Origin: Thermosipho japonicus | GTDB taxonomy: Bacteria; Thermotogota; Thermotogae; Thermotogales; Fervidobacteriaceae | Reading direction: 5' to 3' | Length of the DNA: 64,000 nt | Assembly: GCF_014201655.1 (NCBI RefSeq) | Contig: NZ_JACHEX010000001.1 | Coordinates: forward strand, 549,751-613,750 | Shown here: positions 1 to 64,000 of the stretch, in pieces | How the letters are laid out: every line of letters starts with the position of its first letter | Position numbering within the stretch: the first letter of the stretch is position 1 | Made by a program: the position numbers and the translations under genes | The notes under the pieces: generated by a model | Seen by the model: only the letters and a program-made list of their open reading frames with translations | Database searches by the model: none | What the model was told of the DNA's origin: nothing

Positions 1-988
1 GGCATCACAAATGAAAGAATCAAAATATAAAGAAAGAACATTTATTTTTCAAAGCGAAAAATATGAATTTAGAACAACATATTCTCATCTAATCTTTGAT
101 GGTTTTGAAAAAATATATAACACTTCTAGCAAGGAAGAAGAAAAAATAGAGCTTGAAAAAGGAAAAACATATAAAGTATCAAAAGTAAATATTGAAAAAG
201 ATACTACAAAACCTCCTGCAAGATTTACAGAAGCAAGTTTAGTAAAAACTTTAGAAGCAGAAGGAATTGGAAGACCAAGTACTTATGCTACTATAATTTC
301 TACACTTCTTGCAAGAAAATACGTAAAAAAAGAAAAAAAAGAACTCATTCCTACATTACTCGGATTTACCGTAGAAGACTTTTTGACAAAAAGATTCCCA
401 GAAATTGTTGACAAAAAGTTTACCGCATTAATGGAAGAAGAATTAGATAAAGTAGAATCAGGAGAAAAAGAATGGAAAGAAGTATTAGATAAATTCTACT
501 CTGAGTTTTCAAAATACCTTTCAACCGCACAAAAAGAGTTTTACACTATTGACTATGAAACAGATTTACCTTGTCAAGATTGTAAAGAAGAAAATTACAA
601 ATTAAAAATTGGAAAGTATGGATTATATTTAAATTGTGAAAAATGCAAAACAAATAAAAGTATAGATAATACAATAAATGCGGTTCTAATAGAAAATAAA
701 ATGTTCATTGCACAGGCACTCGAAAATCATGCAAATGAAACCATTTCAGAAAATTCATGCCCAAAATGTGGTGGCCATCTAGTCAGAAAAAAAGGTAGAT
801 ATGGATACTACTTCAAATGTGATAATTGTGATTTTACAGTTTCAGGATATAAAATAGCCCAGGCAAAATGTCCAAAATGTGGTTCATTGGTAGTTATGAG
901 AAGAAGTAAAAACGGTAAAACATATTGGACATGTACCAACCCAGATTGCGATTTTATGTCTTGGACAGAACCTAAAAATGAAGAATAA
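1..988 (+). CDS. topA: DNA topoisomerase I, C-terminal part (cut by window edge)
   Basis: Type IA topoisomerase relaxes negative supercoils by nicking and passing one DNA strand. Only the C-terminal part is here: the frame is open through the first base of the window, so the catalytic Tyr domain lies upstream. The visible segment has the end of the core fold (the EGIGRPSTYATII motif near the start is typical of type IA enzymes) and then three four-cysteine zinc ribbons (CQDC...CEKC, CPKCGG...CDNC, CPKCGS...CTNPDC), as in bacterial TopA tails. A strong intrinsic terminator follows 15 bases after the stop, so topA ends its transcription unit. Confidence 0.95.
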   Translation, partial: ASQMKESKYKERTFIFQSEKYEFRTTYSHLIFDGFEKIYNTSSKEEEKIELEKGKTYKVSKVNIEKDTTKPPARFTEASLVKTLEAEGIGRPSTYATIISTLLARKYVKKEKKELIPTLLGFTVEDFLTKRFPEIVDKKFTALMEEELDKVESGEKEWKEVLDKFYSEFSKYLSTAQKEFYTIDYETDLPCQDCKEENYKLKIGKYGLYLNCEKCKTNKSIDNTINAVLIENKMFIAQALENHANETISENSCPKCGGHLVRKKGRYGYYFKCDNCDFTVSGYKIAQAKCPKCGSLVVMRRSKNGKTYWTCTNPDCDFMSWTEPKNEE

Positions 989-1002
989 AAAATTTTTTCT
1001 TT

Positions 1003-1036
1003 AAGAAATTCTCTCGTGTAGAGAGAATTTCTTTTT
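1003..1036 (+). terminator. Intrinsic terminator after topA
   Basis: A perfect 13-bp stem (arms 1003-1015 and 1021-1033, loop GTGTA) is followed by a short T run. It sits between the topA stop and the next gene's ribosome site. Confidence 0.85.
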
Positions 1037-1065
1037 ACTTAATTAACAAATGAGAGGTGTGTAAA

Positions 1066-1557
1066 GTGCTAAGAGTTTTCTTAGAATTTGTAAAAATAGG
1101 ATTTATAGCATTTGGTGGTGGTTGGTCAATTATTGGTATAATTAAAGATGCTGTTCTCTCTAATAATTGGTTAACTCCCGAACAATTCAAAGAAATACTT
1201 TCAATATCTCAAATGACACCAGGACCTGTAATGCTCAATACGGCAACGTACGTTGGGCTAAAAATGTACGGAATAACAGGTGCCATTTTAAATTCTATTG
1301 CAGTGCTTGTTGCACCTATTACATTTACAACACTATTTTTTATAGTCCGTGATAGACTTCCAAAAGAATTTATAACAGCACTTAAATTTGGTGTTATTTT
1401 TTTGATCTCACTTACCTTCATATCGCTCCTTACAAACATAAGCAGTTTCTATCAAATTTTAATATCTATAGTTGCATTTCTTTTATTTACAAAAACCAAA
1501 ATTGATCCAATATACGTGATTTTTATCTCTGGAATTATAGGTTTCTTCTTGTTCTAG
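1066..1557 (+). CDS. Half-size chromate transporter (CHR family), unpaired
   Basis: A 163-residue membrane protein of the CHR (ChrA-like) family. Seen: the N-terminal motif FVKIGFIAFGGGWSIIGII, then the SQMTPGPVMLNTATYVGLKMYG motif typical of the CHR domain, and four or five hydrophobic spans. Full-length ChrA has two such domains; short CHR proteins normally come as an adjacent pair, but no second half lies upstream (topA) or downstream. The GTG at 1066 is preferred over the in-frame GTG at 1057 because GAGAGG/GAGGTG overlaps the earlier codon and sits well for the later one. The substrate (chromate, sulfate or another anion) cannot be told from sequence. Confidence 0.8.
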   Translation: MLRVFLEFVKIGFIAFGGGWSIIGIIKDAVLSNNWLTPEQFKEILSISQMTPGPVMLNTATYVGLKMYGITGAILNSIAVLVAPITFTTLFFIVRDRLPKEFITALKFGVIFLISLTFISLLTNISSFYQILISIVAFLLFTKTKIDPIYVIFISGIIGFFLF

Positions 1558-1625
1558 TTTTCACAATAAAATGTTTTTTAAAACATAAAATTCCATTCTT
1601 CTCACAATGTTCCAAATACTTTTCA

Positions 1626-1649
1626 ACTAATAGTTAGAAAACTATTAGT
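1626..1649. repeat. 10-bp inverted repeat in the gap before the NADH oxidase-like gene
   Basis: ACTAATAGTT, four bases AGAA, then AACTATTAGT form a perfect stem. No T run follows, so it is not a clear terminator. Another AT-only hairpin lies just after the transporter stop (about 1570-1586). Function unknown. Confidence 0.4.
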
Positions 1650-1708
1650 AAAAATTCAAAAGCATTCTTCGAAAAATTCTATATATTTAAACAACATATC
1701 TGTATTTG

Positions 1709-1717
1709 TGATATAAT
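1709..1717 (+). promoter_or_regulatory. Extended -10 promoter for the NADH oxidase-like gene
   Basis: TGATATAAT gives an extended -10 (TGn plus TATAAT). No convincing -35 is seen at the usual distance. Two palindromes lie just downstream, over and after the expected start of transcription. Confidence 0.6.
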
Positions 1718-1721
1718 ATAT

Positions 1722-1750
1722 TATGTACATATATATTTTTCACATGTGAA
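1722..1750. promoter_or_regulatory. Candidate operator: two palindromes after the -10
   Basis: TATGTACATA (1722-1731) and the perfect 12-bp palindrome TTCACATGTGAA (1739-1750) lie between the -10 and the ribosome site. The position suits a repressor site. The regulator is not identified. Confidence 0.4.
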
Positions 1751-1777
1751 TTATATAACTTTATTGGAGGTGACCTT

Positions 1778-3118
1778 ATGAAATACGATATTATTGTAAT
1801 AGGAGGAAGCGCAGCAGGATTGGTAGCAGCTTTAACATCTAGGAAACTTTACAAAGATAAGAAAATTCTTGTTGTAAAGAAGCTTGAAAAAGAACTTGTC
1901 CCTTGTGGAATTCCTTATATATTCCATACTCTCGGAAAAGTAGAAAACGATTACATGGGGATAGAAGATAAATTCAAGGCAAATGGTATTGATTTATTAA
2001 TTGATGAAGTGGTAGACGGAAACGTTAATGAAAAGAAAATAGTAACAAAAAATGGAAAAGAATTTGAATATGATAAATTAGTTATTGCGACAGGGTCAAC
2101 ACCATTTGTTATTCCAATCCCTGGAAATGATTTAGAAAACGTATTCTCCATACCAAAAAATTACAAATACTTGGGAGAAGTTCAAGAAAAAGTTAAGAGC
2201 GCTCAAAATATAGTTATTATAGGTGGAGGATTTATCGGTGTTGAGGTTGCTGATGAAATTAAAAAATCTGGTAAAAATGTAACCTTAATAGAAGCAAAAG
2301 ATTACCTATTACCCGCCTCATTTGATGCAGATTTTGGTGAAATAGCAAAACAAGAAATTGAAAGTGACAATGTCAAAGTGCTATTAAGTACAAAAGTTAC
2401 AAAAATTGAAGGAAATGGAAAAGTAGAAAAAGTCATTTTGGAAAATGGAGAAGAGCTACCAGCCGATGTAGTTATCATAGCAACCGGATATAAACCAAAT
2501 ACGGAGCTAGCAAAAAAACTCGGAATTAAAGTTACAGAATTAGGATACATAGAAACTGATGATTATATGAGAACATCAGTAAAAGATGTGTTTGCAGCAG
2601 GTGACTGTGTACAACACAAAGATTATTTCACTGGAAAACCTTCAAGATTAATGCTCGCATCCGCAGCCGTTTTTGATGCAAGAATTGCAGCATCAAATCT
2701 TTACAAATTAAGACTTCTAAGGACAAATAAAGGCTCACTAAATGCTTATTCAACCGTAATCGGTGGAAAAACATTTGCTTCTGCTGGCATAACGGAAGCT
2801 GTTGCAAAAGAGGAAGGTTTTGACGTTGTAGTTGGTAGAGCAGAAGTTGTCGATAGACATCCAGGTAAATTTGCAGACGCTTCAAAAATTACAATGAAAT
2901 TAATCTTCTCAAAGGAATGTGGATTGCTATTAGGTGCACAAATTGTAGGTGGAAAGAGTGTAGGAGAAATAATAAACATCATAAGTCTTGCAATTCAAAA
3001 AGATGTTAATATAAAAGACTTACTTACCATGCAAATTGGTACACATCCACTACTAACCGCTGCTCCAACTGTTTATCCGCTTGCAGTTGCAGCCGAAGAT
3101 GCCTTATCAAAAATGTAA
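1778..3118 (+). CDS. FAD-dependent disulfide reductase, NADH oxidase/CoA-disulfide reductase family
   Basis: A 446-residue flavoprotein. Seen: an N-terminal FAD Rossmann motif (IIVIGGSAAGLVAA), a lone redox cysteine at residue 43 in VPCGIPY, an NAD(P)H Rossmann motif (IVIIGGGFIGVEVAD, about residues 145-160), the ATG motif, the FAD-closing segment VFAAGDCVQ, and a C-terminal dimerisation domain. A single Cys43 instead of a CxxxxC pair is the mark of CoA-disulfide reductases and NADH oxidases/peroxidases. In anaerobic thermophiles such enzymes remove oxygen or polysulfide using NADH. The ribosome site GGAGGTGA is strong, and the gene stands alone between its own promoter and a terminator. Exact substrate unknown. 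Confidence 0.85.
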   Translation: MKYDIIVIGGSAAGLVAALTSRKLYKDKKILVVKKLEKELVPCGIPYIFHTLGKVENDYMGIEDKFKANGIDLLIDEVVDGNVNEKKIVTKNGKEFEYDKLVIATGSTPFVIPIPGNDLENVFSIPKNYKYLGEVQEKVKSAQNIVIIGGGFIGVEVADEIKKSGKNVTLIEAKDYLLPASFDADFGEIAKQEIESDNVKVLLSTKVTKIEGNGKVEKVILENGEELPADVVIIATGYKPNTELAKKLGIKVTELGYIETDDYMRTSVKDVFAAGDCVQHKDYFTGKPSRLMLASAAVFDARIAASNLYKLRLLRTNKGSLNAYSTVIGGKTFASAGITEAVAKEEGFDVVVGRAEVVDRHPGKFADASKITMKLIFSKECGLLLGAQIVGGKSVGEIINIISLAIQKDVNIKDLLTMQIGTHPLLTAAPTVYPLAVAAEDALSKM

Positions 3119-3130
3119 AAAAATAAATAA

Positions 3131-3159
3131 CCCAGTAGCTTTTAGCTACTGGGATTATT
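3131..3159. terminator. Bidirectional terminator between convergent genes
   Basis: CCCAGTAGCT, three-base loop, AGCTACTGGG: a perfect 10-bp stem flanked by an A-rich left side and a T-rich right side, so it can serve the gene on either strand. Confidence 0.85.
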
Positions 3160-3168
3160 TTAATCTTA

Positions 3169-5061
3169 TTATATCTTTTCTGAAAGCTCTAATGCCTCTT
3201 GAGCAGCATCAATTATCTGACCAACCTTCATAGCATCTCCAACTAAATAAACATTATCAAATTCACTAACCAATTTTTCATATATTTGACTTTCCGGCCT
3301 TGTACCTGCTGTTACAATAATTTCATCAAATACCCCCAAAGAAAATTCTTTACCATCTTTTTCAACAATTACCTCTTTGTCTTTTATTTCTTTAACTAAT
3401 GTGTTTGTATACACATCAATTTTAGGTGCATAATTTTTTTGGAACAACTTACTTGCAACAATTTCCATACCTCTTCCAATTGAATCTAAGGCTTCAACTA
3501 CAGTCACTTTTTTTCCTTGTATGACCAACGCTTCTGCAACTTCTAAACCTATTAATCCTCCGCCTATTATTAATACTTTTTCCCCTGTTACTTTTTTACC
3601 TTCAAAAAAGTCAAAACCAGTAATATAATTTTCAAGTCCCTTTATTGGTGGAACAAATGGTTTTGCACCAGTTGCTACAATAATCACATCAAACTTTTCT
3701 TTTTTAAATGTCTCTACAGAAACTTCCGTATTCAATTTTATATTCAATTCCTTCTCTGCCTTTCTAATTAAATCATCCAAAGTATCTTTCATAGAAAGCT
3801 TTCCTGGTGCTCTATACGCTAATACCCATTGTCCGCCTAAATAATTGTTTCTTTCAAAAATGGTCACATCATATCCTTTTTTCTTTAAATACAATCCTGT
3901 AAATAATCCTGCAGGACCTCCTCCAATAATTGCAACTTTCTTCTTTGATGTTGCTTTTCCATTAAATTCAACGTGAACCTCTGGGTTTGCAATACAACCT
4001 ACTGGTTTTCCTGCTTTTACATTTCCAAGACATCCTTGAAGACAACTTCCACACCTAATATAGTCATTTGAATTAGAAATTATTTTCTTTGGAAATTCAG
4101 GATCTACAATCAATTGTCTTCCTAAAACAACACCGTCAACAACCTTTTCTTCAACCAAATATTTATATCTTTCATTCTTATACATTCTTCCTGCTGCAAT
4201 AATAGGTAGTGACGTTAATTTTCTTATCTCTCTTAATTTCTCGTCCATAACATCCAATGGAAGCGACATGTGATTGTAATACCATGGAGCAGAATCACAT
4301 GCATTTCCCCATCCAACATGGACAGCCGAAACACCAAATTCTTCTGCCAATGCTAGTATCTTTGATAAATCTTCGTTTGTAATACCACCCTCAACAAATT
4401 CGCTTCCCGAAATTCTAATAAATATTGGTATTTCAATGACCTTTGTTATTTCAATAAGTAAATCTCTTACAAATTTAAGTTTGTCTTTTCCATATTCATC
4501 CGTTCTTTTATTTAATCTTTCTGAATAAAATTGGTGAACGAGATAACCGTGACCAAATTGAATTTCAATTCCATCTGCTCCAGCTTTTTGTGCTCTCAAT
4601 GCATTTTCTTTAAATGCATTGATTATTTCATCTATTTGTTGAACAGTTAATTCCTCTGGAATTTGCCCTGTAGATGGGCATTTTATTGATGAAGGTGCAA
4701 GAACTTCACCTGACGCCTTTGGATTAGCCGCTCTTCCTGCATGATTTAAGTGAACAATAAGTTTTGTTTCATATTTATGTAATGTATCTACTAATTTTTT
4801 TAATCCTTCAATATGTTCATCTGTATTTAACATAGTTTGCTTTGGATGCTCTTTCCCTGAAGAAAGTACAGCAATCGGCTCTAAAATTATTGTTCCTACT
4901 CCACCTTTAGCTCTTTTTTCATAATATCTAATTTGTTCATCAGTAATAAAACCTGTTTTTGGTGTAGCCAATGCAGTTTTAATAGGAGCCATAAAAATAT
5001 GATTTTTTGCTTCAAAGTTTCCAAATTTCATTGGCAACCACTCTCCCTTATCTTTTTTCAA
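3169..5061 (-). CDS. Old Yellow Enzyme-type NADH:flavin oxidoreductase with Fe-S and FAD/NAD domains
   Basis: About 630 residues, built like 2,4-dienoyl-CoA reductase. An FMN TIM barrel comes first (IFMAPIKTAL, HLNHAGRAA, FGHGYLVHQFYSERLNKRTDEYG). A C-x2-C-x3-C-x11-C iron-sulfur site follows (Cys337, 340, 344, 356). Last come FAD and NAD(P) Rossmann domains (VAIIGGGPAGLFTG; VLIIGGGLIGLEVAEAL). Electrons would pass from NAD(P)H to FAD, Fe-S, FMN and an unsaturated acceptor. The TTG at 5061 overlaps the ferredoxin stop (TTGA), suggesting coupling; an ATG at 5031 with GGGAGAG upstream is an alternative. It ends the operon, so the ferredoxin and NifX/MinD proteins are likely partners. Physiological acceptor unknown. 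Confidence 0.85.
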   Translation of the reverse strand: MKKDKGEWLPMKFGNFEAKNHIFMAPIKTALATPKTGFITDEQIRYYEKRAKGGVGTIILEPIAVLSSGKEHPKQTMLNTDEHIEGLKKLVDTLHKYETKLIVHLNHAGRAANPKASGEVLAPSSIKCPSTGQIPEELTVQQIDEIINAFKENALRAQKAGADGIEIQFGHGYLVHQFYSERLNKRTDEYGKDKLKFVRDLLIEITKVIEIPIFIRISGSEFVEGGITNEDLSKILALAEEFGVSAVHVGWGNACDSAPWYYNHMSLPLDVMDEKLREIRKLTSLPIIAAGRMYKNERYKYLVEEKVVDGVVLGRQLIVDPEFPKKIISNSNDYIRCGSCLQGCLGNVKAGKPVGCIANPEVHVEFNGKATSKKKVAIIGGGPAGLFTGLYLKKKGYDVTIFERNNYLGGQWVLAYRAPGKLSMKDTLDDLIRKAEKELNIKLNTEVSVETFKKEKFDVIIVATGAKPFVPPIKGLENYITGFDFFEGKKVTGEKVLIIGGGLIGLEVAEALVIQGKKVTVVEALDSIGRGMEIVASKLFQKNYAPKIDVYTNTLVKEIKDKEVIVEKDGKEFSLGVFDEIIVTAGTRPESQIYEKLVSEFDNVYLVGDAMKVGQIIDAAQEALELSEKI

Positions 5062-5336
5062 AATTCTCTATTTCTTCCAAAACCTCTTCCCATTCCTCTT
5101 CCCATGCCACGACCAAATCCACCACGTCCTCCTCCCATTCCACGCAAGGAAGGATTTTCATAGTTTGGCCTTATAGCATTTTTTGGACATTTTTCCATAC
5201 ACACCCCACATCTTGTACAAATATCATTGTTTATATAAGGATAACCATCATCTTTTACCGTTATAGCCCCTTCAACTGGACATACATTTACACATACCTT
5301 ACATTTAATACAATCACTTTCCTTTACCCAGGGCAT
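5058..5336 (-). CDS. Dicluster ferredoxin with a Gly/Arg-rich tail
   Basis: A 92-residue protein. Seen: two 4Fe-4S motifs, CIKCKVCVNVCP and CTRCGVCMEKCP, then from about residue 70 a low-complexity tail of GGRGGFGRGMGRG type. Ordinary 2[4Fe-4S] ferredoxins end near residue 60-70, so the tail is an addition; it resembles the Gly/Arg/Tyr repeats of the two small proteins at the head of the same operon. The start is taken at the ATG at 5336 behind GGAGGTGA; a longer reading frame upstream lacks such a site. It probably carries electrons for the MinD/NifX assembly system or for the downstream flavoenzyme. Confidence 0.9.
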   Translation of the reverse strand: MPWVKESDCIKCKVCVNVCPVEGAITVKDDGYPYINNDICTRCGVCMEKCPKNAIRPNYENPSLRGMGGGRGGFGRGMGRGMGRGFGRNREF

Positions 5337-5361
5337 GTAATCACCTCCAAAGAAAAAACAA

Positions 5362-5691
5362 CTATTTTTCTTCACCTAATAGTTCCTTTACTTCTTCCAA
5401 TGCTTCATCTACAGTCCTGCTTTCAACTAAAATAGGTTTATATCCCAATTTTTTTAGTTGAATCATAGAACCTTTTCCCATTGAATTTCCAACCCAAACT
5501 TTACAATGTCCCAAAAATTCCAAAATTTCATTAACTTTAGCGTGCATATGCGTTTCAGCATAAGGATTTTTTATCTCATCAATTTTTTTAAAATTTTCTC
5601 CATCAAATTCATATACAACATATATATTTGAATGTCCAAAATGTTCATCATTTATCTTTTTCCCATCTATAGTACCGAATGCTACTTTCAT
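5362..5691 (-). CDS. NifX/NifB-like (dinitrogenase Fe-Mo cofactor) protein
   Basis: A 109-residue single-domain protein of the family that carries or inserts metal clusters (NafY/NifX/NifB C-terminal fold). Seen: MKVAFGTIDGKKINDEHFGHSNIYVVYEF, where the 'D..FGHS..F.v.e' pattern is characteristic, and a helix-strand ending with VESRTVDEALEEV. It has His22, His48 and His50 but no cysteine pair. There are no nitrogenase genes here, so nitrogen fixation is not implied; in Desulfovibrio a related protein (ORP) holds a Mo-Cu cluster beside MinD-type ATPases. The paired paralogue lies 14 bases upstream. Confidence 0.85.
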   Translation of the reverse strand: MKVAFGTIDGKKINDEHFGHSNIYVVYEFDGENFKKIDEIKNPYAETHMHAKVNEILEFLGHCKVWVGNSMGKGSMIQLKKLGYKPILVESRTVDEALEEVKELLGEEK

Positions 5692-5705
5692 ACTAATCTC
5701 ACTCC

Positions 5706-6050
5706 TTAATGGGTTGCATTTTCTACTTTCTCCAATTTTCCATTTTTATAATTTTCAATTATATTTGCCAATGTATCTTTTTTCGTCAAATATACTTCAA
5801 TCCCTGCAGCTTTTAATACTTCAAAAGCGTTTTGCCCAACACTTTCCAGAATTAACACATTTACACCTTTTTCAGCAAGCATTTGAGAAACTTTTGGTCC
5901 CATTCCATGTGCCTCATTCGCCGTATTTTCTATTACCTCTACGATCTCACCTTTATCTAAGTCATAAATTACAAAAAACTCTGCCCTTGCAAATCTATCA
6001 TTGCTCAATGAATCAAGTGTTTTACCTTGTGATGGTATAGCTATCTTCAT
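5706..6050 (-). CDS. NifX-like protein, second copy
   Basis: A 114-residue protein of the same fold as its downstream neighbour but clearly diverged. It begins MKIAIPSQGKTLDSLSNDRFARAEFFVIYD and holds an EAHGMGPKVSQMLAEKGVNVLI segment like the MTH1175/TM1290 group. The usual 'FGHS' is replaced by 'FARA', so a metal-binding position may differ. The ribosome site AGGAGGTG is strong, and the gene lies 16 bases after a MinD-type ATPase. The two copies could form a heterodimer or serve as scaffold and carrier; that is inference. Confidence 0.85.
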   Translation of the reverse strand: MKIAIPSQGKTLDSLSNDRFARAEFFVIYDLDKGEIVEVIENTANEAHGMGPKVSQMLAEKGVNVLILESVGQNAFEVLKAAGIEVYLTKKDTLANIIENYKNGKLEKVENATH

Positions 6051-6066
6051 CTTAACACCTCCTGTT

Positions 6067-6939
6067 TTATTTAAGTTTTTCCATTACTTTTTCAAATATT
6101 TCCTTTATAGCCTTCCCAGCTATGCTATTTTCATACAATACAATTGGTTTCATTTCAAGATTAGACTTTTCAACCAATTCATCAAATGGTATTTTCCCTA
6201 AAATTTCAATATTATCACTCAAACAGTAATTTTCTATTTGCTTACTTACATCAGGATTTAAATCGTATTTATTTATAACTACCCCAAACTCTCTTCTAAA
6301 ATGCCTAACAGTCTCAACAATTCTCTTTAAATCATGCAACCCTGAAGAAGTTGGTTCAGTAACTATAATAACATAATTTGTAGCAGTTATAGATGATGTG
6401 GCTGGACAACCAATCCCAGGCGCACCATCTATTAAAACAATATCTTTACCTTTTTCTTCCGCCTTTTTCAAAGCAAGTTTTCTTACTTCTGCAACTAAAC
6501 CACCTGAGGTCTCCTCTCCAGGATTTAAATTCGCATGGACAATTTCCTTTTGCTCATCTATAACAGAATAATAATACTCTCCAGAAAGTGCTGTTTCCAA
6601 ACTAATAGCATTTTGAGGACATGCAATAACACAGGCATTACAACCTTCACATGCATATGGGTCTACCTCATATATGTTATTTTCAAAGTTAATCGCTTCA
6701 AATCTACAAACTTTCTTACAAATTCCACACTTGTCGCATTTATCTTGATCTATTATAGCCTTTTTCCCACCATAATAGTCATATTTTTCTTCTAATTTAC
6801 CATTAAACATAAGATTAAGATTTGCTGCATCAACATCACAATCTGCCAGAACAACAGGACTCAATAGTGCACCAAAAGATGAACTTAATGTTGTTTTACC
6901 AGTTCCACCCTTTCCACTAACTATTGCTAACTGTTTCAT
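6067..6939 (-). CDS. MinD/ParA-type ATPase with inserted 2[4Fe-4S] domain (copy 2)
   Basis: A 290-residue P-loop ATPase of the Mrp/MinD group. Seen: a deviant Walker A with signature lysine (SGKGGTGKTT, residues 8-17) and two inserted ferredoxin motifs (CDKCGICKKVC and CEGCNACVIACP, about residues 65-110). The switch region is LIDGAPGIGCPATSSI. Such proteins occur next to NifX-like proteins and are thought to assemble or carry Fe-S or mixed-metal clusters using ATP. The start codon overlaps the stop of the upstream paralogue by four bases (ATGA), so the two ATPases are translationally coupled and probably work as a heterodimer. Confidence 0.88.
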   Translation of the reverse strand: MKQLAIVSGKGGTGKTTLSSSFGALLSPVVLADCDVDAANLNLMFNGKLEEKYDYYGGKKAIIDQDKCDKCGICKKVCRFEAINFENNIYEVDPYACEGCNACVIACPQNAISLETALSGEYYYSVIDEQKEIVHANLNPGEETSGGLVAEVRKLALKKAEEKGKDIVLIDGAPGIGCPATSSITATNYVIIVTEPTSSGLHDLKRIVETVRHFRREFGVVINKYDLNPDVSKQIENYCLSDNIEILGKIPFDELVEKSNLEMKPIVLYENSIAGKAIKEIFEKVMEKLK

Positions 6940-7784
6940 TTGACCATCCCCTTTATTGTATCAAAGACATTAGCAAACTTTTCTTCCCATTCTGGCAAAT
7001 ATTCTGAAAAAATCTTTCCTTCAGAATATAATTTTGCAATCTTTCTATCAAATGGAATTTTCAACAATATTGGAATGTTCTCTTTCTTTGCATATTCATC
7101 AATCAAATTTGTATTTCCAGTATCCCTATTAATTACAATCCCAGCCGGAATCTCCATTTCTTTAACTAAATCAACAGCTAGTGAAAGATCGTGTAACCCA
7201 AATGTAGTAGGTTCAGTAACAAGAATTGCAAAATCTATATTCCTTAAACTTTCAACAACTGGACACGAAGTTCCTGGCTGAGAATCTATTAAAACTACAT
7301 CAACATTTTCATCTATGTGTTTCTTTAATTGCCTTATTATTCTAACCCCAGACGGCTCACCTATATTCAAAAGCCCCATTCCAAATTTCAAATTATCATT
7401 TATCTTCCCCAATACAATTTTTCCAATACTCTTTGGAACTTCTGTAATAGCATTAACAGGACAAACCATAGAACATGCACCACAACCATGGCACAAATTT
7501 TTAAAAACTACAGTTGCATTTGGAAAGGAGGTAATAGCACCAAACTGACACGCCTTTGCACACTCACCACATCTTATACATGCATCATTATCAACTACTG
7601 GTAATAATATATCAACACTCTCTTCTTTTTCCACGTTTACATTAAAAAAAAGATGATCATTTGGTTCTTCAACATCGGTATCAAGCAATTGAACTTTATA
7701 CTTTTTAGAAAGTGTATAGGCCAAATTAGTAGAAACAGTTGTTTTACCAGTTCCGCCTTTTCCACTTAATATTGTTATCTTCAT
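6936..7784 (-). CDS. MinD/ParA-type ATPase with inserted 2[4Fe-4S] domain (copy 1)
   Basis: A 282-residue paralogue of the next gene. Seen: Walker A (ILSGKGGTGKTTVSTN), ferredoxin motifs CIRCGECAKAC and CHGCGACSMVCP at about residues 63-100, and the switch segment LIDSQPGTSCPVVESL. The ATG at 7784 is chosen because AGGAGG sits six bases upstream; the TTG two codons earlier lies too close to that site. An intrinsic terminator separates it from the Gly/Arg-rich genes upstream, so it is probably expressed by read-through at a lower level. Confidence 0.88.
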   Translation of the reverse strand: MKITILSGKGGTGKTTVSTNLAYTLSKKYKVQLLDTDVEEPNDHLFFNVNVEKEESVDILLPVVDNDACIRCGECAKACQFGAITSFPNATVVFKNLCHGCGACSMVCPVNAITEVPKSIGKIVLGKINDNLKFGMGLLNIGEPSGVRIIRQLKKHIDENVDVVLIDSQPGTSCPVVESLRNIDFAILVTEPTTFGLHDLSLAVDLVKEMEIPAGIVINRDTGNTNLIDEYAKKENIPILLKIPFDRKIAKLYSEGKIFSEYLPEWEEKFANVFDTIKGMVK

Positions 7785-7803
7785 ATCCAACCTCCTATCT
7801 TAA

Positions 7804-7835
7804 GTTAAAAGAGGGTTGGATTTCCAACCCTCTTT
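7804..7835 (-). terminator. Intrinsic terminator inside the operon, before the ATPase genes
   Basis: On the minus strand a perfect 12-bp stem (AAAGAGGGTTGG / CCAACCCTCTTT, loop AAAT) ends in a T run. It stands between the small Gly/Arg-rich genes and the ATPases. No promoter is visible in the 60-base gap, so partial read-through is the simplest reading. Confidence 0.8.
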
Positions 7836-7847
7836 CAACGTAATTTA

Positions 7848-8093
7848 TCACCAAAACCTTCCAAAACCTCGACCTACGCCTCGACCAAATCCGCCTCGAC
7901 CATACCCAGCAAATCTTCCATATCCTCTACCAAAACCTCTTCCATATCCTCTACCATATCCGTAAAACCAACCAGCTACTGGTCTAAACCAACCGTATCT
8001 TGGAGTATAAGGTGCATTTATGTTAGAGCATGGTCCCAATCTTCTTCCAACTGGTCCTGTTCCCATTGGTCCTGTGCCATCGAAACCTGGCAT
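7848..8093 (-). CDS. DUF5320-type small Gly/Tyr/Arg-rich protein
   Basis: An 81-residue protein. The N-terminus MPGFDGTGPMGTGPVGRR..GPC is the signature of DUF5320 proteins found beside NifX/MinD operons in anaerobes. The rest is low-complexity YGRGYGRGFGRGYGRF with one cysteine (Cys23). The start ATG overlaps the upstream stop (TAATG), so the two small genes are coupled. The repeats suggest a flexible arginine-rich protein that could bind nucleic acid, a metal-cluster protein or an acidic partner; function is not known. Confidence 0.8.
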   Translation of the reverse strand: MPGFDGTGPMGTGPVGRRLGPCSNINAPYTPRYGWFRPVAGWFYGYGRGYGRGFGRGYGRFAGYGRGGFGRGVGRGFGRFW

Positions 8094-8344
8094 TATCTAT
8101 CACCTCCTTGATAATTATCAATTTCTCTTAATCTTTCCTCTACAAAACGTAATTCTTCTTCAAGGTATCTTTTATAGTCCATTAACATGGCTCTTTCTTC
8201 TTCAATTGAGGGCTCATGATAACCATAACCGGCTCCATATCCAAAGCCTCTACCAAAACCACGTCCGTATCCTCTACCAAATCCTCTTCCGTATCCCATT
8301 CCTCTACCATATCCACGTCCGTATCCACCACCATAGAATGGCAT
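8093..8344 (-). CDS. Gly/Arg/Tyr-repeat protein with C-terminal helix, first gene of operon
   Basis: An 83-residue protein. Its N-terminal half is a run of GYGRG-like repeats. Its C-terminal half (from about SIEEERAMLMDYKRYLEEEL) is a strongly helical, possibly coiled-coil segment, like the DUF5320 group with a helical tail. The ATG at 8344 is chosen because AGGAGGTGAG lies just upstream; the longer frame from 8374 has no site. It is the promoter-proximal gene behind a consensus sigma-70 promoter, so it is probably abundant. Its function is unknown; the helix may oligomerise and the repeats may bind a partner. Confidence 0.8.
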   Translation of the reverse strand: MPFYGGGYGRGYGRGMGYGRGFGRGYGRGFGRGFGYGAGYGYHEPSIEEERAMLMDYKRYLEEELRFVEERLREIDNYQGGDR

Positions 8345-8385
8345 ATACCTCACCTCCTGTCCTGGTCTTACCACTTTCCATTTTT

Positions 8386-8414
8386 ATTATATGATATTTT
8401 TGTATATATGTCAA
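8386..8414 (-). promoter_or_regulatory. Consensus sigma-70 promoter of the MinD/NifX operon
   Basis: On the minus strand, TTGACA (8414-8409), a 17-base spacer and TATAAT (8391-8386): both hexamers are perfect. Transcription should start near 8379. Confidence 0.9.
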
Positions 8415-8425
8415 GTACATATATA
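8403..8425. promoter_or_regulatory. Inverted repeat over the -35 box (candidate operator)
   Basis: TATATATGT, five bases, ACATATATA: 9-bp arms that are perfect complements and cover the -35 hexamer. This is a likely repressor site, because a promoter this strong would otherwise be constitutive. No regulator gene is adjacent except the PhaR-like one upstream. Confidence 0.5.
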
Positions 8426-8513
8426 TATACGTAAAAAATAAAATTTTTTCAATAACCAATCTTAAAATTATTTAAAACCTTTTAAAAACAGATAAAGTAG
8501 AAATCTCAACTCT

Positions 8514-8999
8514 TTATTCACCTTGACCTTCACACCTTTTCTTTAAAAGCTCATATTCCTTCTTTAATTTATCATACTCTTCTTTTGGGACAAAACCTGT
8601 CGATTTAATCAATTCAATTATATCCTTTTTCATGTTGTCTTCAAATTCGTTAAAATGTCTGATCACTGCATTTCCAAGTTCTTTTGCAATATCTGCAGGT
8701 AGTACTCCTTGATTTACAAGATCAAGAAGTATTTCAATAAAATCATCGGTGTTTCCTTTAAATATCTTAATAAATCCTTGTATTAACTTTTCTACCATTT
8801 CTTTTTTTAAACTACCAAAAACTTTGCCTTTTATTCTTGCCTTCAAAAAAATTTCCTGGGTAATATCATTACCCAGGTTATCAACAACCTTTACCGCCTC
8901 ACCATTTTTAACAAAATTCGCAATATCGCTTAAAGTAATAAATTTTTTTATACTTGTATCATATAACTTTCTGTTTTTATACTTTTTAATTATCCTCAC
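8514..8999 (-). CDS. PhaR-like DNA-binding regulator (PHB/PHA accumulation regulator domain)
   Basis: A 161-residue protein. Residues 1-60 match the PHA-synthesis repressor N-terminal DNA-binding domain (IIKKYKNRKLYDTSIKKFITLSDIA...VKVVDNLGNDITQ). The rest is helical and ends in a coiled-coil segment (EYDKLKKEYELLKKR), which is typical of the family. In PHA-making bacteria PhaR represses phasin and depolymerase genes. No PHA gene is in the window, so it likely controls something else here. The GTG start sits behind GGGGG, which can pair with the preceding terminator arm. It follows the beta-barrel gene and lies just upstream of the MinD/NifX operon promoter. Confidence 0.8.
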   Translation of the reverse strand: MRIIKKYKNRKLYDTSIKKFITLSDIANFVKNGEAVKVVDNLGNDITQEIFLKARIKGKVFGSLKKEMVEKLIQGFIKIFKGNTDDFIEILLDLVNQGVLPADIAKELGNAVIRHFNEFEDNMKKDIIELIKSTGFVPKEEYDKLKKEYELLKKRCEGQGE

Positions 9000-9010
9000 T
9001 GTATTCCCCC

Positions 9011-9034
9011 AAAAATCTGGGGGAGATCCCCCAG
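9011..9034 (-). terminator. Intrinsic terminator after the RND/LolA/barrel operon
   Basis: On the minus strand CTGGGGG, ATCT, CCCCCAG, then ATTTTT. It is followed at once by GGGGG, the ribosome site of the next gene, which can compete for the CCCCC arm. Confidence 0.8.
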
Positions 9035-9039
9035 AAAGA

Positions 9040-10272
9040 TTAATAACTAACTTTTACACCGACCATTACTATGTTTGTATCGCTGCCATCTACTTTGCTA
9101 TACAATCCTCTTGCAAAAAGTGCTGTATAATCATCAAAACTGTATGATCCTTCGTACATAACATCAATTTTTTCAGATTTCATGTTATATTTTACCATAC
9201 CTTTTACACTAAATTCATCCTTTTTATAATCTCCATATGCTGATATAGCGCTATCAAAATAATTAAAATCATATAACCTTATGTATCCATCAAATCCTAC
9301 AAGTCCTTGACTTCCAATTTGATATTCTACGCCAAAAACATTTTCTAAAATACTTGGCACTTTTTCCTCTATTTCCACTTCTCCTAATCCTTCAACTGGC
9401 AAATTAAACGTACTTTTGTTTTCAGATTCAAAACCAGTGTAGTTATGGACTATAAAACTGGTTGATGGTATTTGATAAACAAATGATAACGATGCAGTGT
9501 AAATAAATGGCCATTTAAGATGAACTCCATCCTCCAAAATTTTATCTACAATTAAATAATTTGCCTTTTTATAAGTAAGCAAAATACCATAATCAACACC
9601 GAGTACATTTCCACTCCAATTTATGGCATAGGCAAAGTGATCTACAAATTTTTGATCTTCAAAAACAGTCGGTAATCCTCCACTTTGCATTGAAGCTAAA
9701 ATTGCCATCTTTGTTTCATCAGGCAAATTTGTTTTTACAGTATAAACATACGAAGCTGGTGTAGAAGATGGTAAACTTTCAAATGTCGAAAAGGTGTAGA
9801 TCCCTAAAGTTCCGTAATTTGTTGTGTAAGCATACTTGGCCCCTGTAATAGAAAATTTTTCGCCTGCTAGGTAACTTCCTATTTTATCGTATACTTTAAA
9901 AACTTCAGAATCCACTAGTTTTTCAACAAATTTTCCAACCTTTAAATCTCCAAAATCTGTATATGTCTCAACATATGCTTCATTTACATTTACAACTGCT
10001 AAAGGAACAAAAAATGACGCGGTAAAAAACTGCCCATCAAAGTATACATATGAATTATCAAATGTTTGATCAAATCTCAAAGAGGATTTTGTATAAAATG
10101 CTCCATCAAACCTTGTATCGGTACTAAAATTTACAGGAATAAATGTTAAACTGTTAGTTTCAAGTGAAAAATCGTTTCCGTCATAGTATAAATATCCACC
10201 TTCAAACAAAAGGGAATATGAAAATCCAAAACTTGCTAATATCACTAATAAAGCTAATATAACCTTTTTCAT
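9040..10272 (-). CDS. Putative outer-envelope beta-barrel protein
   Basis: A 410-residue protein with a signal peptide (MKKVILALLVILASFGFSYS). The body alternates aromatic/hydrophobic and polar residues in short strands, with many Tyr, Phe and Asp, and ends in ...VMVGVKVSY. A terminal aromatic residue after an amphipathic strand is typical of outer-membrane barrels. I do not recognise a named family. It is the last gene of an operon with a LolA-like protein and an RND transporter. In Gram-negative bacteria the same three-part set often ends with a DUF1302-like porin, so a role as the outer-layer component of a lipid or lipoprotein export route is inferred. Confidence 0.65.
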   Translation of the reverse strand: MKKVILALLVILASFGFSYSLLFEGGYLYYDGNDFSLETNSLTFIPVNFSTDTRFDGAFYTKSSLRFDQTFDNSYVYFDGQFFTASFFVPLAVVNVNEAYVETYTDFGDLKVGKFVEKLVDSEVFKVYDKIGSYLAGEKFSITGAKYAYTTNYGTLGIYTFSTFESLPSSTPASYVYTVKTNLPDETKMAILASMQSGGLPTVFEDQKFVDHFAYAINWSGNVLGVDYGILLTYKKANYLIVDKILEDGVHLKWPFIYTASLSFVYQIPSTSFIVHNYTGFESENKSTFNLPVEGLGEVEIEEKVPSILENVFGVEYQIGSQGLVGFDGYIRLYDFNYFDSAISAYGDYKKDEFSVKGMVKYNMKSEKIDVMYEGSYSFDDYTALFARGLYSKVDGSDTNIVMVGVKVSY

Positions 10273-10285
10273 AACAAGTCACCCC

Positions 10286-11044
10286 CTAAAATTTTAATAT
10301 TGGTTTTGAAATAGTCATAGGTGAAAAGAAGCTTTCTGGTATACCTATGTCAAACTCTACATCATTTAAAATAATTTCAGTTTTAGTATTTTCCTTAATA
10401 TTGTTTGCCAATATCTTTGTTGGAACATTATATCCTTGAATATTTTCAATCTTTTCAAAAGTTATAGTTTTATATTTTTCGCCTTGCCAGTTAAAAAATT
10501 CAATATAGACAGGTGTTTTAAGCTCTTTGTCTATCTTCATATTCAACTCTTTAAAATCCAATTCTGCATCATTATGCGTGATATGAAGGTAATAATATTT
10601 TTCATCCTCTTTTACAAGTTCTGCTTTATAATTTTTATCACTTACTTTGTAAACAAGTTCTATATCTTTGTATGTAAAATCTGATCCAGCAAATCTATCA
10701 TTTTTTGCAGCTCCGCTTATTCTTTTTGTAGTCCTAAATGCAGGCATGTAAAGATAAATACTGTCTGCACCTTTTACAAGTAATGTAAGTCTTTTATCAG
10801 AAACTGGTTTTTCAAAACGTATAATGGCGTACACATCATCTTCACTCTTTTTGTAAAGGTATATAACAAACTGCTTTTCCTTTACCTCACCTTTTTCATC
10901 CGTCATTTTCAATGTAAATACTGCTTTTTCATCTTTTACATTTTGATAGTTATCCTTAACCATATCCAATACTTGCTGTCCTGTCAGTGAAAAAGCAAAA
11001 ATTGAAAAAACTAGTATCGATACAACTGCCCAAACTTTCCTCAT
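10286..11044 (-). CDS. Outer-membrane lipoprotein-sorting protein (LolA-like)
   Basis: A 252-residue periplasmic-type protein with a signal peptide (MRKVWAVVSILVFSIFAFS). The segment from about residue 98, YLYMPAFRTTKRISGAAKND followed by RFAGSDFTYKDIE, is a hallmark of the 'outer membrane lipoprotein-sorting protein' family with an open LolA/LolB-like half-barrel that shields lipid. The start overlaps the RND stop by four bases (ATGA), so it is coupled to that transporter. It probably takes a lipid or lipoprotein from the RND pump across the periplasm. A LolA-like carrier in an organism without a classic lipopolysaccharide outer membrane fits a toga-type envelope. Confidence 0.85.
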   Translation of the reverse strand: MRKVWAVVSILVFSIFAFSLTGQQVLDMVKDNYQNVKDEKAVFTLKMTDEKGEVKEKQFVIYLYKKSEDDVYAIIRFEKPVSDKRLTLLVKGADSIYLYMPAFRTTKRISGAAKNDRFAGSDFTYKDIELVYKVSDKNYKAELVKEDEKYYYLHITHNDAELDFKELNMKIDKELKTPVYIEFFNWQGEKYKTITFEKIENIQGYNVPTKILANNIKENTKTEIILNDVEFDIGIPESFFSPMTISKPILKF

Positions 11045-13635
11045 GACTTTCTACCTCCTTTATTCATTAATAAGAACGCTGATGATAAAAATAATATTGT
11101 AATAATTGCACTCAAAAGTAAAGTTATACCAGTTAATACTCCAAATTGTCTTAGCATTCTAATGCTTGAGAAAAAGAACGTAAAGAAACCAAAAGAAACT
11201 GCAAGAGCATTAAATAGTATCCCTCTCCCACTTGTATATATTGTCCTTACAATAGCAGTTTTAGAATCTTTTATCCTCTTACTTTCAATCCTGAATCTTG
11301 AAATAAAGTGAATTGCATAATCAACTCCTGCACCAATCGCAATTGCAGCAATGGATATAGTTGCGGTATTTAACGGTATATTAAATATTCCCATAAGAGC
11401 AAAATTAAAGAACACCGTAAAGATAGAAGGTATAATACCAATTACCCCAACTTTGAAAGATCTCATTTGAATCAAAAGAAGTAAAAATACAACTAAAAGT
11501 GTAAGTAACATCGATTGATATTGATTTTTGAATAATAAATCACTAACATAAAGTGCTATCTCCTGTGCCCCAGTATGGACAGCAATATAGGTAGATTGAT
11601 CCGATGGATTATACACACTGTCTTCTGCAACAATCTTTAAATATTGTTCCGTGTTTTTGTCATAAGGAATACTTAGTTGATCTGCAAAATACATTGCTTT
11701 CCATTTTTTAACACTTAAATAAAGCTCATTGTATAATGCGTAACCAAAGTCAGGATTATCTTCCATAATTTTTTCAAATTCTTCTTCAGAAAAATCTTTT
11801 AAGTTAATTACTCTTCTTAGAACTTCTTCTTTGTTATCAACTGAAAAACCATACATTTCTTCTATATGATTAATTGAATTTAATATATCTTCTCTATGCA
11901 GCTTTGAAAGGGTAGAAAAACTTACATTTTTAACAGCTTCGTACAACTTCTTTAGATTGTTTTCTTCGACATTTAAAATGTTAGAATAGTATTTAAAATC
12001 AACATCATTTGATACTTTAAATCCCTTTGGAGTGCTATTTAAAACTTTATCTATTTCTTTTAAAAGCCTTCTAGTTTCACTTTCACTCTCAGTCTTCACT
12101 GTTACTTGAATAATTCCCCTATTCAAATCTTTATTTACAACTGAATAAATAGTGTCATTACCAAGCAAGAAAAACCAAAGATTTGAAAGTTCATCTTTAG
12201 AAAATGGAATTGAATAAAAACCAGTAAATGCTTCACTCAAATCCAAAATTGTATCCACGATTGAAAAAGTATTAACTACTCCAGGAATTTTATTTAATTT
12301 TCTTTCAATTTCATTCATCGCAATTAAAGTTGAAGGATCCTTAAAATCTCCTTTTATATCAACAAACAAATAATCACTACCACCAAAGTTTTCATCCAAA
12401 AATTCCTTATCAACTATTATTCTCTCGTTTGGATTTAAGGAATTTACAATATCCATATCAGTTTTGATCCTAAGTAAGAAAGGAATACTTACAATTGCAA
12501 GGATAATTAGGATAGATATTGTAAGCTTTGGTTTTAAAATCAATTTGGAATGATTTTTATTTTCAACGTGGAAAACAGGTTTTGGATTTATGTAATACAA
12601 TAATGCGGGAACAAAAAAGAGTGCTATAAAGTTACATAACATTACTCCTATACTTGAAAATATCCCCATTATCCAAACAGGTTTTATATCAGCCGTCAAA
12701 AGTGAAAGAAATCCAACAGCAGTTGTAAGTCCACTTAAAATAACCGCAAGACCAACATCTGAAATCGTCGAAACTACTCTTTGAGCTCTTTCTCCTTTTT
12801 CTTCATAATATTTATTTACAACATGTATAGAATAGGCTGTACCTATAGAAATTAGTGCAACTGGAATAATTGAATTTGCAACCGTTATGTTAAAACCAAA
12901 CAATGCAATTAAACCCATTGTCCAAATCACACTTACAATTACACCTAAAATGGGTAAAATTGCTCCTGAAATTTTTCTAAAAGTTACTGAAAGAATAAGT
13001 ATTACTATAAATATTGAAATTGGAACAAGCCTTAAAATATTTTTTAATGTAATTTCTTTTACCGCTTCGTTAACAGCAGCAACCCCAAAAAAATGTACAT
13101 CTTTTGGATATTTATTTTCAACAACTTCTTTTAATCTTGAAAAAGCCTCAGACTCTTTTCCGCTCTCAAGAGAAACAAGCATTAAACCAGCTTTTGCATC
13201 ATCTGAAATAAATTTATCCTTTAAAGTTTTATACTTTAAAAGATAGATGGGTTCAATATCTCTTGTTTTTAATATTTCAGAAACCGTTGAAACTTCTATT
13301 CCATAGTCTGTTTCAACAACTAAAGGAATATTCGTAAGAGAAGTTACATGCTCTACACCTTCAAGTTTTGAAATTTCCTGGGTTAGACTATCAATAACCT
13401 TTAAATCATTAGACGAATCAATAGAAAATCCAACCATCAACATCGAATTAATACCAAACTCTCTTGCTAGTGAATCGTACTTTTGAACCAAAGGATCATC
13501 CTTTGGCGGGTATTTCGTAATGTCATCTTGAATCTGTAAATCCTTAATTTCATAGCTAAAAAATACTGTTAATAGCATAGTAATCAAAACAATCCAAAGA
13601 GCGTTTTTTTGTACAAATCTTCCAAGTTTTTCCAA
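11041..13635 (-). CDS. RND/MMPL-family transporter
   Basis: An 864-residue membrane protein with the duplicated RND layout: one N-terminal span, a large extracytoplasmic loop (about residues 40-200), five or six spans, and the same again in the second half. Motifs seen: SIGTAYSIHVVNKYYEE in half one and AIGAGVDYAIHFISRFRIE in half two, where the GxxxDYxxH-like motif carries the proton relay. The HAE3/MMPL group moves lipids and hydrophobic molecules. The TTG start has a strong site (AAGGAGGTG). It is the first gene of the operon; two copies of one palindrome flank its promoter. Confidence 0.9.
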   Translation of the reverse strand: MEKLGRFVQKNALWIVLITMLLTVFFSYEIKDLQIQDDITKYPPKDDPLVQKYDSLAREFGINSMLMVGFSIDSSNDLKVIDSLTQEISKLEGVEHVTSLTNIPLVVETDYGIEVSTVSEILKTRDIEPIYLLKYKTLKDKFISDDAKAGLMLVSLESGKESEAFSRLKEVVENKYPKDVHFFGVAAVNEAVKEITLKNILRLVPISIFIVILILSVTFRKISGAILPILGVIVSVIWTMGLIALFGFNITVANSIIPVALISIGTAYSIHVVNKYYEEKGERAQRVVSTISDVGLAVILSGLTTAVGFLSLLTADIKPVWIMGIFSSIGVMLCNFIALFFVPALLYYINPKPVFHVENKNHSKLILKPKLTISILIILAIVSIPFLLRIKTDMDIVNSLNPNERIIVDKEFLDENFGGSDYLFVDIKGDFKDPSTLIAMNEIERKLNKIPGVVNTFSIVDTILDLSEAFTGFYSIPFSKDELSNLWFFLLGNDTIYSVVNKDLNRGIIQVTVKTESESETRRLLKEIDKVLNSTPKGFKVSNDVDFKYYSNILNVEENNLKKLYEAVKNVSFSTLSKLHREDILNSINHIEEMYGFSVDNKEEVLRRVINLKDFSEEEFEKIMEDNPDFGYALYNELYLSVKKWKAMYFADQLSIPYDKNTEQYLKIVAEDSVYNPSDQSTYIAVHTGAQEIALYVSDLLFKNQYQSMLLTLLVVFLLLLIQMRSFKVGVIGIIPSIFTVFFNFALMGIFNIPLNTATISIAAIAIGAGVDYAIHFISRFRIESKRIKDSKTAIVRTIYTSGRGILFNALAVSFGFFTFFFSSIRMLRQFGVLTGITLLLSAIITILFLSSAFLLMNKGGRKS

Positions 13636-13648
13636 AATAACACCTCCT

Positions 13649-13667
13649 TATTATGCATCGCATAATA
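13649..13667. promoter_or_regulatory. Operator copy 1: TATTATGC-N3-GCATAATA
   Basis: A perfect 8-bp-arm inverted repeat lies between the expected start of the RND transcript and its ribosome site. A second copy lies 66 bases away, centre to centre. Confidence 0.6.
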
Positions 13668-13680
13668 TACTTTAAAACAT

Positions 13681-13686
13681 ATTATA
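13681..13686 (-). promoter_or_regulatory. Probable -10 box of the RND operon
   Basis: TATAAT on the minus strand, with no clean -35 at 17 bases (TTAACA lies 21 bases upstream). It lies between the two palindrome copies. Confidence 0.45.
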
Positions 13687-13716
13687 TTACAAATAAAGTA
13701 TCAAAATTGTTAATTT

Positions 13717-13731
13717 TTATGCAACGCATAA
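13717..13731. promoter_or_regulatory. Operator copy 2: TTATGC-N3-GCATAA
   Basis: The same half-sites and spacing as copy 1, placed upstream of the -10 of the RND operon. Two sites around one promoter suggest a dimeric repressor, possibly with looping. Confidence 0.6.
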
Positions 13732-13769
13732 TAAATAAAAAAAGATTTTCTAACAAAAAGAAAAGATCT

Positions 13770-13805
13770 ATTTGTTTATACCTGTATATACAGGTATAAA
13801 CAAAT
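13770..13805. promoter_or_regulatory. 36-bp perfect palindrome, candidate GntR-type operator
   Basis: Every base from 13770 to 13805 is mirrored. The core is ATACCTGTATATACAGGTAT, whose centre GTATATAC matches the general GntR/HutC operator pattern. It lies about 20 bases upstream of the -35 of the N-glycan operon, which encodes a GntR-headed regulator. Confidence 0.65.
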
Positions 13806-13825
13806 CTAATTGAAGCTCAATGACT

Positions 13826-13861
13826 TTGACTTTATGTTAAACAAACTTGTAAAATCAAGTT
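13826..13861 (+). promoter_or_regulatory. Promoter of the N-glycan operon with an inverted repeat around the -10
   Basis: TTGACT (13826-13831), an 18-base spacer and TAAAAT (13850-13855). The -10 is enclosed by AACTTG (13844-13849) and CAAGTT (13856-13861), a perfect inverted repeat that may be a second regulator site. Confidence 0.65.
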
Positions 13862-13890
13862 AACAATCACAATAAAGGGGAGGTGTTTTC

Positions 13891-15159
13891 ATGAAAAAAT
13901 TTTTAAGTATCATTATTCCATTTTTAACCGTAAGTATCTTATTTTCACAGGTAGAAGTAGTTTTTTGGCATGGTCTTTCAAGAGATCCCGATAAAAGTAG
14001 TATTGACAAAATCATAGCAGAATTTGAAAAAGAAAACCCGGACATTAAAGTCAAAGTTGTACTTGTTCCTGCTGCGGAAACCGATTCAACCAAGCTTTTA
14101 ACGGCTGTAGCAGCTGGTACAGGACCAGATCTAGTTTATCTAGATAGATTTACTGTCTCGCAAAGAGCCGCTAACAATGTTCTTGAACCTATGGAAGATT
14201 ACTTAAAAATGGCAGGAATAAATATCGAAAAAATGAAAAAGCAATTCTACGATTTTGCCATTGAAGAATGTATTTTCAACGGAAAAATGTGGGCCCTACC
14301 ATTTGATACCGACGTTAGAATTCTTCTTTACAACAAAAAGCTATTAGAAAAAGCCGGTTATTCAAGACCACCAAAAACTGTATATGAAATGATAGACGTA
14401 GCTGAAAAACTTACCGTTGAGGGAAAACGTGGAAGGTATGAAACTGTAGGTTTTATACCATGGTATGCACAGGGTTGGCCATATACTTGGATATACGCCT
14501 TTGAAGGAAAGGTATTTGATAAAAAAACTGGAAAATTTGTATTCGCAACTGATCCAGGCGTTATTGAGGCATACAAATGGCAAAAAGAATGGGCAGATAG
14601 ATTCGGTTATGAAGCACTGAATGCTTTTGGTTCCTTGCAAATAGGAGATTTAAACCCATTTACGGCAGGAAAACTTGCGATGATTGTCGATGGAAACTGG
14701 ACCATCTCTGGATTAAGAATGTTTGCTCCAAAAGATTTTAAATATGAAATCACTGGTATTCCAACAAAAAGTGGCCAACCAGTTACCTGGGCCGGTGGTT
14801 GGAGTCTTGCAATTCCAAAAGGTGCTAAAAATAAAGAAGCTGCTGCAAAGCTTGCATACTTTATTGCTACAAAAGGTCAAGTAATTTATTCAGTTGATAC
14901 GTTACACCTTCCAACATATAAACCTGCAGTTGATGATTTTCTAAAGAAAGATCCTTCACAAAAAGTTTTTGTAGATTTACTGGATCACGCAAAAACAAGA
15001 CCACCACTTCCAGTCGGCGCACTTTTATGGGACAAATTAGTTGAAGCAAGAGATTTTGTTTTAACAGGACAAAAATCAGTTGAGCAAGCTCTATTAGACG
15101 CTCAAAAAGAAGTACAAGAAGAATACGACAGAATAATGCAAAGAGTGGGTGGTAAATAA
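13891..15159 (+). CDS. Sugar ABC transporter substrate-binding protein (N-glycan locus)
   Basis: A 422-residue family 1 extracellular solute-binding protein. Seen: a signal peptide (MKKFLSIIIPFLTVSILFS), the start of the mature protein EVVFWHGLSRDPD, the segment AAGTGPDLVYLDRF, and WAGGWSLAIPKGAKNKEAA near the end, all typical of the MalE/UgpB-like group. Many Trp and aromatic residues (GWPYTWIYAFEG) fit an oligosaccharide ligand. It is first in the operon and just upstream of a secreted endoglycosidase, so the ligand is probably the released mannose-rich glycan. Its stop overlaps the next ATG (TAATG). Confidence 0.9.
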   Translation: MKKFLSIIIPFLTVSILFSQVEVVFWHGLSRDPDKSSIDKIIAEFEKENPDIKVKVVLVPAAETDSTKLLTAVAAGTGPDLVYLDRFTVSQRAANNVLEPMEDYLKMAGINIEKMKKQFYDFAIEECIFNGKMWALPFDTDVRILLYNKKLLEKAGYSRPPKTVYEMIDVAEKLTVEGKRGRYETVGFIPWYAQGWPYTWIYAFEGKVFDKKTGKFVFATDPGVIEAYKWQKEWADRFGYEALNAFGSLQIGDLNPFTAGKLAMIVDGNWTISGLRMFAPKDFKYEITGIPTKSGQPVTWAGGWSLAIPKGAKNKEAAAKLAYFIATKGQVIYSVDTLHLPTYKPAVDDFLKKDPSQKVFVDLLDHAKTRPPLPVGALLWDKLVEARDFVLTGQKSVEQALLDAQKEVQEEYDRIMQRVGGK

Positions 15160-17810
15160 TGAAAAAAATAATCATAATATTATTCTCAATTCTTTCTATA
15201 GCTATTTTTGCACAAATTCCTGAAAGTTCATACTGGTATCCAAATGATATTTTAGATTGGTCTCCTCAAACAGATTCACAAGCAATTTACAACGTTTCGC
15301 ATGTTCCACTTGCAAGAAGAGTTATAGGAACACCTATTACCGATAGTGCAAGCAAAGACATAAAAATAATGGCTTTATCAATAATGAACCCATCAACCAG
15401 TGGAATGCCTTCTCAAGGGAGCAATAATTCTTTTAAAGCATACCCTTTCACTTTCTGGCAATATGTAGATTATTTAGTTGCTTGGGCAGGTTCAGCCGGT
15501 GAAGGAATTATTGTACCACCAAGTGCAGATATAATAGATGCCGCCCATAAAAATGGTGTATACGTACTTGGAACAATATTTTTCCCTCCTAATGTATATG
15601 GAGGAAGAAGAAATTGGGTAGATCAATTACTAAGAAAGGAAAATGGAAAATTTGTCATAGCAGACAAATTAATTGAAATAACGAAATACTATGGTTTTGA
15701 TGGCTGGTTTATAAACCAAGAAACAAACGGCTGCAAAGATTCACATGTAAAAGATATGATAGACTTTCTAAATTACATAAAAGAAAAGGCTCCATGGATG
15801 AAATTAATCTGGTACGATTCAATGTCAAATACTGGTGCTATAGAGTGGCAAGGTGAATTAAACGAGAAAAACGTCGTCTTTCTAAAAAACAGTGAAAAGT
15901 ATATTTCCGATGCAATATTTATAGACTTTAGATGGCAATCACTTAAAAGACCAGAGACTATTGAAAACACATTAAATACTATGAAAAAATACAACATATC
16001 TAAGGACAGAGTCTTTGTAGGATTTGATCTTCAAGCAAATGGATACTATACGTACTCAAACTGGCCAAAAATTATAGATAATAATGGAAAATTAAAGGTA
16101 TCCTTAGGTTTTTATTGTCCAAGTTGGACTTATTATTCCTCAAAAGAAATTAAAGAATTCTGGGATAAAGAAGAAACCTTTTGGATAGCAGATCATCCTG
16201 TGCTAAACTACAACTCAAAATCTGAATTTTTCAAAATCGAATGGAACAAAGATTATGAACAATACAAGTGGCAATCTCCTGCAAAATACGTTGTAGAAAA
16301 ATCCCCTGTTACATCTCTTCCGTTTATAACATTCTTTAATGTAGGACATGGATACAAATTCTTTATAGATGGAAATGTTGCAAAAGATTCCGAATGGAAT
16401 AATCGAAGTATGATGGATGTATTCCCAACATATAGATGGAAAATAGATGGAAATGATGTGAATATATCTGTTGATTATTCAGATGCATACTACGGTGGCT
16501 CATCACTAAAATTTGAAGGAAACCTCAAAAAAGGGCAAGAAACAAATGTAACTTTATACCTTACAGATTTAAAAATCAACGATAAAACAACTTTAGAAAG
16601 TGTAATAAAAGGTATTGGAAATATAAAGGTATCCTTAGTTTTAAGTTACAGCGATAACACTTCAAAAGAATTCCCTCTAAAATTCTTCAATGACTGGGTT
16701 AAAACAATCTATAACTTGGAAAATAACAATACTATTTCATCAATTTCTCTTAAAATAGCAGCAACTGAAGATACAAGTTATAACTTTAATCTAGGTATGA
16801 TAGGACTTATACCTATCAAAAATTATGATTCTTACATAGGAGATGTAAAAATTGACAATATAGAGTTTAAAGAAGGACTCTATGCACAAATAAATCTGCA
16901 CTGTGAAAATTCAAAAGCCAAATACTATGAAATATACAGAATACTTAAAAACGGTGAAAGAAAACTTGTATGGGTATCCTACAATCCTTACACCTACATC
17001 ACACAAATCAAAAGAGACGGTAAAGAGAAATTTACCACACTGGAAGTTGTTGGAGTTTCAGAAGGGTTTACAAAAAGTACCCCTAAAAAAGTTACATTTC
17101 AATGGCCTCCATATCCAAAGCCAAAGGCTAACTTTGAAGTTAGCAATACTATTATACTCCCAGAAAGTACTGTAACATTCAAAAATCTTTCTTCTGAAGT
17201 TACAGAAAAGGTCCTCTGGATTCTTCCCGGAGCAACTCCAAACGTATCTAGAGAATGGAATCCTACAGTAACTTATAAAGAAGAAGGAATATATCCAGCT
17301 ATATTAGTGGCAATGAACAGCGAGGGTGAAGATGTAAAAATATTCAATCCACTAATTGTGGTTACAGAAAAAGCAAAAGAAATTAAGAATCTTGCATTAA
17401 ATAAAAAGACTTACGCAAGCTCTAATGTCCCGTCCGAAAAACCTTCTATGGCTGTTGATGGAACTGTTGAAAACAATAGTAAGTGGTGTGCAGTTGGAGA
17501 TCTCCCACATTGGATAGTAATTGACTTTGAAAAAGAAGTAATAATTAGCAGTGTCACCATAAAACATGCTGAAGCAGGACATGAATCCGCTGACTGGAAT
17601 ACTAAAGATTTTAGGCTCCAAGTAAGTAACGATGGAATAAACTGGAAAGATGTTGCAATAATAAGAAATAATACAAAAGGAGTAACCACACATTCATTTG
17701 CACCAGTAAAAGCAAGATTCTTTAGATTATTCATTGAAACTCCTACACAAGTCGGAGATAAAGCTGCAAGAATTTATGAAATTGAAGTATATGGACTTGA
17801 ATCATTCTAA
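15159..17810 (+). CDS. Secreted endo-beta-N-acetylglucosaminidase (GH85) with C-terminal CBM32-like domain
   Basis: An 883-residue secreted protein that should cut the GlcNAc-beta-1,4-GlcNAc core of N-glycans. Seen: a signal peptide to about residue 18, a GH85 barrel with FDGWFINQET carrying the N-x-E catalytic pair (Asn186, Glu188), and further GH85 segments (FWQYVDYLVAWAGSA, WYDSMSNTGAIEWQ, FVGFDLQANGYY). A beta domain follows, then a PKD-like stretch (about 650-740) and a discoidin/F5-8C domain from about residue 745 (NLALNKKTYASS...VYGLESF). The last should bind glycan and hold the enzyme on its target. It is coupled by a one-base overlap to the binding protein that would collect its products. 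Confidence 0.9.
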   Translation: MKKIIIILFSILSIAIFAQIPESSYWYPNDILDWSPQTDSQAIYNVSHVPLARRVIGTPITDSASKDIKIMALSIMNPSTSGMPSQGSNNSFKAYPFTFWQYVDYLVAWAGSAGEGIIVPPSADIIDAAHKNGVYVLGTIFFPPNVYGGRRNWVDQLLRKENGKFVIADKLIEITKYYGFDGWFINQETNGCKDSHVKDMIDFLNYIKEKAPWMKLIWYDSMSNTGAIEWQGELNEKNVVFLKNSEKYISDAIFIDFRWQSLKRPETIENTLNTMKKYNISKDRVFVGFDLQANGYYTYSNWPKIIDNNGKLKVSLGFYCPSWTYYSSKEIKEFWDKEETFWIADHPVLNYNSKSEFFKIEWNKDYEQYKWQSPAKYVVEKSPVTSLPFITFFNVGHGYKFFIDGNVAKDSEWNNRSMMDVFPTYRWKIDGNDVNISVDYSDAYYGGSSLKFEGNLKKGQETNVTLYLTDLKINDKTTLESVIKGIGNIKVSLVLSYSDNTSKEFPLKFFNDWVKTIYNLENNNTISSISLKIAATEDTSYNFNLGMIGLIPIKNYDSYIGDVKIDNIEFKEGLYAQINLHCENSKAKYYEIYRILKNGERKLVWVSYNPYTYITQIKRDGKEKFTTLEVVGVSEGFTKSTPKKVTFQWPPYPKPKANFEVSNTIILPESTVTFKNLSSEVTEKVLWILPGATPNVSREWNPTVTYKEEGIYPAILVAMNSEGEDVKIFNPLIVVTEKAKEIKNLALNKKTYASSNVPSEKPSMAVDGTVENNSKWCAVGDLPHWIVIDFEKEVIISSVTIKHAEAGHESADWNTKDFRLQVSNDGINWKDVAIIRNNTKGVTTHSFAPVKARFFRLFIETPTQVGDKAARIYEIEVYGLESF

Positions 17811-17820
17811 TCTATTTATC

Positions 17821-17846
17821 GCCCCATGTGCTCTAGCACGTGGGGC
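17821..17846 (+). other. Strong hairpin inside the N-glycan operon
   Basis: GCCCCATGTGCT, CT, AGCACGTGGGGC forms a 12-bp stem with one T-G wobble. No T run follows, and the next gene's ribosome site is only six bases away. It is more likely an RNA stability or processing element, protecting the binding-protein/GH85 message, than a terminator. Confidence 0.55.
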
Positions 17847-17866
17847 ATTCACAGGAGGGATTTAGA

Positions 17867-18748
17867 TTGAAAAAGAAAGAGCTAAGAGAAATTGGCAAAG
17901 GTCTTATATTCATTTCCCCTTGGTTAATTGGTTTTATAGTTTTTACATTAATTCCATTTATAGCTTCTTTTTACTATTCTTTTACCGAATTTAGTATTAC
18001 AACGGATGTAAAATGGGTTGGAACAGAAAATTACAAAAGAATATTTAACGACCCATTATTTTGGAAAAGTCTTAAAAACACACTTGTTTTTGCAATAGGA
18101 CTTGTTCCACTTGGCCTTGTTGTTGCACTTTCAACAGCATTTCTTATGAATAAACCTTTGAAAGAAGTTTCCTTTTATAGAGCAGCAATTTATATGCCAT
18201 CAATTGTCCCTGCATTTGCATTTTCTGCAGTTGTAACATGGTTTTTCCATCCATATCTTGGACTTGTAAACAGCATTTTAGAACTTTTTGGAATTAACGG
18301 ACCGTTGTGGTTAAGTAGCGAAAAATGGGTAAAACCTACAATAATAATTGCAGCACAATGGGGTGTAGGTAGTGCAATGCTTATATTCTCAGCAGCATTA
18401 AAAGATATACCAAAAGAGCTTTACGAATCTGCAAAAATAGATGGTGCAAAGAGTTTTACTATGTTCAGAAAAATAACTTTGCCATTAATAACGCCAACTA
18501 TTCTTTATTATCTTATTACTTCAACTATAGGGGCTCTTCAAATATTTGATCTTCCAATGTTGTTGACAAATGGAGGACCTGCTAACGCTAGTATGTCACT
18601 TTCCATGTATATTTATAAACATGCATTTACATATACGAATATGGGGTATGCTTCTGCACTTTCCTGGATACTATTTTTCTTAACATTTGTTTTGACAATA
18701 ATATACTTTGTCACTTCAAAAAAATGGGTTTATTATTTTGGAAATTAA
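17867..18748 (+). CDS. Sugar ABC transporter permease (MalF/UgpA type)
   Basis: A 293-residue inner-membrane permease with six spans. Seen: SPWLIGFIVFTLIPFIASFYYSF at the N-terminus, and the EAA loop KDIPKELYESAKIDGAKSFTMFRKITLPLITPTI (about residues 185-220), which contacts the ATPase. The TTG at 17867 is chosen because GGAGGG lies eight bases upstream; an earlier ATG has no site and would lie in the hairpin. It pairs with the next gene. No ATP-binding protein is in the operon, so a shared MsmX-type ATPase elsewhere is expected. Confidence 0.9.
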   Translation: MKKKELREIGKGLIFISPWLIGFIVFTLIPFIASFYYSFTEFSITTDVKWVGTENYKRIFNDPLFWKSLKNTLVFAIGLVPLGLVVALSTAFLMNKPLKEVSFYRAAIYMPSIVPAFAFSAVVTWFFHPYLGLVNSILELFGINGPLWLSSEKWVKPTIIIAAQWGVGSAMLIFSAALKDIPKELYESAKIDGAKSFTMFRKITLPLITPTILYYLITSTIGALQIFDLPMLLTNGGPANASMSLSMYIYKHAFTYTNMGYASALSWILFFLTFVLTIIYFVTSKKWVYYFGN

Positions 18749-18760
18749 GGGGTGAATGTA

Positions 18761-19579
18761 ATGAAAAATACATATATAGTAAGAAGAATAATCCTTATCT
18801 TAATAACATTCATTTATTTGCTCCCATTTTTCTGGATGGTGGGAACGTCTTTAAAACCAGATAGTGAATTATTAACTTTTCCACCAAAAATATTTCCTGA
18901 AAATCCAGATTGGTCAAATTATGCAAAAGCTTTAGAAAAATTCCCTTTTTTTACATACCTTAAAAATAGTATAATAATAACCATAGGAAACTTAATTGGA
19001 GTTATTTTATCTGCTCCATTTGTTGCATATGGTTTTTCAAAAATAAAGTGGCGTGGAAGAGAATTTTTATTTGCTACGATGATGGCAAGTATAATGCTTC
19101 CTGGAGCTGTTACAATGATCCCTGTGTTTTTAATATACAAAAAACTTGGCTGGTTAAACACATTCCTCCCACTTATAGTTCCAGCATTTTTGGGTGGAGG
19201 TGCTATGAATGTTTTTTTAATCAGACAATTTTTCAACACTATTCCAAATGAAATTCTTGAAGCTGCTAGAATCGATGGAGCAAGTGATTTTAAAATATTC
19301 TTCAAAATTATGCTACCTCTTTCAAAACCAGTTCTTGCACTTATATCACTTTTTACATTCACAGGAAGCTGGAATAATTATATGGGACCATTAATTTATA
19401 TAACCAGTGAAAGTAAATATCCACTTGCACTTGGAATGCCAATGTTTATGAGCCGATATGGAACTTATTGGAATCAGGCAATGGCAGCTGCAACACTTAC
19501 ACTTATTCCTACTATTATTTTCTTCTTTGTAGCCCAAAAATACTTAATCGAAGGAATTAAGCTTTCCGGATTAAAGTAA
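18761..19579 (+). CDS. Sugar ABC transporter permease (MalG/UgpE type)
   Basis: A 272-residue partner permease. Seen: [30 protein letters not shown], typical of the MalG side, and the EAA loop [35 protein letters not shown]. It has six predicted spans and ends in [12 protein letters not shown], a common C-terminus of this group. The ATG at 18761 lies behind AAGGGGTG; the GTG at 18752 is inside that site. It forms the heterodimeric channel with the preceding permease to import the glycan released outside. Confidence 0.92.
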
Positions 19580-19593
19580 GGAGGAGATCAAAG

Positions 19594-20532
19594 ATGATTC
19601 CTTGGGAAGATAGACCAAAAGATTGTAATAATGTTATTTGGAGATATTCAAAAAATCCAATAATTAAAAGAAATCAAGCTAGAAATTCAAACAGCATATT
19701 CAACAGTGCAGTTGTAAATTTCAAAGAAGGTTTTGCAGGAGTTTTTAGAGTTGATGATACAGAAAGGAACATGAATTTAAGACGTGGTTTTAGTAAAGAT
19801 GGAATAAATTGGAAAATTGATGATAGTCCTATAAATTTTATTCGAGAAAATGAAGAAATAGAAAGTGAATACAAATATGATCCAAGGGTAATATATATAG
19901 AAGATAGATACTGGATTACTTGGTGTAATGGTTATCATGGACCAACTATAGGTGTTGGATTTACTTTTGATTTTGAAAAATTTTACCAGATAGAAAATGC
20001 ATTTTTACCATACAATAGAAATGGTGTGCTTTTTCCAAGAAAAATAAATGGAAAATACGCAATGCTTAGTAGACCGTCAGATAAGGGTCATACATCTTTT
20101 GGTGACATTTTTTACAGTGAAAGCCCTGATATGATTCACTGGGGAAATCATAGATTTGTAATGAGCCCTGGATACAGCCCATGGCAATCACTTAAAATTG
20201 GAGCAGGACCTAGCCCCATAGAAACAAATGAAGGCTGGCTTTTATTTTACCATGGAGTACTTTTATCATGCAATGGTTATGTCTACAGTTTTGGAGCAGC
20301 TTTATTAGACCTTGACAAGCCATGGAAAGTAATAAAGAAATCAAAAAAATATCTTTTATCACCACAAATGATATATGAACAGATCGGTGATGTTCAAAAT
20401 GTAGTTTTTCCAGTTTCTGCATTGGTTAAAGACAATAAAGTTGCAATATACTATGGAGCAGCTGATACAGTTACTGCACTCTGCTTTGGATATATAAATG
20501 AAATAATTGATTGGCTTAAATATGAAAATTAA
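19594..20532 (+). CDS. GH130 beta-1,4-mannoside phosphorylase, probably Man-beta-1,4-GlcNAc phosphorylase
   Basis: A 312-residue cytoplasmic enzyme with the five-bladed GH130 fold. Seen: [47 protein letters not shown] (with the family Asp), [41 protein letters not shown], and [22 protein letters not shown]130 enzymes split beta-mannosides with phosphate to give mannose-1-phosphate. Beside an endo-beta-GlcNAcase and an alpha-mannosidase, the expected substrate is the Man-beta-1,4-GlcNAc core left after trimming. That assignment rests on context; mannosyl-glucose or mannobiose remain possible. Confidence 0.87.
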
Positions 20533-20546
20533 TAGGAGGAAGAAAT

Positions 20547-21566
20547 ATGATCCCACTTTATCTAAAAATTGCAAATTATCTTGAAACTAAAATCTTAAAA
20601 GGTGAATATTTACCAGGAGATAAGATCCCTTCAGAAAATATACTTTCAGAACAATTTAATACAACCAGAACAACTGTACGAAAAGCATTAGCAGAACTTG
20701 AAAAAAAAGGGATCATTACCAGAGTATTTGGCCTTGGCACATTTGTCACAGAAATAAATATAGTTTCAAAGAAAAAAATAGGGATTATAGTTCAAAACAC
20801 AAAGATAGTATATGGAATAATAAAATTCTGCTCTAAAATTGGAAGCAAATGTTTTGTTGTTGAAAGAGTAGAGAATCTTGAAGCTGAAAAACAGGCAATA
20901 AAACAACTTTTATCTATGGGTGTTGATGGAATAATTATGGAACCAACTGCAACCAGCAGAGCGAATGACATTTTAAAATCACTACTACAAGATAATTTTC
21001 CAGTTGTATTTGTTGATAGATCTATCGATATAGGTTTTCCAGTTCCTACCGTAATTAACAACAACTACAGTGGAGGGAAAATGCTTGGTGAGCACATGAA
21101 AAAAGTTCATAAAATAAAAAGTGCAATTTATGTAACCAGTGAAGATATGACAATTTCAAGCGTATATGAAAGATACAATGGTATAAAAGACGGGCTCAAA
21201 TTTTCTCCAGAAATCATCAAAGTTTCAAAAATAGATGGAGATTATTCCCAAATAATTAAATTTGCTAAAAAGGCAGATGCTATATTCTTCTGCAATGATA
21301 TGATGGCTGTTAGAGGAATAACAACACTTTTACAAAATAATATCAAAATTCCAGACGATATTAAAGTTTTAGGATATGACAATGACTATGTTTCAAAAAT
21401 TGTGAATCCCAAACTTACAACAGTAAATCAAGATTTATCCCTTATTGGAGAAACTGCTGCTTCTTTAATGGTAAGTCTCATAAAGAACGAGAAGGTAGCA
21501 CTTGAAAATAAAATTGAATCAAAACTAATAATCCGAAATTCTTGTGGATGCAAAGAAAAGGAGTGA
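20547..21566 (+). CDS. GntR/LacI hybrid regulator (AraR type)
   Basis: A 339-residue regulator. Residues 1-70 are a GntR winged helix (PLYLKIANYLETKILKGEYLPGDKIPSENILSEQF...TTRTTVRKALAELEKKGIITRV). From residue 75 onward it is a LacI/periplasmic-binding-type sensor domain (KKIGIIVQ, GVDGIIMEPTATS, FCNDMMAVRGI, VLGYDNDYVSKIVNPKLTTVNQD), the same build as Bacillus AraR. The ligand is probably a mannose-containing product. The GTATATAC-centred palindrome at the operon head and the repeat around its -10 are candidate sites. As it lies within the operon it would control itself. Confidence 0.88.
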   Translation: MIPLYLKIANYLETKILKGEYLPGDKIPSENILSEQFNTTRTTVRKALAELEKKGIITRVFGLGTFVTEINIVSKKKIGIIVQNTKIVYGIIKFCSKIGSKCFVVERVENLEAEKQAIKQLLSMGVDGIIMEPTATSRANDILKSLLQDNFPVVFVDRSIDIGFPVPTVINNNYSGGKMLGEHMKKVHKIKSAIYVTSEDMTISSVYERYNGIKDGLKFSPEIIKVSKIDGDYSQIIKFAKKADAIFFCNDMMAVRGITTLLQNNIKIPDDIKVLGYDNDYVSKIVNPKLTTVNQDLSLIGETAASLMVSLIKNEKVALENKIESKLIIRNSCGCKEKE

Positions 21567-21570
21567 AAAA

Positions 21571-24564
21571 ATGTACAGAGAAAAAAGTAAAGAAATTAAC
21601 CACTTAAAAAGAGCTCTTTCTGAAATATATCCATATTGTATTCTAAAACGTGAAGAATATACAGGCTGGAAACATAATGGAAAAGAAATTTCTATACCAT
21701 ATGAATGGTCTCTCCAAAAAATTACATTTGAAAATGAATTTAAAATTGACAATAAAAACACATACTTGAGAGCATGGTTTGGTGGTGAAACACTTATATT
21801 TATTGACGAACAACCAGTAGGGGAAATAAATCCATTTCATAGAGATTTTGATTTATCACCATATTGTGATGGAAATGTTCATTCAATAAAGGTAGAAACT
21901 GTTCCAAGAGGATTATTTGGAACAAAAGAACCTCCGGTTTTCAATGAATCCTTCTTAATTTACTACGATATTGAATTAAAAAAAGCTCTAAATTTTGTGT
22001 ATAACGTAATTCAGGTTGCAGAAGAAACCTCGGACCAATATTTAGCACAAGCATTAATTAATATTACTGATGAGTTTCTCTCATCTATTTACGTTCCAAG
22101 AAATACTAAAGAATATCTTAACAATGTTCTAGACAATCCGGCAATTATACAAGAAATTAAGAGTGTTTGGAATCCACCAAAACTTGAATATACCCATTCT
22201 AGAAATAACAGTGATGTTAAAAAAATTGTTCTAGAAAAATTTAATAACTTTAAGAAAAAGATTAAAAATATTCCATTTCCAAAGTATGGAAAAGTTTTTG
22301 TAGTTGGACATGCCCACATAGATTATGCATGGCTCTGGCCCATAAACGAAACAAAAAGAAAAATTGCAAGAACTTTTTCAAATGCAGTAACTCTTTCTAA
22401 AAAATACAAAGAGTTTATCTACACACAATCTTCTGCAAAAATGTACAAAGATATAAAGGAAAATTATCCTGAATTATTTGAAGAAATAAAAAAATTGGTT
22501 TCCGAAAATAAATGGGAACCTGTTGGAGGAATGTGGGTTGAATCTGATTGTAATGTTCCTTCCGCTGAATCATTAATTAGACAATTTTACTATGGCCAAA
22601 AATTTTTCGAAAAAGAATTTGGAAAAAAATCTAAAACTTGCTGGCTCCCTGATGTCTTTGGCTTTTCATGGATTTTACCTCAAATATTAAAAGAAGCTGA
22701 CATAGACTACTTTGTCACAACCAAACTATACTGGAATGAATCAAACGAATTTCCATACGATCTATGTAAATGGCGCGGTATAGATGGCAGTGAAGTAATT
22801 TATTATAGCTACAAAAACATGGAAGAAGGCTATAACGGAAAAATTTCAGCCAAATCTATAATCAACACATTTGAAAATTTTAGGCATAAAGACTTAACAT
22901 CTTCAATTCTTTTGTCTTTTGGATATGGTGATGGTGGTGGCGGTCCAACAGAAGAAATGTGCGAAAACTATTACGCTTTAAAGGAAATCCCAGGAATACC
23001 ACAAGTTGAATACAGTACAGTAGATAACTTTACTAAAAATCTTCCAAAAGAAGATATCCCTGTCTGGGATGGAGAATTATACCTTGAACTTCATAGAGGA
23101 ACACTAACCTCACAATCTAGAACAAAAATATTACACAAAAAATGCGAAGATAAACTAAGAGAAATTGAAATATTAAACACACTCTATGGGAAAAATTATC
23201 AAAAAGAAATTGATAAGCTCTGGGATATTGTGTTATACAATGAATTTCATGATATTTTGCCTGGTTCCTCAATTCACGAAGTATATAAAGACGCAGAAAG
23301 AGATCTAAATAAAGTGTTAGACAAAGCCAAAGATATTAAAAGACAAATTCTAACCAAAACTAGTAAAAACAAACTTGTAATATTTAATCCTTCTTCATTC
23401 AAACAAAAAATATACTTTGAATCTGATAAATTATTAAACCTTGAATTAGATGGAAAATCACTAAAACTTCAAAAAACATACGATGGAAAGTATCTTTATT
23501 ATATAGATAAATACATTAATCCCCTTGAAGCTATACAATTAAATATCAAAGATAAAATGCCAGAATTTGAAGACAAACCATTTGAAAATAAATTAATAGA
23601 TCTTACCATATTTGAAGATGGAAGCATAAATATATTCGACAAAAAAACTAATAAATATCTCTTCAAAAATCGTGGAAATATTTTAATGCTTTCCAAAGAC
23701 ATTCCATATTACTGGGAAAACTGGGATATCGATGCAAATTATGCAAAAAGTGGTAGAAAACTCGACGCAAATAAAATTGAAGTAGTAGAGGAAGGACCAA
23801 TAAGGAAAGTCGTTAAAGTTGAATATAAAGTGGAAAATTCAAAAATTGTTCAATATTACATTCTTCAAACAGATTCAAATTTGATTGAAGTAAAAACAGA
23901 AATTGACTGGCATCTTAGAAGAAGCTTGCTAAAAGCTTTATTCCCAACTAATGTATTAAGTAGATACGCAAAATTTGATCTTGACGCCGGATACATTGAT
24001 AGGCCAACTCACAAAAATACAAATTTTGAAAAAGCCCGCTTTGAAGTTCTAGGACATAGGTGGGTAAATATTTCTCAACCTGACTTTGGAGTGTCTATAA
24101 TTAACAATGGAAAATACGGTCACAGTGTTGACAACAACGTAATCGGGCTTTCACTAATAAAAGCTGGAACATATCCTGATTTTTTTGCAGATGAAGGCTT
24201 CCACGAATTTTCATATGCAATTTTTGAAAGCTCAAATGTTAAAGATACTATACAAATCGCTGATAACTTTAATAAAAGAATATTCGCGCTAGAAAAATTC
24301 GATACTAAGAACTTTTCAATAAGAATTTCTCCTGATAACTTCAAAATACTAGCACTAAAAAAACTAACACCAAATACTATAGTGCTTAGACTTGCTGAAG
24401 TTGTTGGAACAAGTGGAACACTAGAAATAGAAATTGAAAACTTAAAAAAAGCATATATTTCAAATATACTAGAGGAAATTAAAGAAGAACTAAGCGTGAA
24501 AAATAATAAAATAATTTTAGAATACGAGCCATTTAAAATATACACATTTATATGCAGGCTTTAG
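21571..24564 (+). CDS. Alpha-mannosidase, GH38
   Basis: A 997-residue cytoplasmic GH38 enzyme that removes alpha-linked mannose from imported glycans. Seen: an N-terminal beta region, the zinc site GHAHIDYAWLWP (His247, His249, Asp251), the nucleophile in CWLPDVFGFSW (Asp361), GMWVESDCNVPSAESLIRQF, FGYGDGGGGPTEEM, and EFHDILPGSSIHEVY, followed by the large C-terminal beta-sandwich domains. No signal peptide, so it works on imported sugars. The ATG at 21571 lies behind AAAGGAGTG, four bases after the regulator stop. It is the last gene of the operon and is followed by a strong terminator. Confidence 0.93.
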   Translation: MYREKSKEINHLKRALSEIYPYCILKREEYTGWKHNGKEISIPYEWSLQKITFENEFKIDNKNTYLRAWFGGETLIFIDEQPVGEINPFHRDFDLSPYCDGNVHSIKVETVPRGLFGTKEPPVFNESFLIYYDIELKKALNFVYNVIQVAEETSDQYLAQALINITDEFLSSIYVPRNTKEYLNNVLDNPAIIQEIKSVWNPPKLEYTHSRNNSDVKKIVLEKFNNFKKKIKNIPFPKYGKVFVVGHAHIDYAWLWPINETKRKIARTFSNAVTLSKKYKEFIYTQSSAKMYKDIKENYPELFEEIKKLVSENKWEPVGGMWVESDCNVPSAESLIRQFYYGQKFFEKEFGKKSKTCWLPDVFGFSWILPQILKEADIDYFVTTKLYWNESNEFPYDLCKWRGIDGSEVIYYSYKNMEEGYNGKISAKSIINTFENFRHKDLTSSILLSFGYGDGGGGPTEEMCENYYALKEIPGIPQVEYSTVDNFTKNLPKEDIPVWDGELYLELHRGTLTSQSRTKILHKKCEDKLREIEILNTLYGKNYQKEIDKLWDIVLYNEFHDILPGSSIHEVYKDAERDLNKVLDKAKDIKRQILTKTSKNKLVIFNPSSFKQKIYFESDKLLNLELDGKSLKLQKTYDGKYLYYIDKYINPLEAIQLNIKDKMPEFEDKPFENKLIDLTIFEDGSINIFDKKTNKYLFKNRGNILMLSKDIPYYWENWDIDANYAKSGRKLDANKIEVVEEGPIRKVVKVEYKVENSKIVQYYILQTDSNLIEVKTEIDWHLRRSLLKALFPTNVLSRYAKFDLDAGYIDRPTHKNTNFEKARFEVLGHRWVNISQPDFGVSIINNGKYGHSVDNNVIGLSLIKAGTYPDFFADEGFHEFSYAIFESSNVKDTIQIADNFNKRIFALEKFDTKNFSIRISPDNFKILALKKLTPNTIVLRLAEVVGTSGTLEIEIENLKKAYISNILEEIKEELSVKNNKIILEYEPFKIYTFICRL

Positions 24565-24567
24565 AAA

Positions 24568-24606
24568 AATCCCCCTCCTTGTTTAAAGGAGGGGGATTAT
24601 ATTTTT
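24568..24606 (+). terminator. Intrinsic terminator of the N-glycan operon
   Basis: A 13-bp GC-rich stem (arms 24568-24580 and 24586-24598, core CCCCCTCCTT / AAGGAGGGGG) followed by a T-rich run. The remaining gap to 24817 shows no clear gene or promoter. Confidence 0.92.
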
Positions 24607-24817
24607 ATTATATTATTTTTTCATCGCGATGTAGCCTACCTTTCCAAAATTCTCTCACAGCCTTCTTGCCTTTAAAAATATTATATATTTAATCAAAAAG
24701 ATATAAATATGTTACTCTATATTTTCTTATATGTAGTATTAAATTAAAATCTAATTGTTAGAATGAAAATGCCCCTTTTTCCTACAAAATCCCACCACAA
24801 AGAAAGGAGGAATCCTC

Positions 24818-25930
24818 ATGCAAGTAAACTACATCACAAAAATCGAAAAAGTTCCACAACTTTCCGAGGAAGAAAAAAACAAGTTAAAAAAAGTGACGGA
24901 AAAGTATAAGTTTAGAGCTAATGATTATTATTTAAACTTGATTAATTGGGATGATCCAAATGATCCAATAAGAAATTTAATAATCCCACAAATCGGTGAG
25001 TTAGAAGAATGGGGAAGACTCGATGCCTCAAATGAAAAATCCTATACAATTTCCAAAGGTTTACAACACAAATACAGAGATACCGCCCTTTTATTAGTCA
25101 ACGATGTTTGCGGTGGATTTTGTAGATTTTGTTTTAGAAAGCGCCTCTTTATCAATGTAGGAGAAGAAGTAGTTAGGGACGTTTCTGAAGATCTAAAATA
25201 TATAAAAAAGCATAAAGAAATAACAAACGTGTTATTAACCGGTGGCGATCCACTATTACTTGCTACAAAAAAACTTGAAAAAATAATAAGTCAGATCAGA
25301 GAAATTGATCATGTTCAGATAATAAGGATTGGAAGTAAAATGATCGCATTTAATCCATATAGAATCACCGAAGATCCTGAATTAATAGAATTGATCAAAA
25401 AATATTCAACTGATGAAAAGAAAATATACATTATGACACAATTTAACCATCCAAGAGAAATAACTAAAGAAGCTATTAAAGCGGTAAATATGCTTCAAAA
25501 AGCGGGGGCAATTCTTGCAAATCAAACACCTTTGATAAAAGGAGTTAACGCAGATTGGAAAACGCTTATGGAACTATTTAAAAAGCTTTCATTTATAGGT
25601 GTTCCTCCATACTACGTATTTCAAGGAAGGCCTGTTGCCGGAAATAAACCTTTTGCAGTTCCGGTAGAAGAAGGCTATCAAATATTCTTAAAAGCAATCA
25701 TGAATGTATCAGGACTTGCAAAAAGAGCAAGATTTGCAATGTCACACGAGACAGGAAAAATAGAAGTTTCTGCTCTTACAAAGGAGCATATTATATTTAG
25801 ATATCAACGCGCACATGATCCAAAAAATGCTGGAAAAATAATGGTATACAAAAGAAATCCAAACGCATACTGGCTCGATGATTATACCGAACTTGTTGAA
25901 GAATATTTTGTAGAAAATCCAATCCTTTAA
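24818..25930 (+). CDS. KamA-family radical SAM aminomutase
   Basis: A 370-residue radical SAM enzyme related to lysine 2,3-aminomutase. Seen: the cluster motif CGGFCRFCFRKR (C-x3-C-x2-C, with the trailing FRKR typical of KamA), the strand motif LLTGGDPLLL, IRIGSKMIAFNPYRI, and a C-terminal SHETGKIEVSAL segment in which the lysine is the likely PLP anchor. It is shorter than clostridial KamA (about 416 residues). No lysine-fermentation genes are nearby, so the substrate (lysine, glutamate or another) is open. The ribosome site AAAGGAGGAA can form a small hairpin with the CCTC next to the ATG. It stands alone with its own terminator. Confidence 0.85.
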   Translation: MQVNYITKIEKVPQLSEEEKNKLKKVTEKYKFRANDYYLNLINWDDPNDPIRNLIIPQIGELEEWGRLDASNEKSYTISKGLQHKYRDTALLLVNDVCGGFCRFCFRKRLFINVGEEVVRDVSEDLKYIKKHKEITNVLLTGGDPLLLATKKLEKIISQIREIDHVQIIRIGSKMIAFNPYRITEDPELIELIKKYSTDEKKIYIMTQFNHPREITKEAIKAVNMLQKAGAILANQTPLIKGVNADWKTLMELFKKLSFIGVPPYYVFQGRPVAGNKPFAVPVEEGYQIFLKAIMNVSGLAKRARFAMSHETGKIEVSALTKEHIIFRYQRAHDPKNAGKIMVYKRNPNAYWLDDYTELVEEYFVENPIL

Positions 25931-25964
25931 AAATAAGCCATGGACCTCCATGGCTTATTTTCTT
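25931..25964 (+). terminator. Intrinsic terminator after the KamA-like gene
   Basis: A perfect 14-bp stem (25931-25944 and 25947-25960), core GCCATGGA / TCCATGGC, loop CC, ending in TTTTCTTT. Confidence 0.9.
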
Positions 25965-26014
25965 TCCTTAAATTTTTCCTTCCTCTTTAATTTTAATTTT
26001 CTTACCATTTAAGA

Positions 26015-26020
26015 TATAAT
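26015..26020 (+). promoter_or_regulatory. Possible -10 box for the sugar kinase gene
   Basis: TATAAT about 25 bases before the ribosome site; the -35 region (TTTAAT) is weak. Confidence 0.4.
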
Positions 26021-26058
26021 TTTAATTAGCCAAACTATTATTTAGGGAGTGAAGATAA

Positions 26059-27597
26059 TTGGAGTTTGCACTTAGCATAGATTGTGGAACACAAAGCCTT
26101 AGAGCTCTCCTTTTCGATGGGCTTGGAAACCTACACGATATGGAAAGGATTTCATACACCCCATATTATTCACCAAATCCAGAATGGGCAGAACAAGATG
26201 CCAATATCTATTGGCAGTCTTTATGCAAAGCTGTTAATACTTTAAAAGACAGAAACAAAGAAAAATTCAAAAAAATTATTGGTGTCAGTATAACTACACA
26301 AAGGGATACAGCAGTCTTGGTTGACAAAAATGGTGTTCCATTAAGACCGGCTATAATCTGGCTTGATCAAAGAAAAGCTTCGTACAAAAATCCACTTAAT
26401 TTTTTCGAAAATATTGCTTTTTCAATAATTAAAATGAAAGAAACCGCAATAAGAATATATAGAAAATCAAGACCAAATTGGATCAAAGAAAACGAACCCG
26501 AGATCTGGGACAAGACTCACAAATTCCTGCTTTTATCAGGTTATCTATTATTCAAACTCACAGGTAAGTTCATAGATTCAACCGCCTCTCAAATAGGACA
26601 TATCCCATTTGATTATAAACACCAAAGCTGGCCTAAAAATAAACATAGTTGGAGATGGAGAGTCTTTGGAGTTAAAAAAGAAAAGCTCCCGGAGCTTGTT
26701 CCACCTTGCACAATTGTTGGAAAGATTTCAAAAGAAGTTGCAAGCCAAACGGGAATTCCTGAAGGTACACCCATTATAACTTCTGGATCAGACAAAGGAT
26801 GTGAAACTATTGGTTCTGGATGTACCTCTTCAGATTGTGCAAGTTTAAGTTTTGGAACAACTGCTACTATTCAGACAACTTCAAAAAAATATTTTGAAAC
26901 AATCCCTTTCATACCACCATATCCTGCGGTTATTCCAAATGCATATAATCCAGAAATTGAAATATTTAGGGGATACTGGCTTGTAAAATGGTTTATAAAG
27001 GAATTTGGAGAAAAAGAACTTGAATTATCAGAAAAATTAAACGTTGCTCCAGAGATAATATTAAATGGATTTCTTGATAATATACCCGCTGGTTCAGAAG
27101 GATTAATCTTACACCCTATGTGGACACCAGGGCTTGATATGCCAAATGCAAGGGGAGCTATAATCGGATTTTCCGATTATCATACAAAAGGTCATATTTA
27201 CAGAGCAATTATAGAAGGTATAAATTTTGCATTGAAAGATGGCATGGAAAGAATAGAAAAAAGAGGAAAAATAAAAATAAAAAGGCTAACAGTCTCTGGT
27301 GGCGGTTCACAAAGTGAAAAAATATGTCAAATTACAGCAAATATGTTTAACCTTCCAGTTTATAAACCAAAAACACATGAAACCTCTGGACTTGGTGCTG
27401 CATTATGCATCTTTGGTGCATATTCTACAATAGATGAAGCAATTAAAAATATGATTCATTACAGTAAAATTTTTTACCCAGACAAAGAAGAAGCTGAGAT
27501 TTACAATGAATTATACAAAAAAGCATACAAAAAAATTTATTCTTCACTACGTAATATTTATTCCAACATCAAAAAATTAACAGATAACAACGATTAA
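26059..27597 (+). CDS. FGGY-family carbohydrate kinase (xylulokinase/glycerol-kinase-like)
   Basis: A 512-residue sugar kinase of the FGGY family. Seen: the N-terminal phosphate motif LSIDCGTQSLRALLFD, ITTQRDTAVLVDKNG, IIWLDQRK, the second-lobe LSFGTTATIQTT, and the C-terminal nucleotide motif LTVSGGGSQSEKICQITANMFNLPV. An insertion around residues 110-140 and KHSWRWRVFGV differ from standard xylulokinase, so the sugar is not fixed. TTG start with GGGAGTGA upstream. It lies after the N-glycan operon but has its own transcription unit, so any link is only positional. Confidence 0.87.
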   Translation: MEFALSIDCGTQSLRALLFDGLGNLHDMERISYTPYYSPNPEWAEQDANIYWQSLCKAVNTLKDRNKEKFKKIIGVSITTQRDTAVLVDKNGVPLRPAIIWLDQRKASYKNPLNFFENIAFSIIKMKETAIRIYRKSRPNWIKENEPEIWDKTHKFLLLSGYLLFKLTGKFIDSTASQIGHIPFDYKHQSWPKNKHSWRWRVFGVKKEKLPELVPPCTIVGKISKEVASQTGIPEGTPIITSGSDKGCETIGSGCTSSDCASLSFGTTATIQTTSKKYFETIPFIPPYPAVIPNAYNPEIEIFRGYWLVKWFIKEFGEKELELSEKLNVAPEIILNGFLDNIPAGSEGLILHPMWTPGLDMPNARGAIIGFSDYHTKGHIYRAIIEGINFALKDGMERIEKRGKIKIKRLTVSGGGSQSEKICQITANMFNLPVYKPKTHETSGLGAALCIFGAYSTIDEAIKNMIHYSKIFYPDKEEAEIYNELYKKAYKKIYSSLRNIYSNIKKLTDNND

Positions 27598-27624
27598 AAA
27601 ACTAGCGCCCAAGGGGCGCTAGTT
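27596..27624 (-). terminator. Terminator between convergent genes
   Basis: AACTAGCGCCC, loop AAG, GGGCGCTAGTT: a perfect 11-bp stem. A run of A on the left becomes a T run for the minus-strand gene; for the plus strand the T tract is poor. Confidence 0.8.
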
Positions 27625-27628
27625 AAAA

Positions 27629-29218
27629 TTAGTGAGATGAAAGAAATTTAACTATATTAACCGCAAGTTTGGCATCATCTCCATAGCTCCAACCATCGTG
27701 TAATATATCATTTTTATCCCCTGTTCCATCATCAAATGGAGAGCTGTCTCCTATAGCAACAACAAAACCTTTTCCGTAACTACTCAAAACTAAATAAGGC
27801 TTTTTGTTTCTATCGGAAATTAAAATTTTTACATCATCTCTTAAAGCCTGGATAGTACTTCCTGCCCAAGCCCCAATACTATTTATTCCTTCCGTTATTT
27901 CATGTTCATACACGTATTCTAATGGTTCTTCTTCTATACTATCCCCAGTAAATTTAAAACCAAAATTTTCTACAAATTCATTAAATATTCTTGGAGAATC
28001 CCAACCATTTCCATTTCTGTCTGAACCGCCATGGTCAGCTATTAAAAACAGTCCTCCACCATTTTCAACAAACTTTAATATTGCATCTATTTCTTCTGCT
28101 TTAAAAGGTCTGTTAGGTTCAGGAATAATAAATACTTTATAAAGGCTTAAAAGCTCATATGTAAGATTCTCTTTTGTACTTTCAACGTACATACCAAGTT
28201 CATTCTTAAGTGCTTCAGCAAAATCAGAATATGCTCCATATATTACCCAATCTGCATTTCCTGCTTGCTGTCCATGGCCTTCATCAAATAAAACTCTTTT
28301 AGTAAATACATCTTTTTCAGGATCAATAGAAGCAATTACTGATCCCATCTGGTTTTCATTCATATCTTTTACAAATCTTATCATTATTTTAACCGTTGAA
28401 TCTATTTTTTTATCAAGCTCAAGTATAACCACTCTATTATTAAAGTACATCATGTGCCCTTTTATACTTCTTCCTGCAATCCTTATAGTTTTATTATCTA
28501 TAACGCTTTTTTCAGAAACTGGTTCATTAAAAACAACATATACCTTATCATCCTTTAAAAATACTGATTTTACTTCAGGTGGAAAGACATCACCGGCTTC
28601 TATATCTTCCATACTTCTTGGCCAAAGTTCAAAAAACGATTGATATCTTCCAAGGACTCCCTTTACTTTAAGATGCATTCCAACTCTAAAATAAGATGTA
28701 AGTATGCCGGTATTTTCACGAATAAATACCATACCATTTCCACTTCCATCATCAATATATACTTTTCTTGGATCTGATTGCTCTATTTTTACTACATCAC
28801 CCTCTACTTCTACAAACAATCCTTGATATTCTTCATTATTAATATCATTTGTTGATATTTTTTTTGGTTGAGGTAAAGTATTGCTTTTAGATAAGACCTT
28901 TATGTAATACTTTTCTTTGTCAGCATCAATTACAAGTTCTCTATTTAATCTATGTGTCCACATGTATCCACTAATTTCAACTAAATCCCCTCTGTTTATA
29001 CCTTCAAAATGACCTCCACGAAGGTAAACATTAATTCCTCCACTTTCATCCTGAATAAAGATAATGTTTACATCAAAAGGGCCTGGTTCAACGGTAACAA
29101 TTCCTCTGACAATTATATCTTTCCCATCGCTAAGAGCTTTTGCATCTGAAATACTAATAATTGATGAAAATAAAAATAGTGGAACAAGTATCAAAAGCAT
29201 AAAATAAAGTTTTCTCAT
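27629..29218 (-). CDS. Secreted protein: OB-fold repeats, Ig-like domain and amidotransferase-like domain
   Basis: A 529-residue exported protein with a signal peptide (MRKLYFMLLILVPLFLFSS). Seen: two tandem OB-like units (residues about 30-120 and 130-205: DIIVRGIVTVEPG...IFIQDESGGINVYL, and FVEVEGDVVKIEQSD...YIDDGSGNGMVFI), an SbsA-type Ig-like domain (PPEVKSVFLKDDKVYVVFNEPVS), then from about residue 310 a Rossmann-like domain (RVLFDEGHGQQAG, FVENGGGLFLIADHGG, YGKGFVVAIGDSSPFDDGTG) like class I glutamine amidotransferase/DUF4350 domains, without a visible catalytic Cys. Similar OB units occur in secreted nucleases (YhcR), but no nuclease domain is present. Function unknown, likely extracellular or periplasmic binding. 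Confidence 0.65.
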   Translation of the reverse strand: MRKLYFMLLILVPLFLFSSIISISDAKALSDGKDIIVRGIVTVEPGPFDVNIIFIQDESGGINVYLRGGHFEGINRGDLVEISGYMWTHRLNRELVIDADKEKYYIKVLSKSNTLPQPKKISTNDINNEEYQGLFVEVEGDVVKIEQSDPRKVYIDDGSGNGMVFIRENTGILTSYFRVGMHLKVKGVLGRYQSFFELWPRSMEDIEAGDVFPPEVKSVFLKDDKVYVVFNEPVSEKSVIDNKTIRIAGRSIKGHMMYFNNRVVILELDKKIDSTVKIMIRFVKDMNENQMGSVIASIDPEKDVFTKRVLFDEGHGQQAGNADWVIYGAYSDFAEALKNELGMYVESTKENLTYELLSLYKVFIIPEPNRPFKAEEIDAILKFVENGGGLFLIADHGGSDRNGNGWDSPRIFNEFVENFGFKFTGDSIEEEPLEYVYEHEITEGINSIGAWAGSTIQALRDDVKILISDRNKKPYLVLSSYGKGFVVAIGDSSPFDDGTGDKNDILHDGWSYGDDAKLAVNIVKFLSSH

Positions 29219-29251
29219 ACCTTTCCCTCCCGTATTTTAATTTATCATATT

Positions 29252-29271
29252 ATTGTATCATATGTTATAAT
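29252..29271. promoter_or_regulatory. Divergent extended -10 boxes
   Basis: Plus strand: TGTTATAAT (29263-29271) for the cysteine desulfidase operon. Minus strand: TGATACAAT (29260-29252) for the secreted OB-fold protein. They overlap, so the two units may exclude each other. Confidence 0.5.
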
Positions 29272-29293
29272 TTCAATGAAAGGGGGTTTTATT

Positions 29294-30502
29294 TTGATAA
29301 AAGATATATTCTTTGATCAGGTAAAGCCGGCGTATGGTTGCACCGAACCCATAGCTGTAGCATTATCTACAGCTACGGCCAAAAAGTATTTAAATGAAAC
29401 TTTAGAAGAATTAAAAGAAATAAAAATATCTCTTGACAAAAACACCTACAAAAACGGGCTTGTTGTAAATATCCCGGGCACAAATATATACGGTCTTGAA
29501 ATTGCTGCTGCTTTGGGATATTTATGTGGGATCCCAGAAAAAGGGCTTGAAGTTTTAAAAGATGTAAATTCTCAATGCTTGAGTAAAGCCATGAACCTCA
29601 AAAATAAAATTAAAATAGAAATTAATGATATGCCATATCTCTATGTAGAAACAATAGCTGTATCAAAAAACAATCACACCGTTAAGATTTTAATTGAAGG
29701 AAAACATGACAACATTGCAAAAATAACCATTGATTCTAATACAATTCTTGACAAACCATTTAATCCATCAAAAACTACATTAGAAAACATTAAAAAATAC
29801 TCAATAGATGAAATTATCGATTATGTTGAAAATCCGGACAAAGAAGTTTTAGATTATGTAGAAAAAGCAATTGAAATGAACATAGATATTGCAAAATATG
29901 GAATGCAAATAAAAGGAAACTTTTCAAATGCTGCAATAAACGAATATGTAAAATACGTAAGTGCAGGTGTTGACGCAAGAATGAGCGGAGTCTTAAAACC
30001 AGTAATGACTGTTGCTGGAAGCGGAAATCAAGGGCTTTCATGCATACTACCAATAGCAACAAAAAGAGAAGAATACGATAAAGAAAAAATCTTAAAAGCA
30101 ACATTGCTAAGTATATTAGTTACAATATATATAAAAGCATATACTGGTCTTTTAACTCCAATTTGCGGGGCAGGAAGTATTTCTGCTGCAGGAGCTGCAG
30201 CTGGACTCACCTATCTAAAATGTGGCAACAGACAACAGATCAAAAATGCAATTAACGACACAATTGGAACATTGTTTGGATTAACTTGCGACGGGGCAAA
30301 AAGAGGGTGCGCTCTAAAAGCAGTAGCTGGAACACTTACCGCTATTCAAGTAAGTGAGCTTGCAATAAATAATATTGATGTTCCTTGTGGAAATGGTATA
30401 GTTGCAAAAGATGTTGAAGAAACAATAAGACGCGTTGGAAAACTTACCAATTCTGTAAAGCAATTTGATAAGGATGTATTAGACTATATAGGAAAATGTT
30501 AG
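29294..30502 (+). CDS. L-cysteine desulfidase / serine dehydratase alpha-like (CyuA, UPF0597)
   Basis: A 402-residue cytoplasmic enzyme of the CyuA/UPF0597 family, which breaks L-cysteine into sulfide, ammonia and pyruvate with a 4Fe-4S cluster. Seen: VKPAYGCTEPIAVAL at the N-terminus (the GCTEP motif is diagnostic), AGSGNQGLSCILPI in the middle, and the C-terminal cysteines in PICGAGSISAAGAAAG and TCDGAKRGCALKAVAG, which should bind the cluster. The TTG at 29294 is preferred: AAGGGGG lies seven bases upstream and the protein then starts MIKDIFFDQVKPAYGCTEP, as in relatives. It lies 14 bases upstream of ttuA, a sulfide-using tRNA thiolase. Confidence 0.88.
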   Translation: MIKDIFFDQVKPAYGCTEPIAVALSTATAKKYLNETLEELKEIKISLDKNTYKNGLVVNIPGTNIYGLEIAAALGYLCGIPEKGLEVLKDVNSQCLSKAMNLKNKIKIEINDMPYLYVETIAVSKNNHTVKILIEGKHDNIAKITIDSNTILDKPFNPSKTTLENIKKYSIDEIIDYVENPDKEVLDYVEKAIEMNIDIAKYGMQIKGNFSNAAINEYVKYVSAGVDARMSGVLKPVMTVAGSGNQGLSCILPIATKREEYDKEKILKATLLSILVTIYIKAYTGLLTPICGAGSISAAGAAAGLTYLKCGNRQQIKNAINDTIGTLFGLTCDGAKRGCALKAVAGTLTAIQVSELAINNIDVPCGNGIVAKDVEETIRRVGKLTNSVKQFDKDVLDYIGKC

Positions 30503-30516
30503 TGGAGGTGTAGCAT

Positions 30517-31386
30517 TTGAAGTGCCAACATTGTAAAAAACAAGCGATACTAAAATCTCCAAGGCTATGTGAAGATCATTTCGTAGAATACTTTGAAAGA
30601 AAAATTGGTAAATTCTTAGATAAGTATAAAATTAAAAACAAAAAGTTATTGGTAGCCATATCTGGTGGTAAAGATTCAGTTGTTGTAAGCTATGTTCTTT
30701 CAAAACTAAAAGAAAAATTCAACCTTCAAATTGAATATTTCTTTATAAGACTTGGAATACCAGTATTTACAGAAAAATCCGAAGAAATAGCTACAAAGGT
30801 AACAGAAAGCATAAATTATCCTCTAACAATATATGATTTGAAAAAAGAAGAAGGATTTACCATTATGGATATAAAATATAAACCATGTTCATACTGTGGA
30901 ATGATTAGAAGATATATTCTTAACAAATATGCATTTGAAAACGATTTTGATTACGTTGTTCTTGGCCACAACTTAGATGATGAAGTTTTCTTCATTTTCA
31001 ATAATATGTTCAACAAAAATATTACGCAGCTGCAAAGAACAGGCCCACTTACTCAAACTATAAAAGATAAAAAACTTGTTGGCAGAATAAAGCCACTATA
31101 TTTCCTTACAGAACAAGAAATACTACTTTATGCAAAACTTAAAAATCTTCCATATGTGGGTTGTGCATGTCCGAATTCTCTGGAAAGTACTCAGAAAAAA
31201 TTTAAAAAAGATATAGAATTTTCAAGGGATCAAAAATTAAACATCGTTTATTCGATACTTGAAATGAAAAAGTATTTACCAGAAGAAAAAGTAGAACTTA
31301 AATTCTGTGAAAAATGCGGATTTCCAACTACTTCTGACACATGCAAATTCTGTAGAACCAAAGAAAAAATTCTAAGTACGCTTTAA
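30517..31386 (+). CDS. ttuA: tRNA (U54) 2-thiolation enzyme TtuA
   Basis: A 289-residue TtcA/TtuA-family ATP pyrophosphatase that puts sulfur on position 54 of tRNA, a heat-stabilising change. Seen: N-terminal zinc residues CQHC...C, the PP-loop AISGGKDSVV (49-54), cluster cysteines in KPCSYCGMIRR (Cys124, Cys127) and VGCACPNS (Cys216/218), LGHNLDDEV, and a C-terminal zinc ribbon CEKCGF...CKFC. The known Thermotoga and archaeal enzymes hold a 4Fe-4S cluster bound by three cysteines and can use free sulfide. TTG start with GGAGGTG six bases upstream. Cotranscribed with the cysteine desulfidase gene. Confidence 0.9.
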   Translation: MKCQHCKKQAILKSPRLCEDHFVEYFERKIGKFLDKYKIKNKKLLVAISGGKDSVVVSYVLSKLKEKFNLQIEYFFIRLGIPVFTEKSEEIATKVTESINYPLTIYDLKKEEGFTIMDIKYKPCSYCGMIRRYILNKYAFENDFDYVVLGHNLDDEVFFIFNNMFNKNITQLQRTGPLTQTIKDKKLVGRIKPLYFLTEQEILLYAKLKNLPYVGCACPNSLESTQKKFKKDIEFSRDQKLNIVYSILEMKKYLPEEKVELKFCEKCGFPTTSDTCKFCRTKEKILSTL

Positions 31387-31402
31387 AAAGGAGGTCAATA
31401 TC

Positions 31403-31975
31403 TTGCAAAATAAGACTTTCATGTATATCCTTATACTCATTGTAGTTGTATTTTTAATATTTGATCTATTTACAGTATTTAACAGACGTCCAAAATTTGA
31501 TATAACATTCTACAAAACTGTCGTTGAAACGGATTATTCTGACACCGCTACAATTACAACAATTGCCGGTCTTTCATTTAAAGACGAAAAAACAATGTAT
31601 GAATATAAAGAAAATTACACAAATGCATCATCAAAAACTTTCTTAAATTACTTTGAACAAATTTCAAAGGAAATAGGTAAAACAATAACTGTATTAAATT
31701 ATGAAAATTCTGCAAAAGAGCGTGCAGGAATTCTTGAGATAGAAGAAGTTGCTATATTAAAAAATCTTGTAGATGTTTCAAATAATACCTATACTCTAAA
31801 CATGGGAAATATTCAAATAAATCCAAATCCCAATTCTCTTTTTATTGTTTACATACCAAAAGATAGCATTTTAGTTTCTTCAAATCCAACACCAACTAGC
31901 TTTGAAAACAATAAATTAAGTTGGGATGGAAAAAGTCTCAAAAATTTTCCAACGGTGATATATAGGAGGAAATGA
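31403..31975 (+). CDS. Membrane-anchored protein of unknown function (possibly DUF4897)
   Basis: A 190-residue protein with one N-terminal span (FMYILILIVVVFLIFDLFTVF) and an extracytoplasmic domain rich in beta strands, with Asn/Thr-rich turns. It has no cysteine and no recognised catalytic motif. I believe it resembles a Thermotogota-specific family (DUF4897) but cannot confirm that here. TTG start behind AAAGGAGGTC. It lies 16 bases after ttuA and overlaps the next gene region by its last bases, so it belongs to the same transcript. No link to sulfur or tRNA chemistry is visible in it. Confidence 0.65.
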   Translation: MQNKTFMYILILIVVVFLIFDLFTVFNRRPKFDITFYKTVVETDYSDTATITTIAGLSFKDEKTMYEYKENYTNASSKTFLNYFEQISKEIGKTITVLNYENSAKERAGILEIEEVAILKNLVDVSNNTYTLNMGNIQINPNPNSLFIVYIPKDSILVSSNPTPTSFENNKLSWDGKSLKNFPTVIYRRK

Positions 31976-32505
31976 TGGGAATCATAGAATGGTTAGTATT
32001 AATTAGCACAATTTCAACCCTATCTTTTTCATGGGCAGTTTATTTAATAAATTTACATAATAGCAAAAATCTTCCCGAAAAAATCAAGGAAGATGAAGAG
32101 CGTTTAATTCAACTTATGGGAAGAGTAAGAGTCTTTGTTGATTCCAAAATAGAGATTTTAGAAGAAAAAGAAAAAGAATTAAACGATTTAATTTCTCAAA
32201 TAAATGACCTTTATTCAAAATTAGTTCTGGAAGTATCTGAATATCAAAAAAGCATTAAAACTAATTCTAAAACATCATACGAAGAAAAGAAGGAAGTTGA
32301 GGCAAACTCAGAAAATTTTGAAAATATTTTAGAAGAAACAAAAGAAAAAAGAGAAACCAAAAAAACCGAAATGACAAGAGAAGAACAAATTATTGAGTTA
32401 TACAACCAAGGGGTTGAAGAAGCCGAAATTGCAAAGAGATTTGGAATGGGTATAGGAGAAGTAAGACTTATTATAGACCTATTCCATAGAACAAAAAGTA
32501 AGTAA
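31975..32505 (+). CDS. Membrane-anchored coiled-coil protein with C-terminal HTH-like segment
   Basis: A 176-residue protein: one N-terminal span (IIEWLVLISTISTLSFSWAVYLI), a long charged coiled coil (about residues 35-145, EERLIQLMGRVRVFVD...EEKEKELNDLISQIN), and a C-terminal REEQIIELYNQGVEEAEIAKRFGMGIGEVRLII, which reads as a sigma/Trp-repressor-type helix-turn-helix ('DUF6115-like'). The second of two adjacent ATGs (31975) is better spaced from AGGAGG. It could tether DNA or a regulator to the membrane; that is inference. It is the last gene of the cyuA-like/ttuA transcript. The 170 bases after it hold nothing clear. Confidence 0.7.
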   Translation: MGIIEWLVLISTISTLSFSWAVYLINLHNSKNLPEKIKEDEERLIQLMGRVRVFVDSKIEILEEKEKELNDLISQINDLYSKLVLEVSEYQKSIKTNSKTSYEEKKEVEANSENFENILEETKEKRETKKTEMTREEQIIELYNQGVEEAEIAKRFGMGIGEVRLIIDLFHRTKSK

Positions 32506-32683
32506 TTGACTAAATTAAAAAAATGCTCCTACCACAGTTAATAACATTAAAAAATTAAAAATAATCATAAGATTAGTGAGATTTTCTTATTTGAAATATT
32601 TTTTATTCTCAATAAGGTAGCATTATTTGCGAAAAATATCACTTTAAATTAAGCTTTAATTGAGTTAAAAAGAGGTGTTTAAT

Positions 32684-33409
32684 TTGAATTACCTTGATTT
32701 ATTTAAACCCTTTGTATATAAAGACGAATTTATTACTCTTCCTTACAGATTATTCTCACCAAAAATAGAAAATAATAAAAAATATCCTTTAGTTATATTT
32801 CTTCATGGAGCCGGAGAGCGTGGAAATAATAATATAAAACAAATTACAGCAAATAAAGGAGCAACTGTTTGGGCTGATCCTAATATTCAATCAGAAAATC
32901 CATGCTTTATTTTGGCGCCTCAATGTCCTGAAAATAGCTGGTGGGGTAGTTATAAAAAGGATGACTTTGTTTTTGAAGCTAATACTATTTTATATAGTGT
33001 TATGCTATTAATTAATAAAATCTCAAAAGAAAATCCAATAGATGAAAATAGAATTTACATCACTGGTCTTTCAATGGGAGGCTTTGGAACTCTAATCTTA
33101 TTATCAGACTTTCCGGAAAAATTTGCAGCAGGTGTAGTTGTTTGTGGTGGCGGCGATTTAGACAAAGTGCCAAGATATAAAGATGTACCAATCTGGCTTT
33201 TTCATGCAGAAGATGATCCAGTAATTTCCGTAGATTTTTCAAGAAAGCTTTTCGAAAAAAGCAAAAGTATAGGTGGAAATATTAGATACACTGAATATCC
33301 AAAAGGATTACTATCTTCAAAAAAGATTCACCCTCACGCAGCTTGGGAGTTGGCATATAACGATAAAGAAATGATCAAATGGCTCTTTAATCAGATAAAA
33401 AAGAGATAA
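32684..33409 (+). CDS. Alpha/beta-hydrolase esterase (COG4099-like)
   Basis: A 241-residue serine hydrolase. Seen: the oxyanion region LVIFLHGAGERGNNN, the nucleophile elbow ITGLSMGGFGTL, the acid in WLFHAEDDPVISVD, and the catalytic His in HPHAAWELAY near the end. The group contains predicted peptidases and phospholipase/carboxylesterases. No signal peptide, so it is likely cytoplasmic. The TTG at 32684 has GAGGTG six bases before it; the upstream GTG lies inside that site. The gene is intact, although the one directly after it is decayed. Confidence 0.85.
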   Translation: MNYLDLFKPFVYKDEFITLPYRLFSPKIENNKKYPLVIFLHGAGERGNNNIKQITANKGATVWADPNIQSENPCFILAPQCPENSWWGSYKKDDFVFEANTILYSVMLLINKISKENPIDENRIYITGLSMGGFGTLILLSDFPEKFAAGVVVCGGGDLDKVPRYKDVPIWLFHAEDDPVISVDFSRKLFEKSKSIGGNIRYTEYPKGLLSSKKIHPHAAWELAYNDKEMIKWLFNQIKKR

Positions 33410-33421
33410 GGAGGAATTATT

Positions 33422-34528
33422 TTGCAAGAATTTATATACATAATTTTGATTTCTTTAGGATTATTAATAGGCTTGTTTTTAGGCTACAAATGAAGAATTA
33501 TCTTCTAATCTTTCTACAACCAATAATCTTTCTATCCAAATAGCAGAATTAAAAGCCAAATATGAAGAAATAGAAAAAGCAAGGTTTGAAGCTGAAAAAC
33601 AAAGAGAAAAACTAAACGAAGAAAAAGAAAAAAGATTTAAAGAGTTTATAGAAAACACTCAAAAGTTATTTTCAGAGATAAGCAACAAAACTATTAAAAT
33701 TGATGAGGAAAAAGAAAAGCGAATAAATGAGTTAGTTGAGCAAATGAGAAATTTCTTTGAAGAACAAAAGAAAAATACCGAAAAATTTTTAAATGAACAA
33801 GGAAAATCAAGAGAAGAAATCGAAAAAAGAAGGGATGCCCAAATCGAAGATATGAAACGAATGATTTCCATGTTTACAAAAACAGTGTCTGGAACGAAAA
33901 CCAGAGGCATGACTGGTGAATTTCTTCTAAAAGAAGCATTAAAAGAATCAATAAAGGTTGGATTAATTAAAACGAATTTAAGAACCGAGAGTGGTGAAGT
34001 AGAATTTGCCTGAGATCTTGGTGACGGAAAGTATATTCCAATTGATTCAAAATTCCCAGATGTATTTCAACTATTAGAAGAATACAACAAAGTGGAAAGT
34101 TCAAAAGAACGAGACAAATTAAAGAAAGAAATTATAAATAAAGTTAAGAAAGAAATTCAAAGAGTTCAAAAATATTAAAATCTTTTAAATACTATAGATA
34201 GTTGTATTTTAGTTGTGCCCGAAGCTATCTTAGAAATTGCCCCTGAACTTGTTGGATTAGGCCGAGAAAAAATGTATTTTTATGTAGTTACAAAGATGTT
34301 TTTGTTATAGCTCATACATTACAAGATAAGTATATAAGACTAAAGGAAGAAGGAGACATTGGAAAATATAAGCAAATAGTTTCTTTACTTTTCCAAACTA
34401 TCGAAAATATTAATAGTAAGGTCTCTACAATTGATAAAGCATTAACTACAATTGCAAATGCAAACACTTCTATTAAGGACTATATTAATAAGGCTAAAGA
34501 AGCTGGCTCTAGTAATAATATAAATTAA
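33422..34528 (+). pseudogene. rmuC: Decayed rmuC (DNA recombination protein RmuC)
   Basis: Joining three frames gives a RmuC-like protein: an N-terminal membrane span (FIYIILISLGLLIGLFLGYK), a long coiled coil, then GTKTRGMTGEFLLKEAL, DLGDGKYIPIDSKFPD and VVPEAILEIAPELVGLGREK, all in RmuC order. Lesions: a frame change at about 33490 with TGA 33491-33493, an in-frame TGA at 34011-34013 (probably TGG before), TAA at 34176-34178, and a frame change near 34285-34292. The start (TTG, AGGAGG) and the end (TAA 34526-34528) are still recognisable, so decay is recent. Sequencing error is unlikely with four separate lesions. Confidence 0.85.
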
Positions 34529-34543
34529 TATGGAGGTGATCTT

Positions 34544-35065
34544 ATGATAGGAACCCATCCCTATGTTAAATGGGCTATTAAAGTTATTGAAAATTATATC
34601 TTACACTCAAAAGTAATAGAGCCCGATCCAAATTCTCTTCCAAAAGAACTTTTTGAAAAAAGAGCTGGCTGTTTTGTTACTTTACACACCAAAAATGGTA
34701 ATTTAAGAGGCTGTATAGGAACATTTGAACCTACTCAAGAAAACCTTGCATTTGAAATAAGAAACAATGCAATTGCAGCTGCCTCTCAAGATCCAAGATT
34801 TCCACCTGTATCAAAAGAAGAACTCAACAACATAGTAGTATCTGTTGATATATTGAGCGAAATTCAACCTGTATCTTCTATCAGCGAACTTGATCCTAAA
34901 AAATATGGAATCATAGTTGCAAAAGGATTTAGAAGAGGTTTGCTCTTACCAGATATAGAAGGGGTAGATACTATAGAAGAACAAATAAGAATTGCAAAGC
35001 TAAAAGCTGGAATTTTTGATGATGACTTTAAAATATTTAAATTTACAGTTGAACGATACCATTAA
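34544..35065 (+). CDS. AMMECR1-domain protein
   Basis: A 173-residue protein of the AMMECR1 family. Seen: the diagnostic LRGCIGTFEP motif (around residue 56) with its conserved Cys, NAIAAASQDPRFPPVSKEEL, and GLLLPDIEGVDTIEEQI. In many bacteria it is fused or linked to MEMO and radical SAM proteins ('AmmeMemoRadiSam'), with unknown chemistry; here neither partner is adjacent. The ribosome site GGAGGTGAT is strong. Its last four bases overlap the end of the convergent HD-GYP gene, and no terminator separates them. Confidence 0.88.
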   Translation: MIGTHPYVKWAIKVIENYILHSKVIEPDPNSLPKELFEKRAGCFVTLHTKNGNLRGCIGTFEPTQENLAFEIRNNAIAAASQDPRFPPVSKEELNNIVVSVDILSEIQPVSSISELDPKKYGIIVAKGFRRGLLLPDIEGVDTIEEQIRIAKLKAGIFDDDFKIFKFTVERYH

Positions 35066-36747
35066 TTTAAGTATATTTCATTCCATATTTTTTCTATTTC
35101 CTTTTCATATCTTTTAAAAACTTCTAAAACCTCTGGTGCAAAATGCGAAGGCTGTGTTCTTCCGTCACCTTCTAATATAATTTTCATAGTCTCTTCATGA
35201 GTAAAGCTTTTCTTATATGGTCTTTCTGAACGCAATGCGTCATATACATCAACAATATGAGTAATCATCGCCTCAATTGGTATTTCTGCTTTCTCTAAAC
35301 CATATGGATATCCTGTCCCATCATAATTTTCATGGTGATAAAGTGCAATATTGCGCGCAGTTTCAAATTGCTCTTTATCTCCTATCAATCTTGCACCATA
35401 TATAGTATGTTTTTTCATTTCTTCCCACTCTTCTTCTGTTAATTTCCCTTCTTTCAATAAAATATCACGTGGAACAAATATTTTACCAATATCATGAAGT
35501 GGTGCATAATAACGTATATTATTAACAAAATCACTAGAAAATCCAAGCTTTTCAGCAACAAATGCTGATAGAATTCCTACTCTTTCTATGTGATTCCCTG
35601 TGTTTTCATCATAACCTTCTGCGATCATAGCAAGTTGAGAACTAAAATCAATATAAGCTTGTTCTAGTTCTTTATTGATTTTTTCTATTTCTAAATAACT
35701 ACTTTCCAACTCTTGGTTTGTAGCATTTAATTCTTGCATATAAGCAATTAATTCTTCTGCCATTAAAGAATATTGTTTTACTATTTCATTTATTTCGTCT
35801 ATTTTAAAACTAAGGAGTTTTTGCTTGTATAATTCCTTTTTTTCTTTAAATTGCTTCATGTTATTAATTAAAACATTAAGATCTTCCGTTATATCTTTAG
35901 AAATTCTAACTGAAAGTTTATAAATAATTAACAATGAAATCATAACAAAAATGACAGCTAGAAATACAAAAAAATAAAATACTCTAAAAACAAATGAAAA
36001 ATTGAAGGAAATTTTCAATATCATTGGTCCAAAAATACTATGATCATCTTTTATAACTACAGGATAAAAAACTTCATAGTTTTCCCTGTCTCTAGCTATT
36101 TTATATTCTTCATTTCTACTAACTATTTCATTAAAATGGTCAGCAATAAATCTATTAATTTTCCCATTGAGTTCTGCACCATTTTCAGAGTAAAGTTCAA
36201 TCGAATTGATAAAAGAATATTGAATGTTTAAATCTCTCAACTCTTTAAAAAAATCCTTTAATATTGTTGTTGGAAGTTTCATGAAAAGCAAATAAACTTT
36301 TTCCTTTACTCTAATATACAATCTATTCTCAAAATATCCACTACTTATATTTTTCACTGAATAATAAGTTATCTGATCTTTTCCAAGATTTTTTCTCAAA
36401 GTTCTTGGTATTTTATTTATATCTAATTCTTCAAAATAAACATCCTTGAAATAATAAGGTGCTCTTGCAAATAAATATGTTAGGTACTCTTCAAAATTCT
36501 CAGGATTGTTTTTAATATTTAAGACAGTTTCATCAATTTTTCTTTCAAAACTATAACTAACTTCCTGAATAGTCCTATTTAATAGCTCTAAACTAATCTT
36601 AACAAAGTTAGATGAAATATTTTGAAACTTTTTACCAATATTATTAACTATAATATACTCAAAAAAGATAAATATTGCAAACAAAATAACCAAACCTATA
36701 ATTACATATCTGAGAAATTTTTTCATAAAATATTTTTTAAAACTCAC
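35062..36747 (-). CDS. HD-GYP c-di-GMP phosphodiesterase with two-span sensor domain
   Basis: A 561-residue membrane signalling protein. Seen: a first span (residues about 12-34), an extracytoplasmic sensor of about 220 residues, a second span (about 255-280), a HAMP-like/coiled-coil linker (NQELESSYLEIEKINKELEQA), then the HD-GYP domain: NHIERVGILSA, LHDIGKIFVP, and HHENYDGTGYPYGL. These metal-binding residues are intact, so it should break c-di-GMP. GTG start behind GAGGTG; it overlaps the end of mutS by 11 bases. A Pel operon under likely c-di-GMP control lies 5 kb away. Confidence 0.9.
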   Translation of the reverse strand: MSFKKYFMKKFLRYVIIGLVILFAIFIFFEYIIVNNIGKKFQNISSNFVKISLELLNRTIQEVSYSFERKIDETVLNIKNNPENFEEYLTYLFARAPYYFKDVYFEELDINKIPRTLRKNLGKDQITYYSVKNISSGYFENRLYIRVKEKVYLLFMKLPTTILKDFFKELRDLNIQYSFINSIELYSENGAELNGKINRFIADHFNEIVSRNEEYKIARDRENYEVFYPVVIKDDHSIFGPMILKISFNFSFVFRVFYFFVFLAVIFVMISLLIIYKLSVRISKDITEDLNVLINNMKQFKEKKELYKQKLLSFKIDEINEIVKQYSLMAEELIAYMQELNATNQELESSYLEIEKINKELEQAYIDFSSQLAMIAEGYDENTGNHIERVGILSAFVAEKLGFSSDFVNNIRYYAPLHDIGKIFVPRDILLKEGKLTEEEWEEMKKHTIYGARLIGDKEQFETARNIALYHHENYDGTGYPYGLEKAEIPIEAMITHIVDVYDALRSERPYKKSFTHEETMKIILEGDGRTQPSHFAPEVLEVFKRYEKEIEKIWNEIYLN

Positions 36748-39190
36748 TATTATTCACCTCAAAAATAGTTAATTGACCTTCTACAGCTTTTTTTCTGCTT
36801 TTTATTTGCCTTAATTGCCCTTCTTTTAAAACTCTTACCTTTTTCTCAAGTTCACTCTTTTTAGTTATAACCTCTAAAATCTCCTTGGCTCTTTCAACTA
36901 CACCATCTGGAACTCCCGCAATTTTAGCAACTTCAATACCATAACTTCTATCTGCAACTCCGTCAACAACTTTATGTAAAAAAACTATACCATCATTTGT
37001 TTCTTCAACTTCTATCGTTAAATTTTTTATACCCTTATACACATCAGAAAGTTCTGTAAGCTCTGTAAAATGAGTAGCAAATATTGTTTTACATTTTATC
37101 TCGTTATATATATATTCACTCATTGCCCATGCAATGCTTATCCCATCAAAAGTACTAGTTCCTCGACCTACTTCATCTAAAAGAACCAGACTATCTTTAG
37201 TTGCTTTTGACAAAATTAATGCAACTTCGCTCATTTCAACTAAAAATGTACTCTTTCCAGTTGAAATATCATCTCTTGCACCCATTCTAGTAAAAATTCT
37301 ATCAAAAATTGGAAGCTTTGCACTCTTTGCTGGAACAAAACAGCCAATTTGGGCCATAACTGCTATTAAACCAACTTGCCTTATATAAGTGCTTTTCCCA
37401 CTCATATTAGGCCCTGTTATAATATACATTCGTCTTAAACTATCCATGTATATATCGTTGGGAACAAAGTTTGATACATACCTTTCAACAACAGCATGTC
37501 TTGCCTCTTTTACAATAAATTTTTCATCATCAAACTCTGGTTTTACATAACCATAGAGCTGGGATACATATGCAAACGTTGATAAAACATCTAACTCTGC
37601 TATTTTTTCTGCAGTTTTTTTAATGTCATTTACATATTTTAATATCATCTTAGTTAATTCATCAAATAAAGCTTTTTCAAGAATTTCAACCTTTTCACGT
37701 GCTGACATAATCTTTTCTTCAAATTCTTTGAGTTTTTGAGTAATATATCTTTCCGAGTTTACAAGTGTCTGCTTTCTTATATAATAATCTGGTACATTTT
37801 TCACCTGACCTTTTGGAACTTCAATATAATACCCAAACACTTGGTTAAAACCAACCTTTAATTTTTGAATATTTGTTCTTTCTCTTTCCTCTTTTTCAAA
37901 TTCTTTTAATTTATCTTCAGAGTGAAATAAAAGATTTCTATAATCATCAAGTTCAGGAGAATATCCATCTTTTATTACATTCCCATCTCCAACTGTACTT
38001 GAAGGATCATCATATAAAGCTCTTTCAAGCAGTTCTACAACTTCTGGAAATTCTTCTATTTCTTGTATATACTTTGAAAATTTTTCATTTGTTTTCAAAG
38101 CATCTAAAATATTTGGAATAATATAGAGCGTATTTTTCAAAGAAATTAAATCTTTTGGAGATACTTTACCATATTGAAGCCTGGTTAAAATTCTTTCCAC
38201 GTCAAATATTCCATTTAAATATTCTCTTATCTCGTTTAACAATAATCTATCATTAAAAAATGCATCAACTATTTCTTGACGTTCTATTATATCCTTTTTT
38301 ACCTTCAAAGGTTGCAAAATCCACTTCTTTAAAAGTCTTGAACCCATGGCAGTTTTTGTTTTGTTTAAAATATCGTATAAATTCTTTCCTTTTTCACCAG
38401 GAATTAGAGATAGATTATCAACTGTCTTTGAATCTAGAATCATCCATTTACTTTCTTCCAATTTTTTTGGTTCTTCCAATGCTAAATTACTCATTAGCGT
38501 GTATTCTAAATATTTTAATAATGCACCTAATACTCTTAGCTGTTCATTTGAAAGCTCAAAGTGATCAAGTGAAACAATTTCAAACGTTTCCTTCACTTTG
38601 TCTTCAAACCCTTCAAAATACCAATCATCAAGCTTTTCTATAAATTTATTTGGCAGGTTATCCTTTAATTCATCAAAGATATTTTCTTCACAGATTATCT
38701 GAGATATATTTACTATAGAAACAAAATCAATCAGATCGTTAATTGCCTCAAAATCTTTTACAAACAATTCACCAGTTGAGACATCAACAAAAACAGTATT
38801 AAAATTTTCTCTAAATGCAACCGCCATTAAATAATTATTTTCAGAGCTTAATAAATCTTCTTCAATCAAAGTGCCAGGAGTAATAACTCTTGTTACTTCT
38901 CTTCTTACGATACCCTTAGCCTGAGAAGGATCCTCCATCTGCTCACAAATTGCAACTTTATAACCACTATCAACCAATTTTTTCAAATAATTATCGAGAG
39001 CATGATGGGGTATACCGGCCATTGGAGCATTTTGCCTTTTTGTTAGAACTATATTTAATATCTTTGAAATAATTTCTGCATCTTCAAAAAAAGCCTCGTA
39101 AAAATCTCCAAGCCTAAAGAGTACAATTGCATCTTCATAATTTTTCTTTATATCCATATATTGTTTCATCATTGGGGTTAAATTCTTCAA
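36737..39190 (-). CDS. mutS: DNA mismatch repair protein MutS
   Basis: An 817-residue mismatch sensor. Seen: the mismatch-reading motif FRLGDFYEAF near residue 30, ARHAVVERYV, Walker A GPNMSGKST (from residue 593), the LVEMSEVALILSKAT segment, Walker B LVLLDEVGRGTSTFDG, and the C-terminal helix-turn-helix part. Length suits MutS1. The TTG at 39190 is preferred: it directly follows the tsaB stop, AAAGGATGG is six bases upstream, and the protein starts MKNLTPMMKQYMDIK as in relatives; an ATG at 39199 has no usable spacing. Cotranscribed after tsaB. Confidence 0.95.
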   Translation of the reverse strand: MKNLTPMMKQYMDIKKNYEDAIVLFRLGDFYEAFFEDAEIISKILNIVLTKRQNAPMAGIPHHALDNYLKKLVDSGYKVAICEQMEDPSQAKGIVRREVTRVITPGTLIEEDLLSSENNYLMAVAFRENFNTVFVDVSTGELFVKDFEAINDLIDFVSIVNISQIICEENIFDELKDNLPNKFIEKLDDWYFEGFEDKVKETFEIVSLDHFELSNEQLRVLGALLKYLEYTLMSNLALEEPKKLEESKWMILDSKTVDNLSLIPGEKGKNLYDILNKTKTAMGSRLLKKWILQPLKVKKDIIERQEIVDAFFNDRLLLNEIREYLNGIFDVERILTRLQYGKVSPKDLISLKNTLYIIPNILDALKTNEKFSKYIQEIEEFPEVVELLERALYDDPSSTVGDGNVIKDGYSPELDDYRNLLFHSEDKLKEFEKEERERTNIQKLKVGFNQVFGYYIEVPKGQVKNVPDYYIRKQTLVNSERYITQKLKEFEEKIMSAREKVEILEKALFDELTKMILKYVNDIKKTAEKIAELDVLSTFAYVSQLYGYVKPEFDDEKFIVKEARHAVVERYVSNFVPNDIYMDSLRRMYIITGPNMSGKSTYIRQVGLIAVMAQIGCFVPAKSAKLPIFDRIFTRMGARDDISTGKSTFLVEMSEVALILSKATKDSLVLLDEVGRGTSTFDGISIAWAMSEYIYNEIKCKTIFATHFTELTELSDVYKGIKNLTIEVEETNDGIVFLHKVVDGVADRSYGIEVAKIAGVPDGVVERAKEILEVITKKSELEKKVRVLKEGQLRQIKSRKKAVEGQLTIFEVNNSEF

Positions 39191-39191
39191 T

Positions 39192-39842
39192 TTAACCATC
39201 CTTTCGTTGATTCTTTTTTTCAAAATTAATTTCTGCAATAGATTTTTGAATATACAAAGGTTCAACTTTCTCGACAAAGTTTCCAAGTTCTACTTCCTTT
39301 TCAACTAAATAACCTAGTCTAGATGGTTCAGGATAGTGATATATCTCTGGAAGATTTCCACCAAAGTACTCTGCACCATCTCCTATAACCGAAAAATTTT
39401 CCATCTTTTCAAGCTCTTTTGAAAAATTCTCTATTGACTCAACAAAAGGTTCAACAATAGTATTTAAATATTCATCATATATTGCTCCATAAATATACCC
39501 TTGCCGTGCTTTTCTTGTGATAACTATATTTTTTCCACTATTCATTAAATTGGCCGCAATAAGTTTTGTCGAAGGAATGGCAACTATCTTTTTATCTATA
39601 GAAAGTCCAAGAGCAAAAGATATTCCAACTCTAAGGCCAGTTAAACTTCCGGGACCTATTCCAATACCTACAACATCAATATCTTCAAAGTTTATATTCA
39701 AATTTTTTAAATTATTCATTACAACACCCAAATTTCTTCCATGTTTATCCTTTCCCATGTAGGTCTGAGTAATAATCTTTTCAGAATCTCTATAATACAC
39801 TACAATTTTTGATGTTGAAGTATCTAAAGCAAGTATTTTCAT
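39192..39842 (-). CDS. tsaB: tRNA threonylcarbamoyladenosine synthesis protein TsaB
   Basis: A 216-residue ASKHA-fold protein, partner of TsaD in making t6A37 on tRNA. Seen: MKILALDTSTSKI, the VGIGIGPGSLTGLRVGISFALGLS segment, IPSTKLIAANLM, and DARQGxxY-like KARQGYIYGAIYDE. It lacks the metal-binding histidines of TsaD, as expected for TsaB. It starts the tsaB-mutS transcript behind an extended -10 promoter and has GGAGGGAT before the ATG. Confidence 0.93.
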   Translation of the reverse strand: MKILALDTSTSKIVVYYRDSEKIITQTYMGKDKHGRNLGVVMNNLKNLNINFEDIDVVGIGIGPGSLTGLRVGISFALGLSIDKKIVAIPSTKLIAANLMNSGKNIVITRKARQGYIYGAIYDEYLNTIVEPFVESIENFSKELEKMENFSVIGDGAEYFGGNLPEIYHYPEPSRLGYLVEKEVELGNFVEKVEPLYIQKSIAEINFEKKNQRKDG

Positions 39843-39866
39843 ATTTTATCCCTCCATTTCTATTTA

Positions 39867-39875
39867 ATTTTATCA
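39867..39875 (-). promoter_or_regulatory. Extended -10 promoter of tsaB-mutS
   Basis: TGATAAAAT on the minus strand, about 25 bases before the tsaB start. The -35 region is T-rich terminator sequence, so the -35 is weak. Confidence 0.5.
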
Positions 39876-39880
39876 TATTT

Positions 39881-39914
39881 AAAAAAATAAAAGAGGGATT
39901 TCTTCCCCCCTTTT
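39881..39914 (-). terminator. Terminator after the DUF5317 gene
   Basis: On the minus strand AAAAGGGGGG..TCCCTCTTTT, with one or two mismatches, then a run of seven T. Confidence 0.65.
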
Positions 39915-39947
39915 ACCTTTTTAAAACTGTATATTTACATTACTCAA

Positions 39948-40427
39948 TTACCTATTTGAATTTATCTTAAGTAAAAAATAAAAAACTCCAACATACACAA
40001 ATATATCCCCTATACTAATTACGTAATATTCTCTCCATGGAAGCATAACTGGAATCCAATCTCCTAAAAATAATTTCCAAGAAAAGCTATCTACAACTAA
40101 ATGCCTCATACCAACAGGAAGATTAAACTTTTCAACCCAGCAACTTAAAACTGGCATTTTCCAATTATTAATCATCATAACAAAGGAATTTAAAATTGTT
40201 CCAATTGAAATTAATGAAAAACCAGGAATATGCTTGTTTAATATCAACAAAACAAGCAAAAATGCAAAAGAAAGTGGCATTAAAATTTCTCTATAGCTCG
40301 GAATCATTTGTAGTATAAAAGGTATGGGAAACAAATAAAAATATCTATAATTTCTTTCTATTACATGTTTAATCCTTTTCGTAAATATAGAAATCAAAAA
40401 AGCTATCAAGAATATATATACTATCAT
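39948..40427 (-). CDS. DUF5317-type small membrane protein
   Basis: A 159-residue integral membrane protein with about five spans. Seen: GTILNSFVMMINNWKMPV and HLVVDSFSWKLFLGDWIPV, which match the 'small conserved loop plus GDxIP' pattern of DUF5317 proteins from clostridia and Thermotogota. No catalytic motif is visible. Its ATG overlaps the HD-GYP stop by four bases (ATGA), so it is made together with that protein. A role as partner or target of the multi-pass HD-GYP protein is inferred from coupling only. Confidence 0.7.
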   Translation of the reverse strand: MIVYIFLIAFLISIFTKRIKHVIERNYRYFYLFPIPFILQMIPSYREILMPLSFAFLLVLLILNKHIPGFSLISIGTILNSFVMMINNWKMPVLSCWVEKFNLPVGMRHLVVDSFSWKLFLGDWIPVMLPWREYYVISIGDIFVYVGVFYFLLKINSNR

Positions 40428-41734
40428 ATACTACCACCCTCTATTAATTTTAAAAATATATTTACAATTTCAGGGTCAAACATGATACCCGCATTATCTT
40501 TTATAAACCCAATCGCTTGCTCTTTCGACCAAGCCTCCCTATATGGTCTATCACTTGTTAAAGCATGATAAACGTCTGCTATCATTAAAATTCTAGACTC
40601 TAACGGGATTTCTTCACCACTTATTCCTTCAGGATAACCCTTTCCATCCCATCTTTCATGATGATGTAAGACCCACTTTGCAACTGTATCTTTAAATTCT
40701 GTTATCTGACTTAAAATTTCATATCCTTTTTTTGGATGTTCTTTCATTATTTCGTATTCTTCACGGGTTAATTTTCCAGTTTTTGTAACTATAAAGTCAG
40801 GTATTCCAATCTTTCCAACATCGTGAAGAAGTCCTGCAATCTCTATCAAATTTAGCTCTTTATCTTGTATTCCTAGCTCCCTTGCTATTGCTACTGAAAT
40901 CTTTGCTACATTCTCTCCATGCCCAAATGTATAGCTGTCTTTTTCTTCCAAACTCTTTGCAAGCGCAGTAAGTAAATCAAGCTTTGCTTGCCTATATTTT
41001 GTCGCATAATAATTTCCAAGCTGTATTCCTATAATTGTAAAAAATGAGACAGGAATTGCAGAAATACCAATGAATTTATACAAAATGTAAACTATGAAAG
41101 TATTAATTGATGTTGAAAAAAGGTTAGTAAGTCTACCTTCACCTATTAGCATAAAAATAACATCTTTTGAAAATTGTTTATATAAAAGAGTTAAAAAAAT
41201 TAACACAAAAATAAGATTTGCAATAAAATAAACTACTGAAATCAGCGCAACTACAAAAGACGAAAATATTAAATTATTCTTTATAACATTTGGAAAAACA
41301 TTATATAATTTAAATGATAAAAAAATCAAAATACCAAGAATCGATACATTAAAAATAAAGTAATAATAATTTTTTGAAAATAAAACATTAGATCTTAAAA
41401 CTAAGAAAACTAAAAAAGGGATTATCAAGGCATTAGAAATATTTAAATGTATCGCCGACAAAACACTAACAATAAGCCCTGCACTTAAATACAAAGCAAA
41501 TTTACTATCGTTTTTTTCATCAAATTTATTTTCTAAAAAGGTTTGAAACCTTACAGGAATAAACTCAAAGAATAAAGAAAATAGGAAAAAAAGATAAAAA
41601 TCTATATTCGAATAATCAAATCCATATTTTTTAATAGTAAAGAACAATAGGGCCATATATATGGCCCCAAGAGCTAAAGTATATATATGAACCAAACCTT
41701 CTTTTAAATCTAAAGCTACACCTTTTTTCTTCAC
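40424..41734 (-). CDS. Multi-pass membrane HD-GYP c-di-GMP phosphodiesterase
   Basis: A 436-residue protein. The N-terminal 235 residues hold about seven hydrophobic spans (a MASE-like sensor), then ALAKSLEEKDSYTFGHGENVAKISVAIARELG leads into the HD-GYP domain: LLHDVGKIGIPD and HHERWDGKGYPEGISGEEIPL, with ADVYHALTSDRPYREAWS. All metal residues are present, so it should degrade c-di-GMP. GTG start behind TAGGTG. An extended -10 promoter lies at 41774-41782. Upstream on the same strand is a 35-codon peptide gene with no terminator between, so they may share a transcript. Confidence 0.9.
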   Translation of the reverse strand: MKKKGVALDLKEGLVHIYTLALGAIYMALLFFTIKKYGFDYSNIDFYLFFLFSLFFEFIPVRFQTFLENKFDEKNDSKFALYLSAGLIVSVLSAIHLNISNALIIPFLVFLVLRSNVLFSKNYYYFIFNVSILGILIFLSFKLYNVFPNVIKNNLIFSSFVVALISVVYFIANLIFVLIFLTLLYKQFSKDVIFMLIGEGRLTNLFSTSINTFIVYILYKFIGISAIPVSFFTIIGIQLGNYYATKYRQAKLDLLTALAKSLEEKDSYTFGHGENVAKISVAIARELGIQDKELNLIEIAGLLHDVGKIGIPDFIVTKTGKLTREEYEIMKEHPKKGYEILSQITEFKDTVAKWVLHHHERWDGKGYPEGISGEEIPLESRILMIADVYHALTSDRPYREAWSKEQAIGFIKDNAGIMFDPEIVNIFLKLIEGGSI

Positions 41735-41773
41735 CCCATCACCTACTACTTATTTTTTAGACTCTTTAGTACG

Positions 41774-41782
41774 ATTATACCA
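41774..41782 (-). promoter_or_regulatory. Extended -10 promoter of the multi-pass HD-GYP gene
   Basis: TGGTATAAT on the minus strand, 40 bases before the GTG. A possible -35 (TTTGTT) lies 16 bases upstream, just after the stop of the small peptide gene. Confidence 0.55.
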
Positions 41783-41809
41783 CAGCAGCTATTCAAACAA
41801 AAAACTAAA

Positions 41810-41917
41810 TTACTTACCACCTTTTAAAGGCCACAAGGTCAAGTTACCTACTGTTGAAATTACGAATGGAAGTGCTACCAATGCAAAAACTACCACCTTT
41901 TTCCAAATTTTTTTCAT
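41810..41917 (-). CDS. Small hydrophobic peptide, 35 codons
   Basis: The minus strand reads MKKIWKKVVVFALVALPFVI, then STVGNLTLWPLKGGK and TAA. It has a basic start (KKIWKK), one hydrophobic stretch of about 17 residues, and a short polar tail ending GGK: the look of a signal peptide with a small mature part, or a one-span membrane peptide. A purine-rich ribosome site (GGGGGAAGGGAG) precedes the ATG, and a TTGACA/TACAAT promoter lies 65 bases upstream. No cysteine, so it is not an Agr-type thiolactone. It is too short for usual gene callers. It sits between a multi-pass HD-GYP gene and the Pel operon. Confidence 0.65.
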   Translation of the reverse strand: MKKIWKKVVVFALVALPFVISTVGNLTLWPLKGGK

Positions 41918-41988
41918 AACTCCCTTCCCCCTTTCCAAAGTTTTAGAATCGAAACCCATTATTATCACAATATTCATTTTCGTTATTT

Positions 41989-42017
41989 ATTGTAAAATTA
42001 ATTTACATTATTGTCAA
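41989..42017 (-). promoter_or_regulatory. Near-consensus promoter of the small peptide, with palindromic spacer
   Basis: TTGACA (42017-42012), 17-base spacer, TACAAT (41994-41989). The spacer region holds TGTAAA-N5-TTTACA (41991-42007), an inverted repeat between the boxes that looks like an operator. Confidence 0.7.
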
Positions 42018-42162
42018 CACAGCTATGGAATCTTCCAAAATTATTTTTCAACCATCTTCTGATATTATTTTAAAACATTTTAACCACTTTTTCCTAATAA
42101 AAATTGTAATAAAAGTATTATTTTTCTTAATTTTCTTTAAAAATTATTAATACAAGATTATT

Positions 42163-42171
42163 TGATATAAT
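42163..42171 (+). promoter_or_regulatory. Extended -10 promoter of the Pel operon
   Basis: TGATATAAT, 21 bases before the first ATG; the same extended -10 as at 1709. The -35 region is AT-only and not recognisable. Confidence 0.55.
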
Positions 42172-42192
42172 ATATTTTAGGATGGTGAAAAA

Positions 42193-43395
42193 ATGGAAAG
42201 AAAACATTTATACAGCTTTCTTGAACTTTCAATAATAAATCTAATAATATTTATCCTTGATTTATTATTTAAAAACTATGGCTATATTACTGTAAACCCT
42301 AATCCCTATCTAATATTAAATTTATATGTTGCTATTAGATACGGAACAAATATATTCTTTGTTTCTGCAACATTGAGTACATTTTTTTACTTTTTATCTA
42401 TACATATTCAATATGGCCTAAACGTTTACTTAATTTTATTTTCTTGGCCAGTGTTAAAAATACCACTCTTCGTTCTTTCCCTCGGTTTTCTTATTGCGTT
42501 TTTTAGAGATAGCTACATTCAAACAATAAATGAACAAGAAGAAAAAATAAAAATACTTTCCAAAAAAATTGAAACATTAGAAGATACCATTAGAAAATAT
42601 GAAAATCTAACAAATGACTTGCAAAATAAGCTACTACTGGAAAATAAAGGTGTTTCCATATTTGTCGATAAGCTTAAAGACATTGAGTACAATAATCCAG
42701 AAGATATTTTTAATGAAGCTGTTGAATTAATTTATGATTTTATTGAAGCAAAAACAGTGTCTATATATACATTAAGCAATAACGACTTTTTAAGACTAAA
42801 AGTAAGAAAAGGCCCACAAATTCTTCCAAATTCTTTCCCTCTTGAAAAATCCAAAGTACTTTCAACCGCAAAAGATTTAGGCTTTGCCTCTGCTAGTATA
42901 TTATACCTTTCTAATATTGATATAGATTTTTCATTTGAGCCCGCCATGGCTTCAAAAATTGAACATATGGGAAAGATCTTAGGGTTTATAGTTATAGAAA
43001 ATATAGACCCTGAAAAAATAAACAAAAACACAGAAACATATCTTAAAATACTATCTGACTGGCTATCAAACATGTTATATGTTTCATCAGAGCTTGAAAA
43101 TCAAATAATTAAAAACGATATTGAAAAATTTAACTTTATTTTTGAAAAGATAGAAGAAAGGTTTGAAAGGTTTAAAATCCCTTATTCATTTATAAAAGCA
43201 AAGGTTAAAGAAATTTCTAACATAGAAAATATCAAAAAATTCATCCGCGAAACAGATTTTGTATTTTTTGACGAAAAAAATTCAGAATTAAAAATAGTTC
43301 TAACGTCATGTAATTCCATAGGACTAAAAAGAGTCCTAGATAAATTAAAAGATTTTAAACAAATAGAAATCGAGGAGGCATATACAAAAGAATGA
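42193..43395 (+). CDS. pelD: PelD-like c-di-GMP receptor of the Pel exopolysaccharide system
   Basis: A 400-residue membrane protein with the PelD layout. There are about four N-terminal spans (residues 10-105), a coiled coil (about 112-150), a GAF domain (about 155-290: DIFNEAVELIYDFIEAKTVSIYTL...GKILGFIVIENID), and a C-terminal degenerate GGDEF-like domain without a GGDEF motif. That last domain keeps RETD (Arg352-Asp355), matching the RxxD I-site through which PelD binds c-di-GMP. Binding should switch on polymer synthesis by PelF/PelG. The next gene overlaps by four bases (ATGA). The PelD assignment rests on layout, I-site and the following genes. Confidence 0.8.
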   Translation: MERKHLYSFLELSIINLIIFILDLLFKNYGYITVNPNPYLILNLYVAIRYGTNIFFVSATLSTFFYFLSIHIQYGLNVYLILFSWPVLKIPLFVLSLGFLIAFFRDSYIQTINEQEEKIKILSKKIETLEDTIRKYENLTNDLQNKLLLENKGVSIFVDKLKDIEYNNPEDIFNEAVELIYDFIEAKTVSIYTLSNNDFLRLKVRKGPQILPNSFPLEKSKVLSTAKDLGFASASILYLSNIDIDFSFEPAMASKIEHMGKILGFIVIENIDPEKINKNTETYLKILSDWLSNMLYVSSELENQIIKNDIEKFNFIFEKIEERFERFKIPYSFIKAKVKEISNIENIKKFIRETDFVFFDEKNSELKIVLTSCNSIGLKRVLDKLKDFKQIEIEEAYTKE

Positions 43396-44282
43396 GAAAA
43401 TTCTTTGTTCTCGAATTTATATTATTTTTAATTGGATTATTTTCTCTAATACATAAGGAATATTTCTTAATTCTTTTTCTGTTATATCTGATAGGTAATG
43501 CTCTTATTACAATAATATATAAGCTTGATTTGTTTCAAGTAATCCTTTCAATTTTCATGTTCCCTTATCTTCCACTTATACAATTTTTTATTTTAAAAGG
43601 GCAAACGCCTCATTACGTACCATTGGATTTTGAGTACAAACCAATAGAAACTATCAATCCTTCGTATAAAACAATTGATCTTGCACCTTTTCATGTAATT
43701 TTAAAGTATGGTGATAAGGGGCAAAAAAAAGAAGCCACAAGATTAATTTTAGAGCTTACATCAAAAGAGGAAATTGATTTTAATGAAGGTCTTAAAATGA
43801 TTTATACAACAATATCCAAAGAAAACGATCAAGATGTAATTCTTTATGCAACTGAAGCTTCAAATTATCTTGAAAAAATTTTACTGAGAAAACTATATGA
43901 ATCAAAAGATAAAAATTCTGTTGATTATGCAAGATACTCTTACTATTACGCAAACTCTCCATTTTTAGAAAAAGAACAAAAAATTGAATTGTTAAACAAC
44001 ACAAAAAAATTTCTAGAAGATTTTATTAAAAAATATCCATACAATATAGATGCCCTTACATTACTTATTAAAATTCTAGAAGATCTAGAAGAACATGAAA
44101 AAATTGAAAAACTACTGGAACTAAAACTTTCAAAAATTAAATCTAGAGAACTTTTTGAAATAGCTATACTCTATTATCTAAAATATAGAAAACATTCTAA
44201 AGTAAAAGAGTTGTTAACAGAATTTCATAGCTATAAATACACATTCAAAAACGAAAGCCTCAAAATCTTATTGGAGGGATAA
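43392..44282 (+). CDS. pelE: PelE-like membrane protein with helical repeats
   Basis: A 296-residue protein. Two or three N-terminal spans (residues about 5-70) are followed by a cytoplasmic all-helical region with TPR-like spacing (KYGDKGQKKEATRLILELTS..., KKYPYNIDALTLLIKILEDLEEHEKIEKLLEL). PelE of Pseudomonas has the same plan: two spans and TPR repeats, binding PelD. Sequence alone is weak; position between PelD-like and PelF-like genes supports the call. It is coupled to pelD by an ATGA overlap. Confidence 0.7.
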   Translation: MRKFFVLEFILFLIGLFSLIHKEYFLILFLLYLIGNALITIIYKLDLFQVILSIFMFPYLPLIQFFILKGQTPHYVPLDFEYKPIETINPSYKTIDLAPFHVILKYGDKGQKKEATRLILELTSKEEIDFNEGLKMIYTTISKENDQDVILYATEASNYLEKILLRKLYESKDKNSVDYARYSYYYANSPFLEKEQKIELLNNTKKFLEDFIKKYPYNIDALTLLIKILEDLEEHEKIEKLLELKLSKIKSRELFEIAILYYLKYRKHSKVKELLTEFHSYKYTFKNESLKILLEG

Positions 44283-44284
44283 AA

Positions 44285-44704
44285 TTGGATAAAGTACTCT
44301 TTAGTCTGGTATTAATACTAATATTTTTAGTTATTATTGTTAATATAAACCAAGTTGAGACAACATCGGCTGAAGAACTTAAAAAACTTCCATTTGACAA
44401 GAGAAGTCTTTACATTAAAATGACCGAACTTTACGACAAACTTTACAAAAAAAACAATCTTACAATAGATGATATCAAAGATGTTGAAGAATTAATAAAA
44501 ATATCTTCGATATTAAAAGAAAGAAAAAAGCATGATTTTGCTGAAAATCTTAAATTTTTAATCCTTACCAATGAATTAGAAAAACTTAATCTTACCCAAA
44601 CACAAAGGTTAGGACTCTATATTCTTAAACATAAAAACATTTCAAAAGAAGAATTGCAAAAATTAATAGAAGGTGAACAAATTGAAAGTTGGAATAATTT
44701 TTGA
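44285..44704 (+). CDS. Small membrane-anchored protein of the Pel operon, unknown
   Basis: A 139-residue protein with one N-terminal span (VLFSLVLILIFLVIIVNIN) and a helical, lysine-rich domain (SLYIKMTELYDKLYKK...ELEKLNLTQTQRLGLYILKHK). Not recognised. It begins two bases after pelE (TTG behind GGAGGGAT) and runs into the pelF start, so it is firmly in the operon. It could be an extra adaptor of the PelD/PelE complex or a detached piece of the PelE helical domain. No standard pel operon that I know has a gene of this size at this position. Confidence 0.6.
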   Translation: MDKVLFSLVLILIFLVIIVNINQVETTSAEELKKLPFDKRSLYIKMTELYDKLYKKNNLTIDDIKDVEELIKISSILKERKKHDFAENLKFLILTNELEKLNLTQTQRLGLYILKHKNISKEELQKLIEGEQIESWNNF

Positions 44705-46088
44705 AGGAACTTATCCTTATATTGTAGGCGGTGTTTCAAGTTGGGGAAATTCTTTAATTTCAAATATGAAAGATGTAGAATTTTGTGTTATCCACGTTGG
44801 CGATGTTCCAAAAAAGAAATCCCCAAAGTATAAATTTCCAGATAACATCACAGATTATTTTGAATATTATCTTTTTGCAAACTATAAATTTCCTAAAAAA
44901 AGAAAAATAGGAAAAGAAATTACAAATGCTTTGGAAAATATAATTTCTTATCCATTTGATGAAAACCTTATGGGCAAAGATCTATATGAATTATTTAAAA
45001 AAAATCCCTCTCTTGATTTTACAAGTATATTTAAATCTCAATATTATTGGGACACGATTGTAAGTTTTTACGAAAAGTATCTTCCATATGAAAACTTTAC
45101 AAACTATTATTGGACATTATACTCAATGCTTATTCCATTTTTAAATTCTATGACAGTTGATCTTCCAAAGTGTGATGTATATCATACTATTACAACCGGT
45201 TATGCTGGCATTTCGGCCATTCTAAATGGTTTAAAATACAATATCCCTGTAATACTTACTGAGCATGGGATATACCATAGAGAAAGGCAGCTTGAAATCT
45301 TAAGAGCTGATTGGATAAAAGAAGAATTCAAAACAGGTTGGATTAAGTTATTTAATACAATAAGTTCTGTAGTTTACAAAGGCTCTGACAAAATAACAAC
45401 TTTATTCAGTGAAAATCAAAAATATGAAAAAGAATTTTGTTCTATAGAAGAAAAATTCTTAATTATTCCCAACGGTATAGATACTAACAAATTTTCAAAT
45501 CTTACATATAGGAAAAGAAAAACTCCATTCAATGTTGGTCTAGTTGGACGCATTGTGGAAATAAAGGATATTAAAACAGCAATTAAGGCTGCAAAAATTG
45601 TAAAGCAAAGAATAAAAGATTTTAAGCTCTTTATTATTGGACCAACAGATGAAGAGCCTGAATACTTTAGAGAGTGCAAAGAGTTAGTTGATATTCTAAA
45701 TTTGCAAGATACAGTTGAATTTACTGGTATGGTTGATGTAAAAGAATATTACCCAGAAATAAATTTAATGATTCTATCCAGTGTAAGCGAAGGTCAACCC
45801 CTTGTAATATTAGAAGCATTTGCCGTAGGTATACCAGTAGTATCTACTAATGTTGGTGCATGCAGGGAACTTATATATGGAAGCAAAGAAGATTTTATAT
45901 CACCTGCCGGAATTGTAGTAAAACCAAAAGACTTTATATCACTTGCAAATGCAATAATTTATATGTATGAAAATGATAAATTTAGACTCAACGCATCAGA
46001 AACTGGAAAGAAACGTGTACAGATGAGGTATAGATTGGATCAAATGATAGAAAACTACAAAAAACTATATCTCTCGGTGGTGAATTAA
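44682..46088 (+). CDS. pelF: PelF-like GT4 glycosyltransferase
   Basis: A 468-residue cytosolic glycosyltransferase with the PelF type N-terminus (VGIIFEGTYPYIVGGVSSWGNSLI) and GT-B fold. Seen: YHTITTGYAGISAILNG, ILTEHGIYHRER, the hinge VGLVGRIVEIKDIKTAIKAA, and the E-x7-E region LSSVSEGQPLVILEAFAVGIPVV. PelF uses UDP-GlcNAc/GalNAc-type donors to build the Pel polymer. The TTG at 44682 is chosen because AAGGTGA sits correctly and the protein then starts MKVGIIFEGTYPYIVGG. It overlaps the previous gene by 23 bases; pelG follows with no gap. Confidence 0.9.
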   Translation: MKVGIIFEGTYPYIVGGVSSWGNSLISNMKDVEFCVIHVGDVPKKKSPKYKFPDNITDYFEYYLFANYKFPKKRKIGKEITNALENIISYPFDENLMGKDLYELFKKNPSLDFTSIFKSQYYWDTIVSFYEKYLPYENFTNYYWTLYSMLIPFLNSMTVDLPKCDVYHTITTGYAGISAILNGLKYNIPVILTEHGIYHRERQLEILRADWIKEEFKTGWIKLFNTISSVVYKGSDKITTLFSENQKYEKEFCSIEEKFLIIPNGIDTNKFSNLTYRKRKTPFNVGLVGRIVEIKDIKTAIKAAKIVKQRIKDFKLFIIGPTDEEPEYFRECKELVDILNLQDTVEFTGMVDVKEYYPEINLMILSSVSEGQPLVILEAFAVGIPVVSTNVGACRELIYGSKEDFISPAGIVVKPKDFISLANAIIYMYENDKFRLNASETGKKRVQMRYRLDQMIENYKKLYLSVVN

Positions 46089-47486
46089 ATGGCAGGCGTG
46101 GGCTTCAAACTTAATAAATTATTCTACAAAAATCAAATATCAACAGACGTTCTTGCAGTAATATATTCAATTTTAACATCGTCGGGGCCTTGGATAATAA
46201 CAACTATATCTTTATGGGTTGTTATATATTTTCTAAAGTCAGCAGATATATACTTTAATATGGCTGTTATATATGCATTCATACTTTCAATTATCTTTTC
46301 TGGTATTTTTTCCATGTTTCTCTCACGAAGAACCTCAGATCTTATATATTCGAAAAAATATGAAAAAATACTTCCTGAAACACTTTCAATAATCCTAGTA
46401 AATAACTTAATTGTAATTACTTATCTTCTAATATTTTTTCTAATCTTTAAACACGGCATCAAATTCATTCTTTCCTTTTCCTATTTAACCACTTCACTTA
46501 CGACGTTATGGTTAATATCGATATCATCGCTTGCCACTGATTCAGTAAATTGGTATATATTTTCATATTTAACTATGGGCATTTCTTCAATAATCCTAGC
46601 AAAATATTTTGGAATTATAGGTTATGCAATCGCAGTAAATATAGGAATAATAATAAACGTATTCGTAGTTATTTATTATTTTGGCTCAAGTTCCAAAAAA
46701 ATTTCCTTTGAATGGGTGAAAGAAGTTAAAAACTACTGGCAAAACCTATTAATTGGTTTTACTTACTATCTTTCAATATGGATAGATGACATAATAGTTT
46801 GGAATCATCCAAAATTTGGTGAAGAACCAATTAGTGGATTTAAATTTTCATATGTATATGATAGTCCAATGTTTTTTTCTTATCTTACTATAATTCCAAC
46901 AATAACAATGTTTATTCTTGTTTTAGAAACTAGATTCTACAAAAAATACAAAAGTTTTTATGACTCTTTGATCAAAGGTTACGTTTTATCTGAAATAATT
47001 CTATTAAAAAATTCTATGGAAAAAGAATTAAAGCAAAATATAAGCCTTACAATAAAAATTCAAGCACTTATAACAACAGTATTCTTCATCCTTAATGAAC
47101 TTGAGTTGCTACCATTTTCTAATCAACTTTCAAAACCTATACTTCGTCTTGGATTAATAGGTGCCATGCTTAATGGATTTTATTTAATGATGCTTTTGTT
47201 AATACTTTATTTTGATTTTAGAAATCTTGCCCTTGCAATAAATCTAAGTGTCTTAGGTTTAAATGCTCTACTAAGTACTATATTTATAAACAAAATTGGG
47301 TATGCAGCCCTTGGTTCAGGTTATGCATTTTCATTTGCAATTGGAACCTTTATTTCATATTGCTTGCTCAAAAAAAGGGTCAACAAAATTATACAAATAG
47401 AATATTCAAGACAAAAGGTTGATCTTGAAGAAGGATATTATCTTAGGCTAAACGAACTAGAAAAAATTAGGGAGGAGTTAAAATGA
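46089..47486 (+). CDS. pelG: PelG-like polysaccharide transporter
   Basis: A 465-residue membrane protein of about 12 spans, related to the MOP/Wzx flippase group. It begins MAGVGFKLNKLF, the same opening as PelG proteins, and holds SSGPWIITTISLWV early and VWNHPKFGEEPISGFKFSYVYDSPMF in the middle, both typical. It should carry the growing Pel chain across the cytoplasmic membrane with PelF, PelD and PelE. The ATG follows directly after the pelF stop, and its own stop overlaps the next ATG by four bases. Confidence 0.9.
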   Translation: MAGVGFKLNKLFYKNQISTDVLAVIYSILTSSGPWIITTISLWVVIYFLKSADIYFNMAVIYAFILSIIFSGIFSMFLSRRTSDLIYSKKYEKILPETLSIILVNNLIVITYLLIFFLIFKHGIKFILSFSYLTTSLTTLWLISISSLATDSVNWYIFSYLTMGISSIILAKYFGIIGYAIAVNIGIIINVFVVIYYFGSSSKKISFEWVKEVKNYWQNLLIGFTYYLSIWIDDIIVWNHPKFGEEPISGFKFSYVYDSPMFFSYLTIIPTITMFILVLETRFYKKYKSFYDSLIKGYVLSEIILLKNSMEKELKQNISLTIKIQALITTVFFILNELELLPFSNQLSKPILRLGLIGAMLNGFYLMMLLLILYFDFRNLALAINLSVLGLNALLSTIFINKIGYAALGSGYAFSFAIGTFISYCLLKKRVNKIIQIEYSRQKVDLEEGYYLRLNELEKIREELK

Positions 47487-49747
47487 AGAAAGTATTAATA
47501 ATATTTTTAGCGGTAATTAGTATTATTACATTTTCACAAAAAAAGTTTCTTCTTCTCTACAAAGGCTCTGAACAATATGGAGAATACATGTTAAAAGACT
47601 ATGTAATTCCCTATCTTGAGAAAAATAAAATAAAGTATGAATTGCTTGATGTTGAAAGAATGAACTTTTACCGTATAAATTCTAATGACTTTTCAACAAT
47701 AATAACTTGGTATTATTCAAATGATCTTGAAAACTCTGTATTATATCTTAGGCAGCTTTCAATATTTATAGAAAATGGTGGAACTTTTTTCTTTTTTAAC
47801 AATATTGGTGCAAATGCAGATGCAAGGGAAGTAAATAATGTTTTCAACAAAATTGGTGTACATTACAAATATGGATACAAACAGTTGAGCACTTATAATA
47901 TAGAATACGATAAAAACTTTTTTACAACACCTCCAAGCACTGGTCTAAGCAGGCCAGTTGAAGAATATGAAGTATTTAGTAAAGAGACTAAAATAATCCT
48001 TTCTTTTAAAACAGTTGATAAAAAATATCCAATGATTTTTCTCTCAAAAAACGGTGGCGGTGCAATATTCAATAGTTTTATTGACAATAAAGGAAATGTT
48101 ATACTAGATATTCAAAAAATATTGCACTATCTTACAAACAAAAAAGTTGGAAGGGAAAATAAAATTTTAGTTGTTTGCGATAAATATGACAAAGAACTTT
48201 ATCTTGAAAAGCAATTTCAACTAAAAAAATTACTTGGATATGCCAAAATAAATTTTGAAACAGTTTACGTTGAAAATTTTTTTGACCATTCATATATAGA
48301 TCTTACACCTTTTAGATACATAATATGGATAACTGATTCAAAATTTATACATACTAATACTATTAAAAGATTTATAAATAACGGTGGAACATTGTTATTC
48401 ATAACAGATCCATACAACACTCCATGGAATAAAAATATAGTAATTGAAAAAAACAACATCGAAAAAATATTATTCAATAAAGAATTGTTCTTCTTGTCAA
48501 ACACAGATAAAGGATGCGAATTTGATATAGATTTTGATATTGACTTTAATGTTGATCTTGACACCTCAAACATAGTACTTGCAAATCTTGTTGGAAGCAA
48601 ACCTATCCCAGCCGTTTGGTACAAAAAAGAAGGAAATGGTTACATAGGTTATATATATCCACCAATAATAATGAAGGAAACAAGAGGATTAATTCTTCAG
48701 TGTATTCTTGAAATGCAGGATTTTAATATATCTGGATTTCTTAATTCTTTTATATTTTATCTTGATGACTTTCCAATCCCCTCATATAATGTAACAAAAA
48801 GAGATGTAATAGACACAGATTTTTACTATAAGATGTGGTGGAAAGATATAAAAGCTTTTGCAAAAAGTTACAACATTAAATATACAATAGTAACACCGTT
48901 AAGTTATAATGGAGTCAGCAATCCTCCTTTTGAATTTTCCGAATATCTAATAACTCATTTTCCAAAAGATACTCTTATAGAAATAGATAATTCAGATTTT
49001 GAATTAGGACTTCATGGATATAATCATTTATCTTTAACAAAGGAAAATTGGCCAAACCCTCAAAATATAGTTGAAAGTCTTAGATCAGCTAAAAAATTTT
49101 TAGAATCAATATTGGGTCATAAAATATTTTTAAATAGCTATGTGGCACCAAATAACATAATAGATGAATATGGTATTCAAAACCTTATAAAAGCCTTACC
49201 TGAAGTTACCACTATAGGGACAACGTATAGTTCCACAGATGAATTTTCAGAATATATGATTTACAATAGCAACGTTGTGATCATACCAAGATCTACATAT
49301 GGTTATTATCCATTAAAAAGAATCCTAATTTCTAGTATAAATACACTTGCAAATTTTGGAAGCTTTCAACACTTTATACATCCCGACGATTTTTTTGCAA
49401 AAGACAGAAACCCAATGCAAAAAGATTGGGAAGAATTAATAACTATACTTGATAGATTTTACTACAAAATAAAATCTAAAATGCCTTGGCTAAAAAACTA
49501 TACAGCTTCTGAAGCATATCCTTACTTTCTTGACTATTTAACTCAAAAATACGAATACAAGATAAATGAAAATTATATAGAAATAACAATTCCAAATTAT
49601 TCACTAATGCCCAAATACTTTCTTTTAAAAACTAAACTTCCAATAGAGAAAATAATTGGAGGTAAAATTGTTTCTTTTTATCTCGAAAATGATATATACA
49701 TAATCCAAATGCAAGGGAAAAGAATGAAAATTTTCTTTTTGAGGTGA
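47483..49747 (+). CDS. Secreted Pel deacetylase (PelA deacetylase part, DUF2194-like)
   Basis: A 754-residue exported protein with a signal peptide (MKKVLIIFLAVISIITFSQ). Two Rossmann-like halves (residues about 20-230 and 235-400: DFSTIITWYYSNDLEN; FRYIIWITDSKFI, GGTLLFITDPYN) come first. A polysaccharide-deacetylase-type domain follows, with FIFYLDDFPIP (Asp428, Asp429) and LGLHGYNHL (His511, His515), which form the metal site. This matches the stand-alone deacetylase of pelDEA(DA)FG-type operons. It would remove acetyl groups from GalNAc/GlcNAc units to make Pel cationic. The acid/base residue was not pinned down. Confidence 0.8.
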   Translation: MKKVLIIFLAVISIITFSQKKFLLLYKGSEQYGEYMLKDYVIPYLEKNKIKYELLDVERMNFYRINSNDFSTIITWYYSNDLENSVLYLRQLSIFIENGGTFFFFNNIGANADAREVNNVFNKIGVHYKYGYKQLSTYNIEYDKNFFTTPPSTGLSRPVEEYEVFSKETKIILSFKTVDKKYPMIFLSKNGGGAIFNSFIDNKGNVILDIQKILHYLTNKKVGRENKILVVCDKYDKELYLEKQFQLKKLLGYAKINFETVYVENFFDHSYIDLTPFRYIIWITDSKFIHTNTIKRFINNGGTLLFITDPYNTPWNKNIVIEKNNIEKILFNKELFFLSNTDKGCEFDIDFDIDFNVDLDTSNIVLANLVGSKPIPAVWYKKEGNGYIGYIYPPIIMKETRGLILQCILEMQDFNISGFLNSFIFYLDDFPIPSYNVTKRDVIDTDFYYKMWWKDIKAFAKSYNIKYTIVTPLSYNGVSNPPFEFSEYLITHFPKDTLIEIDNSDFELGLHGYNHLSLTKENWPNPQNIVESLRSAKKFLESILGHKIFLNSYVAPNNIIDEYGIQNLIKALPEVTTIGTTYSSTDEFSEYMIYNSNVVIIPRSTYGYYPLKRILISSINTLANFGSFQHFIHPDDFFAKDRNPMQKDWEELITILDRFYYKIKSKMPWLKNYTASEAYPYFLDYLTQKYEYKINENYIEITIPNYSLMPKYFLLKTKLPIEKIIGGKIVSFYLENDIYIIQMQGKRMKIFFLR

Positions 49748-49751
49748 AAAT

Positions 49752-50660
49752 GTGGAAAATTTTATTAAGCTACTTACGATTGGAATACTACTCTTTTTAA
49801 TTATACAACCATTATCCATTGAAAGAGTTGAGGTACCTCTTATATATCAACTTCAAAAAATCAATTTAAGAACAATATATTCATACTACAAGCCTAAATT
49901 TTTGATTATTGATGTCCAAGATATTGATGAAAAGGATATATACTATATTAAAAAACTTAAGGAAAATGGAACAACAATCCTTTCTTACTTAAGCATAGGT
50001 GAAGCCGAAGATTATAGAAGTTATTGGAAAAAAGAGTGGGATAAAAATCCGCCTGAGTGGCTAGGAAGTGAAAATCCAAAGTGGCCTGGAAATTACAAAG
50101 TAAAGTATTGGCATAAAGAATGGCAAAATATTGTTTTTAATATGATTGATGAAATCTTGAAATATGAAGTAGACGGTCTCTACCTCGATCTAATCGATTC
50201 ATTCGTTTATTGGTCAGAAAATGGATACCCAAAAGAATTTACAGCATTGCAGATGATTGACTTTGTCTTTCAAATATCAAATTATGTAAAAAGTAAAGGA
50301 AATTTTTTAGTCGTGCCACAAAACGGAGAAAATATATTATATTATGATATTTCAAACAATTATATAAATGCTATCGATGGTATAGGAATAGAATCTTTAT
50401 TCTTTAAATACAAGAAAAGAATTGATGAAAAAATTACTTTAAATAGACTAAAATACATACAAAAAATCCAAAACCAAGGTAAATTTGTCCTTGTTACAGA
50501 TTATATTTTTTCACCCTTTTTTGATAACAGCCAAATGATAAATGAATTTATAGAACTGTGCGAAAAACATAATTTTTTTGGATATCCAGCAAATAAAAAC
50601 AAAAAACTCTCTGACATTTCTGGCGCACTTAAATATTTTAAAGAAAAAGAGGCCAAATAA
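49752..50660 (+). CDS. Pel operon glycoside hydrolase (GH114/GH166, TM1410/MJ1477 family)
   Basis: A 302-residue protein with an N-terminal span or signal anchor (LLTIGILLFLIIQPLS) and a TIM-barrel of the MJ1477/TM1410 type. Seen: LSYLSIGEAEDYRSYW, PPEWLGSENPKWPGNYKVKYW, DGLYLDLIDSFVYW (Asp141, Asp146, Asp149), and VVPQNGENILYYD. GH114/GH166 members cut alpha-1,4-linked galactosaminoglycan, and the hydrolase half of PelA belongs here. With the preceding deacetylase it makes a two-gene PelA. GTG start behind GAGGTG. The stop lies inside the terminator hairpin. Confidence 0.85.
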   Translation: MENFIKLLTIGILLFLIIQPLSIERVEVPLIYQLQKINLRTIYSYYKPKFLIIDVQDIDEKDIYYIKKLKENGTTILSYLSIGEAEDYRSYWKKEWDKNPPEWLGSENPKWPGNYKVKYWHKEWQNIVFNMIDEILKYEVDGLYLDLIDSFVYWSENGYPKEFTALQMIDFVFQISNYVKSKGNFLVVPQNGENILYYDISNNYINAIDGIGIESLFFKYKKRIDEKITLNRLKYIQKIQNQGKFVLVTDYIFSPFFDNSQMINEFIELCEKHNFFGYPANKNKKLSDISGALKYFKEKEAK

Positions 50661-50676
50661 GTTGGCCTCTTTAATT
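50646..50676. terminator. Bidirectional terminator, Pel operon / glnA
   Basis: AAAGAGGCCAA, loop ATAAG, TTGGCCTCTTT: a perfect 11-bp stem with A and T runs on either side. It serves the Pel operon and the convergent glnA. Confidence 0.88.
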
Positions 50677-50681
50677 TTATA

Positions 50682-52001
50682 TTATATTATTTCATATCTT
50701 TGCCTTTCCCATTCTGTAACTGCAATTGAAAAATCCTTCCACTCAAGTCTTTTCATTTCTAAAAATTTATTAAAAATATGCTCCCCCAAAGCTTCTTTTA
50801 TTAGCTCGCATTTTTCCATTTCATCTAAAGCTTCTTTCAAATTTGAAGGTAAATGATCAATTCCAAAATTATCCTTTTCTTCTTCTTTCATGTGATAAAT
50901 ATCCTTTTCAACTGGAAGAGGTGGCTCTATTTTGTCTTTTATTCCCTGTAATCCAGCTTTAATTATCACTGCTAATGCAAGGTAAGGATTACAAGAAGGA
51001 TCTGGAGATCTATATTCAATTCTTGTTCCCATTCCCCTTGCCGCAGGAACTCTAACAAGGGCTGATCTATTTGCAAGAGACCATGCAATATTTACCGGTG
51101 CTTCGTATCCTGGAACAAGCCTTTTATAACTATTAATTGTCGGATTGGTAACAGCAGTAATTGACTTTGAATATTTTAATATTCCACCAATAAAGTATCT
51201 CATATATTCAGAAATGTCTCCACTCTTTTCATCAAAAAACATATTTTTTTGCAAATCAGTTGACAGCAAACTTACGTGTACGTGCATACCACTACCATTT
51301 ACACCAAAAAATGGTTTGGGCATAAAGGTTGCATATAGATTATTTTTTATTGCTAAAGTCTTTATAACCAGTTTTACTGTTTGAACTGCATCTGCCGCAG
51401 AAAGTGCATTACTGTATCTAAAATCAACTTCATGTTGGGATGGTGCAACCTCATGGTGAGTTGCTTCAACATCTATTCCCATTTCCTCAAGCATAACTGC
51501 AACTTCACTTCTTAAATGCTCTGCAATATCTACTGGCAAAAGATCAAAATATCCACCTTCATCTAAGAACTCAAACGAAGGTTTATTGTTCTTTCTTGGA
51601 AGAAGGAAAAATTCAACTTCTGGACCTGCATGTGGGACAAATCCCATATCTTTTGCTTCTTGCATCACTTTTCTTAATCTAAAACGTGGATCACCTTCAA
51701 AAGGAGTGCCATCTTGCTTGTAAACATCGCAAATAATTCTAGCACTTCTTTGTCCTTCAAGAGTCCATGGTAAAATTGCAAAGGTATCCGGATCTGGTTT
51801 TAAATACATATCAGATTCGTTAATTCTAACAAACCCCTCAATTGATGAGCCGTCAAACATAATACCTTTTTCAAAGGCCCTTTTCAAATCTGCAGATGGA
51901 ATTTCTACATTCTTCAAAGCTCCGTTAATATCGGAAAACTGGAGTCTTACAAATCTGATTTTCTCATCTTCAATTATCCTGAAAATCTCGTCAATCCCCA
52001 C
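50682..52001 (-). CDS. glnA: Glutamine synthetase type I
   Basis: A 439-residue GSI enzyme that makes glutamine from glutamate, ammonia and ATP. Seen: FVRLQFSDINGALKNVEIP, FDGSSIEGFVRINESDMYLKPD, GPEVEFFLL, EATHHEVAPSQHEVDFRY, FFGVNGSGMHVHVSL, and NPTINSYKRLVPGYEAPV. The Tyr-containing adenylylation loop (NLYDLP type) of GSI-beta is absent and the length suits the GSI-alpha group. The GTG at 52001 lies six bases after GGGGGTG; an earlier GTG at 52010 overlaps that site. A terminator hairpin lies between its apparent promoter and the start. Confidence 0.95.
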   Translation of the reverse strand: MGIDEIFRIIEDEKIRFVRLQFSDINGALKNVEIPSADLKRAFEKGIMFDGSSIEGFVRINESDMYLKPDPDTFAILPWTLEGQRSARIICDVYKQDGTPFEGDPRFRLRKVMQEAKDMGFVPHAGPEVEFFLLPRKNNKPSFEFLDEGGYFDLLPVDIAEHLRSEVAVMLEEMGIDVEATHHEVAPSQHEVDFRYSNALSAADAVQTVKLVIKTLAIKNNLYATFMPKPFFGVNGSGMHVHVSLLSTDLQKNMFFDEKSGDISEYMRYFIGGILKYSKSITAVTNPTINSYKRLVPGYEAPVNIAWSLANRSALVRVPAARGMGTRIEYRSPDPSCNPYLALAVIIKAGLQGIKDKIEPPLPVEKDIYHMKEEEKDNFGIDHLPSNLKEALDEMEKCELIKEALGEHIFNKFLEMKRLEWKDFSIAVTEWERQRYEII

Positions 52002-52024
52002 AGATAACACCCCCTAACATTAAT

Positions 52025-52054
52025 AAAAAAGAAAAATAAGGCATTTAATGCCTT
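52025..52054 (-). terminator. Terminator hairpin in the glnA leader
   Basis: On the minus strand AAGGCAT, TAA, ATGCCTT, then ATTTTTC and a further T run. It lies after the rluD stop but also just downstream of a promoter that points to glnA. Confidence 0.75.
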
Positions 52055-52063
52055 TATAGTCTA

Positions 52064-52091
52064 ATTATAGCACTTTATCAATAAAAATCAA
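52064..52091 (-). promoter_or_regulatory. Promoter of glnA
   Basis: TTGATT (52091-52086), 16-base spacer, TATAAT (52069-52064) on the minus strand; the -35 overlaps the rluD stop. Transcription would start near 52057, directly before the hairpin. Confidence 0.65.
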
Positions 52092-53005
52092 TAAATTTCA
52101 GATAAAATCTTTAAAACTCTTTTAAAATCTTTTGGAAGAGGAGCTACAAATGTCATTTTTTCTTCTGTTGTAGGATGATAAAAAGAGAGTTTTAACGCAT
52201 GAAGCATCTGCCTTGTAGCGCCATAAACTTCATCTTTCTTTCCGCTGCCGTATAATTCATCACCTAATAATGGGTGGCCTATGTATTTCATATGTATCCT
52301 TATTTGATGTGTTCTTCCAGTTTTAGGGTATGCAAAAACAAGCGTTGCGTCTTTAAATCTTCTTAAAACCTTAAAATACGTAAGTGCATTTTTACCCCAA
52401 TCAACTGCGGCCATTTTGGTTCTTACAACTGGATTTCTTCCAATTGGAACTTCTATAGTTCCATAATCTTTTTTTACTATACCTTTTACAATTGCCGCAT
52501 AAACTTTCTCGGTTACTCGATCTTTAAATTGCTTTGATAAACTCTGATGAGCCTTATCATTTTTTGCAACTACGATAACACCACTTGTATCTTTATCAAG
52601 GCGATGTACTATTCCAGGTCTCAATTCCCCACTTATACCTTGAAAATCTTTGCAATGATACATTAACGCATTTACAAGCGTGCCAGATATAAAAGATGGT
52701 GTTGGATGGGTTATCATTCCCGCACTTTTATTTACAACAACAATATCTTTATCTTCATATAAAATATCCAGTGGGATATTTTCAGGTAAAATTTCTACTT
52801 CCTTAGGTTTTTCTGGAAATTCCAAAAAAACAACATCACCGAGTTTTAATTTATAACTTGGCTTTTTTATTTCATCATTTACTCTTATCTCTCCACTCTT
52901 TATCGCTTTCTGAATGTACGTCCTTGAAATCCAACTCGGTGCTTTCTCCTGAACGAATTTGTCCAATCTCCAACCTTTCTCTCTCGCTGTTACGTTGATC
53001 TCCAA
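52088..53005 (-). CDS. rluD: Ribosomal large subunit pseudouridine synthase, RluD type
   Basis: A 305-residue RNA-modifying enzyme. Seen: an S4 RNA-binding domain (residues 1-65: GWRLDKFVQEKAPSWISRTYIQKAIKSG), the catalytic motif GIVHRLDKDTSGV (Asp137), and the C-terminal KTGRTHQIRIHMKYIGHPLLGDELYG. It should make pseudouridines in 23S rRNA helix 69, though other RluC/D targets are possible. The TTG start has GGAGGAGAG upstream and lies 131 bases inside the lspA frame, an unusually long overlap. Confidence 0.9.
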   Translation of the reverse strand: MEINVTAREKGWRLDKFVQEKAPSWISRTYIQKAIKSGEIRVNDEIKKPSYKLKLGDVVFLEFPEKPKEVEILPENIPLDILYEDKDIVVVNKSAGMITHPTPSFISGTLVNALMYHCKDFQGISGELRPGIVHRLDKDTSGVIVVAKNDKAHQSLSKQFKDRVTEKVYAAIVKGIVKKDYGTIEVPIGRNPVVRTKMAAVDWGKNALTYFKVLRRFKDATLVFAYPKTGRTHQIRIHMKYIGHPLLGDELYGSGKKDEVYGATRQMLHALKLSFYHPTTEEKMTFVAPLPKDFKRVLKILSEIY

Positions 53006-53423
53006 TATCTCTCCTCCAAAGAAGTACTAATCCTATACCGATCCCACCAACTAAAATAAAAAAATCTGCTAAATTATAAATAGTAGGCCAGTAAGGCATA
53101 GTTATAAAATCTACAACATAACCAAATCTTATTCTGTCAACAACGTTGCCAAGAGCTCCGCCTATAATAAATCCTAAAAACATATTTGTCCAGAAAGTTA
53201 ACTTCTTAAAAAGCGGTATAATTGAAAGACCAATAATAATCGCAAGCGTTAAATAAATAACTATTTCCTTAGAGCTGGAAAACAAACCAAATGCTACACC
53301 TTTATTTGTTTCATACGTTAAATAAAAAAAGTTAAAAAGCCGCGTTGGATTAAATCTCCAATACTCTGTTGCAATATATTTTGTAATTTGATCAATAACA
53401 AAAGCAAGAGTAAGCCAGAACAA
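52875..53423 (-). CDS. lspA: Lipoprotein signal peptidase II, with extended hydrophilic tail
   Basis: A 182-residue membrane protease that cuts signal peptides of lipoproteins. Seen: DQITKYIA in span 1, NKGVAFGLFSS, GNVVDRIRFGYVVDF with catalytic Asp105, and YNLADFFILVGG with Asp120; four spans. Typical LspA ends near residue 140-160, after span 4 (LVLLWRRD). Here about 43 charged residues follow, all encoded over the start of rluD in another frame. TTG start behind GAGGTGG, 10 bases after the cheR stop. The tail has low similarity to anything I know and may be the by-product of a lost stop. Confidence 0.9.
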   Translation of the reverse strand: MFWLTLAFVIDQITKYIATEYWRFNPTRLFNFFYLTYETNKGVAFGLFSSSKEIVIYLTLAIIIGLSIIPLFKKLTFWTNMFLGFIIGGALGNVVDRIRFGYVVDFITMPYWPTIYNLADFFILVGGIGIGLVLLWRRDIGDQRNSERERLEIGQIRSGESTELDFKDVHSESDKEWRDKSK

Positions 53424-53432
53424 AAAACCACC

Positions 53433-54287
53433 TCACAGTTTCCTGTATATAAATGGTGATACAACTTCAAATCCAAGTTGTCTGTAATTAAAAATCCTTT
53501 CCGTATTTCCAATAAATAATATTCCACCCGGTCTAAGAGCTTTTGCAAATTTTTCATACAATTCCATTTTTGTCTCCATTTCAAAATATATAACAACATT
53601 CCTACAAAGAATCAAATCATATCCAGTTTCAAATCTATCTTGGAGAAGGTTGTGCCTTTTAAAAATTACTCTATTTTTCACATTTTGTTTTACCCTGTAT
53701 GTCCCTCTACTAGTTACTTCAAAATATTTTTTTAAATATTGTGGTGGAGTACTTACAAATGATCTTTCCTCATATTCACCCATTCTTGCCTTAGTAAGAA
53801 CACCAATGTCAATATCCGTTGCATGAACTTTTGCACTAGATGGTGCCTTTAGTTCTTCAAGAAGTATTGCAAGAGAGTATGGTTCTTCTCCTGTTGAACA
53901 TCCTGCACTCCATGCCTTAAACTTTGAACCACTTTCCTTTAAAAGTTCAGGTATAAATTTATCTCTAAGTTCCCACCATTTTTCTGGGTTTCTAAAAAAC
54001 TCAGTAACATTTATAGTCATCCTATCAAAAAATTCATCCTTCTTTTTTTCATCTTTTTTTATAAGCTCATAATACTCTTTGTATGACTTTAAACCATACT
54101 TTCTAATTAACATCTCTATTCTTCTTTTAACTCTATGTGGTTTATAACCTGTAAGATCAAAATTGAAATCTTTTTTTACAACTTCCAAAAACCAGTTAAA
54201 TTCTTCCATTGGAAATTCTCGTGTATTACCAGATAGAGAATTCAATTGAAAACTGTCTCTTTTCTTTTTGAAATCCTCCAACGACAT
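53433..54287 (-). CDS. cheR: CheR-type chemoreceptor methyltransferase
   Basis: A 284-residue SAM-dependent enzyme that methylates glutamates on chemoreceptors. Seen: an N-terminal helical domain ([19 protein letters not shown]), [19 protein letters not shown], the SAM-binding [49 protein letters not shown], and [12 protein letters not shown]. The NVTEFFRNP motif is the CheR signature. The ATG at 54287 has GGGGTGAG upstream. No other chemotaxis gene is near; it is embedded among housekeeping genes and its 5' end overlaps a secreted-protein gene by 62 bases. Confidence 0.93.
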
Positions 54288-54945
54288 ATATCTCACCCCA
54301 TTTCCATTTAAAATTTACCTCATCATCGTTTAAAAACAAAAAATTTTCATTATCTTTTAAAACAAAACCAAAATTTCCATTAACCGGTACAAAATAAAAG
54401 CCCATATTTTCATTGTTAATATTTAATGCAATTTCTAAACCAAATCTATCGAAATAAACAACTATACCATTATATTCAAACCCCAAAATATTTTCTGTAC
54501 TATTTTCGAAAAAGAATCTATAATCATTATATTTTAATGCAAAGCCGTACATATCTTCTCTAAATATAAAATCAAAAATATCACTATTAAAGTAACTATA
54601 ATTGCCATAAAAGCCAGTAAATCCCCAAACAATATTTAAATTTTTTTCATAAGGATTTACACTTACATAAAATGGTATCTTCTTATGGAAATAACCATAC
54701 TCAACCGAGTATGTTTCAGAATATAATTCAAAATTAATATTTAATTGTTCTGGCCTCAATAATGGAAAGCCCTGCTCCCATTTAACAGGCAAATCATAAC
54801 GAAGCAGGGCTTTTATATTCCAAAATTCTATATTTTGACTTATACTAAATCCATATAATGCATTAAATGGATCAACCCAAAAACCTAAAATATTTGAAAA
54901 AATTGTTAGAGGAAATAAAAAGAAAAATATTACAATTTTTTTCAT
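54226..54945 (-). CDS. Secreted beta-rich protein of unknown function
   Basis: A 239-residue protein with a signal peptide ([21 protein letters not shown]). The mature part is very rich in Tyr, Phe and Asn with alternating strands ([37 protein letters not shown]) and ends in FSIEFSIW, an aromatic end like an outer-membrane barrel. I do not recognise the family. It begins two bases after yebC, and its last 62 bases overlap cheR. A small toga barrel is a reasonable guess, given the repeated pattern and the C-terminal Trp. Confidence 0.6.
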
Positions 54946-54946
54946 C

Positions 54947-55705
54947 TTATCCTTCTAGTTTTGACATTATTTCTTCAAGCTCTTTATCATCAATTTCAAA
55001 GTTTGCATAAACTTCCTGTACATCATCATTATCTTCAAGAACACTAACCAATTTCAATACTTTTTCAGCATCTGCCCCTGTTACTTTAACAGTATTTTTT
55101 GGAATAAACGTTACTTTTGCTTCACCTTCAAAACCGTTTTCTGCTAATTTATCCTTTACTTCAGTTAACATATCTGGAGCTGTAATAACTTGAATTGGAT
55201 CATCTTCAATTATGTCTTCTGCACCAGCATCGATTGCAACCATTGCAAATTCCTCAAAATCAGCAATTTTCTCTTTTGGAATTTCAATGATTCCTTTTCT
55301 TTCAAATAGCCATGCAACTGAACCACTTTCTGCTAATGAACCACCGTGTTTACTTAAAAGGTGTCTCAACTCTTGAGCAGTTCTATTTTTATTATCTGTC
55401 ATTGCATAAATGTAAAGAGCCACTCCAGCTGGAGCATATGCCTCATATATGATTTCTTGATAGTCTACACCTTCTAATTCTCCGGTACCTTTCTTAATTG
55501 ACTTTTCAATTGTATCTTTAGGCATATTTGCTGCTCTTGCTCTTTCTAAGACTGCCCTTAATCTTGGGTTTGTTTCTGGATCTCCCCCACCTTCTTTAGC
55601 AGCAACTATAATCTCCCTAATCAATTTTGTAAAGATCTTTGATTTTTTCGCATCTTGGGCAGCTTTTCTGTGCTTAATATTTGCCCACTTGTTGTGACCT
55701 GACAT
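54947..55705 (-). CDS. yebC: YebC/PmpR-family protein
   Basis: A 252-residue protein of the YebC/TACO1 family, known as a transcription regulator in some bacteria and more recently linked to translation of proline-rich stretches. Seen: the opening [21 protein letters not shown], the [24 protein letters not shown] segment, and [28 protein letters not shown], all strongly conserved. It has its own extended -10 promoter in the 48-base gap after clpP and a strong ribosome site (GAAGGAGG). Confidence 0.95.
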
Positions 55706-55740
55706 TTTTTTACCTCCTTCAAAAAATCCTTATCATCTAC

Positions 55741-55749
55741 ATTATACCA
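55741..55749 (-). promoter_or_regulatory. Extended -10 promoter of yebC
   Basis: TGGTATAAT on the minus strand, 35 bases before the yebC ATG. It overlaps the gap just after the clpP stop. Confidence 0.6.
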
Positions 55750-55753
55750 TAAA

Positions 55754-56359
55754 TCATTTTCTATCTTCTGGTTTTATAACTTTATCTATCAAACCGTATT
55801 CCAAAGCTTCTTCAGGTGTCATAAAAAAGTCTCTATCTGTGTCTTTTTCAATTCTTTCGATTGGTTGGCCTGTATGAAAACTTAGTATCTCATTAATTTT
55901 ATTTTTTATTCTTAAAAGCTCTTTTGTCATTATCTCCACATCTTTTGCAGGACCTTCTGCCCCGCCAAGTGGTTGATGAATCATTATTCTGCTATTTGGC
56001 AAAGAAAATCTCTTTCCTTTTGTACCTCCTGCAAGCAAAACAGCTCCCATAGAAGCAGCCTGCCCAATACAAATCGTAGCAACATCACATTTTATATACT
56101 GCATTGTATCATATATAGCAAGCCCTGCACTTACAGAACCACCAGGTGAATTTATATAAAGTTGAATATCTTTATCAGGATCTTCTGCCTCTAAAAACAA
56201 AAGCTGGGCTACAACCAAATTAGCGACATGATCATCTATTGCACTTCCCAAAAATACTATTCTATCTTTAAGAAGTCTTGAGTATATATCGTATGCTCTC
56301 TCATATTTTCCATTACTTTCAACAACCATTGGAACGTACTGATTAATTATTTCCTTCAT
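55754..56359 (-). CDS. clpP: ATP-dependent Clp protease proteolytic subunit
   Basis: A 201-residue serine protease that forms the double-heptamer chamber fed by ClpX or ClpA/C. Seen: [23 protein letters not shown], the nucleophile in [11 protein letters not shown] (Ser103), the His in MIHQPLGG (His128), and [18 protein letters not shown] with Asp177. The ATG at 56359 is chosen because AAGGTGG is six bases upstream; a GTG three codons earlier lies in that site. It overlaps the tig 3' end by 17 bases. The tig-clpP pairing is a widely kept order. Confidence 0.95.
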
Positions 56360-57650
56360 CCTCGCCACCTTCTTTGTTTATATCAACGATTTCCTTCTCA
56401 ACATTTTCTGAAATCTTATCTAAAACCTTATCAACAAAAATCATATTTTCTACTTCATTTCTTACTTCTGCCCTTTCTTTAACTAATACTTTAGCTCTTT
56501 CAACACTAATACCCCAATATGGAGCAAGAATTTCTGCATATTTTTCAAGCTCTTCATCAGTTGCTTTTCTTTCAATATCGTATTCTTTAGCAATCTTTTC
56601 AATTGCTGCTTCCTTTTTCAATTCGCTAACATAGTATTCTCTAATTGCTTCTTTAGCCTTTTCTTCATTATCATATTTTTTTACGTACTCTTCGTATTTC
56701 CCTTCTTCTTTCATGTTATTTACAATCAATCTTACTGCATAATCAATTGTTTTTTCTGAAATAAACAATTCTGTTGCTTCTGGAAGTTGTGCAAGAATTT
56801 GTTCTCTAATTGAATGCTTTATTTCATCATCGTATATTTTTGTACCTTCTTCTAAAATTTTATTTTTCAATTCATCAAGTGTTTCTAAATGCATTTCAGT
56901 CAAATTATTCTTTACAAATTCATCGGTAAGTTCTGGAAGAATTCTCTTGTAAACATCTAAAATCTCTATTTTGTAGTGATAAACTATTTTTTCTTCTTCA
57001 TCTTTTTGAAATTCTCTATCAAATTCAACAACATCGCCTTTTTTGTGCCCTACAAGATTTTGAATTGTAGGTCTTTCATCATCTTTATAAAGTACATACT
57101 CATCTTCATTACCATCAACCAAAACCTTACCTGTTTCTTTGTTAGTTACGTACGTCTTAACTCTTACTAAATCGTCAAACTCTGCTGGCCCTTCTTTTGG
57201 CTCTAATACTGCATTTTCCTCTCTTAATGTTTTTAATCTTAAATCAAGATAATTTTCTAAAACTTGATCTTTGTTTGCTACTTTTACCTTAATTTTCTCA
57301 AAATCTACTTTAGCTACTGGTTTTTTGTGAAAATTAACAACTATTTTCGCACTTTCACTATTTATTTCTTTTTCTGCAATTTCTGGTATAAGTAACAAAT
57401 TTGACTCTTCCTCAAAAGATTTATATATTTCCTCAACTAATTGTTCGAAAACAAAATAATCATAAAAATCTTTTCCAAATCTAGCTTTAAAAACAGAAAG
57501 AGGAACTTTACCCTTCCTAAATCCCTCTATAGTGTACTTTCTATTAAGTTCGTTTAATGTTCTCTTTTCAGCTCTTTGTATCTCTGCAGAATCAAATATA
57601 AATTCTTTTGTCACAATGTTTTTATCAACACCAAGTTCTTTAATTTCCAT
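56343..57650 (-). CDS. tig: Trigger factor chaperone
   Basis: A 435-residue ribosome-bound chaperone. Seen: the ribosome-binding motif [17 protein letters not shown] (TF signature, residues about 40-60), a central FKBP-like domain ([28 protein letters not shown]), and a long helical C-terminal chaperone domain ending in an acidic tail ([11 protein letters not shown]). The ATG at 57650 lies behind GGAGGTG. A terminator stands directly upstream with no room for a separate promoter, so tig depends on read-through or on a promoter inside rplQ. Confidence 0.93.
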
Positions 57651-57663
57651 ACCGCACCTCCTC

Positions 57664-57698
57664 AAGAGTAAAAAAGGGGGTATTCCCCCTTACTCTTC
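57664..57698 (-). terminator. Terminator between rplQ and tig
   Basis: On the minus strand AAGGGGG, AATA, CCCCCTT, then TTTTAC; outer arms AAGAGTAA/TTACTCTT extend the stem. The rplQ stop codon lies inside the stem. Confidence 0.82.
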
Positions 57699-58073
57699 TA
57701 TTACAAGCTTAATTAATGACATTTCTGCGCCGTCGCCTCTTCTTGGGCCAACCTTATAAATTGCTGTATATCCACCTTGTCTGTCCAAGCATTTTGGAGC
57801 AATTTCATCAACTAACTTGTTTACCAATCTTCTATCTCCAAGTGCTTTGAATATTTCTCTTCTCAATGCAACTTCTCGTTCCTTTTTATCAGCTTTTTTT
57901 GCTTTTACAGCCTTTGTCATTAATTTTTCAAAGAAAATTTGTACAGCCTTTGCCTTTGGAGTTGTTGTAATTATACTACCATGTTCAACAATTTCTCTTG
58001 AGAGATTTCTTAAAGTTGCTTTTCTATGGCTTCCATATCTACCTATTCTGTGTCTTTTCATTCGATGTCTCAT
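57690..58073 (-). CDS. rplQ: 50S ribosomal protein L17
   Basis: A 127-residue ribosomal protein. Seen: [34 protein letters not shown] and the ending [24 protein letters not shown], both highly conserved in L17. The ATG at 58073 starts two bases after the rpoA stop, with GGGGGAAAG upstream; the longer frame from 58106 lies within rpoA. It closes the alpha operon. Confidence 0.97.
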
Positions 58074-58074
58074 T

Positions 58075-59067
58075 TCAACTTTCCCCCTTTCCGAAGCTGA
58101 GCCCAAACTTTTCCATCAACTTTTCTTTTACTTCATCAAGTGATTTTTGACCAAAATTTTTGATTTTTAATAGTTCCTCTTCTCCTCTACTCAACAAATC
58201 ACCAATTGTTTCAATTTTATCGCGTTTTAAGCAATTTAGTGCACGCATTGATAAATCTAACTCATCAATTTTTCTACTCAAAATATCGTTCTCATCAACA
58301 ACCTCTTCTTCTTCAATTGAACTTACTTCACTCACTTCAGCAATATCCTTTTCTTCATCAAATTCTCCAAAACTTTCTTCAATAATCCTAAAGTGATCGT
58401 TTATTATTTTAACAGCTTTCTTTAATGCATCTGATGGCTTAATATTCTTCTTTGTCCATATTTCCAATACTAACTTATCATAGTCTGTCTTTTTACCAAC
58501 CCTAACATTTTCTACAATCCAGTTAACTTTTAAAACTGGATTATAAACTCCATCTAAAACTATCCAACCTATATCAGGTTTTTCATTTCTTTCTGCTGCT
58601 GGTACAAATCCTTTTCCTATAGTTGCATAAAGCTTTATTTCCAGATCTGCATCTTCATTTAAAGTTGCAATATGTAAATTAGGATTTGTTACGCTCACAC
58701 CTGCTGGGACTATTATATCTCCTGCTTTTATCTCACCAGCACCTTTATGTTGAATTGTCAACTCAACAGGCTCTTCTACATAATCTTCCATTGAAAGCTG
58801 AACTTTTTTTAAATTTAAAAGAATCTCAAGAATATCTTCTTTTACACCTTCGATAGTATCAAATTCATGATATTTTTCTGGCCTTACAAATTTTACATCC
58901 GTTATTGCAAGAGAAGGTATCGATGATAACAAAACTCTTCTCAATGTATTTCCAATTGTTGTAGCATAACCTTTTTCAAGAGGAGAAAGCACATAACGTG
59001 CATAATAGTAATCATCCGATTCTTTGTGCTCCTCCATCTTAAGTCTTTTAGGCATAACAAATTCCAT
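58075..59067 (-). CDS. rpoA: RNA polymerase alpha subunit
   Basis: A 330-residue subunit. The N-terminal domain for dimer formation has [19 protein letters not shown] and [20 protein letters not shown]. An acidic linker ([15 protein letters not shown], about 245-260) joins it to the C-terminal domain ([46 protein letters not shown]), which contacts DNA and regulators. The ATG follows AGGTGAT. It lies six bases after rpsD in the conserved alpha operon order. Confidence 0.98.
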
Positions 59068-59073
59068 ATTTTA

Positions 59074-59703
59074 TCACCTCGAGTACAATTCGATAATTGC
59101 TTGTACATCAACTGGAAGATCAATAACTTCTTCTAGTTTTGGATTTCTTTCGTATGTACCTTTATAATTTTCATAATCAACTGTGAGCCATGGCATTGTA
59201 TTTTTATCTTTATTCAACTCAATTGCATTTTTAACTGGTAAAATATCTCTACTCTTCTCCCTTATTTCTATTACATCTCCTGGTCTTACTTGGTAAGAAG
59301 GAATAGTAACCTTTCTACCATTTACCAAAACATGTCCATGATTTACTAGTTGCCTTGCAGTTGTTCTATTAACTGCAAATCCGAGTCTATATACTACGTT
59401 ATCGAGTCTTCTTTCTACTTGAACTACAAGATTTTCACGGGTATCTCCTGATTTTCTGGAAGCTGTTTCATAATATCTTCTAAATTGTGTTTCAAGAACT
59501 CCGTAGATTCTCTTCATTGTTTGTTTAGCTCTTAATTGAATTCCATATTGAGTTAATTTTTTCTTGTCTCTTCCATGATCACCTGGAGCAAAAGGTCTTC
59601 TATCAAAAGCACATTTATCTGTAAAGCACCTTTCACCTTTCAGGTACAACTTCATTCCTTCGCGTCTGCAAAGTTTACATTGTGGACCTGTATATCTAGC
59701 CAT
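59074..59703 (-). CDS. rpsD: 30S ribosomal protein S4
   Basis: A 209-residue primary 16S rRNA binder. Seen: an N-terminal zinc-type motif [21 protein letters not shown] (four cysteines, the C+ form of S4), an S4 RNA-binding domain ([33 protein letters not shown]), and a C-terminal [14 protein letters not shown]-like end. In many bacteria S4 represses this operon. It sits between rpsK and rpoA as usual. Confidence 0.98.
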
Positions 59704-59716
59704 TTATTTCCCTCCC

Positions 59717-60106
59717 TTAAACTCTTTTCTTCTTTGGCCTGCAGCCATTGAATGGAATTGGTGTAACATCTTTTATTACTCCTATCTCGAGTCCAGCTGC
59801 TTGGAATGTCCTTATTGCAGCTTCTCTTCCTGAACCTGGGCCTTTTACCAAAATGTCAACTTTTTTCATACCAAGCTTGACTGCTTCTTTAGCAACCTGG
59901 TCGGCTGCAAGCTGTGCTGCATATGGGGTACCTTTTCTTGTTCCTTGAAACCCAGCAGTTCCTCCACTACCCCAGGTGATTACTTTACCATCTGGATCGG
60001 TCAAAGTAATTATTGTATTGTTATATGTTGATTTTATGTGAACTACTCCACGATCAACTGTTAATTTCTTTTTTCTTTTTACAACTCTACGTGTTTTTTT
60101 GGCCAT
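59717..60106 (-). CDS. rpsK: 30S ribosomal protein S11
   Basis: A 129-residue protein of the 30S platform. Seen: a basic start [65 protein letters not shown], and the ending [16 protein letters not shown], all conserved in S11. It has GGGAGGGA before its ATG and lies 12 bases after rpsM. Confidence 0.98.
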
Positions 60107-60118
60107 TTATGTCCCTCC

Positions 60119-60487
60119 CTATTTTTTCTTTTTAATTCTGCTTGGTCTTGGACCTTTCCTAGTTCTTGCATTTGATTTTGTTTTTTGACCTCTAACCGGC
60201 AAGCCCAATTTGTGTCTAAATCCTCTATAACATCCAATGTCAATTAGCCTTTTTATATTTTGCATAACTTCAGTTCTCAATTCACCTTCAACTTTGAAAT
60301 TTTGTTGGATGTATGTTGCTATTTTACTGATTTCCTCATCGTTCAATTCTCTAACTCTTTTATCTGGATCGATATTTGTTGCTTCACAAATTTGCTTTGC
60401 TCTTGTTCTACCAATACCGTATATATATGTAAGCGCTATTTCTACCTTCTTATCGTTTGGTATTTCAACACCGACGATACGAGCCAT
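60119..60487 (-). CDS. rpsM: 30S ribosomal protein S13
   Basis: A 122-residue protein of the 30S head. Seen: [59 protein letters not shown] and a lysine-rich tail, which contacts the P-site tRNA. It follows rpmJ by 12 bases with GAGGAGGGAG as its ribosome site. Confidence 0.98.
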
Positions 60488-60499
60488 CTATCTCCCTCC

Positions 60500-60616
60500 T
60501 CAACCCTGCTTCTGATTATGCTTTGGATTTACTTTACAAATTACGTATACTCTTCCTTTTCTTTTTATTATCTTACAATGCTCGCATCTTTTCTTAACTG
60601 AGGATTGTACTTTCAT
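60500..60616 (-). CDS. rpmJ: 50S ribosomal protein L36
   Basis: A 38-residue protein: [20 protein letters not shown], then [18 protein letters not shown]. It holds a C-x2-C...C...H zinc site (Cys11, Cys14, Cys27, His33), the C+ form of L36. It is too short for most gene lists but sits exactly where L36 belongs, between infA and rpsM. Confidence 0.97.
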
Positions 60617-60636
60617 GATTCCTCTCTCCTTTCTTT

Positions 60637-60861
60637 TTATGACTTTTTCCTATAGACTATTCTTCCCTTAGTTAAGTCGTAGATAGTAAGTTCAACAACA
60701 ACTTTGTCTCCAGGCACTAACCTTATAAAATTCTTCCGCATTTTTCCACTGATATGTGCCAAAATTTTGTGGCCGTTTTCAAGCTCTACTCTAAACATCG
60801 CATTAGGTAAAGCCTCAACAATTGTACCTTCCATCTTGATAATATCTTCCTTATTCGACAA
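60637..60861 (-). CDS. infA: Translation initiation factor IF-1
   Basis: A 74-residue OB-fold protein that blocks the ribosomal A site at initiation. Seen: [50 protein letters not shown] and the ending [10 protein letters not shown]. The start is uncertain: TTG at 60861 gives the usual 74 residues and lies six bases after GGCGGGGTG; an ATG at 60867 abuts that site. Its start overlaps the map 3' end. Confidence 0.96.
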
Positions 60862-61618
60862 ATCCATCACCCCGCCGGGTTAAAACTTCACATCCATCCT
60901 TTTTTACTAACAATGTGTGCTCAAAATGTGCCGCTCTTTTCCCATCTTTAGTAACCACAGTCCAACCATCATCCAAAATTACTACGTGCCAGCCGCCTTC
61001 AGTAACCATTGGTTCTATAGCAATTGTCATACCTTCTCTGAGTATTACTCCCGTTCCTTTTTTACCATAATTTGGTATTTGAGGATCTTCGTGTAATTTT
61101 TTTCCGACTCCATGCCCCACAAAATCTCTAACAACATTAAATCCATTTTCTTCAACATATTTTTGTATCTCGTATGATACATCTCCTAATCTAATTCCAG
61201 CTCTTACAGTCTTTATAGCTATTTCCAAAGACTTTTTTGTGATTTCTACTAACTTTGTACCAATTTCATCTGTTTCACCGATTATATACGTATACGCTCC
61301 ATCACCATAGTACCCTTCATATATTGCTCCAACATCTATTGAAACTATATCTCCTTTTTTAAATACTTTCTTTTTCAATGGAAAACCATGAATAATTTCG
61401 TCATTTACTGAAACAGTTGTAATATATGGATAACCATTATAACCTTTAAATGCAGGAGCACATTTCAATTCTTTCAAAATTTTTTCAGCAAGAAGCTCAA
61501 TATCCCAAGCGCTAGCTCCTTCAACTGCTACTTTTTTAGCCTCGGATAATATTGTTCCAACCGCTTGAGAAGCTATTTTTATCTTTTCAATTTCTTCCTT
61601 AGATTTAATATAAATCAA
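60851..61618 (-). CDS. map: Methionine aminopeptidase type I
   Basis: A 255-residue metalloenzyme that removes the initiator methionine. Seen: the substrate His in [21 protein letters not shown], metal ligands in [22 protein letters not shown] (both Asp), [20 protein letters not shown] (His), [11 protein letters not shown] (Glu) and [10 protein letters not shown] (Glu). The TTG at 61618 gives the typical [13 protein letters not shown] start and lies six bases after AAGGTG; the GTG at 61627 lies inside that site. It follows adk as in most spc operons. Confidence 0.96.
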
Positions 61619-61623
61619 CTTCC

Positions 61624-62268
61624 TCACCTTCTGATAATATTTAATACTTCTTTTATTACTGAATCAACATCTAAAGCACCGTTAACTGTAAAAAGTTTGT
61701 TAGATTTTTGATAATATTCTATTACAGGATATGTATTTTCCATATAAATTCTGTATCTTTTTCTTACTACTTCTTCTTTATCATCTTCTCTTTGGTAAAG
61801 CGTACCACCACAGACATCGCATTTCCCATCAACCTTTGGAGGTAGTGTAATTAAATTGTATATCTTTCCACAATTACTACATATCCTTCTATTACTAATT
61901 CTCTTAACTACTACCTCTTCATCAACTTCAAAATAAATCACGTAATCTAAATCTTTCCCAAGCGAACTCATTATCTCATCTAATGCTTTTGCTTGAGCTA
62001 CCGTTCTTGGAAAACCGTCTAAGATAAATCCATTTTTACAATCTTCTTTAGATAATCGTTCTTTGACAATTGAGTTAGTTAAATCATCTGGTACTAGATC
62101 CCCACGTTTTAAAATTTCCTCAACCTTTTTTCCAAGCTCACTTTTAGAAGCAACTGCTTCTCTAAACATATCACCAGTTGATATATGTGGAATATTGAGC
62201 ATTTCTACTAACCTTTTAGCGTAAGTCCCCTTACCTGCCCCGGGGGGCCCCAGGAAGACTATATTCAT
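61624..62268 (-). CDS. adk: Adenylate kinase, zinc-lid type
   Basis: A 214-residue enzyme for 2 ADP = ATP + AMP. Seen: the P-loop [18 protein letters not shown] site [28 protein letters not shown], and a lid with [10 protein letters not shown]...CDVCGG, i.e. four cysteines for structural zinc, common in thermophiles and Gram-positives. The ATG at 62268 is behind GGAGATGA; the longer frame lies within secY. Its stop overlaps the map start region. Confidence 0.97.
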
Positions 62269-62275
62269 ATATTGA

Positions 62276-63562
62276 TCATCTCCTTCCTGGGAGTTTACCC
62301 TTTTTAACAAAACCTTCGTAATTTCTCATAATCAAGTGTGCTTCCATTTGTTGAGCTATGTCAAGAGCCACACCAACTGCAATTAAGGCACTTGTTCCAC
62401 CTAACCAAATATTCACTCCCGTTACACCTTGAACAAGATAAGGAACAAGTGCTATTGCTACCAAAAAGAGTGCTCCGACAAATGTTATTCTATTTAATAC
62501 TCTTGTTATATATTGTTCTGTTGGTTTTCCAGGTCTTATACCAGGAATGTAACCACCGTAGCTCTTAATATTCTGTGCAATATCTTTTGGATCAAAAACA
62601 ACAACACTATAAAAGTATGTAAAGAAGAAGATCAACACTGCATAAATTGTAATTACTAATGGACTGGTCATTGAAAATAAGGATTTTGCTGTCTCAGAGT
62701 TTGTAAGTTGTGCGATTCCAACCGGGATGGAAACAATTGCCCAACCAAAAATTATAGGTATAACACCACTGTGATTAACTTTAATTGGTATATGGGTTGA
62801 TGTTCCACCATAAATTCTTCTTCCAACCATTCTTGAAGCATATTGAACCATTATTCTTCTTTCTGCTTGTTGTACATAAATAATTCCAATAACCATCAAG
62901 AACATTACACCAAGTAAGAAAATCCATTCAAAGATATTCAAACCGCCAAGAACTGCTGTTCTAAAGTAAGTTGGATATCTTGCAACTATTCCAGCAAATA
63001 TTAAAACACTAATTCCGTTTCCAATACCTTTCTCGGTAATCCTATCACCAATCCAAAGTAAGAACATAGTCCCTGCAAGAAGAGAAACTGTTGCCAAAAA
63101 TACAAATGTCCAAAGTGGAATGACAAGAATATTTTCAAACCCTCTTGCAAGCCCAAAGGAAATAACAAATGCTTGAAGTGCACCAAGTAAAACTGTTAAA
63201 TTTCTCGTTAATCTTTGGAATTTCTTTCTTCCTTCTTCTCCTTCTTTCAACATTTCCTTTAATGAAGGAATAACTGAAGAAAGTAATTGCAAAATAATAG
63301 ATGCATTAATATAAGGTGTAACACTCAAAGCAAAAATAGAAAATCTTTTAAATGCCCCACCGGTAAAGACATCATAAAAACTTAATAAACCACCTGCACT
63401 ACCTGTGCCCATTTGAGAAAAGGCAGCCCCCCATGCCTTTAAGTTCACCCCAGGAACCGGAATATATATACCTAGTCTAAAAACAATTAACATTAACAGA
63501 GTAAATACTATTCTGTCGCGTAATTCAGGAATTTTAAATGCGTTCTTTAACGCTTTCCACAT
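62276..63562 (-). CDS. secY: Preprotein translocase channel subunit SecY
   Basis: A 428-residue channel of ten spans for export of unfolded proteins. Seen: [16 protein letters not shown] in the first span region, [21 protein letters not shown] (plug and lateral gate), [40 protein letters not shown], and the end [25 protein letters not shown]. It lies between rplO and adk in the standard spc order, with AGGTGATT before its ATG. Confidence 0.98.
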
Positions 63563-63564
63563 TA

Positions 63565-64000
63565 TTAAATCACCTCTGCCTTGCCGCCTACGGCTTCAAT
63601 CTTCCTCCTGGCACTTGAACTAAAGGCATGGGCTACTACCGTCAGAGGTTTTGTTATTTCTCCATTTCCTAAAATTTTAACCCCATCATTTATTTTCTTA
63701 ATTAAACCAACTTCAAGCAATTTTTCAGGTGTCACTTCATCACCAGAATTAAATTTTCTTTCAAGATCTTCAACGTTAACAACTGTATATACTTTCTTAG
63801 CAAAGTTTTTGAATCCAAATTTTGGAAGTCTTCTATGAATAGGTGTTTGGCCACCTTCAAACCATGGATGAACTTTTCCAGTTCCTCTTGCTTTTTGACC
63901 TTTGTGACCCTTACCAGATGTTTTTCCTTTTCCAGAACCAATTCCTCTACCCACTCTAATTCTTTTTCTCATGGAACCAGGAGTAGGTCTTATATCTGAT
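63565..64000 (-). CDS. rplO: 50S ribosomal protein L15 (5' end beyond the window)
   Basis: At least 144 residues. The frame stays open past the ATG at 63972: upstream codons on the minus strand read SDIRPTPGS before [10 protein letters not shown], which is the conserved L15 start region, so the true start lies just beyond the right edge. Seen: [24 protein letters not shown] and [20 protein letters not shown], both L15 hallmarks. It ends two bases before the secY ATG. Confidence 0.97.

Follow-up and report, generated by a model that had tools for sequence, protein, structure and literature searches.

A peptide ligand encoded beside its receptor is a known kind of arrangement. In the SHP/Rgg, ComS/XIP, and Phr/Rap systems of Firmicutes, the pheromones are re-imported and bind cytoplasmic regulators of the RRNPP type. 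In the Agr type (AgrD-AgrB-AgrC), the peptide gene adjoins a polytopic membrane receptor, and in DSF/RpfC-RpfG, an extracellular fatty-acid signal changes the activity of an HD-GYP phosphodiesterase. Within the Thermotogota, peptide-based regulation has been proposed for TM0504 of Thermotoga maritima.

The locus described here lies in a window of 64,000 nucleotides from Thermosipho japonicus, where a 35-codon frame stands immediately upstream of a gene for a MASE9-HD-GYP protein. We favor, with moderate confidence, the reading that this frame encodes the precursor of a peptide signal or extracytoplasmic ligand for the adjacent protein. The locus resembles SHP/Rgg, ComS/XIP, and Phr/Rap in that a tiny gene with a hydrophobic or signal-peptide-like precursor adjoins the gene of the (here putative) receptor; in those systems the active part is the C-terminal 5 to 10 residues, and XIP, like the present peptide, has a tail that contains tryptophan. 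The neighbor, however, is here a predicted membrane c-di-GMP phosphodiesterase, and the arrangement occurs in Thermotogota and Gemmatimonadota. With Agr it shares a peptide gene beside a polytopic membrane protein, and the nearby DUF5317 protein could be a third, processing component, but no AgrB homolog is adjacent, there is no histidine kinase, and the output would be c-di-GMP. An Agr-type cyclic peptide was rejected: the peptide has no cysteine, its tail after VG has no serine, and the neighbors are the HD-GYP and DUF5317 genes. Compared with DSF/RpfC-RpfG, the candidate signal is a ribosomal peptide, and sensor and HD-GYP are joined in one polypeptide via MASE9.

The initial annotation of this DNA had also drawn a comparison with TM0504, which is unsupported in the form given. 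The T. maritima ortholog of our peptide, MRKLMKIVLVLGSLLGTLMAVVGGNQIW at G090:1478584, is a different locus, far from groES, and no related frame was found between the ABC permease gene and groES of that genome, where TM0504 would lie by locus-tag order. The tmRNA gene takes up most of this interval (G090:531684-532039, L143 5685-6040); if TM0504 overlaps ssrA, its published transcript changes may reflect tmRNA.

The peptide gene, MKKIWKKVVVFALVALPFVISTVGNLTLWPLKGGK, occupies 41810-41917 on the minus strand (35 codons and a stop) and encodes a basic n-region, a hydrophobic segment, and the tail TVGNLTLWPLKGGK. The very strong Shine-Dalgarno sequence GGGGGAAGGGAG lies at 41920..41931, and G-rich Shine-Dalgarno sequences are also found at the peptide genes of relatives. 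Farther upstream, on the same strand, are a 5' UTR segment, ATATTGTGATAATAAT (41958..41973), that is the same or nearly the same in most relatives of family f1, and a predicted sigma-70-type promoter, TTGACA-17-TACAAT (41989..42017), which matches at 11 of 12 positions, was the joint-best match in the local promoter scan, and retains a similar form within f1. A candidate operator, the palindrome TGGAAGATTCCA (42026..42037, minus strand), precedes the -35 box by 8 bp. The peptide promoters of G000, G080, G082, and G085 all carry the pattern TGGAANNTTCCA-N8-TTGAC with constant 8-bp spacing; it has a single instance in G000, and the reversed-pattern control gave none. From palindrome to ORF the whole small gene spans 41810-42037 on the minus strand, while the interval first annotated, 41810-42017, covers the ORF with its 5' UTR and promoter. 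Outside f1, the 5' UTR of the peptide transcripts carries one to three AGCGRAG repeats between the promoter region and the Shine-Dalgarno sequence (f2, f11, most of f8, and Thermotoga; for example G090:1478502-1478550 in L100, and L108, L109, and L127), the background across the loci being 0.25 per kb on each strand. The triple repeat in G090 and G102 was found solely at the peptide locus, and the repeats had no match in Rfam.

A gap of 75 bp separates the peptide ORF from the HD-GYP gene, and the local scan found no terminator-like site before the HD-GYP start, in line with the initial annotation. A terminator-like hairpin, TGGGGCCATATATATGGCCCTA (41669-41648, minus strand), was seen only inside the HD-GYP gene, in the 5' part of its coding sequence, and could attenuate the transcript downstream of the peptide gene.

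When 103 Thermotogota genomes were searched, close relatives of the peptide were found in the genus and family, and a 22-row profile extended these to the whole class. Genus pairs gave pN/pS values of 0.14-0.25 (pS 0.12-0.90, pN 0.02-0.14), and pooled values were 0.17 in f2, 0.25 in Thermotoga, and 0.27 in f8. The frame survived in relatives, where stops or frame shifts had been named at the outset as signs against it. Codon-level comparison thus confirmed the frame as a real gene, evidently under purifying selection, and the 35-codon gene with ribosome site and promoter proposed initially was borne out.

MASE9 was present in 42 of the 103 Thermotogota genomes. A peptide of the family was encoded just upstream on the same strand at 41 of 41 loci with upstream DNA, a tally read by hand from the searches that leaves out the 42nd locus (G101), cut by a contig end. 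The 41 include partial copies at contig ends (G081 and G084) and several peptides with a weak profile score or none, T. maritima among them, which were placed by position and anatomy; because the genomes are related, these loci are not independent events. Both peptide and MASE9 are absent from g2 and g3 of f1 and from g14 of f3, and among genomes lacking MASE9 a convincing peptide was found only in G065, 39 bp from a contig end. Under a fixed rule requiring a tryptophan within the last 11 residues, 36 of 39 Thermotogota loci scored, against none on the reverse strand and 1.0 expected from shuffles. As a control, 20 genes for HD-GYP proteins lacking MASE9 were taken from seven of these Thermotogota genomes; one or two weak frames attributable to chance turned up, and no family member was among them. 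The window locus follows the family plan: the peptide gene lies upstream on the same strand, and it has a strong Shine-Dalgarno sequence, a hydrophobic segment, and a tryptophan near the C-terminus (NLTLWPLKGGK).

The same plan recurs in Gemmatimonadota with a different peptide. After a first MASE9 locus had come from a contig scan, whose other loci were all from Thermotogota, a MASE9 search of 150 Gemmatimonadota genomes gave matches in 64. Upstream DNA of 150 bp or more was available at 57 loci; the fixed rule found a hydrophobic micro-ORF with a strong Shine-Dalgarno sequence in 50 of these, and a tryptophan stood within the last three residues in 45; the reverse strand gave 0, and dinucleotide shuffles 0.4 expected. 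A second rule, fitted to Gemmatimonadota after the first matches had been seen, found a micro-ORF at 54 of 59 loci (mean 23 residues), with tryptophan last or second-last in 49. Beyond the shared plan, these peptides do not resemble those of Thermotogota. They average 0.6 lysine plus arginine residues and have no clear signal-peptide n-region, so that nothing clearly points to an export route shared by the two phyla. MASE9 is also present in Thermus composti, a control genome, and no MASE9 relatives were found on plasmids.

Taken together, the data strongly support the partnership between the peptide and the MASE9-HD-GYP protein that had been proposed from the window. The pairing with one sensor type in two phyla suggests that the peptide is a signal, or a built-in regulator, read by the sensor.

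The candidate receptor is a predicted c-di-GMP phosphodiesterase of 436 residues with a GTG start (40424..41734, minus strand). Pfam models identified MASE9 (E 1.3e-33) and HD_5 (E 7.4e-42), and the HD and HHExxDGxGYP motifs are intact, as LLHDVGKIGIPD and HHERWDGKGYP. An AlphaFold model (mean pLDDT 80-82; 12-13 sequences) has about six membrane helices, so the multi-pass HD-GYP protein of the initial annotation stands, while its seven spans do not. Foldseek matched the model to HD-GYP structures with E values down to 8e-12. For MASE9, the best solved matches with meaningful probability were ECF S-components such as RibU; this match is weak, with a probability of up to 0.97 and a TM-score by target of up to 0.67 but E values of 0.5-6, and a sequence search of solved structures gave no credible match. 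ECF S-components bind their ligand from outside, which makes an outward-facing ligand site in MASE9 plausible on the model. The DUF5317 membrane protein (39948..40427, minus strand) overlaps the HD-GYP gene by 4 bp, an overlap retained in most relatives, and is absent beside MASE9-HD-GYP in f2. Its conserved polar residues (MPV, H, D-IP, and S-GD) suggest an enzyme or transporter, perhaps for peptide processing.

Selection is concentrated on the C-terminal tail. This evidence comes from relatives, since the window genome has one copy of the peptide. G087 has three copies, and G086 and G088 have two each; within a genome the leaders are 24-47% identical, and the last 8 residues are identical at 8 of 8 positions. 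The tail is LVGNVTWW in every G087 copy and LVGSITWW in both G086 copies, although the two genomes share a genus. The tail codons of the copies show only synonymous differences (2-6 in 27 nt), so that recent copying of the tail DNA does not account for the identity. Diverged leaders combined with identical tails that differ synonymously point to the tail as the functional part, and identity among copies would be expected if one receptor read the tail. The pheromone-like pattern, selection on a C-terminal segment that is identical among copies sharing one receptor, was thus seen in G086, G087, and G088.

Just before the tail there is a candidate cleavage site. Among 44 peptides, position -1 is occupied by G 43 times and by A once, and 42 have A, T, V, or L at position -3, a pattern that satisfies the usual signal-peptidase rule. 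Cleavage there would yield a pentapeptide in most genera and a product of 10-12 residues in f1; tails elsewhere are NIEVW, NLEWW, NVTWW, NMRWG, and similar, as compared with NLTLWPLKGGK here. Two genes in the genome match the peptidase S24/signal-peptidase-type family model.

We envisage that the N-terminal part (MKK...W... and the hydrophobic stretch) would serve as an export leader or anchor that puts the C-terminus outside, where the basic n-region implies that the tail should lie. The tail would be the active part, possibly freed when an enzyme of the signal-peptidase type cuts behind the VG motif, and may be read by the six-helix MASE9 domain. MASE9 would then raise or lower the activity of the cytoplasmic HD-GYP phosphodiesterase, thereby setting c-di-GMP, with the signal passing between cells or acting on its producer.

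The same data can also be explained by a subunit that always stays anchored in the membrane. On this main rival to the precursor reading, the peptide would be a one-helix membrane subunit that binds MASE9 and adjusts how stable or active it is; it would neither be released nor signal between cells. The strict pairing, the immediate adjacency, the hydrophobic segment, and the short Gemmatimonadota peptides without a signal-peptide n-region are all what such a subunit would give. The duplicated genes, on the other hand, have a hydrophobic segment only 24-47% identical beside an identical tail, the opposite of selection for helix-helix contact, and tandem copies also speak against it. We consider this explanation unlikely, though it deserves serious weight.

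It is improbable that the micro-ORF acts as a leader or arrest peptide, whose translation would control HD-GYP expression with the tryptophan-containing end working in the ribosome exit tunnel. Its place directly upstream, the conserved C-terminal end with tryptophan, and the 5' UTR repeats conserved outside f1 agree with such a switch, but tandem sets of two or three copies that share one tail would be unexpected for it, and these copies, together with the missing terminator between the two genes, make it less likely. Nor was there any Rfam element at the locus, and the hydrophobic composition of the peptide is kept despite sequence turnover. A toxin-like membrane peptide (a type I toxin or bacteriocin-like product) that stands beside the HD-GYP gene by chance would be small, basic, and hydrophobic, as this one is, and type I toxins also occur in tandem copies. 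We regard this as very improbable, however, as no convincing copy was found away from MASE9 genes, micro-ORFs accompany MASE9 in two phyla, and selection bears on the tryptophan tail. A random open frame without a product, for which nothing speaks but the small size and the absence of a Pfam or NCBIfam model, is refuted at the sequence level by the pN/pS values in the genus (0.14-0.25) and other groups (0.17-0.27) and by class-wide conservation, and we give it almost no credence.

Returning to the precursor reading, we tentatively extend it, while thinking the extension somewhat doubtful: MASE9 may be a general peptide-receptor domain with an S-component-like fold, each MASE9-HD-GYP protein across phyla being gated by its own exported micropeptide ending in tryptophan. 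If true, a class of ribosomal-peptide signaling would be wired directly into c-di-GMP, with no kinase or cytoplasmic regulator between, and peptide signaling would gain two phyla, of which one is largely thermophilic. For most membrane HD-GYP proteins and other c-di-GMP sensors no ligand is known; in the present case gene order offers a candidate ligand for an entire sensor domain, and synthetic tails would be short, often five residues. Genes of this class can be missed by annotation pipelines, and no Pfam or NCBIfam model matches the peptide family. Neither the family libraries nor the literature searched contained a micropeptide family of Thermotogota and Gemmatimonadota that is linked to a sensor of the c-di-GMP phosphodiesterase type. 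This negative is weak, as the literature covered was that outside subscription journals; it also had nothing on TM0504, MASE9, DUF5317, or HD-GYP together with a micropeptide.

On the divergent side of the window locus, PelF and PelG were identified in the Pel operon that the initial annotation had recognized. A specific link between the peptide and Pel, as then suggested, did not hold: among the loci examined, pel genes are divergent only in genus g1, the rest of f1 differs on that side, and the cassette occurs phylum-wide with other neighbors, an engB-like frame lying upstream of it in f2 and Thermotoga. The first divergent gene (42193-43395), taken initially as a likely c-di-GMP receptor, had no PelD model match and a sub-threshold GAF_3 match (E 0.045), so that this role is plausible by anatomy only. 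Finally, the genome has 15 HD_5 (HD-GYP) matches, and a second such gene in the window, at 35062-36747, lies beside mutS.
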